From the NCBI RefSeq assembly GCF_001642725.1, contig NZ_LSUQ01000002.1, positions 1 to 64,000 on the forward strand: 64,000 nt of DNA, in the 5' to 3' direction. This document shows, one piece after another, positions 1 through 64,000 of the stretch. Source of the stretch: Ferroacidibacillus organovorans. GTDB taxonomy: Bacteria; Bacillota; Bacilli; Alicyclobacillales; SLC66. The position numbers were made by a program, and so were the translations under genes. A model generated the notes under the pieces. That model worked only from the letters and a program-made list of their open reading frames with translations. It was not told where the DNA came from and did not search any database. Each line of letters opens with the position of its first letter. Within the stretch, counting starts at the first letter, position 1.

Positions 1-165
1 AGCCTCAAATGCGATTCGTGTACCTCAGGTCGAGGGTTTGCCTAAAGCTTCCTTCAGATTCCACCTCGCGATGGACACCCTTGCTCTTGGCTAACGGTAG
101 GTCTGTCGCCAACCCCCGTTCGGGACTTGCACCCTAAAGATTCCGCCCATGCCGGGCGTACATCA
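1..165. other. Compact structured non-coding element, family not identified
   Basis: No open frame of substance covers this stretch. It can fold into several short stems: TCCA/TGGA (60-63 with 72-75), AACGG/CCGTT (93-97 with 116-120) and CGCCC/GGGCG (144-148 with 154-158), joined by single-stranded GGGACTTGCACC (121-132). The composition and spacing recall multicopy non-coding tails seen in Firmicutes genomes near mobile elements or as structured RNAs. I could not assign it to a family; HEARO/omega-RNA-like RNA or an IS end are the main candidates. It probably begins left of the window. From 197 to 308 I see only a possible weak promoter (TATAAA at 231-236) for the next gene. Confidence 0.35.
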
Positions 166-170
166 AAAAT

Positions 171-196
171 GGATCTTGTGTGTCTTCACAAGATCC
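171..196. other. Perfect 10-bp hairpin next to the structured element
   Basis: GGATCTTGTG (171-180) and CACAAGATCC (187-196) form a perfect stem with a 6-base loop. No T-run follows on either side, so it is not a convincing intrinsic terminator. It may be the last stem of the preceding element, or the edge of a small mobile unit. ACAAGAT recurs at 207-213. Confidence 0.4.
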
Positions 197-308
197 TTAC
201 AAAATCTACAAGATAGCGTGACGTAGCTTCTATAAAATAAGGGATATCTTAGTTTATCTTCCATAGCTTGCCCAGTCTTTCAAACCATACTGGAGATGAT
301 TTTTCTTC

Positions 309-1619
309 ATGCCACTTCTACAAACATCTGTCGGAATTTCAAACCTGACGCGCCTCGGAATTCGTCACGCATTGGATCGCACGCATTCCAACGCAACCAC
401 TCGCCCAGACGCGGTTGGATACCTCGAAATCAGCGAGTTTTCTACGTTTGAACTTCGGCATGGACGTGTACGGACGGATGAATTCTTGAAAGAATGGACC
501 AAACAACTCTGCAACTCATTTTCAAACGGTGATCGGGATTGCCGTGTCACGGTTTACCAAGCGCTAGATGACGGAATGTATGTCTATCTTCAAGATAGTG
601 CTGGAGATCGCCAAACCCTAGAACAAACCTTCTATGCCGCGATTCTAAAAATCGAGCAGTCGCTCAATACCTTTTTAAAGCAATCTGAACTTCCAGAATG
701 TCACCTGCGTTACGCCCTGGCGTTTCACGATGATTTCGTGAAAACTCACACTGCTTCAACAACCTCCGCTCCCTTTGAAGGGTTTCAGGAAGAGCTATTT
801 CAATGGATGATCCAGGCTTACCGAGCAGCAAAGCGTCAGTCTACACCCATTCACCCGTTGGAACACGTCGAATTGTTACAAATTCTCGAACAAGGAACCA
901 TTCGGATTTTTGAGCAACCTATTCTAAACTTGCGTACTTTAGATCCGCTCGGGCATGAGTGTCTCATGAGGGGCCCGTCATTTTCACGGCTAGAGGCGCC
1001 CCTCACACTGCTTTCGATCGCCGAAAAGGCGGGGGTCATGTTGCATCTCGAAAGAATGATCCGCCAGCGCGCCATTCACAATGCAAAAGTGGATGATCGC
1101 ATGAAACTGTTTATCAACATATCTCCCGCCATCATCTCAGACGCCTCTTTTCGCGCGGGAGAGACACTCCGCGAGCTCAAAAAAACCCAACTGCGACCTG
1201 ACCAGATCGTTTTCGAGATCACGGAGCATCACGCGATTGCAGAGTACAGTTCCTTTCTTCACCTTGTGTCCCACTACCGTTCACAAGGATTTCAGATCGC
1301 GATTGATGATGTGGGCGCAGGTCACTCTGGGCTTGTCACACTGATGCAAGTGAAACCTGACTATGTAAAAGTAGATATGGAACTCATTCGCGACATCCAC
1401 CTTGACCCCGTAAGGCAAGAAATCGCCAAGGCAATTCGCCAAATTAGCGACCGCTTCGGTGGAATCGTGATTGCAGAAGGCATTGAAACACGTGAAGAAC
1501 TGAACTGCCTGCACGAGTGCGGGATTGAATACGGCCAGGGATTTTTACTCGGACGCCCATTTCCCCGTGAAAAAGAGGGTGAGTATAACGAACAAGAACG
1601 GTTTGCGATTCCAATGTGA
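309..1619 (+). CDS. Degenerate GGDEF-like/EAL domain protein (c-di-GMP phosphodiesterase candidate)
   Basis: 436 aa with no signal peptide or membrane segment, so probably cytoplasmic. The C-terminal half (about 195-430) is an EAL domain. The signature is ECLMR near residue 216 instead of EALxR, and the other expected residues are visible: N in FINISP, E in FEITE, DD in AIDDVGAG, K in YVKVDME, E in AEGIET and QG in GQGFLLGRP. Catalysis of c-di-GMP to pGpG is therefore plausible. The N-terminal 40-150 resembles a GGDEF fold but lacks a GGDEF motif, so it would not make c-di-GMP and may be regulatory. The ATG is preceded by GGAG with a longish 13-base gap. It stands alone between the structured element and a PepSY gene. 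Confidence 0.85.
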   Translation: MPLLQTSVGISNLTRLGIRHALDRTHSNATTRPDAVGYLEISEFSTFELRHGRVRTDEFLKEWTKQLCNSFSNGDRDCRVTVYQALDDGMYVYLQDSAGDRQTLEQTFYAAILKIEQSLNTFLKQSELPECHLRYALAFHDDFVKTHTASTTSAPFEGFQEELFQWMIQAYRAAKRQSTPIHPLEHVELLQILEQGTIRIFEQPILNLRTLDPLGHECLMRGPSFSRLEAPLTLLSIAEKAGVMLHLERMIRQRAIHNAKVDDRMKLFINISPAIISDASFRAGETLRELKKTQLRPDQIVFEITEHHAIAEYSSFLHLVSHYRSQGFQIAIDDVGAGHSGLVTLMQVKPDYVKVDMELIRDIHLDPVRQEIAKAIRQISDRFGGIVIAEGIETREELNCLHECGIEYGQGFLLGRPFPREKEGEYNEQERFAIPM

Positions 1620-1690
1620 GCGGATTTTTCTCGCCTTTTCACCCACTTCGCAAAGCCTGAAATCAACTGCCGTTCAAGCATTAGAGAGTC

Positions 1691-1746
1691 CTAACGAAAT
1701 TATTAGAAAAAACTAACGATAATCTCATCGTTGCCTCACTCTAACG
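1691..1746. repeat. Three CTAACG direct repeats upstream of the PepSY gene
   Basis: CTAACG occurs at 1691-1696, 1713-1718 and 1741-1746, that is 22 and 28 bases apart, just before the PepSY gene. Steps near two to three helical turns could suit a regulator binding one face of the DNA. This is pattern only; no regulator is identified. Confidence 0.25.
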
Positions 1747-1787
1747 CGCTACGCTTTTTACAAATCGAAACGGGAGGTAAAGAGCAC

Positions 1788-2450
1788 ATGAGACACTCCG
1801 TTCAGCGCGGTTCTCGAAAATGGATGCGCACTTGGACCGGCGCCGCTGCGATTGTAATCGCTGGCGCTTTCACGATTCCTGCCATGGCTCAGACAGCAAT
1901 TTCCGCACAACAAGCAGACCAGATTGCGCAAAATGCGGTATCTGGCAGCACGTTGATTCACACATCCGCCGATCACATGGGCAATACGCCTGTTTGGGAC
2001 ATCCACGTCGCGCGTGGCACACAGGTTTGGGATATCAAGGTCGATACGCAGTCAGGCGCCATATTGCTAAAACGTCTGTCATCGGAACATCATCCCACTA
2101 GCCGGGTCACCGGATCCACAGAGTTACCCTCCGCGCGTGAACACCAGCAGAGCCATGACGCACAAGATAACAAGCAACCACAGAACGGCGCAGGCTTCAC
2201 ACCGCTGTCTGGCACAATGGTATTCAATCAAAAGCTGACGGTTGTTCCTGCGGTGTATCAGTCCTATGTAACTCACGCTCTCAATTCCGTAGGCGGAACT
2301 CTGAAATGGGTCAAATTCAGCCGTCAAGCGGGCGGAAACATCCAAATGAACATCAAGATTCGCAAACTGGGCGGAGGTACGACCAAAGTTAAGGACACTT
2401 TCAACCATGCCGGACAGCTGGTGCTAAAAAACACTTCAGCGGACAACTGA
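1788..2450 (+). CDS. Secreted PepSY-domain protein
   Basis: 220 aa from the ATG at 1788, chosen because GGGAGG lies 9-14 bases upstream; an earlier in-frame ATG at 1731 has no ribosome site. The N-terminus has basic residues, then a hydrophobic stretch (AAAIVIAGAFTIPAMA) and a likely signal peptidase cut after AMA-Q, so the protein is exported. Residues about 35-80 fit a PepSY domain (ISAQQADQIAQ followed by WDIKVDTQSGAIL), a fold tied to extracellular protease inhibition and envelope proteins. The His/Gln-rich middle is low complexity and the C-terminal 80 residues are unassigned. The stop codon lies directly before a very long perfect hairpin. Confidence 0.75.
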   Translation: MRHSVQRGSRKWMRTWTGAAAIVIAGAFTIPAMAQTAISAQQADQIAQNAVSGSTLIHTSADHMGNTPVWDIHVARGTQVWDIKVDTQSGAILLKRLSSEHHPTSRVTGSTELPSAREHQQSHDAQDNKQPQNGAGFTPLSGTMVFNQKLTVVPAVYQSYVTHALNSVGGTLKWVKFSRQAGGNIQMNIKIRKLGGGTTKVKDTFNHAGQLVLKNTSADN

Positions 2451-2451
2451 C

Positions 2452-2507
2452 CCACCTTGTGAAAAGGCCGCCGCAGACTGATCTGCGGCGGCCTTTTCAC
2501 AAGGTGG
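2452..2507. terminator. 26-bp perfect inverted repeat, bidirectional terminator
   Basis: Arms 2452-2477 and 2482-2507 are exactly complementary, with the 4-base loop CTGA. The core is AAAAGGCCGCCGCAGA with its complement, so each strand has a GC-rich stem followed by TTTT. The stem continues past the T-run for another 9 bp (CCACCTTGT/ACAAGGTGG), far longer than termination needs. It starts two bases after the PepSY stop codon. Confidence 0.85.
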
Positions 2508-2601
2508 AGATACCGGCTCTCTACAACGGCGACTCTCGTCTATCCCCTATCCATCGTATGGCGTACGCACTGCGATTCCGGCACAGTAGCGGCAATTCAT
2601 G

Positions 2602-2607
2602 TATAAT
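2602..2607 (+). promoter_or_regulatory. -10 element TATAAT upstream of map
   Basis: A perfect TATAAT lies 30 bases before the map start codon. No good TTGACA is visible at the usual distance, so the assignment rests on the -10 alone. Confidence 0.35.
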
Positions 2608-2636
2608 TTCAGGATGGAAGGAGTCCTTATTTTCAC

Positions 2637-3383
2637 ATGGTCATTTTAAAATCACAGAGTCAAATTGAAAAGATGGCGAAGGCAGGTCAAATTCTAGCGG
2701 CGTGTCACAAAGAGCTTGCAAAACGAATCGCTCCAGGCGTCACAACGCTTGAAATCGACCGTTTTGTGGAAGGCTACTTGGCAAAAAACGAGTGCACAGC
2801 AGAGCAAAAAGGATATAACGGTTATCCATTCGCAACATGCGCGTCCGTCAACGACGTGATTTGCCATGGTTTCCCTTCGCGCGCATCCCTCAAAAATGGT
2901 GATCTTGTGACGATCGACATGGTCGTCAACCATAAGGGATGGCTGGCAGACTCCGCGTGGACATACGAGGTGGGCACGGTTGCGCCAGAAGTTCATCGCC
3001 TGATCAGCGTTACAAAAGAAGCGCTCTACATCGGCATCGAAAATGCGGTGATCGGAAACCGGCTCGGCGATATCGGTTTTGCGATTCAATCGCACGCCGA
3101 GGCACAAGGGTTCGCCGTTGTTCGCGACTATACTGGGCATGGGATCGGCCAAAAAATGCACGAATCCCCGACCGTGCTGCACTATGGCGAGCCCGGCAAA
3201 GGGCTGCGTTTAAAAGAAGGCATGGTCATCACAATCGAACCGATGATCAATGGCGGGACGTATAAAGCAAAAACGGACGCAGATGGATGGACCGTGCGAA
3301 CCGTCGACGGCTCTCTCTCTGCGCAATTCGAGCACACGGTCGCCATAACAAGCGAAGGGCCGATGATACTCACTGAGCAGTAA
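2637..3383 (+). CDS. map: Methionine aminopeptidase, type I
   Basis: 248 aa, the normal length for a bacterial type I enzyme. It removes the N-terminal methionine from nascent proteins using two metal ions. The ligands are visible: Asp in VTIDMVV, Asp in GWLADSAW, His in TGHGIG, Glu in ITIEPMI and Glu in QFEHTVAI. HESP after the His also fits. The ATG follows GGAAGGAG at a longish distance, and the start MVILKSQSQIEKM aligns well with the family start. It is not in the usual ribosomal-protein cluster here, so it may be a second, stand-alone copy. Its 3' end lies within a small hairpin. Confidence 0.95.
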   Translation: MVILKSQSQIEKMAKAGQILAACHKELAKRIAPGVTTLEIDRFVEGYLAKNECTAEQKGYNGYPFATCASVNDVICHGFPSRASLKNGDLVTIDMVVNHKGWLADSAWTYEVGTVAPEVHRLISVTKEALYIGIENAVIGNRLGDIGFAIQSHAEAQGFAVVRDYTGHGIGQKMHESPTVLHYGEPGKGLRLKEGMVITIEPMINGGTYKAKTDADGWTVRTVDGSLSAQFEHTVAITSEGPMILTEQ

Positions 3384-3392
3384 GTATCATCG
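3361..3392. other. Hairpin spanning the map stop codon
   Basis: CGATGATACT (3361-3370) pairs with AGTATCATCG (3383-3392) across a 12-base loop that contains most of the stop codon. There is no T-run, so it is at best a weak transcription barrier between convergent map and the PBP gene. Confidence 0.35.
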
Positions 3393-3428
3393 GCAGAATT
3401 TCGTTCAAGACGCCTCACGGATGACCCT

Positions 3429-5297
3429 TTATTTCTTTTGCTGTTGCTTGAAATAGGCGTCGATCACCTGTTGCGCCATCGGAGCTGCGGCTCGGAAACC
3501 TTCACCGGTGACATTTGGAATCACCGCGGCGATTGCAATCTGCGGATTGTTGTAAGGCGCGTAACCGACAAAGACTGAGTTGTTGCGCCCAGGAATACCA
3601 CTCTCCGCAGTTCCCGTCTTTCCTGCCACATTGACAGGGTCTGATCCGAAAAAGTACGTTGCAGTACCAAGCGTTCCGTGGGTTGCCATCTCCAAACCCT
3701 TTTGAATGATCTTTAGATAGGCTGGATTTACCTTCACTTTATCAATCACGTGCGGTTTGAACACTTTTAAGACGCGCCCTGTCGGCGACGTGATTTCATG
3801 AACCATTTGAGGCTGTACACGGTACCCGCCGTTTGCAATCGCCGCGATATACGTGGCGAGACCGATCGGAGAATACGCCTCTTCCTGCCCAATGGCGGCG
3901 GCAGGCAAGTCGTAGAGTGTCGGTGGATTCGCAAAGGTGACATACCCGGGCGCTTCGCCAGGGAGATCAACGCCGGTCAAGCTCGTCAATCCAAACTGCT
4001 TGCCCATGGCATTGATGGAGCGAAGCGCAGCCACGCGCGGGCCATTCAGCCACGCACTAATATTAGCGGGTGGATTGTTGATGTTATAGTGCCCCATGTC
4101 AAGACCTACTTGATAAAAGTAGGTGTCATCCGATACTTCGAGCGCCTCGTCGAGACCAATTGGGCCAAACCCCGCCTGGTTCCAACTGCGCATATAATAC
4201 GTCCCAATCTGCAGTCCGCCCGTGTCATTAACGATCAGATTCGGCGAGATGGTATGGTTTTGCAAAGCGGTTAGTGCCGTGAGCATCTTTTGCGTGGAAC
4301 CAGGCATATACAGCCCACTGACCGCTCGATTAAAACCAGCATTGCCGTTTAAATAAGACTGGTAATTCGCGGATGAAATGCCGCCGATCCACCAGTTTGG
4401 ATTGTAGGAAGGGTAGCTCGCCATCGCCAACACGGCGCCGGTGTGCACATTCATCACGACGATCGCACCGGAGTGGACATTGTGCTCGCCGAGCCCGCGC
4501 AGATATGCGATACGACTCACCAGCGCCTGTTCAGCAACTTTTTCCAGTGGACCGTCCAGATTCAAGACGACATTGTTACCGGTTTTTGGCGACTGAGAGA
4601 TTGTTCCTCCAGGCAATGGCACGCCTGCCGGGTTTACTGGAATCCTCTTGACTCCATTTTGTCCGCGTAGAACGGACTCATATTGCTGCTCAATGCCAGA
4701 TAAACCCACTTGTGCAGACGGATAATACCCTTGCGCCTGATACGCCTGCGCCTGATTTGCAGGAATGGCTCCCGTGTAACCGATCACGTGAGCGGCGAAG
4801 CTGCCCATGGGGTAAGCGCGTTCCGGCGTTTGAATAATCTCGATCCCAGGAAGTGATTGTTTGTGCTCTTCCACGTAGGAAATTTGAAGGGGTGTCGCTT
4901 GCCGAACGAGCGTCGTGTACGCATTCCAAGAGTTTGTCTGGGTCATTTCTTTGATCAGGGCAGCCTCCGACTGACCAAGTGGATAGGCTAACCGTTTGGC
5001 GACGCCTCCAATCTTCGCGTTGTCATTCGGATAGCGAATATAAATGATGCGAAAAACCGGTTGATTTGTTGCGAGCACAGCACCTTGGCGATCCAGAATT
5101 TGTCCGCGCGGCGCTGGAATGGTAAGTGAGTCGAAGTTTTGCGCTTTGACATCCGTCGTGAATTGACTCGCCATCGCGATTTGCAGATATCCGAGCCTTA
5201 GAATAAGCAGCGCACTTCCTAAAACAATAAATGCGTAGATCCCCGCAATTCTTCTCCGAGCGATAAGCCAACTGCGCCGTTCTGAATGTTTTTTCAT
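3429..5297 (-). CDS. mrdA: Class B penicillin-binding protein, PBP2/MrdA-like transpeptidase
   Basis: 622 aa. It has a short cytoplasmic start, one membrane anchor (about 17-38, IYAFIVLGSALLILRLGYLQ), a PBP dimerisation domain (PAPRGQILDRQGAVLATN) and a transpeptidase domain. The motifs are SxxK in PGSTQKM, KTG in AGKTGTAE and SDD in EVSDDTYFY. The last deviates from SxN but matches the SxD form known from PBP2. It crosslinks peptidoglycan outside the membrane; members of this type serve cell elongation or spore wall work. No PASTA domain is present, so it is not SpoVD. SD GAGAGGAT lies before the ATG. It is single, convergent with map. Confidence 0.9.
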   Translation of the reverse strand: MKKHSERRSWLIARRRIAGIYAFIVLGSALLILRLGYLQIAMASQFTTDVKAQNFDSLTIPAPRGQILDRQGAVLATNQPVFRIIYIRYPNDNAKIGGVAKRLAYPLGQSEAALIKEMTQTNSWNAYTTLVRQATPLQISYVEEHKQSLPGIEIIQTPERAYPMGSFAAHVIGYTGAIPANQAQAYQAQGYYPSAQVGLSGIEQQYESVLRGQNGVKRIPVNPAGVPLPGGTISQSPKTGNNVVLNLDGPLEKVAEQALVSRIAYLRGLGEHNVHSGAIVVMNVHTGAVLAMASYPSYNPNWWIGGISSANYQSYLNGNAGFNRAVSGLYMPGSTQKMLTALTALQNHTISPNLIVNDTGGLQIGTYYMRSWNQAGFGPIGLDEALEVSDDTYFYQVGLDMGHYNINNPPANISAWLNGPRVAALRSINAMGKQFGLTSLTGVDLPGEAPGYVTFANPPTLYDLPAAAIGQEEAYSPIGLATYIAAIANGGYRVQPQMVHEITSPTGRVLKVFKPHVIDKVKVNPAYLKIIQKGLEMATHGTLGTATYFFGSDPVNVAGKTGTAESGIPGRNNSVFVGYAPYNNPQIAIAAVIPNVTGEGFRAAAPMAQQVIDAYFKQQQKK

Positions 5298-5430
5298 AAA
5301 GCATCCTCTCCCAAGTACTGAACCTTAGTATAGCGAAATTCGTTTGATATGGCTTGTGAAATTTCTTAGAGAGATGATCGATCGATAGAAAACGGTCATC
5401 CATTGGTGCGGAATGGACTGTACTTCGCAT

Positions 5431-5471
5431 AAAAAAAGTGGGACTCTCGCACAAAACACGAGAATACCCAC
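5431..5471 (-). terminator. Intrinsic terminator after rocR
   Basis: Read on the minus strand: a GTGGG...CCCAC and TTCTCG...CGAGA stem with a short internal mismatch, then seven T (5431-5437). It lies 30 bases past the rocR stop. Confidence 0.8.
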
Positions 5472-5501
5472 ATCAGCTACGCTAAACACTCCTTTGGTTT
5501 C

Positions 5502-6926
5502 TCACTCCTTGTCCGCACGCTGATCCGCCCACTTGCGCAACCGATACTGCAAACTCTGCCGACTCACGCCGAGTTCCCGCGCCGCCGCAGAAATGTTTCC
5601 CGCGTGGATCGCGAGTACGCGCTGCACATAGACGCGCTCATACTCCGCCAACTGTCGATGCAAATCACGCGCTTTATCATCCGCCTCCACATAGAGCGCT
5701 GTTTCTCCAGCGCGTTCCCGTTCACCTTCCGCGCCACTTCGCCTTCGTCGCATGTGCAGCGGAAGATGAGACATCTCGATTTCACGCGCATCCGTAACCA
5801 GATTGAGCGCCCCTTCAATCGTGTGCTCAAGCTCGCGAACGTTGCCAGGCCAGGGATAGGACATAAAAAACGACATGACCTCCGCAGAGACGCCAAGCAC
5901 ACTCATGCGAAAGAGCTCGTTATACTTGTGGATAAAATAGGATGTCAGTTGCGGGATGTCCCCCGACCGCTCCCGCAGTGGAGGTAAAAACAGCGTCACC
6001 ACGCTCAATCGATAATAGAGATCCTTGCGCAGATGCCCCTCTGTGATCGCGTCCAGCGGATCCTCACTGATCGTCGCAAGAATTCGCACGTCAATCTCGC
6101 GATCCACCGAATCGCCAAGTCGCCGAATCGTCTTCTCTTGGATCGCCCGCAACAACTTCGCCTGGAGCGAAAGCCCTAGTACGTTTAGTTCGTCTAAGAG
6201 AATTGTCCCGCCATCCGCCTGCTCCAAAAGCCCCGCGCGATCAAGTGCCCCCGAAAACGCCCCCTGCGTCGTGCCAAAAAGAATGCCTTCAATCAGTGTT
6301 TCTGGAAGCGCGGCGCAATTCTGCGAGACAAAAGGGCCTGCCGAACGCGGGCTCGCGTGGTGGATACTCTGCGCGAACAGCTCCTTGCCCGTCCCCGTTT
6401 CCCCGACAATCAAAATCGAAGAGTGCGTGCGCGCCGCCCGCTTTGCATCCTCGGTCACCTCGATAATCGCCGCGCTTTCACCGATCAGACTGGCAAACGT
6501 GTACCGCGTCTCGCTCCGACGCAAGATGGTCTGCTGCATTTGCTCAAGTTTGGTGATCTCACGCGCAATTTCCAGCGCTCCGATAATTTTTCCATCCTTT
6601 AAGATAGGCATCGTGCTGTTGATCGTCGTGATGACCTCACCGCGCAGATTAAAAAATGTCTGCTTGACGTTCGGTTTCGGTTCACCCGTTCGCAGCGCGC
6701 GCAAGAGCGTGCTATACCCTTCTTCTGGAAATGTAAATACGTCGAGCACCGAGCGACCCAGAACATCCTGCGGCTCCATAAACTCCATCTCCGCCATCTT
6801 GCGGTTATATATTACCGTTTTTCCAGCCGTGTCTACGACATGAATGCCCTCCTCTACTTGATCGAGAAGAAACGCATACATCGAAAGCAGATCCGTCCGA
6901 TTCACAGTCACCCGAATCCCTTCCAT
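5502..6926 (-). CDS. rocR: Sigma-54-dependent activator of arginine catabolism, RocR-like
   Basis: 474 aa. The N-terminal PAS domain (about 10-125) starts DQVEEGIHVVDTAGKTVIYN, close to the RocR sensor domain. The central AAA+ domain has Walker A GETGTGKE, Walker B GGTILLDE and the sigma-54 contact loop as GAFSGA rather than GAFTGA. The C-terminus has a Fis-type helix-turn-helix (ISAAARELGVSRQSLQYRL). In Bacillus, RocR with ornithine or citrulline activates roc genes from distant sites. Here it is divergent from rocA-rocD-rocF, with two TGCAAAAT-type palindromes between. The T to S change is conservative. The sensor could instead be tuned to another amino acid, but the neighbours argue for arginine/ornithine. 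Confidence 0.9.
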   Translation of the reverse strand: MEGIRVTVNRTDLLSMYAFLLDQVEEGIHVVDTAGKTVIYNRKMAEMEFMEPQDVLGRSVLDVFTFPEEGYSTLLRALRTGEPKPNVKQTFFNLRGEVITTINSTMPILKDGKIIGALEIAREITKLEQMQQTILRRSETRYTFASLIGESAAIIEVTEDAKRAARTHSSILIVGETGTGKELFAQSIHHASPRSAGPFVSQNCAALPETLIEGILFGTTQGAFSGALDRAGLLEQADGGTILLDELNVLGLSLQAKLLRAIQEKTIRRLGDSVDREIDVRILATISEDPLDAITEGHLRKDLYYRLSVVTLFLPPLRERSGDIPQLTSYFIHKYNELFRMSVLGVSAEVMSFFMSYPWPGNVRELEHTIEGALNLVTDAREIEMSHLPLHMRRRRSGAEGERERAGETALYVEADDKARDLHRQLAEYERVYVQRVLAIHAGNISAAARELGVSRQSLQYRLRKWADQRADKE

Positions 6927-6999
6927 TCTTTACGCCCTGTCACACATGTTCCTTAATCCTGAGGAATGCGCTACCATCGTACACGACTGCCCTTCCTTG

Positions 7000-7060
7000 T
7001 GCAAAATAATTTTGCATATGCAACAAAGATCGGCAGTTGTATTCCGCAAATGAATTTTGC
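7000..7060. promoter_or_regulatory. Pair of RocR-type upstream activating sites
   Basis: A perfect 17-base palindrome TGCAAAATAATTTTGCA (7000-7016) and an imperfect one GCAAATGAATTTTGC (7046-7060) lie between divergent rocR and rocA. They look like known RocR enhancer sites in Bacillus. TTGCATATGCAA (7012-7023) overlaps the first. No clear GG-N10-GC sigma-54 promoter was found. A sigma-A-like TTGCAC (7057-7062) lies 19 bases before TATATA (7082-7087). Confidence 0.6.
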
Positions 7061-7145
7061 ACAATAGATGATGAATGATCCTATATAAATCGTTCTCACA
7101 TCGACATGTACACAACCATCTTTTCATTCTAGAGGAGGCTTTTTC

Positions 7146-8696
7146 ATGAAATCGTATGCGCCAGAACCCTTTGTCAACTTTGCGGATGAAACCGTCCGCA
7201 CCCAGTTTGATCACGAACTGCAACACGTTCTTCAAAAGCTCGATCGGACGTATCCGCTAGTCATCGGTGGCCGCGAGATTTACACTGATGCACAGTGTGT
7301 GTCCTACAATCCAGCAAACCTGTCGCAAGTGATTGGCCGCGTCTCTCAAGCGACACGCGCGCACGTCGATGAGGCATTTCAAAATGCGGCAGAGACATTC
7401 AAAACCTGGTCGCGCAAGAGCGCCGAGCAGCGCGCTTTATACCTCTTTAAAGCAGCCGCGATCATCCGTCGCCGCAAGCACGAGTTCTCTTCATGGCTGC
7501 TGCTTGAAGCGGGCAAGACGCGTCCCGAGGCGGATGCAGACACGGCGGAGTGCATCGACTTTCTTGAATACTATGGTCGGCAGATCCTCACCCTCGCAGA
7601 ACGTGGAAAAGAGACACTCGTCCCTTATGCCGGTGAAGACAACCAACTGCACTACATTCCACTCGGCGTCGGCGTGGTGATTCCGCCCTGGAACTTCCCA
7701 CTCGCCATCATGGCCGGTATGACTGCCGCATCGATCGTCGCAGGAAACACGGTGCTCCTAAAACCGGCCAGCCAGACACCTGTCATCGCCTATAAGTTTC
7801 TTGAGGTGCTAAAAGAAGCTGGACTTCCTGACGGTGTCGTCAACTTTGTTCCAGGCGACGTGCTTGAGATCGGCGACTACCTCGTCGACCACAAGATGAC
7901 TCGTTTTATCTCATTCACCGGATCACAGCGCATTGGCATGCGCATCTACGAGCGTGCGTCAAAAGTGCATGACGGTCAGATCTGGCTGAAACGCGTAATC
8001 GCCGAAATGGGCGGAAAAGACGCGATCATTGTCGATGCAGACGCAGACCTTGACGCGGCAGCCCAAGCGATCGTCGCCTCCGCGTTTAATTTCAGCGGGC
8101 AAAAATGCTCCGCGTGCTCGCGCGCCATCGTGCACGAGGCGGTCTACGACGACGTTCTCGCCCGCGTCATCGAGCGCACGAAAAACCTGAGCGTTGGCAA
8201 TCCGGGTGATCCTGCCTCGATCGTCGGTCCCGTGATCGACCAAAAAGCATACGATAAGATCCAAAGCTACATTGAATTGGGCAAGACAGAAGGTCGGCTC
8301 GTATGCGGCGGAACACAAACCGCGACACCTGGCTACTTCGTAAACCCGACGATCTTTGCAGATGTTGCGCCAAATGCGCGAATTTCCCGCGAAGAGGTGT
8401 TCGGCCCCTTTCTCGCATTCACCAAAGCGAGCAGTTTCACAGAAGCGATTGAATTTGCGAATCAGACGGAGTTTGGGTTGACTGGATCTGTCTTTACACG
8501 CAACCGTGACCACATCGAAGAGGCGCGCGCAACCTTTCACGTCGGCAATCTCTATTTTAACCGCAAGTCCACAGGCGCACTCGTCGGCGTTCACCCGTTT
8601 GGCGGGTTCAACATGTCTGGCACTGACTCAAAAGCAGGCGGCCCAGACTATCTGATGCTCTTTACACAACCGAAACTCAGCTCCGAAGTGCTATAA
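7146..8696 (+). CDS. rocA: 1-pyrroline-5-carboxylate dehydrogenase
   Basis: 516 aa, the normal length. It is an NAD-dependent aldehyde dehydrogenase that oxidises glutamate semialdehyde (from P5C) to glutamate, the last step of arginine, ornithine and proline breakdown. Visible motifs are the catalytic Glu in AEMGGKDAI, the catalytic Cys in [13 protein letters not shown] and the coenzyme region [13 protein letters not shown]. The start is set by AGAGGAGG just upstream. First gene of the roc run, 47 bases before rocD, and controlled from the region shared with rocR. Confidence 0.96.
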
Positions 8697-8743
8697 ACGA
8701 ACGGCGATCGTATATGCGCGATGTGCAAAAAGGAGGAATGAGA

Positions 8744-9955
8744 ATGTCGGCGACGCTCAATGACACGAATCACGAAGCGATGCATCTCGAAGAGACGTAC
8801 GGCGCAACCAACTACCACCCGCTTCCGATTGTTCTTGCAAAAGGCGAAGGCGTTTGGGTGGAAGATCCGGATGGCAACCGCTATATGGATATGCTGAGCG
8901 CCTACTCCGCGCTCAATCAAGGTCACAGGCACCCGAAGATCATTCAAGCGCTCAAAGATCAAGCGGATAAAATTACGCTGACATCCCGTGCGTTCCACAA
9001 TGACCAGTTGGGTCTCCTCTTCGAGCAACTCGCGAAGATTACCAAGAAAAACATGATTCTTCCGATGAACACGGGCGCAGAAGCGGTAGAAACGGCCGTC
9101 AAAGCGATTCGCCGATGGGCATACGACGTTAAAAAGGTGCCTGATCAGCAGGCGGAAATTATCGTCGCCTCAGGCAACTTTCACGGGCGCACGACGACGA
9201 TCATCTCGTTTAGCTCAGATGAAGCGTACCAGCGCGGCTTCGGTCCACTCACTCCCGGATTTCGGATTGTGCCTTACGGCGATCTTGACGCGCTGCGCGC
9301 CGCGATCACGCCGAATACGGCGGCGTTTCTCGTCGAGCCCATCCAAGGTGAAGCGGGTATCGTCATTCCTCCGAACGGCTATCTTCAAGCAGCGTTTGAA
9401 CTCTGTAAGGAAAACAGCGTACTCTTTGCCGCCGATGAGATCCAAACAGGGCTTGGTCGCACAGGCAAGATGTTCGCGTGCGATTGGGAGAATGTCATCC
9501 CTGATCTCTACATCATCGGCAAGGCACTCGGAGGAGGCGTTTTCCCCGTCTCCGCCGTGGCTGCCAACCGCGATATTCTTGGCGTTTTTGAACCCGGTTC
9601 ACACGGCTCGACATTTGGCGGAAACCCGCTCGGCAGCGCGGTTGCGGTCGCTGCGCTACGCGTGATCGAAGAAGAAGGCTTGGCCGAGCGCTCACAGACG
9701 CTCGGGGCATACTTCCTGGAGAAGCTGAAGACACTGGGCAACCCGCTGATTAAAGAAGTCCGTGGTCGCGGTCTATTTGTCGGCATGGAGTTGACAGAAA
9801 AAGCGCGCCCGTACTGTGAGAAACTAAAAGAACGCGGACTGCTCTGTAAAGAGACGCACGACAACACAATCCGCTTTGCACCGCCGCTTGTCATCACAAA
9901 AGAAGAGTTGGACTGGGCATTTACCCAGATTCAATCCGTGTTTAACCCTTCGTAA
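8744..9955 (+). CDS. rocD: Ornithine aminotransferase
   Basis: 403 aa from the ATG at 8744. That start has AGGAGG with 7 bases spacing; the ATG at 8738 is only one base from the SD. It is a PLP enzyme turning ornithine plus 2-oxoglutarate into glutamate semialdehyde and glutamate. The PLP lysine is in [15 protein letters not shown], and the cofactor-binding [12 protein letters not shown] is intact. It follows rocA in the same direction and is closed by a strong terminator, so rocF downstream may use its own promoter. Confidence 0.95.
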
Positions 9956-9964
9956 TGCATGCCC

Positions 9965-10000
9965 TTCCTCGCGACTGCAGCACTGTCGCGAGGAATTTTT
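9965..10000 (+). terminator. Intrinsic terminator after rocD
   Basis: A perfect 11-bp stem TTCCTCGCGAC/GTCGCGAGGAA (9965-9975 with 9985-9995), 9-base loop, then TTTTT. It lies ten bases after the rocD stop. Confidence 0.9.
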
Positions 10001-10081
10001 ATACATAGGATCAGAGCGCTTCTTACCTGACCCTTTTTGTGTGCTCGCTTAAAATAGATTCCAAGGAGTTGTCACTTCACC

Positions 10082-10981
10082 ATGAAAGAATTGCGCATCA
10101 TTGGTGTCCCGTCTGATCTTGGTCAAGGCCGACGCGGTGTCGACATGGGGCCGAGCGCCATCCGCTACGCGGGACTCTCCACCGCCCTCGAACAGCTCGG
10201 ATACACAGTAAAAGATCTCGGCAACATCAATGTTCCGACACCTGAGATGAACGAGTTAAACCGCAATAGCAAATTGCGCTACCTCCACGAAGTCAAGGAA
10301 GTCGCCGAGAATTTGAGCGCGATCATACGCAGCGTAACGGAAAACGGCCACCTCCCGATCGTACTCGGCGGCGACCACAGCATCGCGATCGGCAGTCTTG
10401 CCGGCATGGCACAGTCGAGTCAAAACTATGGGGTCATCTGGTTTGACGCGCATGGCGACATGAATACGGCGGACACCACGCCGTCTGGCAACATCCACGG
10501 CATGCCACTCGCCGTCAGTCTCGGCTATGGCGATCCGTCGCTCGTTGCGCTTGGCGGTTTGACACAAAAAGTCCAAGCAAAAAACGTCGTCCTCGTCGGC
10601 ATCCGCTCGATTGATTCGGACGAAGCAAACCTGATACGCGAGGCGGGCATCCGCTGCTACACGATGGCCGAGATTGATCGCCGGGGCATGGCAGAAGTCA
10701 TGGCAGAAGCAATCCAGATTGCGACGGACGGCACCGATGGCATTCACCTCAGCCTCGATCTTGACGCGCTCGATCCAATGTTTGCACCGGGTGTTGGCAC
10801 TCCTGTGAACGGCGGCGTCACCTACCGCGAGGGGCATCTCGCCATGGAGATGCTCGCAGCGTCTGGCGCACTTGTCTCCGTCGATGTGGTTGAGGTTAAT
10901 CCGATTCTCGATGACGGAAACCGCACAGCGCAAATGGCGGTCGAACTCGTGGAGTCACTCTTTGGAAAAACGGTCTTGTGA
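10082..10981 (+). CDS. rocF: Arginase
   Basis: 299 aa, typical of Bacillus arginase. It hydrolyses arginine to ornithine and urea with a two-manganese centre. Ligand motifs are complete: GGDHSI, DAHGDMNT and SLDLDALDP. The N-terminal IGVPSDLGQGRRGVDMGPSAIR is characteristic of true arginase. SD AAGGAG is 13 bases before the ATG. It lies past the rocD terminator and supplies ornithine for RocD. No arginine permease (rocE) is present, although the EamA gene follows. Confidence 0.95.
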   Translation: MKELRIIGVPSDLGQGRRGVDMGPSAIRYAGLSTALEQLGYTVKDLGNINVPTPEMNELNRNSKLRYLHEVKEVAENLSAIIRSVTENGHLPIVLGGDHSIAIGSLAGMAQSSQNYGVIWFDAHGDMNTADTTPSGNIHGMPLAVSLGYGDPSLVALGGLTQKVQAKNVVLVGIRSIDSDEANLIREAGIRCYTMAEIDRRGMAEVMAEAIQIATDGTDGIHLSLDLDALDPMFAPGVGTPVNGGVTYREGHLAMEMLAASGALVSVDVVEVNPILDDGNRTAQMAVELVESLFGKTVL

Positions 10982-11042
10982 TGTCTTCTTAGAGGAGATC
11001 TGCGGGCACAGCGCGAATATTTTATAAAGCACACCATCCCGT

Positions 11043-11996
11043 ATGGTAACGTTTCGATTGTGGGTGTTATCACTGAATCACTATAAAGGCGTGGCGATGG
11101 TACTTTTCGCCACCGTTTTCTGGGGCGTTTCTGGCACCGCCGCGCAAGTTTTGTTTCAGCAGGATCACGTGAGCCCGTATTGGCTTGTCACCGTGCGCAT
11201 GAGCGTATCCGGCTTTCTCCTGCTTTTACTCGCACTCTCCCGGTTTGGCTTCGGCTCCGTTTTTTCCGTCTGGAAAAACAGGCAGGATGTTGTTCGACTC
11301 GTGCTACTCGGCTTTTTTGGACTGCTCGGCGTTCAGTATACCTATTTTGCCTCCATTCAGTACGGAAACGCGGCAACATCAACCCTTTTACAATATGTCG
11401 GCCCCATTTTCATCACCCTCTATGTCGCTTTTCGCAATCGCCGCATGCCGCGCGTGCGCGAGCTCACAGCCATCGCCTTCGCACTATTCGGCGTCTTTTT
11501 GCTCGTCACAAACGGCAACACGCGCCATTTTGAGGTCGCACCGCTCGCCGTTGTGTGGGGTCTTTTGTCAGCGCTCACTGTCGCCTTCTACACGCTGTAC
11601 CCCCAAACTCTGCTCAAACGCTACGACCCGGCCATCCTGATCGGCTGGGGGATGCTCCTTGGCGGACTCGGACTCGGACTCGGCGAAAACCCGTTTCGCA
11701 TGCCGATCCACACTACGCCGCTGCTTTGGTTACTTGTCAGTTTTGTCGTCATTTTTGGTACACTGATCGCATTCTATATGTATATCTCAAGCCTGAACCA
11801 TATCTCCGCATCCGTCGCGAGTCTGCTCGCCTGTGGAGAACCGCTCTCGGCCGCCGTGATCGCGGTGACACTCTTGCACGTACGCATGGGTCTTCCCTCT
11901 CTTCTCGGCGCCGTCTGCATCCTGATCACTGTCACGCTTTTGGCGCAAAAAGAACGCGTGACAGAGTCACCGCCAAATATCGCCACGCCACGTTAA
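11043..11996 (+). CDS. EamA/DMT family transporter
   Basis: 317 aa, about ten membrane helices arranged as two EamA repeats. The first repeat begins with FATVFWGVSGTAAQVLF and the second near VVWGLLSALTVAFYTLYP. Such proteins export or import small metabolites; the substrate cannot be told from sequence. The ATG at 11043 has no ribosome site. An in-frame ATG at 11097 has AAAGG at good spacing but would trim the first helix, so the start is uncertain. It lies behind rocF on the same strand, which may link it to amino acid metabolism. Confidence 0.85.
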   Translation: MVTFRLWVLSLNHYKGVAMVLFATVFWGVSGTAAQVLFQQDHVSPYWLVTVRMSVSGFLLLLLALSRFGFGSVFSVWKNRQDVVRLVLLGFFGLLGVQYTYFASIQYGNAATSTLLQYVGPIFITLYVAFRNRRMPRVRELTAIAFALFGVFLLVTNGNTRHFEVAPLAVVWGLLSALTVAFYTLYPQTLLKRYDPAILIGWGMLLGGLGLGLGENPFRMPIHTTPLLWLLVSFVVIFGTLIAFYMYISSLNHISASVASLLACGEPLSAAVIAVTLLHVRMGLPSLLGAVCILITVTLLAQKERVTESPPNIATPR

Positions 11997-12065
11997 CGCT
12001 CCTTCTTTGTATAGATTAAAGCATACCTATGCATACTTCCTATGTATTCCAAAGGAGGTGTGCGT

Positions 12066-13697
12066 GTGGGCAAAGGAGCTTCCGAGCAAACCGACGCGAA
12101 GGACGCTTCATCTTCCAAAGGCGACGCGCGACCACACACTTCAGAAGGATTTCTCCACTCCGAAAAATACCGTGAACATCCCATTTTTAAAGACATTGAC
12201 ATCAACGAAAAACTACTGCGCAAACAATTCGAAAAATGTTCCGATGTCGTTTTTAGGCCTTTTGCTCTTCTCGGCGCGCGCAAGGCGCTCATCGTCTACG
12301 TCGATGGACTCGTCGATTCAAAGGAACTTGAAGCAAACATTCTAAAGCCCCTCACCACGGCGCAGGGGGCGACTGCCTACGGCCGCGACGCGACACTCTC
12401 CACTGTCGAGAAATACATCCTGCCCATCGCAAACATCGAACCCATACAGACGCTGTCGCGCACTGTGACGATCATTTTGCGCTGGCAGGTCATGCTGTTT
12501 GTCGATGGTGAAGAAAAGGCGCTCGCGCTCAGCGTCAGCAAGTGGCCACAGCGCTCCGTCACCGAGCCAGAAACTGAAGCGGTGATTCGCGGCCCGCGCG
12601 AAGGATTCACCGAGAATGTGCGAACGTCCACCGCACTGATCAGGCGGCGCATTCACACGCCTGAACTCAAGACAGAGAGCATGCAAATTGGCCGATTGAC
12701 GCAGACCCAAGTGGTGCTTTGCTACATCCAGGGGCTGATCGATGACAAGGTGGTTGAAGAAGTGAAAACAAGGCTCAAGCGCATCGAGATCGACAGCGTT
12801 CTTGAGTCGGGGTACATCGAAGAATTGATTGAAGATACACCGTGGTCGCCCTTCCCACAGATTCAAAACACTGAAAAACCGGATGTTGTCACCGCGCTTT
12901 TGCTCGAGGGTCGCTTCGCCCTCTTGATCGACGGCACACCCTTCGCACTCGTCGCGCCGATCAATCTGTGGGGAGCGCTCGCCTCCCCTGAGGATTACTA
13001 TGAACGCTATTTGATCTCCACGATGATTCGCTGGCTGCGCTACACTTTCGGGCTCATCGCGCTTTTTTTGCCCGCGCTGTACGTGGCGATCACCACGTTT
13101 CACCAAGAATTTTTGCCATTCTCTCTCTTACTGTCTGTGGCGGCGGCGCGCGAGAATACCCCTTATCCAGCCGTCGTTGAGGCGCTGATCATGGAATTTA
13201 CGTTTGAGGCGATTCGCGAGGCGGGCGTCCGCATGCCAAAGGCAATCGGCTCCGCGATCAGTATTGTCGGCGCTCTCGTTATCGGGCAAGCGGCCGTGCA
13301 GGCAGGGATCGTCTCGGCGCCGATGGTGATCATCGTCGCCATCACCGGGATCGCTTCCTTCACCATTCCGAGGTTTAATTTTGCGATCGCGCTGCGCATG
13401 TTGCGTTTTCCAATCATCATACTCGCAGGGCTTTTCGGTATCTTCGGTATTCTTTTTGCAACCATTTGTATCGTGCTTCACATCTGCAGCCTGCGCTCGT
13501 TTGGCATGCCCTACACCTCACCGATAACGCCCTTGTCCATTCCCAATTTGAAAGATACATTGTTTCGCGCGCCGTGGTGGGCGATGCGTCAACGTCCTTA
13601 TCAATCGAGTAAAGCGAATCTCACAAGGCAGTCAACCGCCGCATCGCCCACCCATCGCATACCCGGTTTTAAGAAACAAAAAGAGGGGTCCGAATAG
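12066..13697 (+). CDS. gerKA: Spore germinant receptor A subunit (GerA/GerKA family)
   Basis: 543 aa from GTG 12066, chosen because AAAGGAGGTG ends just before it; the in-frame ATG at 12042 lies upstream of that SD. The large soluble N-terminal domain (to about 320) is followed by several membrane helices containing the family signature around GALVIGQAAVQAG. In spores this protein sits in the inner membrane with B and C subunits and binds nutrient germinants. It heads an A-C-D-B operon, with one base between its stop and the C subunit. Which germinant it recognises cannot be said; GerKA is a family label only. Confidence 0.92.
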   Translation: MGKGASEQTDAKDASSSKGDARPHTSEGFLHSEKYREHPIFKDIDINEKLLRKQFEKCSDVVFRPFALLGARKALIVYVDGLVDSKELEANILKPLTTAQGATAYGRDATLSTVEKYILPIANIEPIQTLSRTVTIILRWQVMLFVDGEEKALALSVSKWPQRSVTEPETEAVIRGPREGFTENVRTSTALIRRRIHTPELKTESMQIGRLTQTQVVLCYIQGLIDDKVVEEVKTRLKRIEIDSVLESGYIEELIEDTPWSPFPQIQNTEKPDVVTALLLEGRFALLIDGTPFALVAPINLWGALASPEDYYERYLISTMIRWLRYTFGLIALFLPALYVAITTFHQEFLPFSLLLSVAAARENTPYPAVVEALIMEFTFEAIREAGVRMPKAIGSAISIVGALVIGQAAVQAGIVSAPMVIIVAITGIASFTIPRFNFAIALRMLRFPIIILAGLFGIFGILFATICIVLHICSLRSFGMPYTSPITPLSIPNLKDTLFRAPWWAMRQRPYQSSKANLTRQSTAASPTHRIPGFKKQKEGSE

Positions 13698-13698
13698 C

Positions 13699-14904
13699 AT
13701 GACGTGGCGAAGCTTTCAAACTGGATTCGTTGGCATGGTTATCCTCTCCTTCTTTTGTACAGGGTGTTGGGATGCTACGGAGATCAACGAGCTTGGCATT
13801 GTCGTGGCGAGCGGCGCCGATCTCGTAAAACCGTCTGATCCACACTCAAACATAAAAGCTTACGTACAGGTCGCACTGCCAAGCCAACTCGCCGGCGGCG
13901 CGACAGGCGGCCCCAGCCCTTCGGGCAGTCAGAAAACGTTTGTGCTCGAGGAGGGCGAAGGGCCGACCGCCGCATCTGCACTCACGTCCATTCAGCAAAG
14001 AATGTCTAGACGCTTCTTTTTGCGTGACCGTCGAGTGATCATCGTGGGAGAAGCGTACGCAAAACGCGGGCTGTCTGACCTGCTCGATGAGATGATACGC
14101 AACCCAGACGCGCGACTGCGCTCCTACATACTCGTGGCGCATGGGGTCACACCAAATAAGCTCCTGAAACTCGCCTACCCACTCACGCGCCTTCCCGCCG
14201 ACGCGATAGTCGAACTCGAGCAGAGCCACCAAGCGATCACGATCAACGTGGTGCAATTCGTCAAGGTGTTGACAGGAAAGAGCGATCCGTACGCGATGGG
14301 CATTCGCATGCTGAATACGTCCTCAGGCAAGCAGGGTAGGATTTTTGAATTGAATGACGTCGCCGTATTTAAAAAAGACAAGATGGTTGGCTGGCTACGT
14401 GGTGAGGCGTCTAGGGGATTTTTCTGGTTGCAGCCACAGTCCATGCAACTGCGTAGAAATTCAATGGCGGTTCCCGTTCCTGGTGGGGGGTGGGTCACAT
14501 CGCAACTGGTCATCTTAAACCATGTCATTCTTCCGTCGTGGGGAAAAGCCGGTCCGCGTTTTTCGGTCAACGTAGAGATCTCCGATGACATTCTCGAGAA
14601 TATGAGCCGTTTAAAGCTCGACCAGTCGCATGATGTGAAAATCGCAGAGCACGCAATCGAGCAAAGCATTCTAAACCAAATCGTAGCCCTTCTCACCACA
14701 TTGAAACAGACGTATCACGCGGATATCGTTGGGTTTGGCGATCTTTTATTCGCTCGCTATCCGAAGCAGTGGAGAACGATTGAGTCACACTGGGATCAGG
14801 TGTATAGCCGCATGCCTATTCAAATCAACGTCAAGGTTCACATCGTCCGCAGCGGTCTAATTGGGGACTCTGTTCTCAACAAATCTACGTCTCAAGGAAG
14901 GTGA
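13699..14904 (+). CDS. gerKC: Spore germinant receptor C subunit, Ger(x)C lipoprotein
   Basis: 401 aa. The signal peptide ends in a lipobox (FFCTGC) directly followed by WDATEINELGIV, the hallmark start of GerC proteins. The mature protein is a lipid-anchored soluble protein on the outer face of the spore inner membrane and is needed for receptor function. The normal length and the three-domain look of the family are kept. It starts one base after the A subunit. Its last codons carry the SD (AAGGAAGG) for the small D subunit. Confidence 0.93.
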   Translation: MTWRSFQTGFVGMVILSFFCTGCWDATEINELGIVVASGADLVKPSDPHSNIKAYVQVALPSQLAGGATGGPSPSGSQKTFVLEEGEGPTAASALTSIQQRMSRRFFLRDRRVIIVGEAYAKRGLSDLLDEMIRNPDARLRSYILVAHGVTPNKLLKLAYPLTRLPADAIVELEQSHQAITINVVQFVKVLTGKSDPYAMGIRMLNTSSGKQGRIFELNDVAVFKKDKMVGWLRGEASRGFFWLQPQSMQLRRNSMAVPVPGGGWVTSQLVILNHVILPSWGKAGPRFSVNVEISDDILENMSRLKLDQSHDVKIAEHAIEQSILNQIVALLTTLKQTYHADIVGFGDLLFARYPKQWRTIESHWDQVYSRMPIQINVKVHIVRSGLIGDSVLNKSTSQGR

Positions 14905-14908
14905 TCTC

Positions 14909-15139
14909 GTGGGAATGCTCATTGTGCTACTCTTGTTTTTTGTTCTGCTGGCACTTCTCATCGATACACGCCAACTGCTGGAGACCAGATCGGTTAAGAT
15001 ATGGGCCGTTTATAGCCTCTTGATGCTGATCGGCGTCACCCTCGTGATCCTCTCACTGACCCCGATTCACCAAGTCAATCTGTTTTTTCCAATTGAACGG
15101 GTCATGCGTCCCGTGAGTCAGTGGGTGTTTCAACTTTGA
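14909..15139 (+). CDS. Small two-helix membrane protein, candidate germinant receptor D subunit
   Basis: 76 aa from GTG 14909, which has AAGGAAGG at good spacing; the frame is also open back to 14861, inside the C gene. It is almost entirely two membrane helices (LIVLLLFFVLLALLI and VYSLLMLIGVTLVILSL) joined by a short basic loop. Short two-helix D subunits are known in some Bacillus receptor operons and modulate response. Position between C and B supports that role, but there is no sequence motif to prove it. It starts 4 bases after the C stop and its end overlaps the B start. Confidence 0.7.
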   Translation: MGMLIVLLLFFVLLALLIDTRQLLETRSVKIWAVYSLLMLIGVTLVILSLTPIHQVNLFFPIERVMRPVSQWVFQL

Positions 15140-16272
15140 AGACAAGCAATCGCACGGTGATCTCCAATCTTCAATACTTTTCACTGCTCGTCGGGGGAAC
15201 GATCGCATTCGCCCATTTTATCTATTCCCATATCGTGATCGCTTACGCTGGGCGAGACGGGTGGCTGTCCGTCCTTTTTTTTGGCGTTCTCTGTCAGGTC
15301 ATGGCGTTTGCCTTTACAAAGTTAGGCGTACTCCAAGGTGAACGTTCTCTCGTGCAACACATCACATACGTGTGGGGGAAATGGATTGGTTTGTTTCTCT
15401 CCACGCTCTACATCGTCTACTTTATCTTCATAGCGTCCCTCACGCTACACCTGTTTGCCTCCTTTCTCGGGATCATCTATCCGCGTACACCCACCGTGAT
15501 TTGGCTCTTTTTCCTCACCATCGCAATCGTCTGGGCGATGTACAGCGGACTCGAAGTGATGGCGCGAAGCGTCGAGATGATCCTGCCGTTCCTATTATTC
15601 TTGGGAATCCTTGCAACCATTCTCGCGATGCCCGATCGCGACTATTCGCAACTCATGCCAATCCTCAACAACGGCCTGCTTCCGGTGTGGCGCGGTTCCC
15701 TGATTCTCGTCACAATGGTCAGTGAGATGGTCGTTTTTAATATGATTGCACCGGATGTTCAAAACCAAAAAAACCTTGTCAAGCAAGGTTTTATCATGGC
15801 ATTCGTGTTAATGATTATGATGTTAGGACCGATCACGGGGCCAGTGATGATCTTTGGTGAAAAAATCGCTCAGATTCTCGCCTACCCAACCTTTGCAGAG
15901 CTTCAGTATCTCGACGCCAAACCGCTGCTTGAGCGACTCGACCTGTTTGGCGTCGTGCTTTGGACATTCGGCGCCTATTTTCGCGTCTCCATTTTCGGCA
16001 TCTGTGCGATGCGCGCCGTTTCTGAAACGACAAAAACGAAGCGCTACAACGCGTATAGCATCCCAATTTCACTTGTAATTGTTGGTTTAGGCCTGGTCAT
16101 GCCGATCGATCGCGCAGACGATTTTGGTTTCCTCTCAGCGACCTATCCGGTCATCTCGATCATCATGGGTCTCCTGATTCCGAGCCTTCTGCTCGTCTCG
16201 ACATGGATCAAAAACGCAGTAGCGAAGCGAAAACAAATGGGGAGAAAACGCGCGCAACCGGATCCCGCATAG
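15121..16272 (+). CDS. gerKB: Spore germinant receptor B subunit (GerAB/ArcD/ProY transporter family)
   Basis: 383 aa with about ten membrane helices and the start pattern of the family (FSLLVGGTIAFAHFIYS). It is related to APC amino acid transporters and is thought to form the germinant-sensing membrane core. GTG 15121 overlaps the small D gene. TTG 15136, overlapping the D stop as TTGA, is an alternative with GGGTG upstream. It is the last gene of the receptor operon and converges with a HAMP protein 24 bases away. Confidence 0.9.
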   Translation: MGVSTLKTSNRTVISNLQYFSLLVGGTIAFAHFIYSHIVIAYAGRDGWLSVLFFGVLCQVMAFAFTKLGVLQGERSLVQHITYVWGKWIGLFLSTLYIVYFIFIASLTLHLFASFLGIIYPRTPTVIWLFFLTIAIVWAMYSGLEVMARSVEMILPFLLFLGILATILAMPDRDYSQLMPILNNGLLPVWRGSLILVTMVSEMVVFNMIAPDVQNQKNLVKQGFIMAFVLMIMMLGPITGPVMIFGEKIAQILAYPTFAELQYLDAKPLLERLDLFGVVLWTFGAYFRVSIFGICAMRAVSETTKTKRYNAYSIPISLVIVGLGLVMPIDRADDFGFLSATYPVISIIMGLLIPSLLLVSTWIKNAVAKRKQMGRKRAQPDPA

Positions 16273-16296
16273 ATGATTACCGCGCCTCATTTCATG

Positions 16297-17463
16297 CTAC
16301 ACTGATCCATCATCCTGAGAATCTACCTCGCGGATGTCGACGGCAAACGTGGCGGTCAACCTCTGCAAGTCGGCAGAAAGCCGTTCGAGCTGCGACGTTT
16401 GGCGATTCACTTGTTGAATCCACGCCAGTTGCCCGTTTGCCGTCGCGCGAACAGTGCGCAACGCCTCACTCAGCGTCTCAACGCGCAGCGCCATCCGTTC
16501 CGCCCCTTGCAACCAAACCTCGACATCCTGTTCCAATTGATGGAAGGAAATCTGATTCCCCACCCCATCCACACGAAAGAGAAGCTGCCGGCTCATCGTC
16601 ACCAACTCGTCTGCCGACTGTCTGTGCGCCGTAAGCGCTTTCTCCATGTGATCCATCACGTCTGAGACATGAAGTGCGCCGCGCACCGTGGCGTCGCCGC
16701 CCGCGACGAGCGTATGAAACGCCAGCTTGAGTTGATCAGATGTCTGAATGATCCCCGACAAGATCCCCTCAAGGTGACCCGCCATCGTCTGAAAGGTCCT
16801 AGCGAGCATCCCGATCTCGTCGCCCCTTCGATCAAACGGCGCGAGATCGACCGCGAGGTTCCCTTGCGCAATATCGTTTGCCGCCGCCGTGATCAGCAGG
16901 AGTGGCCGCGATAACATTCGGCGTGCGAACACGCCGATCAACAACGCCGCAATCCCAATACCAAGAAGCCCGATGATGAGATATTTGAGCAGCAGTTGAT
17001 CAATCGTCGAGAGATCGCGAACGATCGAATAGGTCACCGCAGTGCTGTAGAGTGTCACTCCGTTTACGAGAATGGGCGCGACGACGTAGAGATCATTCCC
17101 TGACAGCTTCGTCACCGTTTTTCCTTGCGTCATGATCCGCTCTACATTTTTAGGCGCGACAGAGCCAATTTTCTGCGGATTTGTAGAAGCGATGTCATAG
17201 AAATAGCCGTTTAACTTATAGATATCAAAGGCTTTGAAGTCTTGGTTTTGTTGACTGAGATGAAGTAAGATGGTCTCAAAGTCGAAATTGGACGCACCTG
17301 ACTGTAAATAAGAATTGATGGTTTGGATGAGGAGCACTGTTTTTTGTTCTGCCTGCCCAATCATCAACGCACGGCTTTGCGTGTAGACAATGCCAAGCGT
17401 CGATCCCAACACGATAAACATGACGAGTAGGAAAAGTGCCATTAGTTTCTTGTATAAAGACAT
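16297..17463 (-). CDS. Chemoreceptor-like membrane protein with HAMP, no signalling tip
   Basis: 388 aa. Two membrane helices (about 7-28 and 165-190) flank an extracellular sensor of about 135 residues with a single-Cache look (FDIYKLNGYFYDIAS). A HAMP domain follows (RPLLLITAAANDIAQGNL), then about 150 residues of helical coiled-coil. The conserved chemoreceptor hairpin (QTNLLALNAA region) and methylation-type repeats are absent, and no kinase or cyclase domain replaces them. It may signal through partner binding, or be a cut-down receptor. SD GAGGTGAGG precedes the ATG. No chemotaxis gene is near. Confidence 0.75.
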   Translation of the reverse strand: MSLYKKLMALFLLVMFIVLGSTLGIVYTQSRALMIGQAEQKTVLLIQTINSYLQSGASNFDFETILLHLSQQNQDFKAFDIYKLNGYFYDIASTNPQKIGSVAPKNVERIMTQGKTVTKLSGNDLYVVAPILVNGVTLYSTAVTYSIVRDLSTIDQLLLKYLIIGLLGIGIAALLIGVFARRMLSRPLLLITAAANDIAQGNLAVDLAPFDRRGDEIGMLARTFQTMAGHLEGILSGIIQTSDQLKLAFHTLVAGGDATVRGALHVSDVMDHMEKALTAHRQSADELVTMSRQLLFRVDGVGNQISFHQLEQDVEVWLQGAERMALRVETLSEALRTVRATANGQLAWIQQVNRQTSQLERLSADLQRLTATFAVDIREVDSQDDGSV

Positions 17464-17608
17464 AGGAAAACCTCACCTCGTCATGAATGCGCAATTCTGC
17501 CGGCTCTCTCATGGTGACACGCGCGATTTCGTGATACATTGATTGAAACTCATCATATCATATCTACTTTATATTCTCGGTTTGTGTTCTTTGGCGAGGT
17601 GACTCCTG

Positions 17609-18802
17609 ATGAAGCTCAATGTTGATGCGCCTGCGATGAGAAGGATCAATCGCGCCACCGTCCTTCATATCATTCGCAATCAACGAACAACATCGCGGAT
17701 TGATCTCGCCCAAATCACGGGTCTGAATAAAGCGACTGTCTCCTATATTGTGGATGAATTGATCGAAGAACAGTGGGTTCAAGAGATCGGATACGGTTCG
17801 TCAACTGGCGGTAGAAAGCCAATTCTTCTGCGCTTTAACGCAAATGCGGCGTATGCGATTGGCATGGATCTTGAACTTCCGTTTCTAAAAACGGTCGTCT
17901 GCAATACGCGCGGTGAAGTGGTCTATAAGCAGGAGCGTATGCTTGACGCTTTGACAAATGCGGACACCGCGACTGCGGTCCTCGACGCGATCATGGAGGA
18001 GGTGCAGGCTGCCCAGGCCGCGGCACCGAAGAGCTCACACGGTTTGGTCGGTATCGGTCTCGCGCTTCCCGGTCTGATCAATGCGAAGACAGGCGCCTCC
18101 CACCACCTGCGCGGCATTACCGAGAGTGACTGGGATCTGCGCGCTGAACTCGCCGAACGCACCACACTGCCCGTCTTCATTGACAACAACGCAAACTGCG
18201 GCGCGTGGTCAGAGCTTTTGAAAAGCGCATCGCGCAAAGAAAACCTTGTGTATATCCATGCGGGATCGAGTATCAATACCGGGATCGTGATCCACGGTGA
18301 GCTTTATAAAGGCCGCTCTGGCGCGGCGGGTGAATTTGGACACATGACCATCTCCCCCATGGGACAGCGCTGCGTCTGCGGAAACTACGGGTGTTGGGAA
18401 CAGTATGCTTCTGAGCGCAGCCTCCTGCAATACATCAACGAAGCGGGTGGAAACCATGCAGCGATCGACTTGCGCCGAGGGCTTATGGAGCAGATCCTGG
18501 ATGGCGCTTATGCGGACAATCGCGCGTATATCCGTGCGCTAAACACGCTTGGACAGCACCTCGGCATAGGAATCGCAAACATCGTAAATGCTCTCAGCCC
18601 CGACCGGATCAGCTTGGGCGGGACGATCTCTCAGGCTTCCACTTTTATTCTCCCGGAGATTGAACGCGTTTTGCAGTATCGACTGATCGGCGCGAACAAA
18701 AACATCCCGATCTCAATCGCATCCGCACACGCCATCGCCGTCGGCGCGGCGACGCATGTGATGAATCAGACCATCTTCCTCGACGAAACGGTTACCCCTT
18801 GA
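17609..18802 (+). CDS. ROK family transcriptional regulator (NagC/XylR type)
   Basis: 397 aa. The N-terminal winged helix (about 10-70, with LNKATVSYIVDELI) is followed by a ROK sugar-kinase-like domain with GIGLALPGLIN and the zinc motif CVCGNYGCWEQ. Such regulators repress sugar operons until the sugar binds. The kinase-type Asp and ATP loops are not clearly kept, so a regulator is more likely than a kinase. Its 3' end overlaps the end of the sugar ABC operon by 11 bases, which makes that operon the best candidate target. SD GAGGTGA. Confidence 0.88.
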   Translation: MKLNVDAPAMRRINRATVLHIIRNQRTTSRIDLAQITGLNKATVSYIVDELIEEQWVQEIGYGSSTGGRKPILLRFNANAAYAIGMDLELPFLKTVVCNTRGEVVYKQERMLDALTNADTATAVLDAIMEEVQAAQAAAPKSSHGLVGIGLALPGLINAKTGASHHLRGITESDWDLRAELAERTTLPVFIDNNANCGAWSELLKSASRKENLVYIHAGSSINTGIVIHGELYKGRSGAAGEFGHMTISPMGQRCVCGNYGCWEQYASERSLLQYINEAGGNHAAIDLRRGLMEQILDGAYADNRAYIRALNTLGQHLGIGIANIVNALSPDRISLGGTISQASTFILPEIERVLQYRLIGANKNIPISIASAHAIAVGAATHVMNQTIFLDETVTP

Positions 18803-19622
18803 CCGAACCCGCCAGCAAACCGCGTACAAAAAACTTGCCAAGTAAAATGTAGACAAGCAGCGTCGGCACCGAAACGAGAAGCGCGCTCGCCATCTGCACG
18901 TTCCACTGCACAGTCTGGCTACCCGCGATATTGACGAGCGCGACTGTGACAGGTTGATCGGGCGGATTCGTGAGCGACACGGCAAACAGGAAGTTGTTCC
19001 AAATCTGCGTGAATTGCCATATGCCTGCAACGACAAACCCGGACACGGAGAGTGGCAATATGATATAGCGAAAGATCCCCCAGTATCCCGTTCCGTCGAT
19101 TTTCCCCGCTTCGATCATCTCAAGCGGAATAGACGTGTAGTAATTGCGGAAGATAAGCGTCGCAATCGGAATCCCGTAGACGACATGAACAAGGATGAGA
19201 CCGGCGATCGTGTTGTAGAGGCCGATGACGTCAAGCACCTTTAAAAGCGGGATCAGCACGCTCTGGTACGGGATGAACATGCCAAAAAGAATGAAGAAAT
19301 AGACGACAGACGAGCCTTTAAAACGCCACTTTGAAAGCGCGTATCCATTGAGTGCGCCGATGAGCGATGAGATCAGCGTCGCCGGAATCGCCAATTCAAA
19401 ACTGTTGATAAAATTGGGACCGAGTTGTGCCCACGCACTTGCAATGCTTGAAAAACTGAACACGTTTGGAAAGTTCCACATCTGCGCGAGGCTGACGGAC
19501 GCGTTCGACTTTAGGCTGGTCACGACAACGACGTAGACGGGCACAAGATAAAGCGCCGCCAAGAGAATGAGAACAACGTAGAGAAGCGTTCGTGAGACAC
19601 GGCGAAGTGCGAGCGTATTCAT
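18792..19622 (-). CDS. Carbohydrate ABC transporter permease (MalG/AraQ type)
   Basis: 276 aa, six membrane helices. The EAA loop that docks the ATPase reads EMIEAGKIDGTGYWGIF. This is the second membrane subunit of a sugar importer (CUT1 class). Its ATG overlaps the stop of the upstream permease as ATGA. No ATPase gene lies in the cluster, so a shared MsmX-like ATPase elsewhere is expected. The sugar is unknown: no glycoside hydrolase is nearby. Confidence 0.92.
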   Translation of the reverse strand: MNTLALRRVSRTLLYVVLILLAALYLVPVYVVVVTSLKSNASVSLAQMWNFPNVFSFSSIASAWAQLGPNFINSFELAIPATLISSLIGALNGYALSKWRFKGSSVVYFFILFGMFIPYQSVLIPLLKVLDVIGLYNTIAGLILVHVVYGIPIATLIFRNYYTSIPLEMIEAGKIDGTGYWGIFRYIILPLSVSGFVVAGIWQFTQIWNNFLFAVSLTNPPDQPVTVALVNIAGSQTVQWNVQMASALLVSVPTLLVYILLGKFFVRGLLAGSVKG

Positions 19623-20599
19623 GCGTCATCCCCCTGGCGCAGCGTAACGATAAGGTATGGAACGATAAAAATGGCGATCATGAGAAGAAGGACGATCGCG
19701 ATTGCGGCGCCCTGCGCGAATTGGTCGCCTTGAAAGGTCGTCTGGAACATGTTGAGACTCGGCATATCCGTGAGAAACTGTTGACCGGGACCTGTCATCG
19801 CGTAGATCAGGCCAAAGATTTTGAGTGAAGCGGCCGTCAGAATGATAATGATCGTGGTCGTCGTGCCGCGCAGTTGCGGCAGGATGATCGAGAAAAACAT
19901 GCGAAAGACGCCTGAACCGTCGATGCGCGCAGCCTCTTTGATCTCGTCGGAGATGCCGCGTAGTCCAGCGAGATAAACGGCCATCGCGAAGCCTGACATT
20001 TGCCAGACGGCCGCGATCAAGACGGCGAGCAGCGCCACCGGAATGCCGATCTGAATCTGGCCGAAAGGCCAATTCGGCCAAATGGTTGTACTAAGAAACC
20101 AACTCGGCAGACTTTTCCACCCAAACGCCTTCAAGATCAGGTTGACACCTGTGCTCGGATTTAAAATCCACGACCAGACGACGCCTGTCACGACAAACGA
20201 GATCGCCATTGGAAAGAGGAAGATGCTGCGAAAGAAACCTTCCGCCTTGATTTTCTGGTCAATGAGAAGCGCCAAAAAGAGCCCGACAATCAGGCAGGCA
20301 ATGATGAAAAACGCGGTGAAGACGACAATGTTTCGAAGATCCGATTGAAAGCGATAGGACGAGAAGATGATGGAGTAGTTCAAGAATCCCGCAGAATTAA
20401 AGTTTGGAATGAGACTATTCCACTGTGAAAAGGATACATACGTCGTCCAACCAATAAATCCGTAGACAAAAACGCCGAGCAAAATCAGCGAAGGAATCAA
20501 TGTCGCGACGGAGGAAAACATGTCCCAGGAGAACTTTTTTCTCTTTGACGCTGGCATTTTGGGGATTGATTTTGCATTCAACTCGGTTGCCGTTTTCAC
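19619..20599 (-). CDS. Carbohydrate ABC transporter permease (MalF/UgpA type)
   Basis: 326 aa, with an N-terminal cytoplasmic tail, about six helices and the EAA loop EIKEAARIDGSGVFRMF. It pairs with the following MalG-type gene to form the channel. The start is GTG 20599 with GGAGGTG just upstream. It lies 94 bases after the binding-protein gene, so one transcript for all three is likely. Confidence 0.92.
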   Translation of the reverse strand: MKTATELNAKSIPKMPASKRKKFSWDMFSSVATLIPSLILLGVFVYGFIGWTTYVSFSQWNSLIPNFNSAGFLNYSIIFSSYRFQSDLRNIVVFTAFFIIACLIVGLFLALLIDQKIKAEGFFRSIFLFPMAISFVVTGVVWSWILNPSTGVNLILKAFGWKSLPSWFLSTTIWPNWPFGQIQIGIPVALLAVLIAAVWQMSGFAMAVYLAGLRGISDEIKEAARIDGSGVFRMFFSIILPQLRGTTTTIIIILTAASLKIFGLIYAMTGPGQQFLTDMPSLNMFQTTFQGDQFAQGAAIAIVLLLMIAIFIVPYLIVTLRQGDDA

Positions 20600-20693
20600 G
20601 CGACACCTCCAAACTGTGAAGAGTACTTACAGAAAAGACGCGCACAGCCGAGTGCATCAGGCTGTGCGCGCACGATTGAATCGACGCTCTCGA

Positions 20694-21968
20694 TTAGCTG
20701 AGCGGATTAGACTGCGCGGCGCTCACGATCGCGCTCACGAAATTGTTGACATTGTGATTGCTTACGAAGATTTCCATCGCATTGTTAAAGTTGTTCGTGA
20801 ACCCTGGGTTGACTGCACCTTGACCAATGATCAGGACGAGTCGGTCGCGCTTGTAAGACATCATCGCAGAGCGTGAGTAGGCGTTATATTTCGCCATATT
20901 GGAGTCAAGCCGCGGCGAGAAGGTGCCTTTGAGCGGGTTGAACGTATCCTGACCCACTTTGGAACCCAGCACTTTCAAGAAGTTGATCGTCGGCGTATCG
21001 TTTTTCAGTTTTGACGGAAGTCCAAAGACGTCCGAGACTGCGCCAAACACGCCGTGGGTTTGCGGGGTCGCTGCCCAACCGAAACCAACACCTGGTTTGA
21101 GGTGCAACGCAGTCGAGAAGTAGCCTTGCGCCCAGTCGCCCATGACGTTCATGGCCGCTTTGCCTTGAGCCACAGCTTGATCCGCCTGTTGCCAGTGAAG
21201 CGCAGTGTAGTCCTTGTTCGCGTAACCGAGCATTCTTACGAACGTGTTCGCGGCTGCTTTTACGCCAGGAATGTTCCAGGAGGCGTGTCCTGTCAGCAGT
21301 TGGTCGTATTTCACTGGACCAACTGTGCCCAAGAGAACGTCACTGAAAAGAAGCGTTGCTTCCCAGTTGCCGTGGTTCGCGAGCTCCAGCGGCGTGATGC
21401 CGTGGCTTTTTAGAACCGCCGCGTCGTGGAAGAACTGCGGGAATGTTTTTGGCGCGGTGAGATGGTACTTTTTAAAGATCGTCGGATTGTACCAGAGGAC
21501 GTTCGCGCGCTGCATGTCAACCGGAACACCGTAGATCTTCCCGTTAAACGTCATCAAGTTCAGAAGCGAGCGAGGGAACACTTTGTACCAACCCTCAGAC
21601 TTATACAGTGCGTTGAGCGGTTTCATATCCCCCGCCTGCACCCAACTAAGAAGCGAACCGCCACCTGCGTGCACTTGGAAGGTGCCCGGTGGGTTGCCCG
21701 CCTCCATGCGTCCCGCGAGAACGGCTTTCGCGTTTGAACCAGCGCCACCCGCGACAGCGTCATTCGTGACTGTGGAACCTTTGTACTGGTGCTCATAAAT
21801 CGTCATGAGTGACTTCAGTGCCTTGCTGCTGGCGACTCCCGTCCACCAACTAAAAATCTGAAGATCCGATTTGGCTGGCGCCGCCGCGAATGCAGGCAAT
21901 GCGCTCCCCGCCATCGTCAGTGTCAAAAGCGCTGCTGAACTAAGTGCAATCAGACGGTTGCGTTTCAT
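20694..21968 (-). CDS. Carbohydrate ABC transporter substrate-binding protein
   Basis: 424 aa from the ATG at 21968, which has AGGGGG before it; the frame runs further upstream without an SD. It is a family 1 sugar-binding protein (LQIFSWWTG at the mature start, GKAAMNVMGDWAQGYF near the ligand site). It has an export signal, but where a lipobox would be (TMAGS) the cysteine is a serine, so no lipid anchor is predicted. This is unusual for a one-membrane bacterium. First gene of the operon, with a cre box 37 bases upstream. Confidence 0.9.
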   Translation of the reverse strand: MKRNRLIALSSAALLTLTMAGSALPAFAAAPAKSDLQIFSWWTGVASSKALKSLMTIYEHQYKGSTVTNDAVAGGAGSNAKAVLAGRMEAGNPPGTFQVHAGGGSLLSWVQAGDMKPLNALYKSEGWYKVFPRSLLNLMTFNGKIYGVPVDMQRANVLWYNPTIFKKYHLTAPKTFPQFFHDAAVLKSHGITPLELANHGNWEATLLFSDVLLGTVGPVKYDQLLTGHASWNIPGVKAAANTFVRMLGYANKDYTALHWQQADQAVAQGKAAMNVMGDWAQGYFSTALHLKPGVGFGWAATPQTHGVFGAVSDVFGLPSKLKNDTPTINFLKVLGSKVGQDTFNPLKGTFSPRLDSNMAKYNAYSRSAMMSYKRDRLVLIIGQGAVNPGFTNNFNNAMEIFVSNHNVNNFVSAIVSAAQSNPLS

Positions 21969-22311
21969 GAATAATCCCCCTTGTCGATTGTTCGTGATAA
22001 CTCTTGTGAACGCTTTCAAAATTAAGTGAAAATCCATGCGCTTTAGACAAACGCCCCATGCCACGGATGTATGTAAAACCAATCAACCAAGATAACAAAA
22101 TATGGGTTGATCCGGTCTAATTTCACCTATTTTGCGTCCATCAGAGATCTTACTTTGGATATTAAACTATGTATCTATGGATTGCAATCCTTTTGTAATC
22201 TTTTTCGCACGGACAATGCCAAATTTTTGCCTTTCGTCTCACCTTTTACATAAGCAAGATGACTTTGGACACCCTCTTTAGTGAATGCAGATGTACAGGA
22301 GGAGTGCTCGC
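21969..22311. other. 343-bp divergent control region
   Basis: The gap between the sugar-binding protein gene (minus) and a secreted protein gene (plus) holds a cre box at 22005-22018 and a perfect 12-base palindrome GGATTGCAATCC at 22179-22190 that could be an operator, perhaps for the ROK regulator. I see no RNA gene, terminator or open frame in the rest. Confidence 0.5.
22005..22018 (-). promoter_or_regulatory. cre box (CcpA-type operator)
   Basis: TGTGAACGCTTTCA fits the catabolite-responsive consensus TGWNANCGNTNWCA at every fixed position. It is just upstream of the sugar-binding protein gene, where carbon catabolite repression would be expected. Confidence 0.65.
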
Positions 22312-22893
22312 TTGAAAAAAACAAATCAATTTATGTACTCTGTGTTGCTCTGTACAGCCCTTCAGCTTCCCATTGCTGTCAATACGTTCGCCGCGACACC
22401 TTCGGACGAGTACAAGGGACCTCCGAACGGCGAGATCGAGTTTCGCGTTGGCTCTCCAAAAACCACAGTCATCGCGGGCGCTCGCGTGATCGTCATCAAT
22501 CCTGACGGCAAGATCCTAACGACCGGTCTGACCGATTCAACTGGAACGTTTCGCGCGAACGTCCCTTTTTATATCACAGAGTGGAATGAAAATCTGAAAA
22601 CGAAGGGTATCGTTACGGCGATTGCTGTGGCAACCGGCTTCAACGGTCAGGTTGTGTTCATCGTCCCGATCACCAACCACACGGTGCAACCCATCATCTT
22701 GCAGCCAATTACTCCGAACGCGCGCAATTTTCCATCCGCGTCACTCGGCAATATCCACCAGCAAGACTTGCGCGGGTTTGTCGCGCACTATGCCGAGGAA
22801 TTGAAGCTAAAACAGCAGCCGGCCATTCCGGGTGACCCTGGTTACCTGCCGTGGAGCCCAGAGCAAAAGAAATCTGGGGCAGCCAAACCATGA
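22312..22893 (+). CDS. Secreted protein with an Ig-like/carboxypeptidase-regulatory-like domain
   Basis: 193 aa from TTG 22312 with AGGAGG 9 bases upstream; an in-frame ATG at 22285 precedes that SD. It has a signal peptide (to about NTFAA). Residues about 40-140 look like a beta-sandwich of the transthyretin/Cna-B kind (AGARVIVINPDGKILTTG, then DSTGTFRANVPFY), a fold used for binding outside the cell. The tail is proline/lysine-rich. Its stop overlaps the start of the SpoIID-like gene as ATGA, so the two are made together and probably act together in the envelope. No specific function is assigned. Confidence 0.7.
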   Translation: MKKTNQFMYSVLLCTALQLPIAVNTFAATPSDEYKGPPNGEIEFRVGSPKTTVIAGARVIVINPDGKILTTGLTDSTGTFRANVPFYITEWNENLKTKGIVTAIAVATGFNGQVVFIVPITNHTVQPIILQPITPNARNFPSASLGNIHQQDLRGFVAHYAEELKLKQQPAIPGDPGYLPWSPEQKKSGAAKP

Positions 22894-23507
22894 AGAGAGC
22901 GAAAAACACGCTTCTCGCGGGATTCATCGCAATGGGTAGCCTGTGTGTTGCCAGTCCTAGACCCGCGTCGGCACAAATGCAATCCGTCTACAACACATCG
23001 TACCCATCCGTCATTCGCGTCGCCATTCGCGCGTATAACAACCCGGTCAGCCCAATTCTCTATGTGCAAACGGTCGGCTTTGAGGAATATTGCAAAGACG
23101 TCCTGCCCAATGAGTGGTATCCAACCTGGAGTCCCGAGGCGCTCAAAGCGGGGGCCATCGCCGTCAAAATGTTCGCCTGGTATCACACGCTTCACCCCGT
23201 CACGCAGAGTGGTTTCACCTATGATGTCGACAACACGACCAATTTCCAGCAGTTCAGATATTTGAGCGGCCAAACCGTGACCGATCAGGCGGTGCAAGAC
23301 ACGTGGAATTATGTTTATGCGCCGTCAACGGGAGAGATCATGGAATTATCGTATCGCGCCGGGTTTCCGAATCGCGAAAATCGCGGATTTATCGGAACGA
23401 ACATCATGGCGCAGTGGGGATCAGAATACTTTGGCCAAATCGCCAAAATGCTGTTCCCAAACATCCTCAATCTGTACTATCCGAGCTATCTGCTCAAATT
23501 TGTGTAA
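22890..23507 (+). CDS. Secreted SpoIID/LytB-domain protein
   Basis: 205 aa from the overlapping ATG at 22890. The signal peptide likely ends at PASA-Q. The mature part is essentially one SpoIID/LytB domain: VGFEEYCKDVLPNEW (Glu75 matches the catalytic glutamate position of SpoIID), EALKAGAIAVKMFAW, and a C-terminal MAQWGSEYFGQIAKML followed by ILNLYYPSY, which is the family ending. SpoIID is a lytic transglycosylase that acts on glycan strands in engulfment. This copy lacks SpoIID's membrane anchor and its LytB repeats, and is about half the usual length. Role in peptidoglycan remodelling is inferred. Confidence 0.78.
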   Translation: MKRAKNTLLAGFIAMGSLCVASPRPASAQMQSVYNTSYPSVIRVAIRAYNNPVSPILYVQTVGFEEYCKDVLPNEWYPTWSPEALKAGAIAVKMFAWYHTLHPVTQSGFTYDVDNTTNFQQFRYLSGQTVTDQAVQDTWNYVYAPSTGEIMELSYRAGFPNRENRGFIGTNIMAQWGSEYFGQIAKMLFPNILNLYYPSYLLKFV

Positions 23508-23539
23508 AGCAACGTCCCACGCCACGCCTCTTCGCGCTG

Positions 23540-25459
23540 CTAGCGATCACGGGTGTGGTATGGGATTGTCGACACGACAACATCCTGATTGCGCAAAAAC
23601 CATGCCTGAATGACGAAATTCCTCTGATTGTGAAGCCCAAACTGCCACCACACGCTCGGCACCAACTGTGGCAAAAGAATATGAATATGGTCTGGCTCTC
23701 TCCCTTCACGCGTCTGCAATCGCTTGACAAGACGCGTTAACGGTTGAAGGACAGACCGATACTCATTCTTAAAGGCGAGCAGTCGGCACGGCTCTCCCCA
23801 GGCTTTCCACTTTGCTTCCACAGCGGCGATCGACTCATCATCAAATCCTATGTACACAGCGATCAAATCCTGTGCGATGCTCTTTGCAAACGAGACCGAT
23901 TGCAGGGCGATGCGATCAATATCAGACAGGAGCAGCACAGAGATCACGTGGTGCTCTTCTGCCAGTTCTGTCTGCACATCAAGCGCAAGCTCACGCTCAA
24001 GCCGCGCATAGTGACGCCTGATCATGAGCGCCAAACTCACCATCAGCGGGATGGCAAAAAGCACAATCCATGCGCCTTGTGAAAATTTTGTCGCCGAAAA
24101 GACGATCGTAACAAGCGCCGTGACGACAGCGCCAACCGCATTGACAAATGCCTTCCCCTGCCAACGCTTCGTTCTAAGCTTCATCCAGCGTTTCATCATG
24201 CCGATTTGGGCGATCGTAAACGACATAAACACGCCGATGGCAAAAAGCGGAATCAGTGCATTGGTTTGCGCCTGAAAGACCACGAGCAAGACAGAGGACA
24301 GCAGTGCGAGCACCATCAAGCCGTTTGAAAACCCGAGTCGGTCACCGCGCAAACTGAGCGCTTCCGGCAAAAACTTATCCCTCGCAACCAGCGCCATGAG
24401 TTGCGGAAACCCAGTAAACGTGGAGTTTGCCGCGATGATCAAAACAAGAAATGTGCTCCACGTGATGATCTGATAGATTGGACCGTGACCGAAGTAGACG
24501 GCAGTCAGTTGGGAGAGCATCGTATTGTTCGGTTTTACGGTGATTCCTTTGACATACAACTGGTAACCAATACCGACAAGCGTGATGCCTGTGACGATCG
24601 TCATCGTGACATAGGCCTTGATTGCGCCCATTTGCTTTGGCTCCCGAAAAATGGGAACTGCATTCGAGATGGTTTCGATCCCTGTCAACGACGAACAGGC
24701 TGAACTGAATGCCTTCAATATCAGCAGCAGCGTAAAACCCTTAGGCAACACGCCAAAAGGTGGGGTTTGCGGCTGGACAAATCCGTGAGACACGTCATTC
24801 GTCACGCCCCAACCGATGAGAAAGAGCATGCATGCGGCAAATAAAAAGTTGGGCCACGAAAACAGGGTGGCTGACTCCGACACACCGCGCAGATTGACAA
24901 GCGCAATCAACGCGACGCAAATGACCGACAAGACGGTCTCATCAGGCACGAGCGCAGGATAGGCCGATGCGATCGCCAGAATCCCCGCCGAGACAGACAC
25001 CGCGACGGTCAGCACGTAGTCGATCATGAGGGCGCTTGCCGCGACGAGTGAGATCCACGGTGACTTGAAGTTGTCGCGCGCAATCGAGTACCCCCCGCCT
25101 CCGTTCGGATAGGCGAGAATCCCCATGATGTAAGAGAGCACGATGATGAGAAGAAGCAATACGGTGGCGCCGACAATTGGCAGGATGAGCCACTCTGCAC
25201 CTCGTCCCAAGCCGACAAGCTCCGTGGCGCCCGCCTCAGGACCATACGCGACAGACGAGTAGAGATCCGCAGACAAAATCGGTAGCGCCAGATACCAGAC
25301 TAAATGTTGCTGGGCCTGGCCAAGTTCTCTCGTTTTAAGCGGTCTTCCGACGAGCAGTCGTTTGACCATGCGAAACCCCGTGATTCTCCCCACAATAAAA
25401 AGGGTGGCGATCAGAAGGAGCGCAATGAGTTGCCAAATGGGTACTCCGATATCATTCAC
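23540..25459 (-). CDS. kimA: KimA-like potassium importer (APC superfamily)
   Basis: 639 aa if read from GTG 25459. About 12 helices are followed by a cytoplasmic C-terminal domain of about 150 residues. KRLLVGRPLKT, then LSADLYSSVAYGPEA and YPNGGGGYSIARDNF match the KimA K+/H+ symporter pattern. KimA aligns from around the internal ATG at 25369, so the first 30 residues (an extra hydrophobic helix) are either an extension or a wrong start. KimA is inhibited by c-di-AMP in Bacillus. No c-di-AMP riboswitch fits in the 90-base gap upstream. Adjacent to the kdp genes but separated by a terminator. Confidence 0.82.
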   Translation of the reverse strand: MNDIGVPIWQLIALLLIATLFIVGRITGFRMVKRLLVGRPLKTRELGQAQQHLVWYLALPILSADLYSSVAYGPEAGATELVGLGRGAEWLILPIVGATVLLLLIIVLSYIMGILAYPNGGGGYSIARDNFKSPWISLVAASALMIDYVLTVAVSVSAGILAIASAYPALVPDETVLSVICVALIALVNLRGVSESATLFSWPNFLFAACMLFLIGWGVTNDVSHGFVQPQTPPFGVLPKGFTLLLILKAFSSACSSLTGIETISNAVPIFREPKQMGAIKAYVTMTIVTGITLVGIGYQLYVKGITVKPNNTMLSQLTAVYFGHGPIYQIITWSTFLVLIIAANSTFTGFPQLMALVARDKFLPEALSLRGDRLGFSNGLMVLALLSSVLLVVFQAQTNALIPLFAIGVFMSFTIAQIGMMKRWMKLRTKRWQGKAFVNAVGAVVTALVTIVFSATKFSQGAWIVLFAIPLMVSLALMIRRHYARLERELALDVQTELAEEHHVISVLLLSDIDRIALQSVSFAKSIAQDLIAVYIGFDDESIAAVEAKWKAWGEPCRLLAFKNEYRSVLQPLTRLVKRLQTREGREPDHIHILLPQLVPSVWWQFGLHNQRNFVIQAWFLRNQDVVVSTIPYHTRDR

Positions 25460-25496
25460 CCCAACTGCCTGTATCGTGAAATCGCACGTGCGAGAT

Positions 25497-25533
25497 GAGA
25501 AAAAATGCCTGCTGTATCGCGGGCATTTTTCTC
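25497..25533. terminator. Bidirectional terminator between kdpC and the kimA-like gene
   Basis: GAGAAAAAATGCCTGC (25497-25512) pairs with GCGGGCATTTTTCTC (25519-25533) with one T:G mismatch, giving T-runs on both strands. It ends the kdp transcript and insulates the kimA-like gene. Confidence 0.85.
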
Positions 25534-25549
25534 ACTCACACCATCTGAC

Positions 25550-26152
25550 TCAACTATGCAGCGCTTTGTAAAGCGCCAAATTGAGTTCCAAAACGTTGAT
25601 ACGTGTACGTCCAAAAAGTCCCATGCTTGGTCCTAAGGTATTATTTTTAACCAATCCCGTCAAGAACGACTCACTCAAATGCGTGTATTTAGCGACGCGT
25701 GGGATCTGAATGAGCGCGGATTGCACGCTGATGTCAGGATCAAGTCCCGATCCGGAGCTCTCCACCAAACTGACAGGGATTTGACCTGTCGTCAAGCCAG
25801 GCGTCGTTTTTAGCAAATAAGCGATACGCTGCTTAATATCCGAAATCAGCGCAGAACTTGTCGGTCCATTATTGCTTGGCGCAGAGGCAAACGCGTTATA
25901 CGGTTTTGCTTTACCTGTTGAAACGGACAGCGTGGCAGATGGCCTTCCCCAAAAGTAATCGGGACTCGGTTGGAAATTCTGTCCGACATGCGCCGCGCCC
26001 ACCAAAACGCCGTTAACATACACGGGACTTCCCTGCGCCTGATACGGCATCACGAGATTGCTGACCCCGGTCATCACCAAGGGGAAGAGTAACCCCAACA
26101 AAACCCAAAGCAAAAGCGTGACGCCGATCATCGGTCTGAACATTCTTACCAT
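25550..26152 (-). CDS. kdpC: Potassium-transporting ATPase subunit C
   Basis: 200 aa. One N-terminal membrane helix (IGVTLLLWVLLGLLFPLV) is followed by an extracellular domain with the family motifs FWGRPSAT and SGLDPDIS. It stabilises the KdpFABC complex and raises K+ affinity. AGGAGG lies before the ATG, 35 bases after kdpB. Last gene of the operon. Confidence 0.95.
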   Translation of the reverse strand: MVRMFRPMIGVTLLLWVLLGLLFPLVMTGVSNLVMPYQAQGSPVYVNGVLVGAAHVGQNFQPSPDYFWGRPSATLSVSTGKAKPYNAFASAPSNNGPTSSALISDIKQRIAYLLKTTPGLTTGQIPVSLVESSGSGLDPDISVQSALIQIPRVAKYTHLSESFLTGLVKNNTLGPSMGLFGRTRINVLELNLALYKALHS

Positions 26153-26187
26153 CGATCTTCCTCCTATCTCCTCGTGATCCTTGCGCG

Positions 26188-28203
26188 TTACGCGAGACCA
26201 AAGATGCCAAGGACTCGATCAATCACCCATATACCCGCAAACGGAATGATGACGCCAAGCACTCCCCAATTGAAGATGTTGCGGGCGAGCATCCGATCCG
26301 CCGATTCTGCGCGATACTTGACACCGCGAACCGCAAACGGAATCAGCGCTGGGATGATCAACGCGTTAAAGATCAGAGCCGACAAGATGGCGCCGTGCGG
26401 GGTCTTTAGCCCCATGATGTTCAGCGCGCCAAGCACGTGAAGAAGAGGCACGGACGCAAACATGGCAGGAATGATCGCGAAATACTTTGCGACGTCATTC
26501 GCAATCGAAAACGTCGTCAGCGCGCCGCGCGTGATCAGGAGTTGCTTGCCGACCATCACCACTTCCAGAAGCTTGGTCGGATTTGAGTCGAGATCGATCA
26601 TGTTGCCCGCCTCTTTGGCGGCCATCGTCCCGGAATTCATCGCGAGCCCTACGTCCGCTTGGGCGAGCGCCGGAGCGTCGTTCGTGCCGTCGCCCGTCAT
26701 GGCAACCAATTTTCCTTCCGCCTGTTCACGGCGAATCAACTCGATTTTGTCTTCCGGTTTTGCCTCTGCGATGAAGTCGTCAACGCCCGCCTCTTCCGCG
26801 ATGACCGCCGCCGTGATGCGGTTGTCGCCTGTCGCCATCACCGTGCGGATCCCCATTTCGCGAAAATCGCGAAACTTTTCTTTTAGGCCTGGTTTGACCA
26901 CGTCTTTTAAACAGATGATTCCAAGCGCCCGACCATCCACGGAACAGCCAAGGGGTGTCGCACCCTGACGTGCAACGTGCTCTGCGTATTGATCGAGTTC
27001 ATCTTGCGCGCCCGCGACGATCTCTTTGATGGCGCTCACCGCGCCTTTGCGAATCTGCCGACCATCGACGAGGTCGATGCCGCTCATCCGCGTGTGCGCC
27101 GAGAACGGGATCGGTTCGCCGTCCGCCTTCGGTAGCAGTTGAAGATTCAACATGCGCTGCGAAAGCTCGACCACCGAACGCCCTTCAGGCGTCGTGTCCG
27201 CAAGCGAAGACAAAAGCGCTGCGTCTGCCAGTTCCGCAAGCGTCACGCCAGAGACTGGAAAGAATTCTGTCGCCATGCGATTGCCAATGGTAATCGTTCC
27301 CGTTTTATCGAGAATGATCGTATCGATATCGCCCGCCGCTTCTACGGCGCGTCCACTCTTTGCAACGACATTCACTTGCGATACGCGGTTCATCCCAGCG
27401 ATCCCAATCGCCGACAAGAGCGCGCCAATGGTCGTTGGAATGAGACACACCAGCAGCGCGACGAGTGTCGTCGTGTCCGTCGCCCCCGATCCGTAATACC
27501 CGGCAATTGGTGCCAGTGTCACGACCACGAGCACAAAGATCAGCGTGAGCACGCCGAGTAGCGCAGAGAGCGCGATCTCGTTCGGTGTCTTTTGTCGCTT
27601 GGCGCCTTCGACCAGCGCGATCATGCGATCGAGGAACGACTCGCCCGGATGCGTCGTGATCTCGATGACCAAGCGATCGGACATAAGCGTCGTCCCGCCT
27701 GTCACACTGTCTTCGACCGTTTTCACGACAGGCGCCGATTCACCTGTGATCGCTGACTCGTCGATCGACCCGATTCCCTCGATAACCATGCCATCTCCCG
27801 GAATGACATCCCCGGCTTCGACGAGACAGCGCGTTCCCTTCTCAAGGCTCGCCGATTCGACGAGATCAAAGCCGCCGTCCGCGCGCAGAATCTTCGCCTT
27901 TGTCGAAGACTTCGTCTTGCGCAAAAAATCCGCCTGGGCGCGTCCGCGCGCCTCAGCATACGCCTCGGCAAACGTCGCAAACAGGATGGTGAAAAACAGG
28001 ATAACTGTCACCAATCCATTATAGAAGCGCGTTCCCGGCGTTGACGCCTGGATGGTGAACCAGAGGGTGACAAGCGTCCCGATCTCAACGACCATCATCA
28101 CCGGATTACGCACCATTTCCACTGGATTCAGCTTACGAAAGGTGTCTTTTAGCACTTGCATATTGTACCCTTTGGCCAACCGCAAGTCGTTTGTCTTTGC
28201 CAT
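26188..28203 (-). CDS. kdpB: Potassium-transporting P-type ATPase subunit B
   Basis: 671 aa, full length. The phosphorylated aspartate is in [11 protein letters not shown], the dephosphorylation loop is TGESAPV, and the nucleotide-domain hinge is [11 protein letters not shown] with [18 protein letters not shown]. It hydrolyses ATP to drive K+ through KdpA. SD GGGGAGGG lies before the ATG, 25 bases after kdpA. Confidence 0.97.
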
Positions 28204-28228
28204 GTGACTCGTTTCCCTCCCCTTTCAA

Positions 28229-29929
<1,701 letters not shown>

Positions 29930-29945
29930 TCAACTCCTTATCCTG

Positions 29946-30029
29946 CTAAAATTTCTCTGGTCGAACGATGACAAAAACGAGATAAAGCATGACCACAATC
30001 GAAAGCGTCAATAATACCCAGTTCTCCAC
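29946..30029 (-). CDS. kdpF: KdpF small subunit
   Basis: 27 aa from GTG 30029 (GGGGGAG upstream): a single hydrophobic helix ending VFVIVRPEKF, with RPE-K-F typical of KdpF. Position directly before kdpA confirms it. It is a lipid-like stabiliser of the KdpFABC complex. Confidence 0.85.
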   Translation of the reverse strand: MENWVLLTLSIVVMLYLVFVIVRPEKF

Positions 30030-30043
30030 GTCCACTCCCCCGT

Positions 30044-30127
30044 TCACAGCTTGTCGAGATAGCGCATCAGCGCTAGGGAAAAGCCAAATCCAATCAGTAA
30101 CAATGCGATCATGTAGAGATCGGACAT
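30044..30127 (-). CDS. 27-residue membrane peptide upstream of kdpF
   Basis: Starts at the ATG at 30127 behind a strong GGGAGGGGG and encodes one hydrophobic helix (MIALLLIGFGFSLALM) with a short RYLDKL tail. Similar tiny proteins ending in a charged D-[RK]-L motif occur ahead of kdpF in other Gram-positive bacteria. It is separated from kdpF by only 14 bases, so it is the first gene of the kdp transcript. TACAAT at 30175-30180 is a possible -10 for that transcript. Function is unknown; it may be an extra Kdp subunit. Confidence 0.7.
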   Translation of the reverse strand: MSDLYMIALLLIGFGFSLALMRYLDKL

Positions 30128-30225
30128 AAAGCGCGACCCCCTCCCTAAATTTACAAGTCGCTTGTGCCTCACGTATTGTACCTCCCACCTCGTAAATAAC
30201 TTGCTAGATAGACGGCACACAAACG

Positions 30226-30266
30226 TGAAAAAAAAATAAAAACGTGAACCTTTTTGGGGGTTCACG
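30226..30266 (-). terminator. Intrinsic terminator between kdpE and the kdp structural genes
   Basis: On the minus strand: CGTGAACC, an 8-base loop, GGTTCACG, then TTTTT-A-TTTTTTTTT (stem 30243-30266). It separates the regulator transcript from the pump transcript. Confidence 0.88.
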
Positions 30267-30313
30267 CTGTGTATCAAACTTGTGAATGGTATTTTCTTCA
30301 TATCCTTCACGAT

Positions 30314-31015
30314 TTATTCATCGTGGGCGGAAGCGTAGAGGATGTACCCGATTCCCGCAATCGTCACGAGATAGACGGGACGTTTGGGGTTAGGTTCAAG
30401 GTAAGAGCGTAGGCGGCGTACATACACCCGCAAATACTCATGCTGATCCTGATACTCTGGTCCCCAGATCTTGCCGAGCAGATGTTCGTGCGTGAGCACC
30501 TTTCCCGCGTGCTGCACCAACTCTTTCAAAAGGTTCCACTCGGTCGGCGTCAGCCTTGTCCGCTGTTCGAACGCTTCGACCTCACGCGTCTCATGCAGAA
30601 GGCGAAACGGTCCGCACGTCAGTTCCTCCTCAATGAGCAGGCTCTGACTTCTGCGCAGCAATGCGCGAATCCTCGCCATCAGTTCTTGGAGCGAGAATGG
30701 TTTTGTCATATAATCATCCGCGCCAAAATCAAGCGCGTGAATCAGATCAGACTCCGTGTTGAGCGCTGTCAGCGCCAAAATCGGAACGGACGTTATCTTC
30801 CTGAGTCGCTTGCAAAGCTCGAATCCATCCATCTCAGGCATCCGCATGTCGAGCACGACGAGACTTGGCTCTCGCTCAAACACCTGCTCAAGCGCCGCGT
30901 GGCCGTCACCGACTGCCGTCACGCGGTACCCTTCGAGTTCGAGATTCATCGAGAGCAAGCGACGGTATCTCTCTTCGTCCTCCACAATCAAGATCGACTC
31001 TGCCTGCTGCACCAT
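30314..31015 (-). CDS. kdpE: KdpE-like response regulator (OmpR family)
   Basis: 233 aa from the ATG at 31015, chosen because AGGTGG lies 5 bases upstream; a GTG three codons earlier is inside that SD. The receiver domain has acidic pocket VEDEE, phospho-Asp in VVLDMRMPEMDG, Thr/Ser in ALTALN and Lys in YMTKPFS. The C-terminal winged helix (LTPTEWNLLKELVQHAGKVL, VRRLRSYLEP) is OmpR type. It follows the kinase gene after 12 bases, just before the kdp pump genes, which it presumably activates under K+ limitation. Confidence 0.9.
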   Translation of the reverse strand: MVQQAESILIVEDEERYRRLLSMNLELEGYRVTAVGDGHAALEQVFEREPSLVVLDMRMPEMDGFELCKRLRKITSVPILALTALNTESDLIHALDFGADDYMTKPFSLQELMARIRALLRRSQSLLIEEELTCGPFRLLHETREVEAFEQRTRLTPTEWNLLKELVQHAGKVLTHEHLLGKIWGPEYQDQHEYLRVYVRRLRSYLEPNPKRPVYLVTIAGIGYILYASAHDE

Positions 31016-31027
31016 TTTCTCCACCTT

Positions 31028-32638
31028 TTACACCATGGGTATTTCAAAGCCGACTTCAAAGCCGCTCTTCGTATTTTGCGCAAAGACCCGACCGTTGTGT
31101 GCCTCAATAATCTCTTTGACAATGCTAAGCCCTAGCCCCGATCCGCGAATCTCAGAGCGGGCATGCTCATCGCCGCGATAAAAACGCTCAAAGATTCGCT
31201 CAAGGTCTTTACCCTGAACGCCTTTTCCGCAGTCCCGCACGCGGACGCGCAGGGTATCCGGGCGCATTTCAATGAAAAGATCAATGTGATCCGCCGAGTA
31301 TTTCAGTGCGTTATCAAGCAGGTTAAACGTTGCGTCCATCAATTCATCCGGGTCGCCCAAGAGGAATTCCCCGTGTTCATCGCAAAGGTGCAACGCGACA
31401 CGCGTTTGCGTCGAGAGTCTCTTTTGGATGCGTTTGATCCACTCGGCGCCGAGAAACGGACGTTTTTGAAGATGCGCGCCCGTCGCTTTCCACGTGGAGA
31501 CTTTCAAGAGTTTATCAATCTGATTCTCTAATTGTACACTCTCATCTACGATGAATTGCGCAAACTCTGCATGCTGGTCTTCAGACAGCCGTTTTCCGCG
31601 ATACACGAGCGTCTCCGCATACCCTTGGATCAACCCGAGGGGCGTCCGCAGTTCGTGCGAGACGTTTGCGAGCAAATCCGATCGCAGACGGTCCATCTCG
31701 CGATAGCGCGCAACATTCGCCGCATCCTCTTCCATCGCTCCATAGGTGAGAAGCACCGCGATCTCACGCGCAATAATCGCGAGCAAATCCGAGAGTTGAG
31801 CGTTCCACTGGCCCCCGTGCCCGCGCAAAACCAAGACACCGCGCGCGCGGTCGCGATCGATGAGCGGGTACACTGCCGTGTTGGGAATGCGAATTCCCGG
31901 CAGGATGGTGCCCACCTCAGCGTAGACTCCACTGTACCAGACCCTTCGCGTGCGCATGACTTCGTTGATCGCGCCTGCCTCGACATGCAAAAGCGCGTTT
32001 GGGATCTCGCGAATCGAGTCAGAAATAAGTGGACCACTTCTGCAGTATGAGCGCAGAGACACCCCGTCCTCCCCTTGAACCTGCTGTAACACCTCCGCAG
32101 AAGAGAGATCCGTGTAGATGGTCACCTGCTCAAGGATGTGTGTCATCACTTCTTTGACGCTGCCCGGTTTTACCGTCGCCAGCATCCAGCCGCCCGAGAT
32201 GGCCAGTAGCTTATCGCGAAGCAACTCCTGCTCGCGGATCAGTCGCGTAAGTTTCTTCTCTTTTACGATGTAAACCATCAGCACAAGGAAAATCGCGATC
32301 ATCCAACTAGCCTGCTCTGCAATTACGGCGCTGGGCGACGCGATCGCTCCCGCTTGCGCGATGGCGATGCGCTCCAAGGATGAAACATCATAGGTTAACG
32401 GCCCGCGAAAGGACGCGCCAAGCGCCTGGTTTGCCGCGCGCAACAGGTGCGTCACAAGCGCTGGATGGTGAAGTTCGCGCTGTCTCATCGCTTCAAACAG
32501 GCAGAGGAGTGCAAAATGGGATGCCCGCAGTCGCTCTGTCGCCACACTCCACGCGTCAGAAATCTTCCAGACGATGATGGATACGGTGACGACAAGCGCC
32601 AAGGTCATCCATATACGCTGCGTTCCTTGTTTCGACAT
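31028..32638 (-). CDS. KdpD-related sensor histidine kinase lacking the KdpD N-terminal domain
   Basis: 536 aa from the ATG at 32638, which has AAGAGGTAAG upstream; the open frame runs 46 codons further without an SD. There are two membrane helices (about 10-28 and 105-122) around an 80-residue outside loop, then a GAF domain (about 150-290), a HisKA with SHELRTPLGLIQGYAETL and an ATPase domain with GSGLGLSIVKEIIEAH. Normal KdpD has an N-terminal ATP-binding domain plus Usp domain and four helices. Those are missing here; the N-terminal parts are encoded divergently at 32746. Together with kdpE it should control the kdp genes. Confidence 0.82.
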   Translation of the reverse strand: MSKQGTQRIWMTLALVVTVSIIVWKISDAWSVATERLRASHFALLCLFEAMRQRELHHPALVTHLLRAANQALGASFRGPLTYDVSSLERIAIAQAGAIASPSAVIAEQASWMIAIFLVLMVYIVKEKKLTRLIREQELLRDKLLAISGGWMLATVKPGSVKEVMTHILEQVTIYTDLSSAEVLQQVQGEDGVSLRSYCRSGPLISDSIREIPNALLHVEAGAINEVMRTRRVWYSGVYAEVGTILPGIRIPNTAVYPLIDRDRARGVLVLRGHGGQWNAQLSDLLAIIAREIAVLLTYGAMEEDAANVARYREMDRLRSDLLANVSHELRTPLGLIQGYAETLVYRGKRLSEDQHAEFAQFIVDESVQLENQIDKLLKVSTWKATGAHLQKRPFLGAEWIKRIQKRLSTQTRVALHLCDEHGEFLLGDPDELMDATFNLLDNALKYSADHIDLFIEMRPDTLRVRVRDCGKGVQGKDLERIFERFYRGDEHARSEIRGSGLGLSIVKEIIEAHNGRVFAQNTKSGFEVGFEIPMV

Positions 32639-32745
32639 TCTTCTTACCTCTTGGCGATTGTGATATGATTTCATGATATCACGGTGCAAGGACAAGGCAA
32701 TCTTGACGTTGATGGAAAGCGGATGTTCAAAAAGGAGACGTCGCG

Positions 32746-35055
32746 ATGTCGAGTGACCCCTTCCGGAGAAAATCACATGCAGAAATCATGGAGGAGATGT
32801 CCTTTCTTAAGAAGGGACACCTTAAAATCTACTTAGGCGCGGGTAGTAAAACGGGCAAAACCTACACGATGCTTCATGACGGATACGATCTGCTCGCATC
32901 CGGAATGAATGTGGTACTCTCTGGCGTCAGTGAAGAGCATCCACTTGAGGAATTTGTGAATGAAGCGCCCCTCTCCTCGATCCCGATCATCAAGGCAACA
33001 GCCCATGAGGCATCCGCAGATCTCGACGTTCAGGCGATTCTTGCGCACAAGCCAGATCTCCTGCTTGTTGATGATCTGGCGCACGCAAATCAACCGAGTG
33101 CGCGTTTCCCGACGCGTCTTGATGATGTAACCTTTTTGCTAGAGCATGGCATCCATGTGATGACGACCTTGAATATCTATGACATTGAAGAATTGCGACA
33201 AAACATCAAAAAATTGACAGGCATTGAAGTCAGGCATACGGTGCCGCTGTCCGCAGTGGCAGGCGCACACGAGATCAAACTGATCGATGTCGACCCCGAA
33301 GCGGTCCTCAAACGGCTGGAAAAAGAAAAAAAGGGCGACGCGCGCCTCACACCCGAGTTGAGCCAGGATGCGCTCTCGATTCTGCGAGAGTTTGCGCTGC
33401 GGCTTATCGCGGACGATGTGAATGAACGATTAGAACAGTACCGCAAGACGCACGCCCTGCAAAACGCATCGCCTGCGGCCGAGAAGATTCTCGTCGCACT
33501 CAGCTATAACTCGAATGGCACCCTTCTGATAAGACGCGGCCAGCAACTCGCCAATCGCTTGAATGGTGAACTTCACATCATGACAGTCACCGAAGAAAAG
33601 CAAAAGAAAACGACGGAAGAAATCGCGTTTAAAGACGCGATTCTAAAACTGGCGGATAAAGTGGACGCGACATTCCACGAAGCATTGCGCACACCCGCAG
33701 CGTCGATCTCAAGGATCATTGTGGACTATGCGTTGGCGCACGCGATATCGCGGATCGTCATCGGGCAGTCACGCCGCAGCCGCTTTGAAGAGTGGAGAAA
33801 AGGGTCAATCCTCAATGAACTGCTGGAGCAGGCCAAGCAAATCGATCTGATGGTGATCGCAGATCGCCACTCCACGCACGGTGAGCGGCTCTTGACGTAT
33901 CGTCAACGCAGCAGAAATGCGCACCCCTACGCAGCGATAAAGCAGGGCGATCTCTCGCATGTGCTACAGAAATTGCGACGCGGGCGCTTCAAGATCTATA
34001 TTGGCGCGGCGCCCGGCGTCGGCAAGACGTTCATGATGCTCGAAGAGGCGTACGATCTGAAGCGGCGGCACATCGACGTCGTCGGCGGCCTGATCGAGAC
34101 GCACAAACGTAAAGGAACCGAGGCGCAGATCCGGGATCTTGATGTGCTGCCTAGAAAGTCACTTGATTACCGTGGAACGATGTTTGAAGAAATGGATCTG
34201 GAGGGAATCCTGCGGCGGAATCCAGAAGTCGTCCTGATCGATGAACTCGCGCACACGAATATCGTGGGGAGCAAACACCAGAAGCGCTACGAGGATGTGG
34301 AAGAGATTCTCGAAGCGGGAATTTCAGTCATATCGACGGTCAACGTGCAACACCTGGAGAGCTTGCGCGACACCATTTTTCAGATTACGGGTGTCAGGGT
34401 CCGCGAGACAATCCCTGACTTCATTTTGCGCATGGCCGATGAGGTGGTGCTGATCGACGTTCCACCCGAGACCTTACAGCAGCGGATGCGGGAAGGGAAA
34501 ATTTATACGCTCGACAAGGCGGAACAGGCGCTCGCAAACTTTTTTCGGCAAGGCAACCTGATTGCACTGCGTGAACTGGCGCTGCGCGAAGTGGCCGATC
34601 ACATTGACGATCGGCTCGAAGCGCACGACGATCGAAGCGCACTGCGCGGGCCGTGGCGCAGGATGGAAGTCGTCTATGTGTGTGTCAATGCGTCGCATAA
34701 AGCGGAGTTTCTCATTCGCCGCGGATTTCGCACCGCGCACCGTATGAAGGCGACCATGTTTGTGAGTTTCGTCCAAGTGGGAACTACGCATAGCGATGAG
34801 GAACGATCCTGCTTGGAGAGTCTGCGCGCACTGACGGAACGTCTCGGGGGAACGTTCATCCTTTTGCACGCGCAAACCGCGCGGGAGATTCCGCTGACAC
34901 TCGTCAATGACATGGAGGAGAAACTCGCCACGCAAGTGGTGCTTGGCCACTCGTCGCGCTCGCGCATGGAGATCAAGCGGCGTGGCAACACCCTGCGCAC
35001 GCTGCTTCGCTCGATTCGAAGTGTCGACGTGGTTGTACTCGCACTCGCGCCGTGA
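32746..35055 (+). CDS. Tandem KdpD N-terminal/Usp protein without kinase domain
   Basis: 769 aa, soluble. It consists of two copies of the KdpD sensor half. Copy 1 is a KdpD_N domain (about 20-215) with altered Walker A GAGSKTGKTYTM (31-42) and VDDLAHANQ, then a Usp domain (about 243-375). Copy 2 is KdpD_N (about 405-610) with canonical Walker A GAAPGVGKTFMM (420-431) and IDELAHTN, then Usp (about 640-767). No helices or kinase domain follow. In full-length KdpD this half senses ATP/ionic state, and the Usp domain binds c-di-AMP in Staphylococcus. It is divergent from the kdp-linked kinase, with starts 107 bases apart, so it probably acts on that kinase in trans. The start is ATG with AAAGGAG. 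Confidence 0.9.
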   Translation: MSSDPFRRKSHAEIMEEMSFLKKGHLKIYLGAGSKTGKTYTMLHDGYDLLASGMNVVLSGVSEEHPLEEFVNEAPLSSIPIIKATAHEASADLDVQAILAHKPDLLLVDDLAHANQPSARFPTRLDDVTFLLEHGIHVMTTLNIYDIEELRQNIKKLTGIEVRHTVPLSAVAGAHEIKLIDVDPEAVLKRLEKEKKGDARLTPELSQDALSILREFALRLIADDVNERLEQYRKTHALQNASPAAEKILVALSYNSNGTLLIRRGQQLANRLNGELHIMTVTEEKQKKTTEEIAFKDAILKLADKVDATFHEALRTPAASISRIIVDYALAHAISRIVIGQSRRSRFEEWRKGSILNELLEQAKQIDLMVIADRHSTHGERLLTYRQRSRNAHPYAAIKQGDLSHVLQKLRRGRFKIYIGAAPGVGKTFMMLEEAYDLKRRHIDVVGGLIETHKRKGTEAQIRDLDVLPRKSLDYRGTMFEEMDLEGILRRNPEVVLIDELAHTNIVGSKHQKRYEDVEEILEAGISVISTVNVQHLESLRDTIFQITGVRVRETIPDFILRMADEVVLIDVPPETLQQRMREGKIYTLDKAEQALANFFRQGNLIALRELALREVADHIDDRLEAHDDRSALRGPWRRMEVVYVCVNASHKAEFLIRRGFRTAHRMKATMFVSFVQVGTTHSDEERSCLESLRALTERLGGTFILLHAQTAREIPLTLVNDMEEKLATQVVLGHSSRSRMEIKRRGNTLRTLLRSIRSVDVVVLALAP

Positions 35056-35087
35056 GTCTGCGCGCCAACAGGCGACCGCGATCCGGC

Positions 35088-35699
35088 TCACGCGCGAAAC
35101 AGCGCGGGTAACATGGGGATTACCTCCATGAGAATGACTGGAGGTAGCGCACGCCATTTAGACACCCCGTTGAATACACTTACTGCAACGGTAAAAACAT
35201 ACACCTGCCAGATCGAAAATACCCCAATGCTGCTAAGTAAGGTCGACCATTTAGAATTACTTGATACAAACATGCCAAGCGTCAAAAAGTGAAGTTGATT
35301 ACCGCTACTAAAAAACTCCACCAGTAAGATGATGACAAAATTCAAAAATGAGATCAGCGATGCGTGAATCACGATCCTCATACATTGCTTATAGGTGAGT
35401 GAAAGGCGAAACATTTTCAAACTGAGCCACATCCAAAACCCCTGGACGATGATGTAAATTGTGAAAATCAACAAACTAACGATTGGTCCAACTAGAAAAG
35501 TAAACAGTCCCAAGACACTTTTAAGGTTGGCCGCACCAAATCGATTGCCTCCAAAATAAATCAAAAAGGAAATCATCAAGGCATACCCAATCCATTGAAT
35601 GACAAACGTTCTTCGCCACGCCGGATGCTCTCTCAGAGACGTGAAATACTGCCCGGGATGGCGCAAAAATTGAAAATAGTCATGCCATGCTTCGCTCAA
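35088..35699 (-). CDS. Yip1-domain membrane protein
   Basis: 203 aa with five hydrophobic segments and the Yip1 arrangement: a short soluble start (FQFLRHPGQYFTSLREHPAW) and helices containing FTFLVGPIVSLLIFTIYIIV. The start is TTG 35699 with AAAGGA 10 bases upstream. Function of bacterial Yip1 proteins is not settled. It converges with the tandem KdpD-N gene. Confidence 0.72.
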   Translation of the reverse strand: MSEAWHDYFQFLRHPGQYFTSLREHPAWRRTFVIQWIGYALMISFLIYFGGNRFGAANLKSVLGLFTFLVGPIVSLLIFTIYIIVQGFWMWLSLKMFRLSLTYKQCMRIVIHASLISFLNFVIILLVEFFSSGNQLHFLTLGMFVSSNSKWSTLLSSIGVFSIWQVYVFTVAVSVFNGVSKWRALPPVILMEVIPMLPALFRA

Positions 35700-35792
35700 A
35701 TCGATCTGTTCCTTTCTGGATGCGCAACGTATGGTTCTGTTTCCTGTTGTACCATGCGCCGTAACGATCCTTTCTAGTCATCTTTGACTTGT

Positions 35793-35835
35793 AAAAAAAG
35801 CCCGCGTATCAAGCATGATGCTCGACACGCGGGCT
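35793..35835 (-). terminator. Intrinsic terminator after the MbfA-like gene
   Basis: A 9-bp stem AGCCCGCGT/ACGCGGGCT with an inner AGCAT/ATGCT pairing, followed on the minus strand by seven T. It lies 50 bases past the gene end. Confidence 0.88.
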
Positions 35836-35885
35836 GAAGCTTTGCGGGTTGAATTTTTATAAAAGATGTTTAAAACTGTGCGGTA

Positions 35886-37034
35886 TCACCCGTGAATGAG
35901 CAACGAACCTAGAAGTCCAATTCCATATGAAACGATACCGACAATGACGCCGGCTGCCGTCATTTCAAGCCCACTCGTCCACCAGCGGCGAACAGTAATC
36001 AAGCTCTTTGCCGCGCCCACGGCAAAGTGCGCAACGATGCTCACAATCGCAGCGAGCACAATCGCTGTGACGCCACCCGTAAAGAAAAACGGAATAAGTG
36101 GAAGAATCCCGCCCACAAATGTTGAAAGACTGCCAATGCCGGCAGACGTCCACGGATTGCCGCCTTCATCCGTGATGCCAAGCTCCTCTTGGCTCATCGC
36201 CTTTAGAAACTGCTCGGGATCCTTTGACAAGCGTTCCGTAATCTCTACCGCCTCATTCTCTGTAAAACCTTTCAATTGATACAAAAGGCGCAACTCTTCC
36301 TTTTCAAGCTCCGGGTTCTCCCTGATCTCTTTGCGCTCGAAATGCAGCTCACTATGCGCCAATTCGTTCTTTGAGCGCGTCGAGAGCCACGCCCCTACCC
36401 CCATCGACAAGGTGCTTGCAATCGCGCCAAACAAACCGCTGACGAGCACCGTATGTCCGTTTGCCGTGTATCCGGCAACCCCTGAAATGATCCCAAAGAT
36501 CGCGCCAAGGCCGTCGTTCACACCATAGATCGCGTCGCCGACCCACCCTCCAGCCGACTGTTTGTGCCAGCGCTCAGCCCCCCACAAACTGCTCAAACGC
36601 TCGCCAATATGCGCTGTTGGCGCCGCAAACAGTCCGCGAACACTGCTGTCGTGGTTCGATTCATCCTCATCGATCTGGTCGATGATTTGCAGAATCTCAG
36701 GATCCTCAAACACATGCTTTAAAGATTCATACCACGCCGCGTTGCTGTGCTCGAGTGCATCCAGTCGCTTTAGCAACTGCTCACTTGAAGCGTGTTCCAC
36801 TGGCGGCGCTTGATACGCTGACGCGGGCGCCTGCTCTCCAATTTCCTTCAACTTTCGCGCCCACATCTCTGCGTGCGTCTGCTCAATCTTCGAAAGCTGC
36901 AAAAGGATGGACTTGCGACCCGAATCCTTTTCAAGCGCTGCGGCCTGCGCGTAGAGACGCGTCGCATCCATCTCGCGTCGCCAACTCTCGAGCAACGTCT
37001 TTTTAACCATCCGGTCCTGCATTCCAAGACTCAA
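35886..37034 (-). CDS. mbfA: MbfA-like ferritin/VIT1 iron exporter
   Basis: 382 aa from TTG 37034, which has GGAGG 9 bases upstream. The N-terminal 1-145 is a ferritin-like four-helix domain with EMDATRLY, EQTHAEMW and EDESNHDS supplying Glu/His metal ligands. The C-terminal part is a VIT1/CCC1 transporter (GDAIYGVNDGLGAIFGIISG, then helices to the end). The fusion matches MbfA/Er-VIT1 proteins, which export iron and protect against iron and peroxide stress in Bradyrhizobium and Agrobacterium. VIT1 domains can also carry manganese. Single gene with its own terminator. Confidence 0.85.
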   Translation of the reverse strand: MSLGMQDRMVKKTLLESWRREMDATRLYAQAAALEKDSGRKSILLQLSKIEQTHAEMWARKLKEIGEQAPASAYQAPPVEHASSEQLLKRLDALEHSNAAWYESLKHVFEDPEILQIIDQIDEDESNHDSSVRGLFAAPTAHIGERLSSLWGAERWHKQSAGGWVGDAIYGVNDGLGAIFGIISGVAGYTANGHTVLVSGLFGAIASTLSMGVGAWLSTRSKNELAHSELHFERKEIRENPELEKEELRLLYQLKGFTENEAVEITERLSKDPEQFLKAMSQEELGITDEGGNPWTSAGIGSLSTFVGGILPLIPFFFTGGVTAIVLAAIVSIVAHFAVGAAKSLITVRRWWTSGLEMTAAGVIVGIVSYGIGLLGSLLIHG

Positions 37035-37090
37035 GAAGCGCTTCCTCCACTTTCATTTTTTCATTGCAACATCAATCAAGTTCCATGAGA

Positions 37091-38170
37091 TCATGACGTC
37101 TTTCGAGCAACAGCAAGGCATCGCTCCACATCATACTGCAACGTGATCTGACTGCCTGTCGCCCACTCCACAGGCGACCAGCACTCCAGCATCTGACCTG
37201 ACCCATCTGTCGCGAGTTCTAGACGATACTGCCACTGTGCGCCGTGGTAGGCGCGCTGGCGAACGATCACTGGCAACCCGCGCGCCTCATCGCAATCCGT
37301 CATTACCATATCCTGCGGGCGGATGACAAGCGTCACCTCATCGCCAAGATCCTGCTCTTCCGTCCCTTCCATCGTTACCCCGTGACAGGAAATCGCCACG
37401 CGCCCTGCCGTCCGTCGAATCACTCGTCCTGACAACAAATTCGCCGCGCCAAGAAATGTCGCGGTAAACGCCGTGTGCGGCCGCTTATACATTGGCTCCG
37501 GCGCCCCTTGTTGCTCCACAACACCATTATGCATGAGTACGATATGATCGGCCATACTCAACGCCTCTGTTTGGTCGTGTGTAACATAAATGGTGGTGAT
37601 CTGCGCCTCTTGCGTGATCCGCCGAAGCTCCCAGCGCATCTGTTCGCGCAGTCCCGCATCAAGCGAACTGAGCGGCTCATCCATCAGCATGAGCGCCGGA
37701 CCAGGAGCAAGTGCGCGGGCGATGGCCACGCGCTGTTTTTGACCACCTGACAGCTGATGCGGAAACAGTTTCTCATACCCCGGAAGCGCCACTTGCTCGA
37801 GCACTTCTTCGACACGCTTTACAATCGCCGCCTTGTTCATCTTGCGAACGCGTAACCCGAAAGCGATGTTATCAAACACCGTCAAATGTGGCCAGAGCGC
37901 AAAATCCTGAAACACCATTCCAATCTTGCGCTCTTCAGGCGGCAGCGTGAAACTCGCGCTTGACACCACGTTACCGCCGATTGAAATCTGGCCTTCCTCA
38001 ATCGGAACGAGTCCTGCGATCGCGCTGAGCATGGTCGTTTTCCCGCATCCTGACGGTCCGAGCAATGCGACAAACTGTCCCTCCTCAATCTCAAGCGACA
38101 CCCGTGAAAGCACGTTTCGCGCGCCGTACTTCTTCACAACATCGTTTAATACAACGTGAGTATTTGCCAT
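37091..38170 (-). CDS. ABC transporter ATPase, Fe(III)/phosphonate/polyamine type
   Basis: 359 aa. Walker A GPSGCGKTT, Q-loop FQDFALWPHLTV, signature LSGGQKQR, Walker B LMLMDEPLSSLD and switch His in VTHDQTEA are all intact, followed by a C-terminal TOBE domain. It powers the adjacent double permease. The ATG directly follows the permease stop, with GGAGGG inside the permease end. Substrate is undecided between ferric iron (FbpC) and 2-aminoethylphosphonate (PhnT) types. Confidence 0.9.
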   Translation of the reverse strand: MANTHVVLNDVVKKYGARNVLSRVSLEIEEGQFVALLGPSGCGKTTMLSAIAGLVPIEEGQISIGGNVVSSASFTLPPEERKIGMVFQDFALWPHLTVFDNIAFGLRVRKMNKAAIVKRVEEVLEQVALPGYEKLFPHQLSGGQKQRVAIARALAPGPALMLMDEPLSSLDAGLREQMRWELRRITQEAQITTIYVTHDQTEALSMADHIVLMHNGVVEQQGAPEPMYKRPHTAFTATFLGAANLLSGRVIRRTAGRVAISCHGVTMEGTEEQDLGDEVTLVIRPQDMVMTDCDEARGLPVIVRQRAYHGAQWQYRLELATDGSGQMLECWSPVEWATGSQITLQYDVERCLAVARKTS

Positions 38171-39949
38171 TTAAGAACCCTCCACACGCATCGACGAGAC
38201 ACGTTTTTCAACCCGCAAGGCCACGCGCCATGTTCTGATTCGCCACGCGCGGATTCTCACGATCAGTTGGCCAAGTCCATACACGGCGATCAAAATCGTC
38301 ATGCCAAGCAGTGTGAGCGCCGACCCCTGTGACCATAGAAACGCGTTAAACTTTGCGGCGATCAAGACGGGAAACGGCGGCTGACCGGGCGGATAGAGCA
38401 AGGAGGATGCGGGCAGTTCAAAAAAGGTCCCGATGAACGCCAACAACCACGTCGAGAGCACCGTTCCCCGAATGAGTGGAAAAACGATGACGCGAAGCAG
38501 GCGCAGACGTTTTGCACCCAACACCTGCGCGGCGCGCAGAAGGTTGACCGAAACTTGACTGAGCGCGCCCATCTGCAGGCGTATCGAGTACGGCAGCGAC
38601 CCCGCGATATAGGCAAGCGAGAGGCACACTGGCGTTCCGTAGAGTACGAGATGCAGCGGGATCAACCACACGCCATTCCACGCGAGCACAAAACCCGCCG
38701 CCATGACGACGCCTGGAACTGCGATCGAACCAATGATGATGATACTGAGAACGCGATTCAGCGCAGTTTTTACGAATGACATTTGAAAAGAAATCAAAAG
38801 CCCCAATCCAGCAGCGGCGAAACCGCTGATGAGCGCATATGCGACCGAGTTTCCGAGCGCCGCCATCCCACCGCCCGTGATGAGCGCGTGGTTAAAATGT
38901 TGGAATGTCCAGTTGTTGCTCGCAATCCCACTCGTCATGTTTTTCCAGAGCGCGGCACAGAGCGTCGCGCCCATCGGCAAGATCAAGGAACCAAGAGCGA
39001 TCCCATATGCGAGAACGACCCACAGCTTGCCGCCGGCCATGCGAACGCTTGGCCGCTGCGAGGTTGAGATGGTGGCGAATCCTCGCCTTGACAAGATAAA
39101 AAACTGAAGCCACAGCGCCATGCCTGTGACGACAAGCAGCACGAGAGACAAGACAGCAGCGGCTGAAAAATTGACGGGCGCCTGACTGAGTGCCGCATAG
39201 ATCTGATACGAGAGAAGGGGAATCTGCATCTGCGGCGTGATCGCGGCGGCAAACCCAAAATCGCCGAAGCCTTCTGCGAAGGCGATCGAAGTCCCTGCCA
39301 GAAGCGCCGGAAGCAACAGGGGAAGAATCACGCTGCGCAACACGCGAGCAGGTTTCCCGCCGCTAAGCCGCGCTGCATCGACCAATTCGCCGCCGATGTT
39401 TGCAATCGCCTGCTCCACTGCAAAGTGAACAAATGGAAAATAGCGAAAGCCCATGACGACCACCAGTCCAGTCGGCGAAAAGAACCAGCCGGAAAAACCG
39501 TTTGGCATGTGAAAGAGTTGCGCCAGAATCCCGTTATCTTGCATCAGGATGACCCACCCCTGAGCGATGATGTACGATGGCGCAAAAAAGACGACCCAAA
39601 TGCAGACGCGAAGGATCGTTCGCGCGATGCCCCTTGTACGCGCTAATCCGATGGCTGTTATCACGCCCAAGATGCTGGCAAGGAGCGCAGAGAGAACGCC
39701 AAACAACAGGCTGTTCACAATCGCGCTCGCGTTTCCTGGGTCGGAAAAGGTACCAGAGAATGCGCTCAGTGAGAAGCGAAAGGAAGGCGTCATGTCAAAC
39801 GCGTGGGGGAACGCTACCAGTAGCAGTAGCGTCCCCATGGGATAGATCATCAAAATGAAGAGGATGAGAAGACTTGGCGTCGCCCCGACGGCGCGCAGGC
39901 GGCGCGCAATTCTCTCATAGCGCGCGCGATTATTGGACAATGTTGTCAT
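38171..39949 (-). CDS. ABC transporter permease with two fused channel domains (FbpB-like)
   Basis: 592 aa with about 12 helices in two halves, each a BPD-type channel unit. The EAA-like loops read LVDAARLSGGKPARVLRSV and LRAAQVLGAKRLRLLRVI. One chain replaces two permeases, as in FbpB and PhnU/V-like importers. It starts 20 bases inside the binding-protein gene, so translation is coupled. Confidence 0.9.
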   Translation of the reverse strand: MTTLSNNRARYERIARRLRAVGATPSLLILFILMIYPMGTLLLLVAFPHAFDMTPSFRFSLSAFSGTFSDPGNASAIVNSLLFGVLSALLASILGVITAIGLARTRGIARTILRVCIWVVFFAPSYIIAQGWVILMQDNGILAQLFHMPNGFSGWFFSPTGLVVVMGFRYFPFVHFAVEQAIANIGGELVDAARLSGGKPARVLRSVILPLLLPALLAGTSIAFAEGFGDFGFAAAITPQMQIPLLSYQIYAALSQAPVNFSAAAVLSLVLLVVTGMALWLQFFILSRRGFATISTSQRPSVRMAGGKLWVVLAYGIALGSLILPMGATLCAALWKNMTSGIASNNWTFQHFNHALITGGGMAALGNSVAYALISGFAAAGLGLLISFQMSFVKTALNRVLSIIIIGSIAVPGVVMAAGFVLAWNGVWLIPLHLVLYGTPVCLSLAYIAGSLPYSIRLQMGALSQVSVNLLRAAQVLGAKRLRLLRVIVFPLIRGTVLSTWLLAFIGTFFELPASSLLYPPGQPPFPVLIAAKFNAFLWSQGSALTLLGMTILIAVYGLGQLIVRIRAWRIRTWRVALRVEKRVSSMRVEGS

Positions 39950-41024
39950 GGAACCATGTCTTGATCTGATTTTCAGTCGCGGCAGCGCGCACCGGGTTTA
40001 CGCGAACCCAGTGAATGCCTGCCTGTTGCCGCTGCGGATCGGGCTTCAATCCCTTGATGATCGGATTAAAATACGAATCGCCGCCGCCGTTGGCTGGATT
40101 CAACATGATCTTTTGCCCCTGTGGTGAGAGGACAAACTGGACAAACGCTTTGGCGGCCGCCATATCCGGCGCGTTTTTGTCAATCGCCATCACGCCTGGC
40201 AGCATCGCAACGCCAGTCGATGGATACACGATGCGGATCGGTTCACCAGACGCTTTTGCTTTCGTCAGTGCGGAGTCTTGAATCATGATCACCTTGACTT
40301 GGCCAGTCAAAAGGGCATTGAGCGTCACGCCGTTTGTCGGGAAAACCTTCAGTCCATTTGCTTTGAGCGCTTTAAAGTAAGCTTCTCCACCTTTGACGCC
40401 GCGCTGCTGCATGATGCCTGCGACGAATGGATAGGTCGGACCAGAAATGCTTGGATCATTCATCGCCACTTGACCTTTGAAACGCGGTGAGAGCAAATCA
40501 TTCCACGAGGTAGGCGCCTGTTTTGGCGAGAGATATTTTGTGTTATAGGCGATCGCCGCCGCCGCAGTTACGGATGCCGGAAAATAGGCGTGATCCTTCG
40601 GGAGCAAGGAGTGCCCGAGCGGCGTATAGTTTGACATATCGGATGGAGTAAAACCTTTTAGGAGCATGCCTTGGTTGGCGAGGGATTGCATGGTGGAGTC
40701 GCCGTCAAACCATGCGATGTCCCAGTGCGGATTGGTGCGCTCTGCCTCCATGCGGGCTACGATGTTTCCTGTCGAGTCATCCACGAGGTTCACTTGAATG
40801 CCCGTCTTCTTTTGAAACGCCGCCGCCATCGCCGCATCGTAGCCTTGCGCTGAGTACAGCACCAGATGACCCTTGGCTGCGGAAGCGCGCTTGGCGCTCG
40901 ACGCGTGCGGTTGTTGTGCGTTTGCAGGCACGCTTGTCGTAGATGCGTGGAGTGCAAAAGGAACAATCACAAGCGTTGCGAGTACGCCTGCTCCAAGCGT
41001 TATCCCCGTACGTGTTTTCAACAT
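39930..41024 (-). CDS. Fe(III)/2-aminoethylphosphonate-type substrate-binding protein
   Basis: 364 aa, a family 1 periplasmic-binding fold: LVLYSAQGYDAAMAAAFQKK at the mature start, WFDGDSTMQSLANQG, then AIAYNTKYLSPKQAPTSW. The Tyr pair typical of strict ferric-binding FbpA is not clear, so phosphonate or another anion remains possible. The signal peptide has no lipobox cysteine, so the protein should be secreted or held by its N-terminus. SD GAGGGGG lies 4 bases before the ATG. First gene of the operon. Divergent from a PHS-type MFS gene. Confidence 0.85.
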   Translation of the reverse strand: MLKTRTGITLGAGVLATLVIVPFALHASTTSVPANAQQPHASSAKRASAAKGHLVLYSAQGYDAAMAAAFQKKTGIQVNLVDDSTGNIVARMEAERTNPHWDIAWFDGDSTMQSLANQGMLLKGFTPSDMSNYTPLGHSLLPKDHAYFPASVTAAAAIAYNTKYLSPKQAPTSWNDLLSPRFKGQVAMNDPSISGPTYPFVAGIMQQRGVKGGEAYFKALKANGLKVFPTNGVTLNALLTGQVKVIMIQDSALTKAKASGEPIRIVYPSTGVAMLPGVMAIDKNAPDMAAAKAFVQFVLSPQGQKIMLNPANGGGDSYFNPIIKGLKPDPQRQQAGIHWVRVNPVRAAATENQIKTWFHDNIVQ

Positions 41025-41169
41025 AAATCCCCCTCGTGTCTGATTCGTGATTGCGTTCTATCATTCTCTTAACCTTCACGCGTCTAAGCATACGGTCGCT
41101 TTGTAAACCTAACGTGTGGGGAGTATCTACATCAGGTAAATATTCGGTATAGAATGCCTTGGCAGATCG

Positions 41170-41191
41170 TTACATTTACAAAACCTTTACA
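41170..41191. promoter_or_regulatory. TTTACA direct repeats, possible Pho box
   Basis: TTACA at 41170, then TTTACA at 41175-41180 and 41186-41191, the latter two with an 11-base period as in Bacillus PhoP boxes. It sits between a phosphonate/iron-type ABC operon and a PHS-family transporter, both plausible phosphate-starvation genes. Only two well-spaced repeats are present, so evidence is modest. Confidence 0.3.
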
Positions 41192-41305
41192 CATTGATTA
41201 TCCTTTCTTCACGAAAGAGCGATAAACTTACGTTGTATTCATCAAGTGCGGTTGAAGACACAGCCGCGTGCTATAAAACCTATTTTTTAAAGGAGCGTAC
41301 ATTCA

Positions 41306-42703
41306 GTGGCAACAAACTCAGGGGTCTTACATGCGTTCGATGAGAGTGGGCTGCAAAAATTCCACTGGAAAACCATGTTTACCACGGGAATGGGTTTCTT
41401 TACAGATGCATACGATCTCTTTATTATCGGTACCGTAACTGCAATCCTTACTCCTCTATGGCATTTGAGCACGACCGAATTGGCCATTCTAAACAGCACA
41501 TCCTTAGCGGCGGCGGCACTCGGCGCACTTTTTTTTGGCAAACTGATGGATGTCCTTGGCCGCAAAGCCATGTATGGCATCGAAGTGATCCTCTTGACGC
41601 TCGGTGCTGTATTATCCGCGTTCGCGCCTTCCTTTGGCTGGCTCGTCCTCTTTCGCTTCCTTGTAGGTCTTGGCGTAGGCGGTGACTATCCTACCAGTTC
41701 TGTCATTATGAGTGAATACTCCAATCGCAAAAATCGCGGTTTACTTGTCACCATGGTGTTCTCGATGCAAGGCCTCGGCCTTTTGGCAGGTCCATTGATC
41801 GCGTCCATTCTCCTCTCGACAGGAATGTCTCACGCAATCGCATGGCGCGTCATGCTTGGCCTCGGCGCCATCCCTGCCGCTTCTGTCATTTATCTGCGCA
41901 GAAAATTGTCCGAAACACCGCGCTATCTCGTTTCTGTAAAACAGGATCAAGCCAAAGCGGCAGAGATCGTGAGTGGACTGACTGGCGCGACGGTTTCGGC
42001 TGTAGAAAGCACGCCGCAAGCAACGCAAAAGCCTACCTTCTTAACGCGTAAAAATATTGTCCGCCTCATCGGAACAGCGGGTAGCTGGTTTCTGATCGAC
42101 GTGGCATTCTATGGCAATGGCGTTTCTTCGCAGCTTATCTTAAAGGCTCTGTTACCAAATGCATCACTTGTCACGACCACGCTCGTGGCCGCCGCAATCT
42201 TCCTGGTCGCCGCGGTTCCCGGATACTTTGTCGCCGCAAAATACATGGATCGCATCGGTCGCAAAGTGATTCAAAGCGTTGGCTTTGGCGTTATGGCGCT
42301 CGCATACCTCTCTTTGTTCCTGGTGCCCGCCATCGCAAAGCTTCCCATTCTGTTTTTAATCATCTATGGTGTCAGCTACTTCTTCATTGAATTTGGCCCG
42401 AACACAACGACCTTCTTAGTCCCATCCGAAGTCTTCCCGACCCGCTTGCGCGGCACGGGCCACGGCATGTCCGCCGCAGGCGGAAAGATCGGCGCCTTCC
42501 TTGGCGCCTTCGTGCTCCCAGGCATTCTAAAATCAGCAGGTCTTAGCAGCACCATGGGACTTCTGGCTGGCGTGTCAGCACTCGGTATTCTACTCACCTT
42601 GATCACACTGCCAGAAATGAAGCAACGCTCCCTGGAAGAAAACGAGTTACCGATCGCCCAACAGCCTTCTGCAGCAAAAAGCCTGTCTGTAACCTACTCT
42701 TAA
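41306..42703 (+). CDS. MFS transporter, phosphate:H+ symporter (PHS)-like
   Basis: 465 aa with 12 helices. GFFTDAYDLFIIG in helix 1 and GVGGDYPTSSVIMSEYSNRK after helix 4 are the signatures of Pho84-type phosphate symporters; GKLMDVLGRKAMYG is the MFS loop 2-3 motif. The same fold also carries aromatic acids and sugars, so the substrate is an inference. The start is GTG 41306 with AAAGGAG 10 bases upstream. Single gene closed by a strong terminator. Confidence 0.85.
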   Translation: MATNSGVLHAFDESGLQKFHWKTMFTTGMGFFTDAYDLFIIGTVTAILTPLWHLSTTELAILNSTSLAAAALGALFFGKLMDVLGRKAMYGIEVILLTLGAVLSAFAPSFGWLVLFRFLVGLGVGGDYPTSSVIMSEYSNRKNRGLLVTMVFSMQGLGLLAGPLIASILLSTGMSHAIAWRVMLGLGAIPAASVIYLRRKLSETPRYLVSVKQDQAKAAEIVSGLTGATVSAVESTPQATQKPTFLTRKNIVRLIGTAGSWFLIDVAFYGNGVSSQLILKALLPNASLVTTTLVAAAIFLVAAVPGYFVAAKYMDRIGRKVIQSVGFGVMALAYLSLFLVPAIAKLPILFLIIYGVSYFFIEFGPNTTTFLVPSEVFPTRLRGTGHGMSAAGGKIGAFLGAFVLPGILKSAGLSSTMGLLAGVSALGILLTLITLPEMKQRSLEENELPIAQQPSAAKSLSVTYS

Positions 42704-42707
42704 TACG

Positions 42708-42766
42708 ACACAAAAAACACCTGACGTTTTGCTCGAGCGACGAGCGACGTCAGGTGTTTTTTGTGT
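42708..42766. terminator. 20-bp perfect bidirectional terminator
   Basis: Arms 42708-42727 and 42747-42766 are exactly complementary, with AAAAAA/TTTTTT flanking a CACCTGACGT core. The loop has its own GCTCG/CGAGC stem (42731-42735 with 42741-42745). It serves both the MFS gene and convergent hutP. Confidence 0.92.
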
Positions 42767-42788
42767 TCACGCTCCATAACAGAACAGA

Positions 42789-43235
42789 CTACATGTGATT
42801 GATCCCGATGCCAAGCGCCTCATGCTCCCACCCTTTGACGGGCGCGCCGATCGTGCCATAAAAAGCGACGGCGATCCACTCCCCTTCGTCAGGCGACGCA
42901 TAGGGCCTCCCACGCACAATCGAAAAGCGCAGCCCCACCGTTCGCAACTGTGCCCCAAACGAGACGACGCCGCGCCCCACACCCAGTAACGCTTCCATAA
43001 TCGCGTGATACAGCGCGTGTTCCTCGCGATACCGCTCTGAACTGATGATTCCATTTTTCTTCGCCGCCGTCTCCACTGCCGCAACAATCTTTTGCGAATC
43101 CATCGTGCCCACTCTACCCAGGGCCACCGTAAAGCCGCTCTCATCAAGCGCTTTGAGCAGGCGATCCTGCTCCTCTCCCTCACCGGAGAGTACGAGTAGC
43201 ATCGCCGCTTTACCGATTTGATTTTTAGGAAACAT
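42789..43235 (-). CDS. hutP: HutP, histidine-dependent RNA antiterminator
   Basis: 148 aa from the ATG at 43235 (GGGGTGG upstream), the same length as Bacillus HutP; a TTG at 43256 would add seven residues. HutP forms a hexamer that, with L-histidine and Mg2+, binds NAG triplets in the hut leader and prevents termination. Metal-binding histidines are kept in EEHALYHAIMEA and GWEHEALGIGINHM, and the core LRTVGLRFSIVRG, EWIAVAFYGTIGAPVKG is highly similar. Unlike Bacillus, where hutP is first in the operon, here it is last, 96 bases after hutH. Confidence 0.95.
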   Translation of the reverse strand: MFPKNQIGKAAMLLVLSGEGEEQDRLLKALDESGFTVALGRVGTMDSQKIVAAVETAAKKNGIISSERYREEHALYHAIMEALLGVGRGVVSFGAQLRTVGLRFSIVRGRPYASPDEGEWIAVAFYGTIGAPVKGWEHEALGIGINHM

Positions 43236-43331
43236 CGCGCCCACCCCACTTGTCAATCCAAATCACGCCTATAGCTTACCACGAAGCGTCGCAGCGACGT
43301 TCCCTGCAGTTTTCTCATGTGACAATGATCC

Positions 43332-44819
43332 TCAGACAAACGATTGGCTGATCCAGTGGGCAAGACGCTCAATGTCTTCGGAATAGGCGCGATCCTGATC
43401 GATAAAAGGGACGCTCGCGCGAATCTGCTGATGCAGTTTGCGCGTTTTTGGCGCCAGTCGATCGACGCCGCGAAGATCGGCCGCCTGCGCGGCGCAAATT
43501 CCCTCGATGGCGAGCACCCGCCGAACATTATGGATGATCTGATGCGCGTGGCGTGCGCCGATCGTTCCCATACTCACGTGATCCTCCTGATTGGCCGAAG
43601 AGGGGATGGAATCCACGCTCGCCGGATGCGCCAACGTCTTGTTTTCTGATACCAACGATGCGGCAGCGTACTGTGTGATCATCAGTCCCGATTGAAGGCC
43701 TGGCTGTGGACTCAAAAAGGCTGGCAGATCATTTAGCTGCGGATTGACCAGACGCTCAATCCGGCGCTCGGAAATGTTGGCGAGCTCTGCCATCGCGATT
43801 CCGAGGAAATCCATCGCAAACGCGATGGGCTGCCCGTGGAAATTACCTCCGGATATCACGCGTCCAGTGTCTGAGAAAATGAGCGGGTTGTCGGTTGCAG
43901 CATTCATCTCAATGAGTAATTTCTCCTTGACATAAGTAAGTACCTGACGGATCGCTCCGTGCACCTGCGGAATACAGCGCAGCGAGTACGCATCCTGTAC
44001 GCGAATCTCTCCCTGTCTTGTCGTCAACTGGCTCCCTTCCACATATGAAAGCACCCGATCGGCAACCTCGCGCTGCTCAGGATAGGGGCGAACATCCTGC
44101 GCTTCTGGCGCGAACGCGTCAACGACACCGCGCAACGCCTCTAAAGTGAGCGCGGCGACGCCATCCGCAAATTCCGCCAGGCGCTCCGCCTCAAGGTAGG
44201 CGATCACGCCCACCGCGGTCATCGCCTGCGTGCCATTGATCAGCGCCAAACCTTCTTTTGCCTGCAGGCGAATCGGCGTCAGTCCCGCTTGCGAGAGCGC
44301 CTCCCCACCGCTCATCACTCTCCCGTCATAGTGCGCCTTGCCTTCGCCGATCAGCACGAGCGCCAAGTGAGCAAGCGGCGCCAGATCGCCACTCGCGCCG
44401 AGCGACCCTTGGCTCGGAATCACCGGATGGATTTGCTGGTTCAGGCAATCCACCAAGCGCTGCAATGTCTCTTTGCGACAGCCCGAGTAGCCTTTGGCAA
44501 GCGCGTTTGCGCGCAACAGCAGCATGGCGCGGCTGACTCTTTCTGAAAACGGATCGCCGATGCCACACGCGTGACTGCGGATCAGATTCAGTTGCAGCGC
44601 TTCAACGTCACCGACTGGAATCACAACGTCACTGAATTTGCCAAACCCTGTCGTGACACCATAGATCACGTTCCCCTCCGCGAGATTGCGCTCGACAACC
44701 GCTCTACTTTTCTCGATGTTTTGCCAGGCGTTCGGGTGAATCTCAACGGATTCAAAGTCGTACAGAACACGCGCCACCTGATCGAGGGTGAGTCCGTTTC
44801 CATCCAAATAAATCGTCAT
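43332..44819 (-). CDS. hutH: Histidine ammonia-lyase
   Basis: 495 aa. The MIO cofactor-forming Ala-Ser-Gly is in [13 protein letters not shown]. The N-terminal [10 protein letters not shown] and later [14 protein letters not shown] are family motifs. It converts histidine to urocanate and ammonia, the first step of the pathway. SD AGGAG is 8 bases before the ATG. A 207-base gap separates it from hutG and contains a promoter, a NAG-triplet site and a terminator hairpin, so hutH-hutP are a separately controlled unit. Confidence 0.97.
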
Positions 44820-44871
44820 CTCGTCAACTCCTATTGGAATACCGTTCCGAAACAGCGCGCGTGCTATGCGT

Positions 44872-44925
44872 AAAAAGATAGAGAGGACTAGAGCAAGAAA
44901 CCGAAGTTTCCTACCCTAGCCCCCT
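44872..44925 (-). terminator. Leader terminator hairpin upstream of hutH
   Basis: On the minus-strand RNA, 44925 to 44882 folds into a 20-bp stem (some G-U pairs) capped by a stable C(UUCG)G tetraloop, followed by CUAUCUUUUU. The 5' arm contains two UAG triplets. Its location in an untranslated leader, not after a gene, indicates attenuation, as in the Bacillus hut leader. Confidence 0.72.
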
Positions 44926-44971
44926 ACTCACACATCGCTATGGGCTGTTTTATCTCATCGCGTTCATTTCA

Positions 44972-44988
44972 CTCATGACTTGTGACTA
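44972..44988 (-). promoter_or_regulatory. HutP-type RNA site: three NAG triplets with 4-base spacers
   Basis: The leader RNA reads UAGUCACAAGUCAUGAG, that is UAG-N4-AAG-N4-GAG, the arrangement bound by HutP in Bacillus site I. It lies about 47 bases upstream of the leader hairpin. Further NAG triplets (CAG-N4-UAG at 44938-44947, and UAGs in the hairpin arm) could form a second site. Confidence 0.6.
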
Positions 44989-45001
44989 CCTACCTTGTTA
45001 A

Positions 45002-45030
45002 AACCTATGCCGCGCGCGGCGAATTGTCAA
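45002..45030 (-). promoter_or_regulatory. Sigma-A promoter of hutH-hutP
   Basis: TTGACA (45025-45030), 17 bases, then TAGGTT (45002-45007). The -35 overlaps the hutG stop codon. A start near 44995 would give a leader of about 175 bases. Confidence 0.55.
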
Positions 45031-45989
45031 ACGTTCGCACCTTTTGCGAGTGATTTTCCCGCTAAAAACGCCAAAAGGAGGTTTGTCGCCACACGCGTCG
45101 TAAAATCCCGCACGTCCTGCGCAGGATCGGCGCACACAAAATCAACGGCTTGAACGTTCGATTTTGCCCCGAGCCACTCCAGTGCCTCGAGCGCATCCCA
45201 GACCGTGAGACCACCCGGCCCCGGCGCCGGAACACCTGGCACGAAGCTCTGATCGAGCACATCCATGTCAAAGCTCACATACACGCCATCCGTCTCTTTG
45301 CTCACGTGAGCATACGCTTCTTCGAGCACCTGTGCGAGCCCCGTCCGAAACACCTGCCGCGCCGTCACAACCGTGACGCCTTCCTGCACAACATACGCGT
45401 GATACGCCTTTGCGTTCACGTAGTCGCGGATGCCGATTTGCACCACGTGTCTCCCGGCAATCGCGCCTGAGTCGAGCAATGTCCGAAACGGTGTGCCGTT
45501 GGAACGTCCGCCATCCTCCAGATTCCGCACGTCATGGTGCGCGTCAAAGTGAATGACCCCATACGTCCGCTTGGTGGCGCGCGTCAGTCCGAGCAGCGCA
45601 GCGCCTGTGATCGAGTGGTCACCGCCAAGTAGCACGAGCGGCTGTGCATGCGTCTCGCCATAAGAGTACACCGCATCTTCGATCCACTTCTGGCACAGTG
45701 CGAGATCCGTAAGATGCATCTGCACATTTCCGAGATCCGCAACGCGCAGTCGCTCGCTCAGATCCATTTGGTGATGGACACTGTACGGGCTGTAGCTGTG
45801 AAACAGCGCACGAATCGCGTCCGGAAGCCGGAAAGCGGCTGAGTGGCTGATCGATGTCTTACTGAGCGGCGCCCCGAGCAAGGCGATGTCAAACCTGCTC
45901 GCGCTGTCATACGGAAACACCCAATCCGCGACCTTCGGGTCAAGGCGATCGCGAAATCGCGAAAATGGAGGTTCAACACGTTGTATCAA
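45027..45989 (-). CDS. hutG: Formimidoylglutamase
   Basis: 320 aa from TTG 45989, which overlaps the hutI stop (TTGA) and has AAAGGTGG 7 bases upstream; the frame is open for 79 more codons inside hutI. It is an arginase-family Mn enzyme with GGDHSIT, HFDAHHDVRN and SFDMDVLDQSF. It cleaves formiminoglutamate to glutamate and formamide, the last step. The hut context separates it from arginase (rocF elsewhere in this window). Confidence 0.93.
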   Translation of the reverse strand: MIQRVEPPFSRFRDRLDPKVADWVFPYDSASRFDIALLGAPLSKTSISHSAAFRLPDAIRALFHSYSPYSVHHQMDLSERLRVADLGNVQMHLTDLALCQKWIEDAVYSYGETHAQPLVLLGGDHSITGAALLGLTRATKRTYGVIHFDAHHDVRNLEDGGRSNGTPFRTLLDSGAIAGRHVVQIGIRDYVNAKAYHAYVVQEGVTVVTARQVFRTGLAQVLEEAYAHVSKETDGVYVSFDMDVLDQSFVPGVPAPGPGGLTVWDALEALEWLGAKSNVQAVDFVCADPAQDVRDFTTRVATNLLLAFLAGKSLAKGANV

Positions 45990-47272
45990 AAGGGTACCAC
46001 CTTTCCATCTGTGACGACGATTCTCCCTTTTTTCACCACCGTATCGACGTGATTGATCCCAAAGTGATACGGAAGGTAGGCGAGATTTGGCGCGTGATAA
46101 AGGACAAGATCCGCCTGCTTGCCAACTTCCAGGCTGCCAATCTGATCCGCCCGTCCGATCGCGTGCGCCGCGTTGATTGTAAGCGCCGTGATTACCTCTT
46201 CTGGCGTCATCCGCAGATGAAGACACGCCAAGGTCATCACAAGTTGGAGTGACTCCGTCGGCGAACTCCCCGGGTTATAGTCGGTCGAAAGTGCGACTGA
46301 CACGCCCATCTCAATCATCGCGCGCGCCCGCGCGTGATTGGCCACACGCAGGTTAAACGAGGTGGCCGGCAGACAGACGGCGACGACACCCGCGCGCGCC
46401 ATCGCGTTCAGTCCTTCGTCAGTCGCCGCCAGCAGGTGTTCCGCAGAGATACAACCAAGCTCCGCCGCCAGTTCCGCGCCGCCCATCGATTCAATCTCGT
46501 CTGCGTGGATTTTCAGCCCGAACCCAAGCGTGCGCGCCGCGCGCAGGATCGCACGTGACTGCTCCACGGTGAACACGCCGTGCTCGCAAAACACGTCACA
46601 AAACTCCGCGAGGCCAAGCCGTTTGATCTCGGGAAGCATCGTGTCGATCACGGTCGACACATACGCGTCCGCGCGCTCCTTGTACTCAGTAGGCACCGCG
46701 TGCGCGCCCATGAATGTTGACACCACGTCGACCGCGTGCGTCTCTTGCAAACGCTTTGCGACGCGCAGTTGTTTCAGTTCATCCTCGAGCGTGAGGCCAT
46801 ACCCACTTTTCGCCTCGACCGTCGTCGCGCCATAAAGCAGCATCGTGTCAAGACTCTTTTTTGCCTTCACATAGAGTTCATCCTCTGTCGCCGCGCGCGT
46901 CATTTCCACCGTGCTAAGGATTCCTCCGCCTTGCGCCAGAATCTCTAAGTAGGTTACACCCCGTAACTTTAGCGCAAGCTCGTGCTCCCGCGATCCGCCG
47001 TGCACGAGGTGTGTGTGCGGATCGATAAGACCTGGCGTCACCAGCCGCCCCTGCGCGTCCAGTTCTTGCAAAATCGCGCGCCCTGCGATCTGATCGCGCA
47101 CATCCTCCTCGCGCCCTGCCGCGAGGATCAAGCCATCGCCAATCGCCACGGCGCCGCCTGCGACCGCGCCGATTTCTGCCATGCTCGCACCTGAGCGCGG
47201 ACCTGGCCCTCCGCGCATCGTGATCAGCGTCCCGACATTGTGCACCAGCAGGTCCACTGCGCCTTCTGCCAC
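45986..47272 (-). CDS. hutI: Imidazolonepropionase
   Basis: 428 aa from GTG 47272 with GGGAGG 7 bases upstream. An amidohydrolase with metal-binding PHTHLVHGGSREHE, later HADEI and ALSTDYNPGSSP. It opens imidazolonepropionate to formiminoglutamate. It lies 16 bases after hutU, and its end overlaps the hutG start. Confidence 0.96.
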   Translation of the reverse strand: MAEGAVDLLVHNVGTLITMRGGPGPRSGASMAEIGAVAGGAVAIGDGLILAAGREEDVRDQIAGRAILQELDAQGRLVTPGLIDPHTHLVHGGSREHELALKLRGVTYLEILAQGGGILSTVEMTRAATEDELYVKAKKSLDTMLLYGATTVEAKSGYGLTLEDELKQLRVAKRLQETHAVDVVSTFMGAHAVPTEYKERADAYVSTVIDTMLPEIKRLGLAEFCDVFCEHGVFTVEQSRAILRAARTLGFGLKIHADEIESMGGAELAAELGCISAEHLLAATDEGLNAMARAGVVAVCLPATSFNLRVANHARARAMIEMGVSVALSTDYNPGSSPTESLQLVMTLACLHLRMTPEEVITALTINAAHAIGRADQIGSLEVGKQADLVLYHAPNLAYLPYHFGINHVDTVVKKGRIVVTDGKVVPF

Positions 47273-47288
47273 GTTCTTCCCTCCCGTC

Positions 47289-48962
47289 TCAGATCCCAAG
47301 CATTGGAACGCGCACCCCACGCTCCTTTGCCACGTCGATCGCCTTCTCGTACCCAGCGTCCGCATGCCGGATGATCCCCATGCCAGGGTCTGTCGTCAAC
47401 ACGCGCGACAATCGTTCGTCCGCCTCATCGGTTCCATCGGCCACGACCACCATTCCGGCGTGCAGCGAATAACCCATCCCGACGCCCCCGCCGTGGTGAA
47501 ACGAGACCCAACTCGCGCCAGAAGCGGTGTTCACAAGTGCGTTCAAAACGGCCCAGTCGGCCACCGCGTCGCTGCCATCCTTCATCGCCTCTGTTTCACG
47601 ATTGGGCGAGGCGACCGATCCGCAGTCCAGATGGTCGCGGCCAATCACGATCGGGGCCAGCAACTCGCCATTTCGCACCATCTCGTTGATCGCGAGACCA
47701 AACTTCATCCGCTCGCCATAGCCAAGCCAGCAGATTCGGGCTGGCAGTCCCTGAAACGCCACTTTTTCACGAGCGAGCTTGATCCAACGGTGAAGCGCCT
47801 CATTCTCAGGAAAGAGCTTTAGCACCAATTCATCCGTTTTTTCGATATCGCGCGGGTCGCCAGAAAGTGCCGCCCAACGAAACGGCCCTTTGCCCTCGCA
47901 AAAAAGCGGTCGAATGTACGCGGGAACAAAGCCTGGAAAAGAAAACGCGTCCTGCACGCCTTCGTCAAACGCCACCTGCCGGATGTTATTGCCATAGTCA
48001 AAAACGACCGAACCCATCCTCTTGAAATCAAGCATCGCCTGCACGTGCGTTGCCATCGCCTTTTTCGCGAGCGCCACATATGCTTTTGGGTCGCTTTTGC
48101 GAAGTTCTGCCGCCGCGTCAAGCGTATATCCGACAGGAATGTAGCCGTTGAGTGGATCGTGCGCCGACGTTTGATCTGTCACAAAATCCGGCACAATACC
48201 GCGGCGAACCATCTCCGGCAAAACTTCAGCCGCGTTGCCGACAAGTCCGATTGAGAGCGGCTCCCCTCTCTCCTGTGCGGCGCGCGCGCGCGAAAGCGCC
48301 TCATCCAGATCATGCACAAGCACGTCACAGTAGCGCGTCTCGACACGACGCTTGATGCGCGACGGGTCGATCTCAACCCCGATGAACACACCTTCATTCA
48401 TGGTGACGGCAAGCGGTTGCGCGCCGCCCATTCCGCCAAGTCCGGCGCTCAGCGTAAGCGTCCCTCTAAGCGTGCCCCCGCTGTGCTGGCGCGCCGCTTC
48501 CGCGAATGTCTCGTAAGTGCCTTGGAGGATGCCTTGACTACCAATATAGATCCAGCTTCCCGCGGTCATCTGGCCGAACATGATGAGTCCCTTTTGATCC
48601 AATTCGTGAAACGTCTCCCAGTTCGCGAATGCCGGCACCAACACGGAATTCGAAAGGAGCACGCGCGGCGCGTGGCGGTGCGTGCGAAAGACGCCCACCG
48701 GTTTCCCAGATTGGATCAAGAGGGTTTCATCCGCCTCAAGATCGCGCAGGCACTCCACAATCTTGTCAAAGCTTGCCCAGTTTCGCGCGGCTTTTCCAAT
48801 TCCGCCGTACACGACGAGATCTTCGGGGCGTTCCGCCACCTCCGGGTCAAGGTTGTTCATCAGCATCCGCAATACCGCCTCTTGCTGCCAGCCTTTTGCG
48901 CTGATCTCCGTTCCGCGCGGCGCTCGAATGACGCGCGCTGTCGATGTCAATCCATCACTCAT
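47289..48962 (-). CDS. hutU: Urocanate hydratase
   Basis: 557 aa from the ATG at 48962 (AAGGAG 9 bases upstream), near the usual 552. The NAD-dependent enzyme converts urocanate to imidazolonepropionate. Motifs include [16 protein letters not shown], the NAD loop [15 protein letters not shown] and [14 protein letters not shown] near the active site. First gene of the hutU-I-G unit, 114 bases after the AraC regulator. A cre-like site lies just upstream. Confidence 0.97.
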
Positions 48963-49007
48963 GTCTTCCGTCTCCTTTGCCATGCGAACGTATAATCCCA
49001 TCGTACG

Positions 49008-49021
49008 CGGAAACGCTTACA
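49008..49021 (-). promoter_or_regulatory. cre-like site upstream of hutU
   Basis: TGTAAGCGTTTCCG matches the cre consensus except at two positions near the 3' end. Carbon repression of hut genes by CcpA is known in Bacillus. The site is 46 bases before the hutU start. Confidence 0.4.
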
Positions 49022-49075
49022 CAAAAACGGTCGCGGATTGTTCTTTCCTAGCACAATCTTGCGGTCGTTCACGTC

Positions 49076-50278
49076 TCAGACCGCGTGCGCAGCCCGATAC
49101 GCTTTGGGCGTACAGCCGTATTCCTTTTTGAACATCCTGCCAAAATAGTTTGCGTCAGAAAACCCCGCAAGCGTTGCGATCTGTTGCAGGGAGAGGGTCG
49201 AGGAGGTGAGATAAAAAGCGGCTTTTTCAAGTCGAATGCGGCGAACGTAGTCCATCACGCTAAGGCCTACCTCCTGCTTGAAGCGATGGCTGAGATGATA
49301 CTTGCTAAGACACGCCACCTTTGCAATCTGATCAAGGGTCAAGGGGTCCTGGTGGTGGTGATGGATATACTGAAGCGCATCGCGAATCACTGGCGAACAC
49401 GCCGACATTCGCGAAGTGTCAACACGTGACGTAAGCCACTGCGCATACGCCAGGACATGGCCGACAAACGTGTCGTAGCGAATGGTCTGATAGAGGTCGT
49501 GGACAAACCGGGCATTCTTTGAGAGGATTTCCGCCGCGCTGATCCCCGCGTTAACGACCTCTCGCGACATCTGCATCAGCAGATCAATGACTTCCGATTT
49601 GAAGCCCTCAACCTTCCTCTGGCAATCCTCCGCCAGTCGCAAAAGGATCATCGGCACCAAGACGCTGACGCCGCGCACATCCCCAAGCTTTACGCGCGCG
49701 ATCAATTCGAGCTTTTCTTCCGCGCGCAATGGATTTGGCACAACGCCAACATCCTGTACGTCGCACGCGCGGTAAAGCTGCTGATTGCCCTGAAAGAATC
49801 GCCCGCTCATCGCGCGCAGCGCTTCTTGATACGCGCGACGCAATTGAAGTGGCTCCGCGCAGAGCGCGCTGATGCCGATTGACACAGCGAGATCACGCGC
49901 TGCAAGCGCATGCTGAAGTAGCTTTGCAGTCTGTGTCACGCGTGCCTCGGTATGAAGGAGCTGCGATCCGCACGCGTGATCCATCTGAAAAAGCACCACG
50001 AGCACGCCTTCTTCTGTCCAGATGCAGGTGGTTGGCACGCCTTCGCGCGCCATGGTGTTAGCAACCGTCTCGCGCAGCGCGTGACCGACCTCTTTAGGCC
50101 ACGAAGGCGGATACTCGTTGACTCGCTGTGGGTAGCGGTCGATCGACACGATGAAGATCCCGTTTGGGCAAAGCGAGATGCCACACGCTTCTTGCAGCTT
50201 TGCGAAGTCCCCTTCGTGAACAAACGTTCCTGAGATCAACCCGTGCGCAAACGCAATCTCCGCGTGACGCATCTCCAC
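49076..50278 (-). CDS. AraC-family transcriptional regulator beside hut genes
   Basis: 400 aa from GTG 50278 (AGAGGTG upstream). The C-terminal about 100 residues hold the double helix-turn-helix (LTLDQIAKVACLSKYHLSHR, LSLQQIATLAGFSDANYFGRM). The first 290 residues have no receiver domain. They resemble the variable sensor/GGDEF-like middle of YesN-type regulators. It is upstream of and codirectional with hutU, so control of hutU-I-G is likely, perhaps with urocanate or histidine as signal. This would be a second control layer besides HutP. Confidence 0.8.
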   Translation of the reverse strand: MEMRHAEIAFAHGLISGTFVHEGDFAKLQEACGISLCPNGIFIVSIDRYPQRVNEYPPSWPKEVGHALRETVANTMAREGVPTTCIWTEEGVLVVLFQMDHACGSQLLHTEARVTQTAKLLQHALAARDLAVSIGISALCAEPLQLRRAYQEALRAMSGRFFQGNQQLYRACDVQDVGVVPNPLRAEEKLELIARVKLGDVRGVSVLVPMILLRLAEDCQRKVEGFKSEVIDLLMQMSREVVNAGISAAEILSKNARFVHDLYQTIRYDTFVGHVLAYAQWLTSRVDTSRMSACSPVIRDALQYIHHHHQDPLTLDQIAKVACLSKYHLSHRFKQEVGLSVMDYVRRIRLEKAAFYLTSSTLSLQQIATLAGFSDANYFGRMFKKEYGCTPKAYRAAHAV

Positions 50279-50327
50279 GTTTCAACACCTCTGCTGTTCG
50301 ACCTATTCGCGGCGCAAGCGTTTGCCT

Positions 50328-50795
50328 TCAATCCCCCTTTTTCTGCGGCGGCTGGTATGTTCCCGGCAGGGCGCCTGTCGCGATGGACAAACGATTCCAA
50401 CTGTTGATCGTGTTGATCGCCATGACGAGCTGGATGTACTGTTTCTCGCTAAAGTGTTCGCGCACGCGCGCAAAGAGTTCATCCGACACGTGATGCGTCG
50501 AGATCTGCGTGAGCGTTTCCGTCAGTTCCAGCGCTGCCCGCTCGGCGTCGGAGTAAAACGGGGATTCGCGCCAGGCGTTTAGCAGATAGAGGCGCTGCTC
50601 GGTCTCTTCCCCCGCGCGCGCATCGATCGTGTGCATGTCGATGCAAAACGCGCAGCCATTGATTTGAGAGGCGCGAATTTTGACCAGTTCGAGCATCTTG
50701 GGATCAAGCCCGCTCTGGCGGACATAACGTTCCAGATGCATCATGGCGTTCCTGACGTCCGGATCAACCTGTGCATAATTCATGCGTGGTTCCAT
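50328..50795 (-). CDS. AhpD-like/carboxymuconolactone decarboxylase family protein
   Basis: 155 aa from the ATG at 50795, behind seven G; the frame is open 17 codons further without an SD. The CxxC redox pair plus histidine is visible in NGCAFCIDMHTIDARAG, the active-site layout of AhpD-type alkylhydroperoxidases. The length and YLLNAWRESPFYSDAERAAL fit the subfamily with a peroxidase-like role. It is divergent from the isochorismatase-like gene. Confidence 0.88.
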   Translation of the reverse strand: MEPRMNYAQVDPDVRNAMMHLERYVRQSGLDPKMLELVKIRASQINGCAFCIDMHTIDARAGEETEQRLYLLNAWRESPFYSDAERAALELTETLTQISTHHVSDELFARVREHFSEKQYIQLVMAINTINSWNRLSIATGALPGTYQPPQKKGD

Positions 50796-50938
50796 GGCAA
50801 AGACCCCCCCGTGCGAATTTGGTATGATAGACAGCGCAACCGTCACGCGAAAAGGGCGCTCGGCGCCGTTTCGCGAAGTATCATCCTATTATGACACAAC
50901 CATAATGACACTGTACCATCGATCAGGGGGAATGAACC

Positions 50939-51502
50939 GTGGAGAATCAGCGCTCGGCGCTGCTCGTGATGGACCTGCAAAACGGAATTGTTTCGCGTTT
51001 TGCGCAGAGTGACGAAGTGTTGGCACCGTTTGCAAAAGCTGTCGCAGCCGCGCGGCAGGCAAAGATGCCTGTCATCTACGTGCGCGTAGCGTTTCGCGAA
51101 GGCTATCCAGAGGTGAGTGCGCGCAACAAGTCGTTCGCGGCGATTGCGGGCCACGGTGGAATGACCGAAGGGGATGCGGCAACACAGATCCATGCGTCAG
51201 TTGCGCCGCGCCAGGATGAACCGATCGTCACAAAACGACGCGTGAGCGCGTTTGCCGGAAGTGATCTCGATGTGATCTTGCGCGCGCGACGGATTGACAC
51301 GCTTGTCCTGTGCGGGATCGCCACGAGCGGCGTCGTCCTCTCCACCGTGCGAGAGGCGGCAGATATGGACTTCGGGCTGATCGTACTCTCTGACGCGTGC
51401 CTCGACGCCGACCCTGAGGTGCATCGTGTTCTCGTGGAAAAGGTGTTTCCGCGACAGGCGGACGTCTTGTGTGTCGACGAGTGGATCGCGACGCTTACCT
51501 AA
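50939..51502 (+). CDS. Isochorismatase-like hydrolase, catalytic cysteine missing
   Basis: 187 aa from GTG 50939 (GGGGG 8 bases upstream). The fold motifs LLVMDLQNGIV (Asp) and VTKRRVSAFAGSDL (Lys) are present. At the nucleophile position, where GxATxxC is expected, it reads GIATSGVVLSTVREA, with Val in place of Cys. A known subfamily shares this change, so it is probably not a classical hydrolase. Convergent with the Rieske gene, 8 bases overlapping. Confidence 0.85.
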   Translation: MENQRSALLVMDLQNGIVSRFAQSDEVLAPFAKAVAAARQAKMPVIYVRVAFREGYPEVSARNKSFAAIAGHGGMTEGDAATQIHASVAPRQDEPIVTKRRVSAFAGSDLDVILRARRIDTLVLCGIATSGVVLSTVREAADMDFGLIVLSDACLDADPEVHRVLVEKVFPRQADVLCVDEWIATLT

Positions 51503-52493
51503 GCGACTCTTCTTCGAGCCATGTGCGCATCATGGCGCGATAGTGAACGGTGGGACCGTCTGAGCGGACGTGCGCCTCACGGTGCAGATCATAAGGCGGC
51601 GCCACGGGCCGGATGCTCTCGATGATCGCCTGATCTTGCCCCATCACAAAGCGTGTGTGGCTTAGATGAAACTCGTCAAGGAGTGGCGAGTCCATGTCAA
51701 AATTGCGCGCGACCGCTCCAAAGATCTCGGTCGTTTGCGTATCGCACGGCGTAAACGTGAGGAACGTGCACATCGCATTTCCATCCCCCATTGGGGTGCG
51801 GATGATCCAGAGGTTTGGCGCGCGCAGTTCGATTTCTGTGCGCTCATCTTCTGTTTCAACGGCTTCCACAGGTTCCATCGGATGGACAGGGGCAAACGGT
51901 TTGGGGTGAATGAGGATGCGGTTAGACGTCAACGCGTACTCAGGGCCATCCACCTCTGGGTTCACACCTGCGCCTGTCGTTTGCGGGTGGACAAACGGCA
52001 GATGGGAGACATCGAGAACGCTTTCCACGACCCGCACGAAATGCGCATGCCACGTCGCCCGAAACGGCGTGCGCGTCCAGTTATCCGAACACAGTTCCGG
52101 AAACAAGTCAGGCTCCGTTGAAGCGTCCATATCCACACGTTTCGGCGCTGTGTAAAGCCACACCCATTCCGCTTTCTCGCACGCTTCGTAGGTCGCGCGC
52201 GCCGCATTTTTCGGCACATCCCAAACACCACGATTCGCAGGCACGCGCGTGCAGCGTCCGTCGCGGTCAAAGCGCCAGCCGTGAAAAGGGCAGATGAGTT
52301 CGGCGCCTTCCACCGTCCCCAGCGACAGGTCACACCCGCGATGCGGGCAGTAGGCATCCCCGGCGCAGACCATCCCCTTCTCATCCCGGTAGAGAACATA
52401 ATCCTGCCCGTGAATTGTCACCTTCATCGGTTTTGTTGTCAGGTTTTCTCGCTGCGTCACAGCGTACCAGGCACCTCGAATCACATCGCTCAC
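51495..52493 (-). CDS. Rieske-type aromatic-ring hydroxylase large subunit
   Basis: 332 aa. The Rieske [2Fe-2S] motifs are CPHRGCDL and CPFHGWRF (about 49-72). The mononuclear iron site is suggested by ESVLDVSHLPFVHP. Such enzymes hydroxylate or demethylate aromatic compounds with electrons from a reductase; none is adjacent. GTG 52493 has a weak SD, and GTG 52484 with GGGGTGA upstream is an equally good start. Substrate unknown. Confidence 0.85.
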   Translation of the reverse strand: MSDVIRGAWYAVTQRENLTTKPMKVTIHGQDYVLYRDEKGMVCAGDAYCPHRGCDLSLGTVEGAELICPFHGWRFDRDGRCTRVPANRGVWDVPKNAARATYEACEKAEWVWLYTAPKRVDMDASTEPDLFPELCSDNWTRTPFRATWHAHFVRVVESVLDVSHLPFVHPQTTGAGVNPEVDGPEYALTSNRILIHPKPFAPVHPMEPVEAVETEDERTEIELRAPNLWIIRTPMGDGNAMCTFLTFTPCDTQTTEIFGAVARNFDMDSPLLDEFHLSHTRFVMGQDQAIIESIRPVAPPYDLHREAHVRSDGPTVHYRAMMRTWLEEESLR

Positions 52494-52590
52494 CCCGCAA
52501 GATCACTCAGCCAAATCCTTTCTTTATCGTATGGCGAGTACGCGATAAACTCCCGCGGCAAGTACCCATTGCAACCACAAAACGCTGAGA

Positions 52591-53466
52591 TCAATCAACT
52601 TGTGCCATTGCGTTTCGATGGAAGCGAACCGAAAGCCAACGCGCGGTTAGCACGACAAACAAGAGGACAAGCAATCTGGATGCCACGCTTAGAAGAATGA
52701 TATGATTTGGAGATTCGAGTGGTGGGGGATTCTTGAATAGTAGATCATGGAAAGTTCGCCACAGTAAAAATTTCACTGTATCTCGCACCACAGGCCACAC
52801 GCTTATCGCAATAGAGTAAATCAAAGGTACGGCGCTGCTCCACACATTTTTTGTCCAGCCAAATAAGACTAAACCAAATCCATAAAGCGTGATCAAACCA
52901 AAGAAACTCTCGTAAACAACTCTGAAGTAAGGTGAGGTATACAAAAACCAACTCGGCAATAAAATATTTCCCAAAATGGATGGTTGATTGGTAGATGCTG
53001 ACGGTTCCATAAGCGCAAAAATGGATCGATCATGGGATTGAAGATAAGCAATACAAAAGGGTATCAAGCCAACGTACAACGCCCATCGATCTTTACGTTT
53101 TCTCGTAGTACTAAACATGATTGACAATATAGCAAGACAGAGCATAAGCGAAGGAGAAAACAGTGGCACGCGCGGCGTGAGAATTACAAAAATAAAGAAT
53201 AATACAACAAAGAGGCTCGCAATTCGCACAATCCAAGCACTGGACATGCCAAACGCACTCGCCGTCAATTGTCTGCGAAGTTTTGAAGGATTTCCACACT
53301 GTTGGATGGCTATCTCCAACGCATCTGGTTGGCTGAAACCTCGCGACATAAAATCTTCTACGGTTTCTTCAAGATGTACCCTCAACTCATCCGCTCGATC
53401 CTGCCGCTCGCGTTTGCTGAAGAAACTCCAATAAAAAACTCGCTCAAGATAATCATCAATTTTCAC
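52591..53466 (-). CDS. Membrane protein with permease-prefix (HAAS-like) domain
   Basis: 291 aa from GTG 53466, which overlaps the PadR stop (GTGA) and has AGGAGG upstream. The N-terminal about 85 residues (IDDYLERVFYW, LRVHLEETVEDFMSRG, ALEIAIQQCGNP) are the soluble prefix domain often encoded next to PadR regulators. About six membrane helices follow. No transport motif is visible. Translation is coupled to PadR, and the pair probably forms a self-controlled unit. Base composition looks more AT-rich than most neighbours. Confidence 0.75.
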   Translation of the reverse strand: MKIDDYLERVFYWSFFSKRERQDRADELRVHLEETVEDFMSRGFSQPDALEIAIQQCGNPSKLRRQLTASAFGMSSAWIVRIASLFVVLFFIFVILTPRVPLFSPSLMLCLAILSIMFSTTRKRKDRWALYVGLIPFCIAYLQSHDRSIFALMEPSASTNQPSILGNILLPSWFLYTSPYFRVVYESFFGLITLYGFGLVLFGWTKNVWSSAVPLIYSIAISVWPVVRDTVKFLLWRTFHDLLFKNPPPLESPNHIILLSVASRLLVLLFVVLTARWLSVRFHRNAMAQVD

Positions 53467-53783
53467 AAGGAATAATCCTCCTTCAAAAAGGTATGAATAA
53501 CGCGGTAATTCTTGCTCCACGATGCTTTTATTCGTTGTAATTCGTCCTTACCATTTTGTGTGATGTGATAATATCGCCTTCGTGCGCCCTGTTCGTGTGT
53601 AGCCCATTTTCCCACAATTAAGCCTTCTGCTTCTAAACGCCGCAAGGCAGGATACAATGTCCCTTCCTTGATTTCCAACTGCCTATCGGTGCGTTCCTGA
53701 ACCGTCTTCATCATATCGTAGCCATACGACTCTCTTTCGGATAGAATCGAGAGCAAAATTCCATCAATAAAACCCTTTAACAT
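53463..53783 (-). CDS. PadR-family transcriptional regulator
   Basis: 106 aa from the ATG at 53783 (GGAAGG 4 bases upstream); the frame is open 25 codons further. Winged helix with YGYDMMKTVQERTD and KEGTLYPALRRLEAEGLI, then the short dimer helix of the small PadR class. It likely represses itself and the coupled membrane gene through the TATATCGATATA palindrome upstream. Confidence 0.9.
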   Translation of the reverse strand: MLKGFIDGILLSILSERESYGYDMMKTVQERTDRQLEIKEGTLYPALRRLEAEGLIVGKWATHEQGARRRYYHITQNGKDELQRIKASWSKNYRVIHTFLKEDYSL

Positions 53784-53826
53784 TTGACCTTCCAAGATGA
53801 TTGAACCCCCAAAATCAATTTGCATA

Positions 53827-53838
53827 TATATCGATATA
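53827..53838. promoter_or_regulatory. Possible PadR operator
   Basis: Perfect palindrome TATATCGATATA about 44 bases before the PadR start, within an AT-rich stretch with another TATATA at 53844-53848. Its location suits autorepression. Confidence 0.4.
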
Positions 53839-53998
53839 CACAGTATATAGCTACGCAAGATAATTATGCAAGTTTCTCATTTCTTTGTATAAAGAAAAAT
53901 AAAGAACCGTATTGATTGGATTTGCAGCCAACGCATAAATACGGCACGCGCAGGGAAAACGATGGAAGATCAATCCAAAACCTTACGGAGGATGCCGC

Positions 53999-55537
53999 GT
54001 GACCAAAACTTCTGGCGCTACAATGCTTCCACAAACATCCCAATCGTACTGGCGAGACTCTGTCGAACTGCCAGCCTTCCCATCGCTTGATCGCGACATC
54101 ACTGTCGACGTCACCGTCGTCGGTGGCGGTATCACGGGCATCACCGCCGCCTATCTCCTGTGTAAGGAAGGCTTGCGCGTCGCGCTGCTCGAGGCGGATC
54201 ACCTGTTAAACGGCACGACGGGGCACACCACGGCAAAGATCAGCGCGCAGCACGATCTGATTTATGATGAGTTGATCCACCATATGGGCCGGGAAAAAGC
54301 GAAACTCTACTATGAGGCGACAACCAGCGCAAGCCGTTTTATCGAGAACATCGTCCGCGAGCAATCCATCTCCTGCCAACTCGACAGTGAAGACGCCTAT
54401 ATTTACGCAACGACCGATACCACGGCAAGAAAGCTGGAGCGAGAGTACGACGCGTATCAGAAACTCGGCATCGAGGGCTTTCTCACCGACACGCTACCGT
54501 TTGATTTTTCCATTCAGCGCGCGCTGTGCATGAAGGGGCAGGCACAGTTTCATCCACTGGAGTATCTCGCACACCTCACTCGCGAGATCGCAAACATGAG
54601 TGGGCAAATTTTCGAGCAAACCGTCGCCGTGGATGTCGAGGATGGAGAGCGTCCAACCGTCGTCACGCGCGAAGGGCATCGCGTATCGACAAACCACGTC
54701 CTCGCCTGCTCTCACTTCCCCTTTTATGACGGACTCGGTTTCTACTTTGCGCGGATGCACGCCGAGCGATCGTATGTCATCGCGGCAAAAACAGATAAAC
54801 GCTATCCAGGCGGCGTGTATGTAAACGTCGATGCACCCTATCAGTCCCTACGCTCTGTAAATATCGGCCGCGAAGACGCCGTGCTGATTGGCGGTGGCAA
54901 TCACATCACAGGACAAGGGAAAGACACCCTCACCTACTACGAAGACCTCGCAACCTTCGGACAGAGCGTTTTCGGTCTGCGCGATGTGCTCTATCGCTGG
55001 TCAGCCCAAGACCTCGTGACACTGGATAAGGTTGCATACATCGGAGAGATCACATCAGGCAACCCTAGCGTATTGGTGGCAACCGGGTATCGAAAGTGGG
55101 GAATGACTACAGGGACGGCTGCTGCGCTTCTCTTGAGGGACATCGTGATGAACCGTGACAATCCCTACCGCGATCTTTACACGCCTTCGCGCATGTACGT
55201 CGACCCGAGCCTGAAGCGATTTTTTGCGCAGAATGCAAACGTGACTGCCCATCTCATCAAAGGGAAATTTGAACTACCGCTTCGGCAAATCGGCGACTTG
55301 GCAAACGGCGAAGGGGATTTGGTCACCTATGAGGGGAGGCGCGCAGGCGCCTTTCGCGACGAGAACGGGGTTGTCCATCTCGTCGATACGACATGCACTC
55401 ATCTCGGATGCGAAGTCTCATGGAATCACGGCGATCGCACCTGGGACTGTCCTTGCCACGGCTCTCGATTTTCCGTGGACGGCGGCGTGATCGAAGGGCC
55501 TGCACAAAAACCGCTCGAAACCCTGAACTGCCACTGA
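53999..55537 (+). CDS. FAD-dependent oxidoreductase with C-terminal Rieske domain
   Basis: 512 aa from GTG 53999 (GGAGG 7 bases upstream). The N-terminal FAD Rossmann motif is VTVVGGGITGITAAYLL, in a DAO-type fold with a GTTGHTTAKISAQHD cofactor loop. From about 430 a Rieske [2Fe-2S] domain has CTHLGCEVSWN and CPCHGSRFS. The fusion suggests electron flow between FAD and the cluster; the substrate is unknown. The same architecture is common in Bacillus. Stand-alone gene. Confidence 0.9.
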   Translation: MTKTSGATMLPQTSQSYWRDSVELPAFPSLDRDITVDVTVVGGGITGITAAYLLCKEGLRVALLEADHLLNGTTGHTTAKISAQHDLIYDELIHHMGREKAKLYYEATTSASRFIENIVREQSISCQLDSEDAYIYATTDTTARKLEREYDAYQKLGIEGFLTDTLPFDFSIQRALCMKGQAQFHPLEYLAHLTREIANMSGQIFEQTVAVDVEDGERPTVVTREGHRVSTNHVLACSHFPFYDGLGFYFARMHAERSYVIAAKTDKRYPGGVYVNVDAPYQSLRSVNIGREDAVLIGGGNHITGQGKDTLTYYEDLATFGQSVFGLRDVLYRWSAQDLVTLDKVAYIGEITSGNPSVLVATGYRKWGMTTGTAAALLLRDIVMNRDNPYRDLYTPSRMYVDPSLKRFFAQNANVTAHLIKGKFELPLRQIGDLANGEGDLVTYEGRRAGAFRDENGVVHLVDTTCTHLGCEVSWNHGDRTWDCPCHGSRFSVDGGVIEGPAQKPLETLNCH

Positions 55538-55622
55538 GGAAGGATTTTATCTCAACGTTGACAAACACAAGGCCCGCTCGGTCACTTGCGTAGACGTCGC
55601 GAACGAGCATCGATGGGTAGGT

Positions 55623-55988
55623 TTACTTCTCTTCGACAAACTCCAGGCGATTCCCGAACGGGTCAAATGCGTGGCAACGACGCACCCCAGGAAGCGGATC
55701 TTCGATCGTTTCAAAGCCTTGATCTGAGAGCTCTTTTCGCACCTTATCAAGATCCTTCACGCGAAACGCCGGGTGCGCCTTTTTGGCTGGGGCAAATTCT
55801 GTCTCGACACCGATATGGAGTTGCTGTGCGCCGCAAAGAAACCAGACACCACCGCGAGTCCTTAACTTCTCCGGTTTTTCTATTTCCACCAAGCCTAGAA
55901 GATCGCTAAAAAAATGCCGCGCCTGCGCCTCACACCCCGCAGGAGCCGCGAGTTGGACATGATCAATACCAAGGACGAAAGGTTCCAT
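55623..55988 (-). CDS. VOC (glyoxalase/bleomycin-resistance) superfamily protein
   Basis: 121 aa, one vicinal-oxygen-chelate domain with metal-ligand positions in IDHVQLAAP, LHIGVETEF and a final FDPFGNRLEFVE. SD GGAGG 8 bases before the ATG. Could be a lyase, dioxygenase or resistance protein; the sequence does not decide. Confidence 0.88.
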   Translation of the reverse strand: MEPFVLGIDHVQLAAPAGCEAQARHFFSDLLGLVEIEKPEKLRTRGGVWFLCGAQQLHIGVETEFAPAKKAHPAFRVKDLDKVRKELSDQGFETIEDPLPGVRRCHAFDPFGNRLEFVEEK

Positions 55989-56065
55989 TCGAGTGACCTC
56001 CGCGCTCCATCGATTCGTGATTTCAGTTTACACCACATGTAGGGCTGCGTCACTCAATACGAAGA

Positions 56066-56329
56066 TTAGACCTGCCACGGCCACGGTCCTTTCGCCCACG
56101 CAAAGCCCGCTCCCCCCTTGCCCTCACCGTAGTGATACAGTGGCCCGTGGCGATGTTCAAACTGTGCGACGAGATTCTTTTTGCCGCGTTGAAACAGCTC
56201 AAACTGCGCCAATGCGTTCGCGTCCGCAGGGTGCGTGTCAAGATACAGCGTGAGTTCGACGAGGACAAAGTCGATCGCCTGGAGCTCATGCAAATCCTGA
56301 TAGTACGATTCGGAGATAAATTGTGCCAT
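56066..56329 (-). CDS. cotJB: Spore coat protein CotJB
   Basis: 87 aa. ESYYQDLHELQAIDFVLVE and the PLYHYGEGKGG-type ending are CotJB features. The ATG follows the cotJA stop by three bases with GGAGGGG overlapping that stop. Part of the inner coat assembly with CotJA and CotJC. Last gene of this cluster. Confidence 0.88.
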   Translation of the reverse strand: MAQFISESYYQDLHELQAIDFVLVELTLYLDTHPADANALAQFELFQRGKKNLVAQFEHRHGPLYHYGEGKGGAGFAWAKGPWPWQV

Positions 56330-56332
56330 CGT

Positions 56333-56548
56333 CTATCCCCTCCAATCGCCGTGATCATACGGACTGTAGAGCACGGGCCACAGCGTCCCTAATTGAAGTG
56401 CCTGCATTGGTGTGCACTGCGGCAGATTTTCGGGTTGAAAAACGATGTATTGATTCGGTGGAACAATGAATCGCTTCGGCTCAAGCGGCGGACACGGGTC
56501 GTACGGACTGCGATACGTCTCATAGAATCTCCACTGCGTCTGATCCAT
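56333..56548 (-). CDS. cotJA: Spore coat associated protein CotJA
   Basis: 71 aa from the ATG at 56548 (a GTG three codons earlier is too close to AAAGG). Proline-rich: SPYDPCPPLEPKRFIVPPNQ then FQPENLPQCTPMQALQLGTLWP, the typical CotJA pattern. Required with CotJC for assembly into the coat. Confidence 0.85.
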   Translation of the reverse strand: MDQTQWRFYETYRSPYDPCPPLEPKRFIVPPNQYIVFQPENLPQCTPMQALQLGTLWPVLYSPYDHGDWRG

Positions 56549-56610
56549 GATGGACACGCGCCTTTCTCAGTCAGTGTGGCAATCGATGATCAAAACCCTC
56601 TCAAAAAGCG

Positions 56611-57180
56611 TCAAAACACGCGCTGTGTATCGTTGTACTCCTTGAGAATCTCCACCGCCTCGCGAAAACGTATCGCGTGGATCACCTCGCGCTGACGCAA
56701 AAATTTCAGACTGTCTTGTAGGTCCACGTCATCCGTCATCTCGATCAGCCACTGATAGGTCGCGCGCGCCTTTTCTTCTGCCGCGATGTCTTCATACAAA
56801 TCGGTGATTGGATCTCCCTTCGCCGCAAAATAGGGCGCCATGAAAGGCGTACCCGCCGCATTGTGCGGATACAGATCATAACCGTGATCCGCAAAATGAC
56901 CGCCAAGCCCCGCCTCTCTGAGCTGCATCGGCGTCACATCTTTCGTCAACTTGTAAACCATCGTCGCAATCATCTCTAGATGTGCAAACTCTTCGGTGCC
57001 GATGTCGGTCAAGAGGCCGATGACCCTGTCAGGAAGCGTGTACCGCTGATTCAGGTAGCGGAGCGCTGCGGCGAGTTCCCCGTCGGCGCCGCCGTACTGC
57101 TCGATCAGCAACTTGGCCATTTGCGGGTCACACTTGCTGACGCGCACCGGATACTGCAACTTTTTTTCATACACCCACAT
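56611..57180 (-). CDS. cotJC: Spore coat protein CotJC, manganese catalase family
   Basis: 189 aa, full length. A four-helix Mn-catalase-like domain with GTEEFAHLEMIATMV and AAEEKARATYQWLIEMTDD giving Glu/His ligands. The start MWVYEKKLQYPVRVSKCDP is characteristic of CotJC. Strong SD AGGTGAT. First in the cluster here, while Bacillus subtilis has cotJA first. A sigma-E-like promoter lies upstream. Confidence 0.93.
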   Translation of the reverse strand: MWVYEKKLQYPVRVSKCDPQMAKLLIEQYGGADGELAAALRYLNQRYTLPDRVIGLLTDIGTEEFAHLEMIATMVYKLTKDVTPMQLREAGLGGHFADHGYDLYPHNAAGTPFMAPYFAAKGDPITDLYEDIAAEEKARATYQWLIEMTDDVDLQDSLKFLRQREVIHAIRFREAVEILKEYNDTQRVF

Positions 57181-57215
57181 GTTTCAATCACCTCCGTCGC
57201 ACGTGCCTGTAGGGA

Positions 57216-57245
57216 TGGGTATGCGGCGAGGGATTGTACCTATTC
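57216..57245 (-). promoter_or_regulatory. Sigma-E-like promoter of the cotJ cluster
   Basis: On the minus strand GAATAGG (57239-57245), 15 bases, then CATACCCA (57216-57223), near the sigma-E -10 CATACAAT. The cotJ operon is sigma-E controlled in Bacillus. It lies about 35 bases before cotJC. Confidence 0.4.
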
Positions 57246-57343
57246 GACGAGGCGGCAACCCACAAGAACCCATTCAGACTAAAAACGTCCAACCACGCTG
57301 AAAAATCGGATATAATGCAAATATAGAAGGGTAGTGATTCACG

Positions 57344-57571
57344 GTGGAGATTTGTGAGCTATGTGGTGCCGTTCTGGATTCCTTTGCTTCAAACGCAAGA
57401 GAGCCCAAGGTATGTAAACGTCATCTACCTCCACCCCACATCATCAACCACATTTCGCCCATCGTTCGGACATGGGGACTCGACGCAAAGGAATACGCCG
57501 TTATCCACGACTCCCCCAGAGTGGATTTTGGAGTTTTGCGGCGAAATGAACGTATATCAAACTGCGGGTAG
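57344..57571 (+). CDS. Small cysteine-rich hypothetical protein
   Basis: 75 aa from GTG 57344, with AGAAGGG 12 bases upstream and TATAAT at 57311-57316. MEICELCGAVLDSF with a later CKRH suggests a small zinc-binding site. The rest is unassigned. Its 3' end runs across, in another frame, the HEPN remnant described next. It may be a real small gene or the accidental N-terminal reading of a damaged locus. Confidence 0.4.
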   Translation: MEICELCGAVLDSFASNAREPKVCKRHLPPPHIINHISPIVRTWGLDAKEYAVIHDSPRVDFGVLRRNERISNCG

Positions 57572-57683
57572 ATACCCAAGTGAGCGCTCAAAAGTGGCTA
57601 GCGTAACGACAGACGAATTTGTGATCTCTGCATTACAAAAGACAGAGGAGGTGTTGTCATGGTTGGCAACACAGATGAAATAG
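57516..57683 (+). pseudogene. C-terminal remnant of a HEPN-domain toxin gene
   Basis: In this frame, WILEFCGEMNVYQTAGRYPS followed by EFVISALQKTEEVLSWLATQ looks like the last 55 residues of a HEPN protein (end helix with NxY...RYP and AEEVLxW pattern). The N-terminal half with the core helices is missing: sequence upstream in frame does not resemble HEPN. No R-x(4-6)-H catalytic motif remains. It overlaps the MNT gene by 25 bases, the usual toxin-antitoxin arrangement. Confidence 0.5.
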
Positions 57684-57979
57684 TCCGAACAGGACAAGAG
57701 TATTCAAAACTCCTACAAGAAATCATGCAAATCAACTCCATTTGGATATTTGGATCAAGAATCGCGGGAACCGAAAAATCCGATAGCGATTTAGACATCG
57801 CTGTTGTGTCTAATGAATTTGAAACCGATTTTCTTACGGCATTTAGGAAGGCAAATCGAGTGCTATATAACTTGGAAACGCCCTTCGACATCGAAATTCA
57901 TGGGTTCTATCCGCGAGAGTTTGAACAAGATTCGGGTATGGCTCAAAATATTCAAAAGCATGGATTGCAGGTATCGTGA
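57659..57979 (+). CDS. mntA: MNT-type nucleotidyltransferase, antitoxin candidate
   Basis: 106 aa, minimal nucleotidyltransferase. The GSX10DXD signature is exact in FGSRIAGTEKSDSDLDIAVV. Strong SD GGAGGTG. In MntA-HepT modules this enzyme adds AMP to the HEPN toxin and so silences it. Here the partner upstream is truncated, so the gene may be an orphan. AT-rich codon use against the neighbours suggests acquisition. Confidence 0.82.
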   Translation: MVGNTDEIVRTGQEYSKLLQEIMQINSIWIFGSRIAGTEKSDSDLDIAVVSNEFETDFLTAFRKANRVLYNLETPFDIEIHGFYPREFEQDSGMAQNIQKHGLQVS

Positions 57980-58062
57980 AAAAGGGACGGTCAGCATTGA
58001 TTTGTCTGGAAAATACGAGAAGGGGGAGAAATCAACCTGAAACACACTCAACACAATCTGTA

Positions 58063-60090
58063 TTATTGAATTCCACTGACCCCGTTCAGCAAGGATGCAA
58101 ACTGCGCCGCGCGCCAGCCTGTCGCGTAAAGCGCATAGGTCGCATCATACGTATGCAGCACCACTTGTGACGGGGCGTCTGGGCCATACCCGAAGATGCC
58201 AAAACCTGTTGCGCCTGATAGAAAGTGCAGATGCGCCAGCCGTGCGACTTGCGCGCTCGCATCCGCCAGCGGATGAACCGAACGCCAACTCGACGGCGGA
58301 ATGATCCACGTCAGCCCATCCTGCCGCCACGCGACACCCTCCACTTTTGTTCCTTGATATACACCCGTCCAGACTGTGCCGACAACGCCTGCACCAAGCT
58401 GGACACGCGACGCGCGACTCCCGGGAAAAGACGCATGTGCGGGCCAACGCATCCCTTGCGGCAGAGCCGATCCGGCGGGCACACCCACCAGCGAATAGAG
58501 CATCTCAGCGTTTCCCGCGTTGATCTTTGGCGAGTTTGCCGGAAGCTTCGGCCCAAAGGAAACGGTCACTGAATACCCATCAAGCACCTGACCGCCATTC
58601 ACCTGATCCTGCACATTGAAATAGGCCCCACGCGGAGGATTCAGTCCACCTGCTGCTTGCCCTTTTGCCACATCCTGCGGAAGCAACACAGGAATCGTCG
58701 AACGCGTGCCAAGAAGCGCACCGACCGATTGCGCGAACTCCGAATAGGAAGAAAAACGAGCGGGCAGCGGCGGTGCGCCGAGGTTTAACACACTCGCTCG
58801 TATCGGCCAGTACACGTTCTGTTTCACCACATACCCCGGCAACGAAAGCGGCGCGTGACCCGCAAACGCCTTGCGCTCACCCGCATAAGTGTTTTCCACA
58901 GGCGACCACGCGTAACCGTTCAATCGACTGGTGAGCAGTGCCATCATCGAGCTTTCCAACCGCGTGCGCTCTTGATCCTGAACACTACCGCGCACAAACG
59001 GATACTCCATCGCCCACGTGAGTGCGGCAGGCAGTGCATCGTGATTGAAGACGACTGGATCAGTGTTCCACGAAACAGGCGCCTGCCCATTGCAATAAAA
59101 CGGCATGCCAGGAACCCGTTTGCCCATGATGCTGTTCCAGTAGGCAGCCAAACTGTTGATCTCCTGCCAGTCGAGCATTTTCAAGTCCATTAGCGCCTCA
59201 CTCCCGCGCCGTGCGAGGCTCGCCTTTGGCGCCGCAACAAGAATGGGGGAAGCGGTCGAAGCGGATGAAACCGCGCCTGGATCTGCCGGAAAGATTCCGA
59301 TCCAGGAACCCACCGAAATGGCCACCTGAGAACCGAGACTCGCAAAAGCTGGCACAGCCACACCCCATGAACTTTGATACAGCGAGTAGGTTTGCGGAAG
59401 GGTGAACCATCGGTAGGCGCCCGTGTGCACATTGAGCGCGACAAGCCGATTCCAGTGGCGAAAGCCAAAGATGAGTGGGCCTTGTTTCGGATACAGCGGC
59501 GGAAACTGCGGACCTTTCAGTGCGACCCAAAGCCAGGCACCACTTTGTCCGATAATTTGATTATCAAGCGATCCGGGCGCTGCGCTCTGTGGATTCTGTG
59601 CAGATCCGTAGAGCGGGATCGCTTTTGGCCATGCGACAACCGGGCGTGACGCCGACTTTGTCCCTTGTACAATCTTGACCGATTGAACATTGAACTGCAT
59701 GGGGAATGTCGCAGGAAACACGAGTTGGATCGGACCATGGTATCCTTTGGGGGCATCTTTCGTCGCGACAGGAGCAGAGAAAGAGTCACTCTTTTCCTTC
59801 CAGAGGGCTGTTCGATACGTCGTGATCAAAGAGCCATTGCCCGAAACGGCATGGTGACTCACCGTCACCTGGAGTTCCCCGCGCACGTTCGCAAGTCCTG
59901 CAAAGGACGCATCCGCGCCGAATTGCGGCGTGAGTGGCGCATAGCGCCAACCTGTCTGTAGAGGACGCGCGACGGCACGATGCGCCACACTTTTCGACAT
60001 CTTCGCGAAAGAGACCGCTGAAGGCAATACTCCGACGCATAGTGCGAGGGCGATCAACGCCACCCTTTTTTTCTTTTCATTCGTGAACAT
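58063..60090 (-). CDS. Large secreted protein of unknown function
   Basis: 675 aa with a signal peptide (LIALALCVGVLPSAVSFA). No domain is recognised. The sequence is rich in Gly, Ala, Pro, Ser and Trp, with several FGFRHWNR/TGAYRWFTLP-like beta segments near 210-240 that recall blade repeats, and a Cys-poor, helix-poor look overall. It may be a surface or exported binding protein. It lies downstream of the NarL-type regulator on the same strand, 70 bases away, and could belong to that regulator's targets. Confidence 0.75.
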   Translation of the reverse strand: MFTNEKKKRVALIALALCVGVLPSAVSFAKMSKSVAHRAVARPLQTGWRYAPLTPQFGADASFAGLANVRGELQVTVSHHAVSGNGSLITTYRTALWKEKSDSFSAPVATKDAPKGYHGPIQLVFPATFPMQFNVQSVKIVQGTKSASRPVVAWPKAIPLYGSAQNPQSAAPGSLDNQIIGQSGAWLWVALKGPQFPPLYPKQGPLIFGFRHWNRLVALNVHTGAYRWFTLPQTYSLYQSSWGVAVPAFASLGSQVAISVGSWIGIFPADPGAVSSASTASPILVAAPKASLARRGSEALMDLKMLDWQEINSLAAYWNSIMGKRVPGMPFYCNGQAPVSWNTDPVVFNHDALPAALTWAMEYPFVRGSVQDQERTRLESSMMALLTSRLNGYAWSPVENTYAGERKAFAGHAPLSLPGYVVKQNVYWPIRASVLNLGAPPLPARFSSYSEFAQSVGALLGTRSTIPVLLPQDVAKGQAAGGLNPPRGAYFNVQDQVNGGQVLDGYSVTVSFGPKLPANSPKINAGNAEMLYSLVGVPAGSALPQGMRWPAHASFPGSRASRVQLGAGVVGTVWTGVYQGTKVEGVAWRQDGLTWIIPPSSWRSVHPLADASAQVARLAHLHFLSGATGFGIFGYGPDAPSQVVLHTYDATYALYATGWRAAQFASLLNGVSGIQ

Positions 60091-60160
60091 CCCATGATAA
60101 CCTCGATTCTTTCAAACCATCCAAGCATAAGACGAACGACAAGCCAATTCGGTTACACCA

Positions 60161-60847
60161 TCAAGGTGTCTCATCCGCTTCCATCGTCAGCCAGCCGCAG
60201 CGCGCCGCAGCGACGACCGCCTGCGTTCGATCAGATACGCAAAGCTTTCTCAAGATGTTACTCACGTGAACCTTGACCGTCTTATCTGTGATGCGTAGTT
60301 TTGCGGCGATCTCCTTATTGGACAGCCCCTTGCCCATGGCGTCTAACACCTCGGTCTCACGATGCGTCAGGGATTCAAACGCGGGATCTTTTTGTTTCTC
60401 GGTTTTTCGGAACGCGTCAAACACTCGCGTCTCGATCAGCATTCGACCTTGAACCGACTGACGGATGGCGAATAACAGTTCTTCAGGAGAGACGTCTTTA
60501 TGCAAAAAACCGCTCGCCCCCAGTTGAATGGCGGTTTGGGATTTGCCGTAACTCGCATACGAAGTGAGCGCGATCACGCGAATCCCGTCGCGAAACGCGA
60601 GAATTTTGCGCATGGCTTCAACACCGTCGAGTGGTCCTGGCATGACGAGATCCATGAGGATCACGTCAATCGCTTCCGTTTGACAGATCTGTACAGCCTC
60701 GACGCCAGAAGACGCCTCCGCCACAACATCCATATCCTCTGCCAGTTGCAAGAAAGCGCGCAACCCTTCACGCACCATCGGATGATCGTCGACAATCGCG
60801 ATTCGAATGCGTCGGCCACACTGCGACGGGACGTTCACCTGATCCAT
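60161..60847 (-). CDS. NarL/LuxR-family response regulator
   Basis: 228 aa. Receiver with VDDHPMVREG, phospho-Asp in DVILMDLVMPG, Thr/Ser in ALTSYAS and Lys in FLHKDVSPE. C-terminal LuxR helix-turn-helix (LTHRETEVLDAMGKGLSNKEIAAKLRITDKTVKVHVSNI quoted in pieces: LTHRETEVLDAMGKG, then NKEIAAKLRITDKTVK). It starts 3 bases after the kinase stop, so the two form one system. Confidence 0.92.
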   Translation of the reverse strand: MDQVNVPSQCGRRIRIAIVDDHPMVREGLRAFLQLAEDMDVVAEASSGVEAVQICQTEAIDVILMDLVMPGPLDGVEAMRKILAFRDGIRVIALTSYASYGKSQTAIQLGASGFLHKDVSPEELLFAIRQSVQGRMLIETRVFDAFRKTEKQKDPAFESLTHRETEVLDAMGKGLSNKEIAAKLRITDKTVKVHVSNILRKLCVSDRTQAVVAAARCGWLTMEADETP

Positions 60848-60850
60848 GCC

Positions 60851-62479
60851 TTACACCTTCTTCGCCTCAAGAAAATTCAAGCTGATTTGCGCAACAATCG
60901 TCGTGCCACAGTCCGCGTGACTCTGAATGAGCAATTGCCCATCCACACTCTGCATCCGTTCCGTCATGGTCACCAGCCCATAGCGTCGATGGGTGTCCTG
61001 CGCATCACGCGCGGGCAGACCCACACCGTCATCCGCCACCGTCAGACACAGCCTATCCAATATGAACTGAACACTCACCCTAACCGTTTTCGCTTGGGCA
61101 TGCCTCAGTGCATTGTGCAGCGCCTCATCTGCGACATGCAGCAGCGCCTTTTCAACCAACAGCGGGAGATGCTTTGGAACCTGTGGAGCGATGGATAGCG
61201 TCACGCGCGGGGAAGATTGATGCATCAGCGGCTCGATACGATCGCCTAGCTGTTCAAGCCACGTACGTTCCTCATCCGGGTGCAGCGCGTCAATCCACAG
61301 GCGCATTTCGTGTTGGCTCTGCACAATGAGCTTTTGCACGCGCGCCGTGACCCGCGCGACCTCACTCATGCTTTCTTCGTCGCTCTTTGCCGCAAGCATC
61401 CCGGCCGTTTGCGCGAGAAGACTCGCAGAAAACAGCCGCTGGCTCACAGAGTCATGCAAATCCGCAGCCAACTGCCGTCTCTCTGCCCATTTGGCGTTTG
61501 CAACTGCGTATTCGTGCAGGCGTATCGTCTCGTCAGCCGCGTGCAGCAGCCAGGCAAACGCAGTGAGAAGCTCCACGTCTGTCTCGTGAAACGAGTGAGC
61601 GAGTGAGCTCTCAACGCGGACATGCACATTCGAGTGCCCAATCGGTTGAGTCAGCGCGCTGCGCGCATCCGACAAGAAGAGTCGCTCGCTCTCCGGCAAG
61701 AGAGGAGCGGGGGATTTCGAGTCGTACGCGTATTCTGATCTCCCACTCTTTTTGTCGACGACAAAAACGAGCGTGCGCGGCGGCTGATCTTCATCCGCAC
61801 GCACCGTGACACCAGCCGCTTCATATCCGAGCTTATGGATGAATCCCTCAATCGCGATTTGATGCAGTCGATGCTGATCAAACTCCCCGACCAGCACACC
61901 TGCCAATTCAGAGAGCGCGCGAAACCTTTTGCTACGCATCCGCTCTTCAAACAAAATGGCGGCCCGGTCAATGGCGATGGCCACCTGATGGCCGACGGTC
62001 ATCAAAAGTTCCAGCGCTTCAGGTGTAAACGCGTCAATCCCTGAAGACGCGACATTAAGAATGCCGAGCGGCTTCCCTTTGCTGCGCAGCGGAATGCTCG
62101 CGTGAAACAAAAGTCCCTGTGTATCCCCGACGGCGTCGCGCAATCGGCTACAGCGCACAAGGTTAATCGCCCGATCGAGTTCCCCTTGGATAAACTGATT
62201 CTGACACTCGCACCAACCTGTTTTCAGCGCAGCCTCATCATCCCATGCCAAAGCAGGAGGTAAGCCGCTCGCACCAACCTCGACAAATGCGTGGTAGTTC
62301 TCGTCATACCGAAAGACCCACGCCGTTTGCAATCCAAGTTCCTGCGCCAAGCGCGAAAGAATCGCCTCCATGGCGGATGGAATATCGCTCGTGTCATTCA
62401 ATGCTTCTGCAGTATCTTTGAGCAGTTCAATCTGGGACGCTTTTTTTAGATACGCATCCCCGGCAAACGCGTTGTCCAT
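60851..62479 (-). CDS. GAF-domain sensor histidine kinase (NarL-partner type)
   Basis: 542 aa from the ATG at 62479 (the SD is weak; the frame is open 19 codons further). Two GAF domains (about 15-170 and 185-330), then a HisKA_3 with ERRQLAADLHDSVSQRLF and an ATPase domain with DDGVGLPARD. No membrane segment, so it is a cytoplasmic sensor. The first GAF has TGWCECQ and VRCSRL, cysteines that could bind a metal cluster or sense redox. It controls the adjacent regulator; the stimulus is unknown. Confidence 0.88.
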   Translation of the reverse strand: MDNAFAGDAYLKKASQIELLKDTAEALNDTSDIPSAMEAILSRLAQELGLQTAWVFRYDENYHAFVEVGASGLPPALAWDDEAALKTGWCECQNQFIQGELDRAINLVRCSRLRDAVGDTQGLLFHASIPLRSKGKPLGILNVASSGIDAFTPEALELLMTVGHQVAIAIDRAAILFEERMRSKRFRALSELAGVLVGEFDQHRLHQIAIEGFIHKLGYEAAGVTVRADEDQPPRTLVFVVDKKSGRSEYAYDSKSPAPLLPESERLFLSDARSALTQPIGHSNVHVRVESSLAHSFHETDVELLTAFAWLLHAADETIRLHEYAVANAKWAERRQLAADLHDSVSQRLFSASLLAQTAGMLAAKSDEESMSEVARVTARVQKLIVQSQHEMRLWIDALHPDEERTWLEQLGDRIEPLMHQSSPRVTLSIAPQVPKHLPLLVEKALLHVADEALHNALRHAQAKTVRVSVQFILDRLCLTVADDGVGLPARDAQDTHRRYGLVTMTERMQSVDGQLLIQSHADCGTTIVAQISLNFLEAKKV

Positions 62480-62650
62480 TTCGCTCAAGCCCCGTTCGCA
62501 GTTTCTTTTAAAAGTGTAGCAGAAATCACCGCGCAAGAGATACGTTTGCGCGAAGTCCTACGTCCAATGGCGTATGGAGAATCTGCGATTCCTGCGTTAT
62601 GGTCAATGGAGAGAGACAAAACGAGAGTTAGAAAATGGAGGCTTTGAAAC

Positions 62651-64000
62651 ATGCATCAAACCTATCCGTGGAACCCAAAAACGCTTGAACGTCTGTGTGA
62701 AATCGAAGACCTTTCTCCCCATTCCATCCTCCCGTGGATTCGCGCCATGCGGGCCGACGAATGGTCTGACAGCGACATCCACCGTTTGCTTGCGCTCGCC
62801 TCTGCGCGCTCGATTGATCATCACGGTCCATTCATCGGTCACGGCACGTTTAACGGCGGCCCCGTGCTGCGCGCATCGTCCATCCTCTCCCCACACTTCA
62901 AAGACTTGGCCCTCTTGCAAACGGCTGTCTACGTCGTTGAACTCTTCAATCACCCGAACTACGGCCCGTATCGACTGATGGCGATGAACCCTGTCATGGA
63001 AGAAACGCTCGATCGCTCAAAGCAGGCATGGATGGAAGATGTCGAATCTGGCCAAAGGCCCCTGCAATCTGAACATCGCGTGGTCGGCTTGTTCAAAGCC
63101 ATGGGAAAGCAGATTCGCTGGCTGTTGACAGAAGCCGCGCTTCGCCAATACCCTGAGAACGAACACCGCTTGCTCATGGTCCATCGCGCCTGTCAACTGC
63201 TTGACGACACCAACGGATGGAACGAAGCCGAACCACTTCTGCGCGCAGCCGTGCAGTATCTCGCCTCGCGCCCGAATACCCAGTTCACGTCTGAAAAACT
63301 CAGCTTCCTTCCACAGTGGCCAGAAGCAGGAAGGGCTGACGCGACGCTCGTGGCGCGCGCCATCGAACAACTCGCCGAGGTGGCGTACGGTCAAGAGGTG
63401 GATGTCCTTTTAGAACTGATCGCATCCGGCGCGAGTGGCACCTCTCTCCATGAAGCGATCGCTTTGACATCATCCGATTGGCTGCGGCGGACGCACTTTG
63501 ACGCACACGCTGTCACCGGTGTGCACTGTGCGCTTGATCTCTTGTCCGATAAGGAAACGCCGGCAAATCTGCGCGCATTGGCGGGAACCCTCGCCCTGTC
63601 GAGTTCACGCGCGCGACGACAAAAGGAAAACAGGGATGCGTGGCGCATACCCTTACCCGTAGAGGGAAAGGCGATCCTTCTCGACGAGGTCAGAACCATT
63701 GTGCTGAGTGACCCTGAGGGACAGCGGGCGGCACAGGCGGCAGGAAACTTTGTCCGCTCAGGCGGCGACGCCACTTCTCTCGCGCGCAGCCTGATGGAAA
63801 TCGCACTGACCACATCCGGGCCGTTTGACGCGATTCACAATGTAAAGATGCTCTGGGGGCTCCTCCTTGAGACACAGCGTTCAACACTGCCACAACAGGC
63901 GTGGGTGCATCTTGCGGCTGGCGCAAGAGTAGTGGCAGAGACAGCCGCTGCCGAAAAAGAGAAAGCCGCGCCGATTCTCACGCAGTGGAAGGAGTCATTG
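62651..64000 (+). CDS. Unrecognised protein, cut by the window end
   Basis: At least 450 codons from the ATG at 62651 (GGAGG 9 bases upstream), with no stop before the end of the window. Mostly helical, with no signal peptide or membrane segment. Early part has SIDHHGPFIGHGTFNGGPVL followed by a helical LLQTAVYVVELFNHPNYGP; a later LVHRACQLLDD-like stretch (HRACQLLDDTNGWNEAEPLL) resembles helical proteins found with Rieske-type enzymes, but the match is loose. Divergent from the kinase gene. No function is assigned. Confidence 0.8.
   Translation, partial: MHQTYPWNPKTLERLCEIEDLSPHSILPWIRAMRADEWSDSDIHRLLALASARSIDHHGPFIGHGTFNGGPVLRASSILSPHFKDLALLQTAVYVVELFNHPNYGPYRLMAMNPVMEETLDRSKQAWMEDVESGQRPLQSEHRVVGLFKAMGKQIRWLLTEAALRQYPENEHRLLMVHRACQLLDDTNGWNEAEPLLRAAVQYLASRPNTQFTSEKLSFLPQWPEAGRADATLVARAIEQLAEVAYGQEVDVLLELIASGASGTSLHEAIALTSSDWLRRTHFDAHAVTGVHCALDLLSDKETPANLRALAGTLALSSSRARRQKENRDAWRIPLPVEGKAILLDEVRTIVLSDPEGQRAAQAAGNFVRSGGDATSLARSLMEIALTTSGPFDAIHNVKMLWGLLLETQRSTLPQQAWVHLAAGARVVAETAAAEKEKAAPILTQWKESL

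What the first reader, a model, noticed from the sequence alone, without database searches (positions are those of the whole stretch)
32746..35055. Stand-alone tandem KdpD-N/Usp protein beside a Kdp kinase that lacks this half
One 769-residue protein carries two complete KdpD sensor halves (KdpD_N plus Usp, twice) and no kinase. The second Walker A is canonical (GAAPGVGKT), the first is altered (GAGSKTGKT) with VDDLAH in place of IDELAH. The kinase encoded divergently next to kdpE has GAF, HisKA and ATPase parts but no KdpD_N or Usp. Established: KdpD_N/Usp regulates KdpD, and the Usp domain binds c-di-AMP in Staphylococcus. Inference: potassium sensing is split into a two-protein system with an active and a degenerate unit that may work as an internal heterodimer, possibly a c-di-AMP receiver in trans.
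Basis: partly seen in the sequence, partly recalled or inferred. Interest (0 to 1): 0.78.

Follow-up and report, generated by a model that had tools for sequence, protein, structure and literature searches.

The report
Double-headed Kdp pump serine kinase
The gene encodes a soluble protein made of two copies of the KdpD serine-kinase half, one complete and one that seems to have kept its ATP site but lost the catalytic residue; it belongs to a common but apparently undescribed family in bacilli that most likely shuts off the Kdp potassium pump directly, rather than serving as a missing sensor for the neighbouring kinase.

Summary
In detail: ORF 32746-35055 encodes two full KdpD_N+Usp units and no histidine kinase, and the adjacent kinase lacks both. 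The interpretation needs changing. KdpD_N is now known to be an atypical serine kinase (ASK) that inhibits the pump by phosphorylating KdpB Ser162 (PMC11018627), and split ASK/HK pairs were known before. Unit 2 has every residue required; unit 1 keeps the ATP-binding residues but lacks catalytic Glu110. The protein belongs to a Bacilli-wide clade ('class B'): in 39 unit-1 sequences the ATP residues are almost invariant while Glu110 survives in 2; in unit 2 it survives in 39/39. dN/dS (0.047) shows unit 1 is not decaying. Class B tandems stay with the pump, not with a kinase: 11 of 17 assessable loci have a c-di-AMP riboswitch and no kdp kinase, 6 have a two-component system. The neighbouring kinase is not a truncated KdpD: no DUF4118, HK domain outside the KdpD type. 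The real split KdpD is in the genome's second kdp operon, whose own tandem has two intact units. The Staphylococcus c-di-AMP motif is absent. Best reading: a two-headed ASK/pseudo-ASK brake on Kdp; a new variant of a known kind.

The parts
32746..35055 (+). Tandem KdpD_N-Usp/KdpD_N-Usp protein (class B tandem ASK), 769 aa
   Evidence: (NF038185 713.5 bits over two stretches)
32809..33420 (+). Unit 1 KdpD_N domain (pseudo-ASK: ATP-site residues kept, Glu110 -> Asp, His63, Lys123, Gln145, His146 lost)
32836..32862 (+). Unit 1 Walker A GAGSKTGKT (still GxxxxGKT)
33067..33084 (+). Unit 1 Walker B VDDLAH (E110D in E. coli numbering)
33481..33840 (+). Unit 1 Usp domain
   Evidence: (PF00582)
33976..34605 (+). 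Unit 2 KdpD_N domain (complete ASK)
   Evidence: 2r8r 230 bits
34003..34029 (+). Unit 2 Walker A GAAPGVGKT
34237..34254 (+). Unit 2 Walker B IDELAH (Asp109/Glu110 present)
34660..35046 (+). Unit 2 Usp domain (below Pfam cut-off; found by family profile and fold)
31028..32638 (-). Sensor histidine kinase: 2 TM, short extracytoplasmic loop, weak GAF, HisKA, HATPase_c; no KdpD_N, Usp or DUF4118
   Evidence: TM segments read from sequence
30314..31024 (-). OmpR/PhoB-type response regulator (KdpE-like by position)
29946..30029 (-). kdpF (27 aa, GTG start, ...VRPEKF)
   Evidence: read from sequence
28229..29929 (-). kdpA
   Evidence: TIGR00680
26188..28203 (-). kdpB, with DESAITGES (Ser162 target site)
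   Evidence: TIGR01497
25550..26152 (-). kdpC
32639..32745 (.). 107-bp divergent intergenic region between kinase and tandem gene; one weak -35/-10-like match on the minus strand, no more than chance

Best explanation
The protein is a stand-alone, two-headed atypical serine kinase (ASK) that switches off the Kdp pump after it is made. Unit 2 is the catalytic head: it binds ATP and phosphorylates the TGES serine of KdpB (E. coli Ser162), blocking the pump when K+ is sufficient. Unit 1 is a pseudo-ASK: it keeps the ATP pocket but has lost the catalytic glutamate and several conserved non-ATP residues of active ASKs, and it acts as a fixed partner that positions or allosterically gates unit 2, with the two Usp domains receiving a signal. 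The neighbouring kinase-regulator pair controls kdp transcription separately. Shown: architecture, residue pattern, purifying selection, association with the pump rather than a kinase. From literature on relatives: ASK chemistry. Inferred: that unit 2 is active on this KdpB, that unit 1 regulates it, and what the Usp domains sense.
For: Every residue shown by mutagenesis to be needed in E. coli KdpD-ASK (Walker A, adenine pair at 39/190, Asp109, Glu110; PMC11018627) is present in unit 2, and in 39/39 class B unit-2 sequences; aromatic Y/F stands at position 39 where E. coli has Trp. Unit 1: Gly30, Gly36, Lys37, Thr38, Tyr39, Asp109, Arg190 in 39/39, Glu110 in 2/39 (G 22, D 6, A 3, H 3, N 2, Q 1), with at least 9 changes on the tree. 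Other conserved residues of active ASKs are replaced and the replacement fixed: Gln145->Tyr 39/39, His146->Glu/Asp 39/39, Lys123->Thr 37/39. dN/dS 0.047 for unit 1 ASK against 0.019 for unit 2 ASK. KdpB target TGES present. Tandem gene beside kdpC in nearly all class B loci outside the family, with a c-di-AMP riboswitch and no kdp kinase in 11, a two-component system in 6 (family loci included), none with both; no DUF4118 in 8 of the class B genomes checked outside the family. In G015 the tandem gene persists next to a relic of the kinase. Short KdpD/Usp ASKs without HK are biochemically active in Deinococcus geothermalis (PMC11018627).
Against: No biochemistry on any tandem. E110D (window and its family) is conservative; only E110A was tested in E. 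coli, so residual activity of unit 1 is possible, and two class B proteins keep Glu110. In the window the gene is divergent from the pump operon, unlike most relatives. TGES is universal in P-type ATPases (own knowledge), so its presence is weak support. Domain arrangement in the model is uncertain (pTM 0.57).
Confidence: 0.68

Rival explanations
1. One reading: the tandem protein is the detached sensor half of KdpD, acting in trans on the neighbouring kinase so that the pair makes a split K+ sensor.
For: They are divergent neighbours in three genomes of the family (G000, G001, G016). Split ASK/HK chains are known (PMC11018627; Schleussinger 2006, title only). The E. coli N-terminal domain is important for signalling (PMC2714519, title and abstract only).
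Against: The kinase is not KdpD-derived: no DUF4118, HK domain outside the KdpD-type group (SH-aLRT 86-88, not starred). The same tandem occurs in many Bacilli with no kdp kinase at all. It outlives the kinase in G015.
Confidence: 0.15
2. Both units are active serine kinases: unit 1 works with Asp110, so the protein is simply a two-copy enzyme with more activity or two targets.
For: Unit 1 keeps GxxxxGKT, Asp109 and Arg190. The paralogous tandem in the genome's other kdp operon has two complete units.
Against: Across relatives position 110 is mostly Gly, Ala, His, Asn or Gln, unlikely to replace the catalytic Glu; H63, K123, Q145, H146 are lost too.
Confidence: 0.1
3. The tandem is a c-di-AMP receptor: Usp domains bind c-di-AMP and switch on the ASK, as reported for the short Deinococcus geothermalis KdpD. 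This is compatible with the best explanation, as its input step.
For: Two diadenylate cyclases in the genome. Class B relatives sit in operons with c-di-AMP riboswitches. D. geothermalis precedent (PMC11018627).
Against: The Firmicutes motif (A/G/C)XSXSX2N(Y/F) or SXS-X20-FTAXY is not met: unit 1 ALSYNSNG with Thr at 271, unit 2 CVNASHKA (Ser244->Asn) (PMC4686210, PMC8214093).
Confidence: 0.25
4. Unit 1 is a decaying duplicate without function.
For: It lacks residues conserved in nearly all active units.
Against: dN/dS 0.047. Kept in frame in 39/39 class B proteins across several families, with invariant ATP-site residues and newly fixed residues.
Confidence: 0.04

Closest known systems
KdpD N-terminal atypical serine kinase (E. 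coli KdpD; Silberberg et al. 2024, PMC11018627)
   Same: Same domain (PF02702 + Usp); unit 2 has all catalytic and ATP residues; same pump partner with TGES serine
   Different: No TM/GAF/HK; two units in one chain, the first without the catalytic glutamate
Short KdpD/Usp ASK (D. geothermalis KdpD; truncated KdpD of B. thuringiensis, 365 aa; NCBIfam NF038185 'KdpD-like non-kinase potassium sensor', 373 positions)
   Same: Stand-alone KdpD_N-Usp encoded with kdpFABC; in B. thuringiensis with a c-di-AMP riboswitch and no KdpE
   Different: Those have one unit; here two fused units with divided roles
Split kdpD of Alicyclobacillus acidocaldarius (Schleussinger 2006, title and citation only)
   Same: ASK half and HK half on separate chains in divergent kdp operons; the genome's second kdp operon (C25/C64) has the split, and the order relative L173 has the divergent layout
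   Different: The window's kinase is of another type; whether the 2006 paper noted a duplicated N-half could not be read
P. syringae KdpD N-terminal region, PDB 2r8r
   Same: Fold and about 52% identity to the query in the Foldseek alignment; phmmer match to unit 2
   Different: Single N-terminal region cut from a KdpD sensor protein

Membership tests
KdpD-type atypical serine kinase (ASK) | Walker A, aromatic39/Arg190, Walker B Asp109 + Glu110 | tested here: met
   Unit 2: all present; Phe at position 39 in place of Trp
KdpD-type ASK, applied to unit 1 | Catalytic Glu110 | tested here: not met
   Asp in the window; Glu in only 2 of 39 class B unit-1 sequences
KdpD-type ASK | Phosphorylates KdpB Ser162 | not testable with these tools
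   Target motif TGES present in the window's KdpB, but it is common to P-type ATPases
Full-length KdpD sensor histidine kinase | KdpD_N, Usp, DUF4118, GAF, HisKA, HATPase in one chain | tested here: not met
   no such protein in the genome
NCBIfam NF038185 KdpD_non_kinase | Score over cut-off 550 | tested here: inconclusive
   713.5 bits for the whole protein but as two stretches of a 373-position model
Truncated KdpD (HK half), applied to the neighbouring kinase | DUF4118 four-TM input domain | tested here: not met
   Pfam finds none; the genome's only DUF4118 match is on C25
Truncated KdpD (HK half), applied to the neighbouring kinase | HK domain groups with KdpD-type kinases | tested here: not met
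   Groups with other kinases; branch support 86-88, not starred
c-di-AMP-binding KdpD Usp | (A/G/C)XSXSX2N(Y/F) / SXS-X20-FTAXY | tested here: not met
   Neither unit has it
c-di-AMP-responsive ASK (D. geothermalis type) | Stimulation of KdpB phosphorylation by c-di-AMP | not testable with these tools
   Needs biochemistry; the genome has two diadenylate cyclases
Split KdpD, applied to the genome's other kdp operon | HK chain with DUF4118 and HK without KdpD_N, plus separate KdpD_N-Usp chain | tested here: met
   L008 kinase and L005 tandem; contiguous in G001 (L111)

The most novel reading that the evidence does not exclude
Bacilli have evolved a kinase/pseudokinase pair within the newly found KdpD serine-kinase family: a nucleotide-binding pseudo-ASK fused to an active ASK, in which the dead head reads a nucleotide (ATP/ADP or c-di-AMP) and gates irreversible shut-off of the Kdp pump. 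Comparable live/dead pairings occur in Dormibacterota (fused, reversed order), Acidobacteria (adjacent genes) and G009 (dead head on full-length KdpD, two live heads in trans).
Probability: 0.4. Interest if true: 0.68.

Novelty: new variant of a known kind. Interest (0 to 1): 0.52.

Why it matters
Kdp pump shut-off by the KdpD serine kinase was identified in 2024, and how stand-alone versions are controlled is largely open. At least 79 of 400 sampled Bacilli genomes carry a KdpD_N in a tandem-sized frame, so this is a major form in the class. A natural pair with one head disabled at the catalytic glutamate makes regulation of this kinase family directly testable by point mutation. It also warns against naming these proteins 'potassium sensors' or 'sensor histidine kinases'.

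Tried and rejected
Full-length KdpD elsewhere in the genome: none. ydaO riboswitch in the window or the second kdp operon: none. One shared duplication for class A and class B tandems: AU test p 0.025 against A-u1+B-u1, and A-u1/A-u2 are sisters (99*), so separate origins are favoured; three other AU tests did not finish. Acid habitat as an explanation for tandems (from names): not pursued further, since class B tandems turned out to be common across large-genome Bacilli families; it was not formally tested. Promoter scan of the intergenic region: no more than chance. Kinase structure job: not run, only three homologues. The supplements of PMC11018627 and the 2006 A. acidocaldarius paper could not be read, so absence of earlier mention of tandems is not proven; text searches for tandem/double KdpD and KdpD pseudokinase found nothing relevant.

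Full report
WHAT IS THERE. ORF 32746-35055 (+) encodes 769 aa with two KdpD_N domains (PF02702) and two Usp-like domains, and no histidine-kinase domain. NCBIfam NF038185 'KdpD-like non-kinase potassium sensor' matches it in two stretches, 713.5 bits in all. The AlphaFold model (36 aligned homologues, pLDDT 79, pTM 0.57) has four folded domains; Foldseek returns the P. syringae KdpD N-domain 2r8r (TM 0.93) and the S. aureus KdpD Usp 7ji4 (TM 0.84). On the other strand lie a histidine kinase (best start 32638, 107 bp from the tandem ATG), a PhoB/OmpR-type regulator, kdpF, kdpA, kdpB, kdpC and a KimA homologue.

THE GENOME HAS A SECOND CASE. PF02702 occurs in two proteins only: the window's and one on contig C64 directly after kdpB-kdpC. 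The matching kinase-regulator-kdpA end is on contig C25; the join is inferred, but in the same-genus genome G001 the order kinase-regulator-kdpA-kdpB-kdpC-tandem is contiguous (L111). That kinase has DUF4118 and HK parts and lacks KdpD_N and Usp: this is the true split KdpD. Its tandem protein has two complete units (GSAPGVGKT and GAAPGVGKT, IDELAH twice). DUF4118 matches nowhere else in the genome.

WHAT KdpD_N DOES. Silberberg et al. 2024 (PMC11018627) showed that KdpD_N is an atypical serine kinase (ASK) phosphorylating KdpB Ser162 and stopping the pump; Walker A, W39/R190, D109 and E110 are needed, with E110 activating the serine. They report short KdpD/Usp forms without HK, one of them stimulated by c-di-AMP, and species with ASK and HK on separate chains, and they cite the split kdpD of Alicyclobacillus acidocaldarius (2006). 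So a separated N-half is known; its likely job is pump inhibition, not sensing for a kinase.

TWO CLASSES OF TANDEM. Class A (in nearly all family members with a strong PF02702 match, and in order relatives checked, including the genome's second operon): both units have every ASK residue, 18/18; in a few genomes the two units are separate adjacent genes (L117, L174, L175, L042). Class B (the window; five genomes of the family and many Bacilli): unit 2 complete in 39/39; in unit 1 Gly30, Gly36, Lys37, Thr38, Tyr39, Asp109 and Arg190 are invariant while Glu110 is kept in 2/39 and has become G, D, A, H, N or Q, with at least 9 changes on the tree. Other residues conserved in active ASKs are replaced, some by a new fixed residue: Q145Y 39/39, H146E/D 39/39, K123T 37/39. 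Between the window and G001 dN/dS is 0.047 for the unit-1 ASK and 0.019 for the unit-2 ASK; the neighbouring kinase is at 0.16. Unit 1 is therefore kept, apparently as an ATP-binding pseudo-ASK. Class B u1 and u2 are each one clade (100*); class A u1 and u2 are sisters; a common duplication is disfavoured (AU p 0.025). Dead-plus-live pairs also occur in Dormibacterota (unit 2 lacks the Walker lysine and Glu110), in Acidobacteria (first of two adjacent genes has IDGLAY) and in G009 (full-length KdpD with VDGLAT and R190F beside two live single units).

THE TANDEM GOES WITH THE PUMP. Of 17 class B loci with enough flank, 11 (L038-L041, L160, L162-L166, L169) have a c-di-AMP riboswitch upstream of kdpA and no kdp kinase operon; 6 (window, L110, L123, L167, L168, L178) have a two-component system and no riboswitch; none has both. 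This agrees with the mutual exclusion reported in PMC6488665. Eight class B genomes outside the family have no DUF4118 match. In G015 the window-type tandem remains beside a 114-aa relic of the kinase with no kdpA or kdpC nearby; in G008 it lies divergent to kdpA with no kinase between (G008 is 73% complete). In the class sample, at least 79 of 400 genomes have a KdpD_N in a 740-850 aa frame (my count from the truncated list; frame length is a proxy for tandem).

THE NEIGHBOURING KINASE. It has two predicted TM segments with a short loop (read from sequence), a weak GAF, and HisKA/HATPase most like PnpS/PhoR/WalK in NCBIfam. Its HK domain and its regulator fall outside the KdpD/KdpE-type groups (supports 86-90, not starred). 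It is probably the transcriptional controller of this kdp operon, but not a KdpD missing its N-half.

c-di-AMP. The Usp loops do not meet SXS-X20-FTAXY or (A/G/C)XSXSX2N(Y/F) (PMC4686210, PMC8214093). The genome has two diadenylate cyclases. c-di-AMP control is neither shown nor excluded.

VERDICT. A confirmed observation, with an interpretation that should move from 'split sensor' to 'two-headed ASK/pseudo-ASK pump brake'. The catalytic assignment rests on residue identity and published work on relatives; the regulatory role of unit 1 is inference.

Noticed in passing
window 23540-25459 (-): KimA homologue (443 bits to B. subtilis KimA 6s3k) next to kdpC: a potassium-uptake island with two different K+ importers.
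   Followed up: partly
L117 8820-14419 (G009): kdpABC followed by two single live KdpD_N-Usp genes and a full-length KdpD whose own KdpD_N is dead (VDGLAT, R190F), then kdpE.
   Followed up: partly
L162, L163, L165 upstream of kdp (also L038-L040, on the other strand nearby): Two c-di-AMP riboswitch aptamers in a row upstream of kdpABC-tandem operons.
   Followed up: no
L071, L065, L075, L076, L081, L095, L096 (mostly Dormibacterota): Tandem KdpD_N-Usp with the reverse order: unit 1 live, unit 2 lacks the Walker lysine and Glu110.
   Followed up: partly
L121 7994-8335 (-), G015: 114-aa relic of the window-type kinase beside an intact tandem gene.
   Followed up: partly
window about 30044-30127 (-): Small membrane ORF MSDLYMIALLLIGFGFSLALMRYLDKL just upstream of kdpF.
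   Followed up: no
window 1-75 (-): Part of a group II intron (RF02001).
   Followed up: no
window 60164-62557 (-): Another two-component kinase and regulator, far from KdpDE in the trees.
   Followed up: no

Follow-up and report, generated by a model that had tools for sequence, protein, structure and literature searches.

A HutP-type antitermination leader ahead of hutH-hutP in Ferroacidibacillus organovorans, probably with hutP in a positive feedback loop

The closest described counterpart of the locus analysed here is the hut operon of the Bacillus subtilis type, in which hutP stands ahead of a terminator, hutH follows directly behind it, and hutU, hutI and hutG come after hutH. Background on HutP was taken from passages of PMC7430163, PMC12456014, PMC4225672 and PMC8934654, and those of the last describe HutP as binding the terminator repeats directly and not a structured element; in the passages drawn from PMC4448311, hutP is a table entry only. 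Within the minor part of the HutP papers that our search covered, we did not find hutP described behind its own attenuator.

The hut locus and its gene order

The window is a stretch of 64,000 nucleotides from F. organovorans (positions 1 to 64,000 of contig NZ_LSUQ01000002.1). Its minus strand carries, in order, an AraC-type gene, hutU, hutI, hutG, a 207-nt gap, hutH and hutP, and the next gene after hutP is a convergent MFS transporter gene. The coding features and the upstream control region are:

42789..43235, minus strand: hutP, last gene of the hutH-hutP unit (Pfam PF09021, 115 bits; 1wmq, E 5.8e-52)
43332..44819, minus strand: hutH, histidine ammonia-lyase (Pfam PF00221, 672 bits)
45027..48962, minus strand: hutU, hutI and hutG, upstream of the leader (Pfam; same order in four relatives)
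48966..49075, minus strand: putative control region before hutU, with the invariant CAAGATTGTGCTA and the cre-like TGTAAGCGTTTCC (five of five genomes)
49079..50278, minus strand: AraC-type regulator gene beside hutU (Pfam HTH_18 and GGDEF_2)

The identities of hutP and hutH are firm, and that of HutP is certain: it scores above the Pfam cut-off and matches the crystallised HutP (1wmq). A genome profile search gives a single copy. Its residues His72, His76 and His137, presumably those that bind ligand and metal, are invariant in an alignment of 12 HutPs. Rfam at gathering score left the leader unmatched, and its sole match in the window is a piece of a group II intron (RF02001, 64 bits; the intron end at 1-75, minus strand) at the window edge.

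HutP occurs in six of the 59 genomes of the order Alicyclobacillales, and five of them share the order araC-hutU-I-G-leader-hutH-hutP: the window genome, G042 of the same genus, and G018, G019 (Alicyclobacillus ferrooxydans) and G020 (A. mengziensis) of another family. A first-pass annotation of this DNA had called the operon rearranged, with hutH-hutP as a downstream unit, and the recurrence of the order bears this out. The HutPs of these five form one clade (98/87), so that one event would be enough to account for the rearrangement in the Alicyclobacillales lineage. In the sixth genome (G026), the two genes share a strand, hutP being about 2.7 kb upstream of hutH, and hutH is preceded by an element that resembles the leader (28.2 bits). 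When the five rearranged genomes are aligned, CAAGATTGTGCTA forms 13 consecutive invariant columns before hutU, and the cre-like TGTAAGCGTTTCC is found before hutU in all five. The araC gene is at the locus in four relatives, though truncated in G019 where the piece ends, and is tied to hut through its position only; judged from these sequences, hutU-I-G are likely to be under separate control of AraC/CcpA type.

Gene order outside this group was surveyed in two overlapping samples. A scan of named genomes with the HutP alignment gave 394 relatives, of which the best 80 were used: hutP is upstream of hutH in 75, no hutH is on the piece in three, and hutH precedes hutP in two, which are the two Alicyclobacillus. 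Four of these 75 loci (L045, L052, L087 and L093) have the order hutU-I-G-P-H, a possible intermediate. The terminator of the Bacillus-type loci stands behind hutP and ahead of hutH, opening with GCC(C/T)AUAG-N4-NAG-N4-NAG-GGGGC; the first-pass annotation had put the Bacillus site upstream of hutP, where we found no consistent terminator, and the 75 of the best 80 contradict it on this point.

The separate sample of 398 Bacilli genomes contains 48 with a HutP match. The gene stands directly before hutH in 39 of them and before it at a distance in one (G026); hutH precedes hutP in two (the window genome and G219), no hutH is on the piece in three (G132, G341 and G372), a HutP-like protein lies outside a hut locus in two (G065 and G118), and one match (G135) falls below the Pfam cut-off. 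In G219, from another family of the class, CAG-N4-CAG-N4-CAG is followed by a hairpin with a U-run, hutH and then hutP. Its leader scores 21.9 bits in the covariance model R2 described below, the branch leading to its HutP is very long, and it is the only one of 23 genomes of its family with HutP; this placement of hutP behind the leader is probably a second, separate event. The HutP-family proteins of G065 (L012) and G118 (L029/L160) are away from hut genes and lack several HutP-invariant columns, and they appear to be a paralogous HutP family. G372 has a leader (L150:3840-3904, minus strand) and hutH about 3 Mb from hutP (L145:4173-4703, plus strand), so that HutP would have to act there in trans, if the switch works.

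Architecture of the leader

The gap between hutG and hutH and its borders hold the following features:

44872..44925, minus strand: predicted intrinsic terminator, a 20-pair hairpin (44925-44882) with UUCG loop and U-rich tail (fold; the homologous stem covaries)
44924..44947, minus strand: predicted HutP site CAG-CCCA-UAG-CGAU-GUG-UGAG-UAG, overlapping the hairpin foot (aligned with 75 Bacillus-type leaders; model R2)
44918..44946, minus strand: competing helix, AGCCC (44946-44942) with GGGCU (44922-44918), its loop holding the NAG slots (covariation)
44972..44988, minus strand: 5' NAG cluster UAG-UCAC-AAG-UCAU-GAG (counterparts after the promoter in four relatives and in Bacillus-type loci)
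45002..45030, minus strand: promoter-like TTGACA-N17-TAGGTT, with the hutG stop codon within the -35 (sequence and counterparts in relatives)

The first-pass annotation had listed TTGACA-N17-TAGGTT, UAG-N4-AAG-N4-GAG, further NAG triplets and a 20-bp UUCG hairpin with a U-run, and all are present on the minus strand where it had put them. The hairpin is followed by CTATCTTTTT, in which the U-run is interrupted, and stands directly before hutH. Folding, which had been proposed as a check, gives -34 kcal/mol for 44949-44872 (minus strand; z = -4.3, equalled by 0 of 200 shuffles). The motif followed by a hairpin and a U-rich tail is present in all 80 leader units compared (five rearranged and 75 Bacillus-type from the best 80 of 394); since the motif position was taken as the best match to the consensus, the hairpin is the stricter criterion. 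The terminator helix covaries: in 44 leaders (five rearranged and 39 others), 95.4% of cells are paired, against 43-64% when the strands are slid, and double changes occur at 11 of 15 pairs. An alignment of this gap in relatives had been another check proposed, and both NAG clusters prove to be conserved.

At the hairpin foot the window reads CAG-CCCA-UAG-CGAU-GUG-UGAG-UAG-GGGG where the Bacillus-type leaders have their GCC(C/T)AUAG motif; GUG takes the place of NAG in one slot, and the other triplets are in register with 4-nt spacers. All three loop NAGs are intact in none of the five rearranged leaders, against 67 of the 75 Bacillus-type leaders from the best 80 of 394 when spacers of N4-N6 are allowed (44 of 75 with strict N4 spacing), and the two genera of rearranged leaders lack different slots. 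One might speculate that a weaker site sets the threshold of the feedback loop, or that the neighbouring 5' cluster compensates.

The GCCC of the motif can pair with a GGGC that is part of the 5' strand of the terminator itself, and the resulting helix competes with the terminator. In the same 44 leaders this competing helix has 90.3% of cells paired, a share that drops to 30-64% when the strands are slid, and four of five pairs show double changes; shuffles matched it in 6 of 500 cases for the percentage paired, in 0 of 500 for the covariation score and in 119 of 500 for the number of pair types. A larger, model-fitted alignment of 97 distinct rows (108 matches minus 6 antisense and 5 duplicates) has the inner four pairs formed in 95, 96, 97 and 96 rows and the outermost in 61%, and the changes seen in several families include GACCC/GGGTC, AACCC/GGGTT, AGTCC/GGACT and GCCT/AGGC. 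As a bare loop the helix is weak alone (-5.8 kcal/mol), whereas the terminator reaches about -30 kcal/mol. Because this covarying helix competes with the terminator and its loop holds the NAG slots, the alignments suggest an antiterminator that HutP would lock, and the helix bears on how HutP prevents termination.

The promoter-like element consists of TTGACA (45030-45025), a 17-nt spacer and TAGGTT (45007-45002) on the minus strand. Counterparts stand in the same place in G042 (TTGACA-N17-TAGGGT) and in G018, G019 and G020 (TTGACG-N17-TATTCT-type). The -10-like TAGGTT is poor, with three of six matches to TATAAT, and the element was absent from the list returned by our promoter scan. Downstream of it, UAG-UCAC-AAG-UCAU-GAG is the sole strict NAG-N4-NAG-N4-NAG run in the hutG-hutH gap. 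Such runs number 12 on the entire 64-kb minus strand, and because chance alone would put one into about 4% of 200-nt stretches, the run is suggestive when taken alone and becomes convincing solely through its conservation. Of all 75 Bacillus-type loci (from the best 80 of 394), 45 have a strict run within the 150 nt that precede the HutP match, on which the count was anchored, whereas eight other offsets give 0-3 of 74-75 loci and all tiles together 277 of 6952; judged by eye, the Bacillus-type cluster is directly 3' of the -10, near the mRNA 5' end. The window and G042 each have three NAG triplets in register there, G018 and G020 have two, and G019 has four. Since the rearranged leaders retain NAGs there though hutP has moved away, the 5' cluster would be part of the leader and not of the hutP gene. 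The first-pass annotation had taken this very run as the leader site: the run exists and is conserved, but it is the 5' cluster, and the site at the hairpin foot had been given only as extra NAGs. The two clusters (44988-44972 and 44947-44924) are 24 nt apart in the window; for B. subtilis the passages of PMC7430163 give 20 nt, a distance that may concern other clusters.

The 5' cluster might instead act as DNA, as an operator for CodY or another regulator close to where transcription begins, with only the terminator-proximal site acting through HutP. We consider this doubtful, with a modest chance of being right: in Bacillus-type loci no more than about 20 nt separate the cluster from the -10, and hutP is under AbrB, CodY and CcpA control according to passages of PMC4225672, but its NAGs have the 7-nt period of the HutP site and keep it where the intervening letters differ.

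The leader model and its co-occurrence with HutP

Model R2 is a covariance model made from 39 of the 75 Bacillus-type leaders, chosen for diversity, with no rearranged leader included, and it detects all five rearranged leaders over its full length. The window leader, before hutH, matches at full length with 38.5 bits (E 2.1e-6 for its genome), and with its retention in relatives this upholds the earlier assignment of a HutP-type antitermination leader before hutH-hutP. The best R2 score in a HutP-free genome, 37.2 bits, is just below that of the window; the score alone would not settle the identity of the leader, which position and conservation do. Elsewhere in the window genome the search found no further HutP elements beyond chance.

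Across the 398 genomes, the element and HutP occur together in 34, the element only in nine, HutP only in 14 and neither in 341 (Fisher p about 1e-29, relatedness being ignored). Nine of the 43 genomes with the element are thus HutP-free, as are G043 and G044, which also have it, and all their scores are at most 37.2 bits. No hut gene lies near the element within the pieces of six of the nine, G043 and G044 (L152-L159). We considered these elements as HutP leaders and, with such scores and no hut gene on the piece, took them to be unrelated hairpins. The leader model, supported by covariation where Rfam has no match at gathering score, can be used to find HutP-controlled genes.

Several loci hold a second HutP-type leader upstream, with 43-47 bits on the plus strand (L053:935-1026, L057:970-1062, L061:1025-1117 and L068:969-1061). 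The one in L053 precedes genes that, judged by eye, encode a peptide-binding protein, two permeases and a pair of ABC ATPases, immediately upstream of hutP, possibly a HutP-controlled peptide-transporter-like operon. Another second leader, upstream of hutP in L059 (4761-4840, plus strand; 47 bits), stands before a glutamate dehydrogenase gene (identified by eye), whose product could be a HutP-controlled step after histidine breakdown. In G019, about 560 nt of TTAAGTCG/CGACTTAA repeats (L010:5400-5960) separate the terminator from hutH.

The proposed circuit and known systems

We propose that transcription of the hutH-hutP unit begins just downstream of hutG and, when histidine is lacking, would be stopped by the 20-pair hairpin before it reaches hutH. 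With histidine and Mg2+, which HutP of Bacillus requires, HutP would bind the NAGs at the hairpin foot, probably along with the 5' cluster, and allow read-through; HutP on the loop would lock the AGCCC/GGGCU helix and so block the terminator, part of whose 5' strand is shared. Read-through would yield more HutP and close a positive feedback loop, as hutP is last in the unit behind the terminator and without a visible promoter of its own. We hold it probable that this is a HutP-histidine antitermination leader for hutH-hutP with hutP in positive feedback. Its anatomy, homology, conservation and covariation support this reading, and from them we infer HutP binding, termination, the role of the competing helix and feedback. 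A switch placed before the gene for its own sensor probably makes histidine breakdown self-reinforcing.

Feedback would be lost if hutP had its own promoter, in hutH or in the 96-nt gap between the genes, such that HutP was constitutive and the same attenuator switched only hutH. Bacillus does make HutP ahead of the switch, and the gap, which is longer in G042 and G019, leaves room for a promoter; against this, the best matches before hutP in the five rearranged genomes (7-9 of 12) are no better than shuffles (reached by 38-198 of 200), and in G020 hutP overlaps or abuts hutH. We therefore regard it as unlikely. That the hairpin is an ordinary terminator merely ending the hutU-I-G transcript, with hutH-hutP transcribed from a later promoter or constitutively and the NAGs there by chance, is very improbable, for although a hairpin downstream of hutG would also stop hutU transcripts and isolated NAG-N4 triples are fairly common, all five genomes have, at the same position ahead of hutH, an element that matches the full length of the Bacillus hut leader, and a promoter-like element and a NAG cluster stand between hutG and the hairpin.

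Tentatively, the feedback reading can be widened, to a proposal that we would not yet back at even chances. HutP leaders would be two-state RNAs, in which the NAG-ringed HutP closes the covarying GCCC/GGGC helix and so shuts out the terminator, with the other NAG cluster, at the 5' end of the mRNA, also taking part. In Alicyclobacillales, and in a separate event in one or more further lineages, hutP would have come to lie downstream of the switch that it opens, so that a histidine response that had been graded became autocatalytic and possibly bistable, with hutU-I-G under separate AraC/cre-type control. The mechanism itself is known; hutP behind its own attenuator, probably in two lineages, would be a new circuit variant as far as we have found. 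The two arrangements make a natural circuit pair, with a shared switch and the sensor gene inside or outside the loop, in which the effect of feedback on an amino-acid response is testable.

The window and the Bacillus subtilis-type hut operon share a HutP (59-64% identity to that of the window over most rows compared), the GCC(C/T)AUAG-N4-NAG-N4-NAG motif that leads into a terminator immediately upstream of hutH, and a 5' NAG cluster after the promoter. They differ in that hutP is outside the loop in Bacillus and behind the terminator in the window, in that hutU-I-G precede the leader in the window and have another control region, and in the one degenerate NAG slot of the window site. The G219 locus likewise has NAG-N4 repeats running into a hairpin with a U-run, then hutH and hutP, but a transporter-like gene lies upstream and hutU-I-G are absent there. 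Several systems of the BglG/SacY/LicT type also control their own gene. If the competing helix of the window is real, it would share with them a protein-controlled antiterminator helix set against a terminator, although their protein family and RNA target are unrelated to those of HutP.
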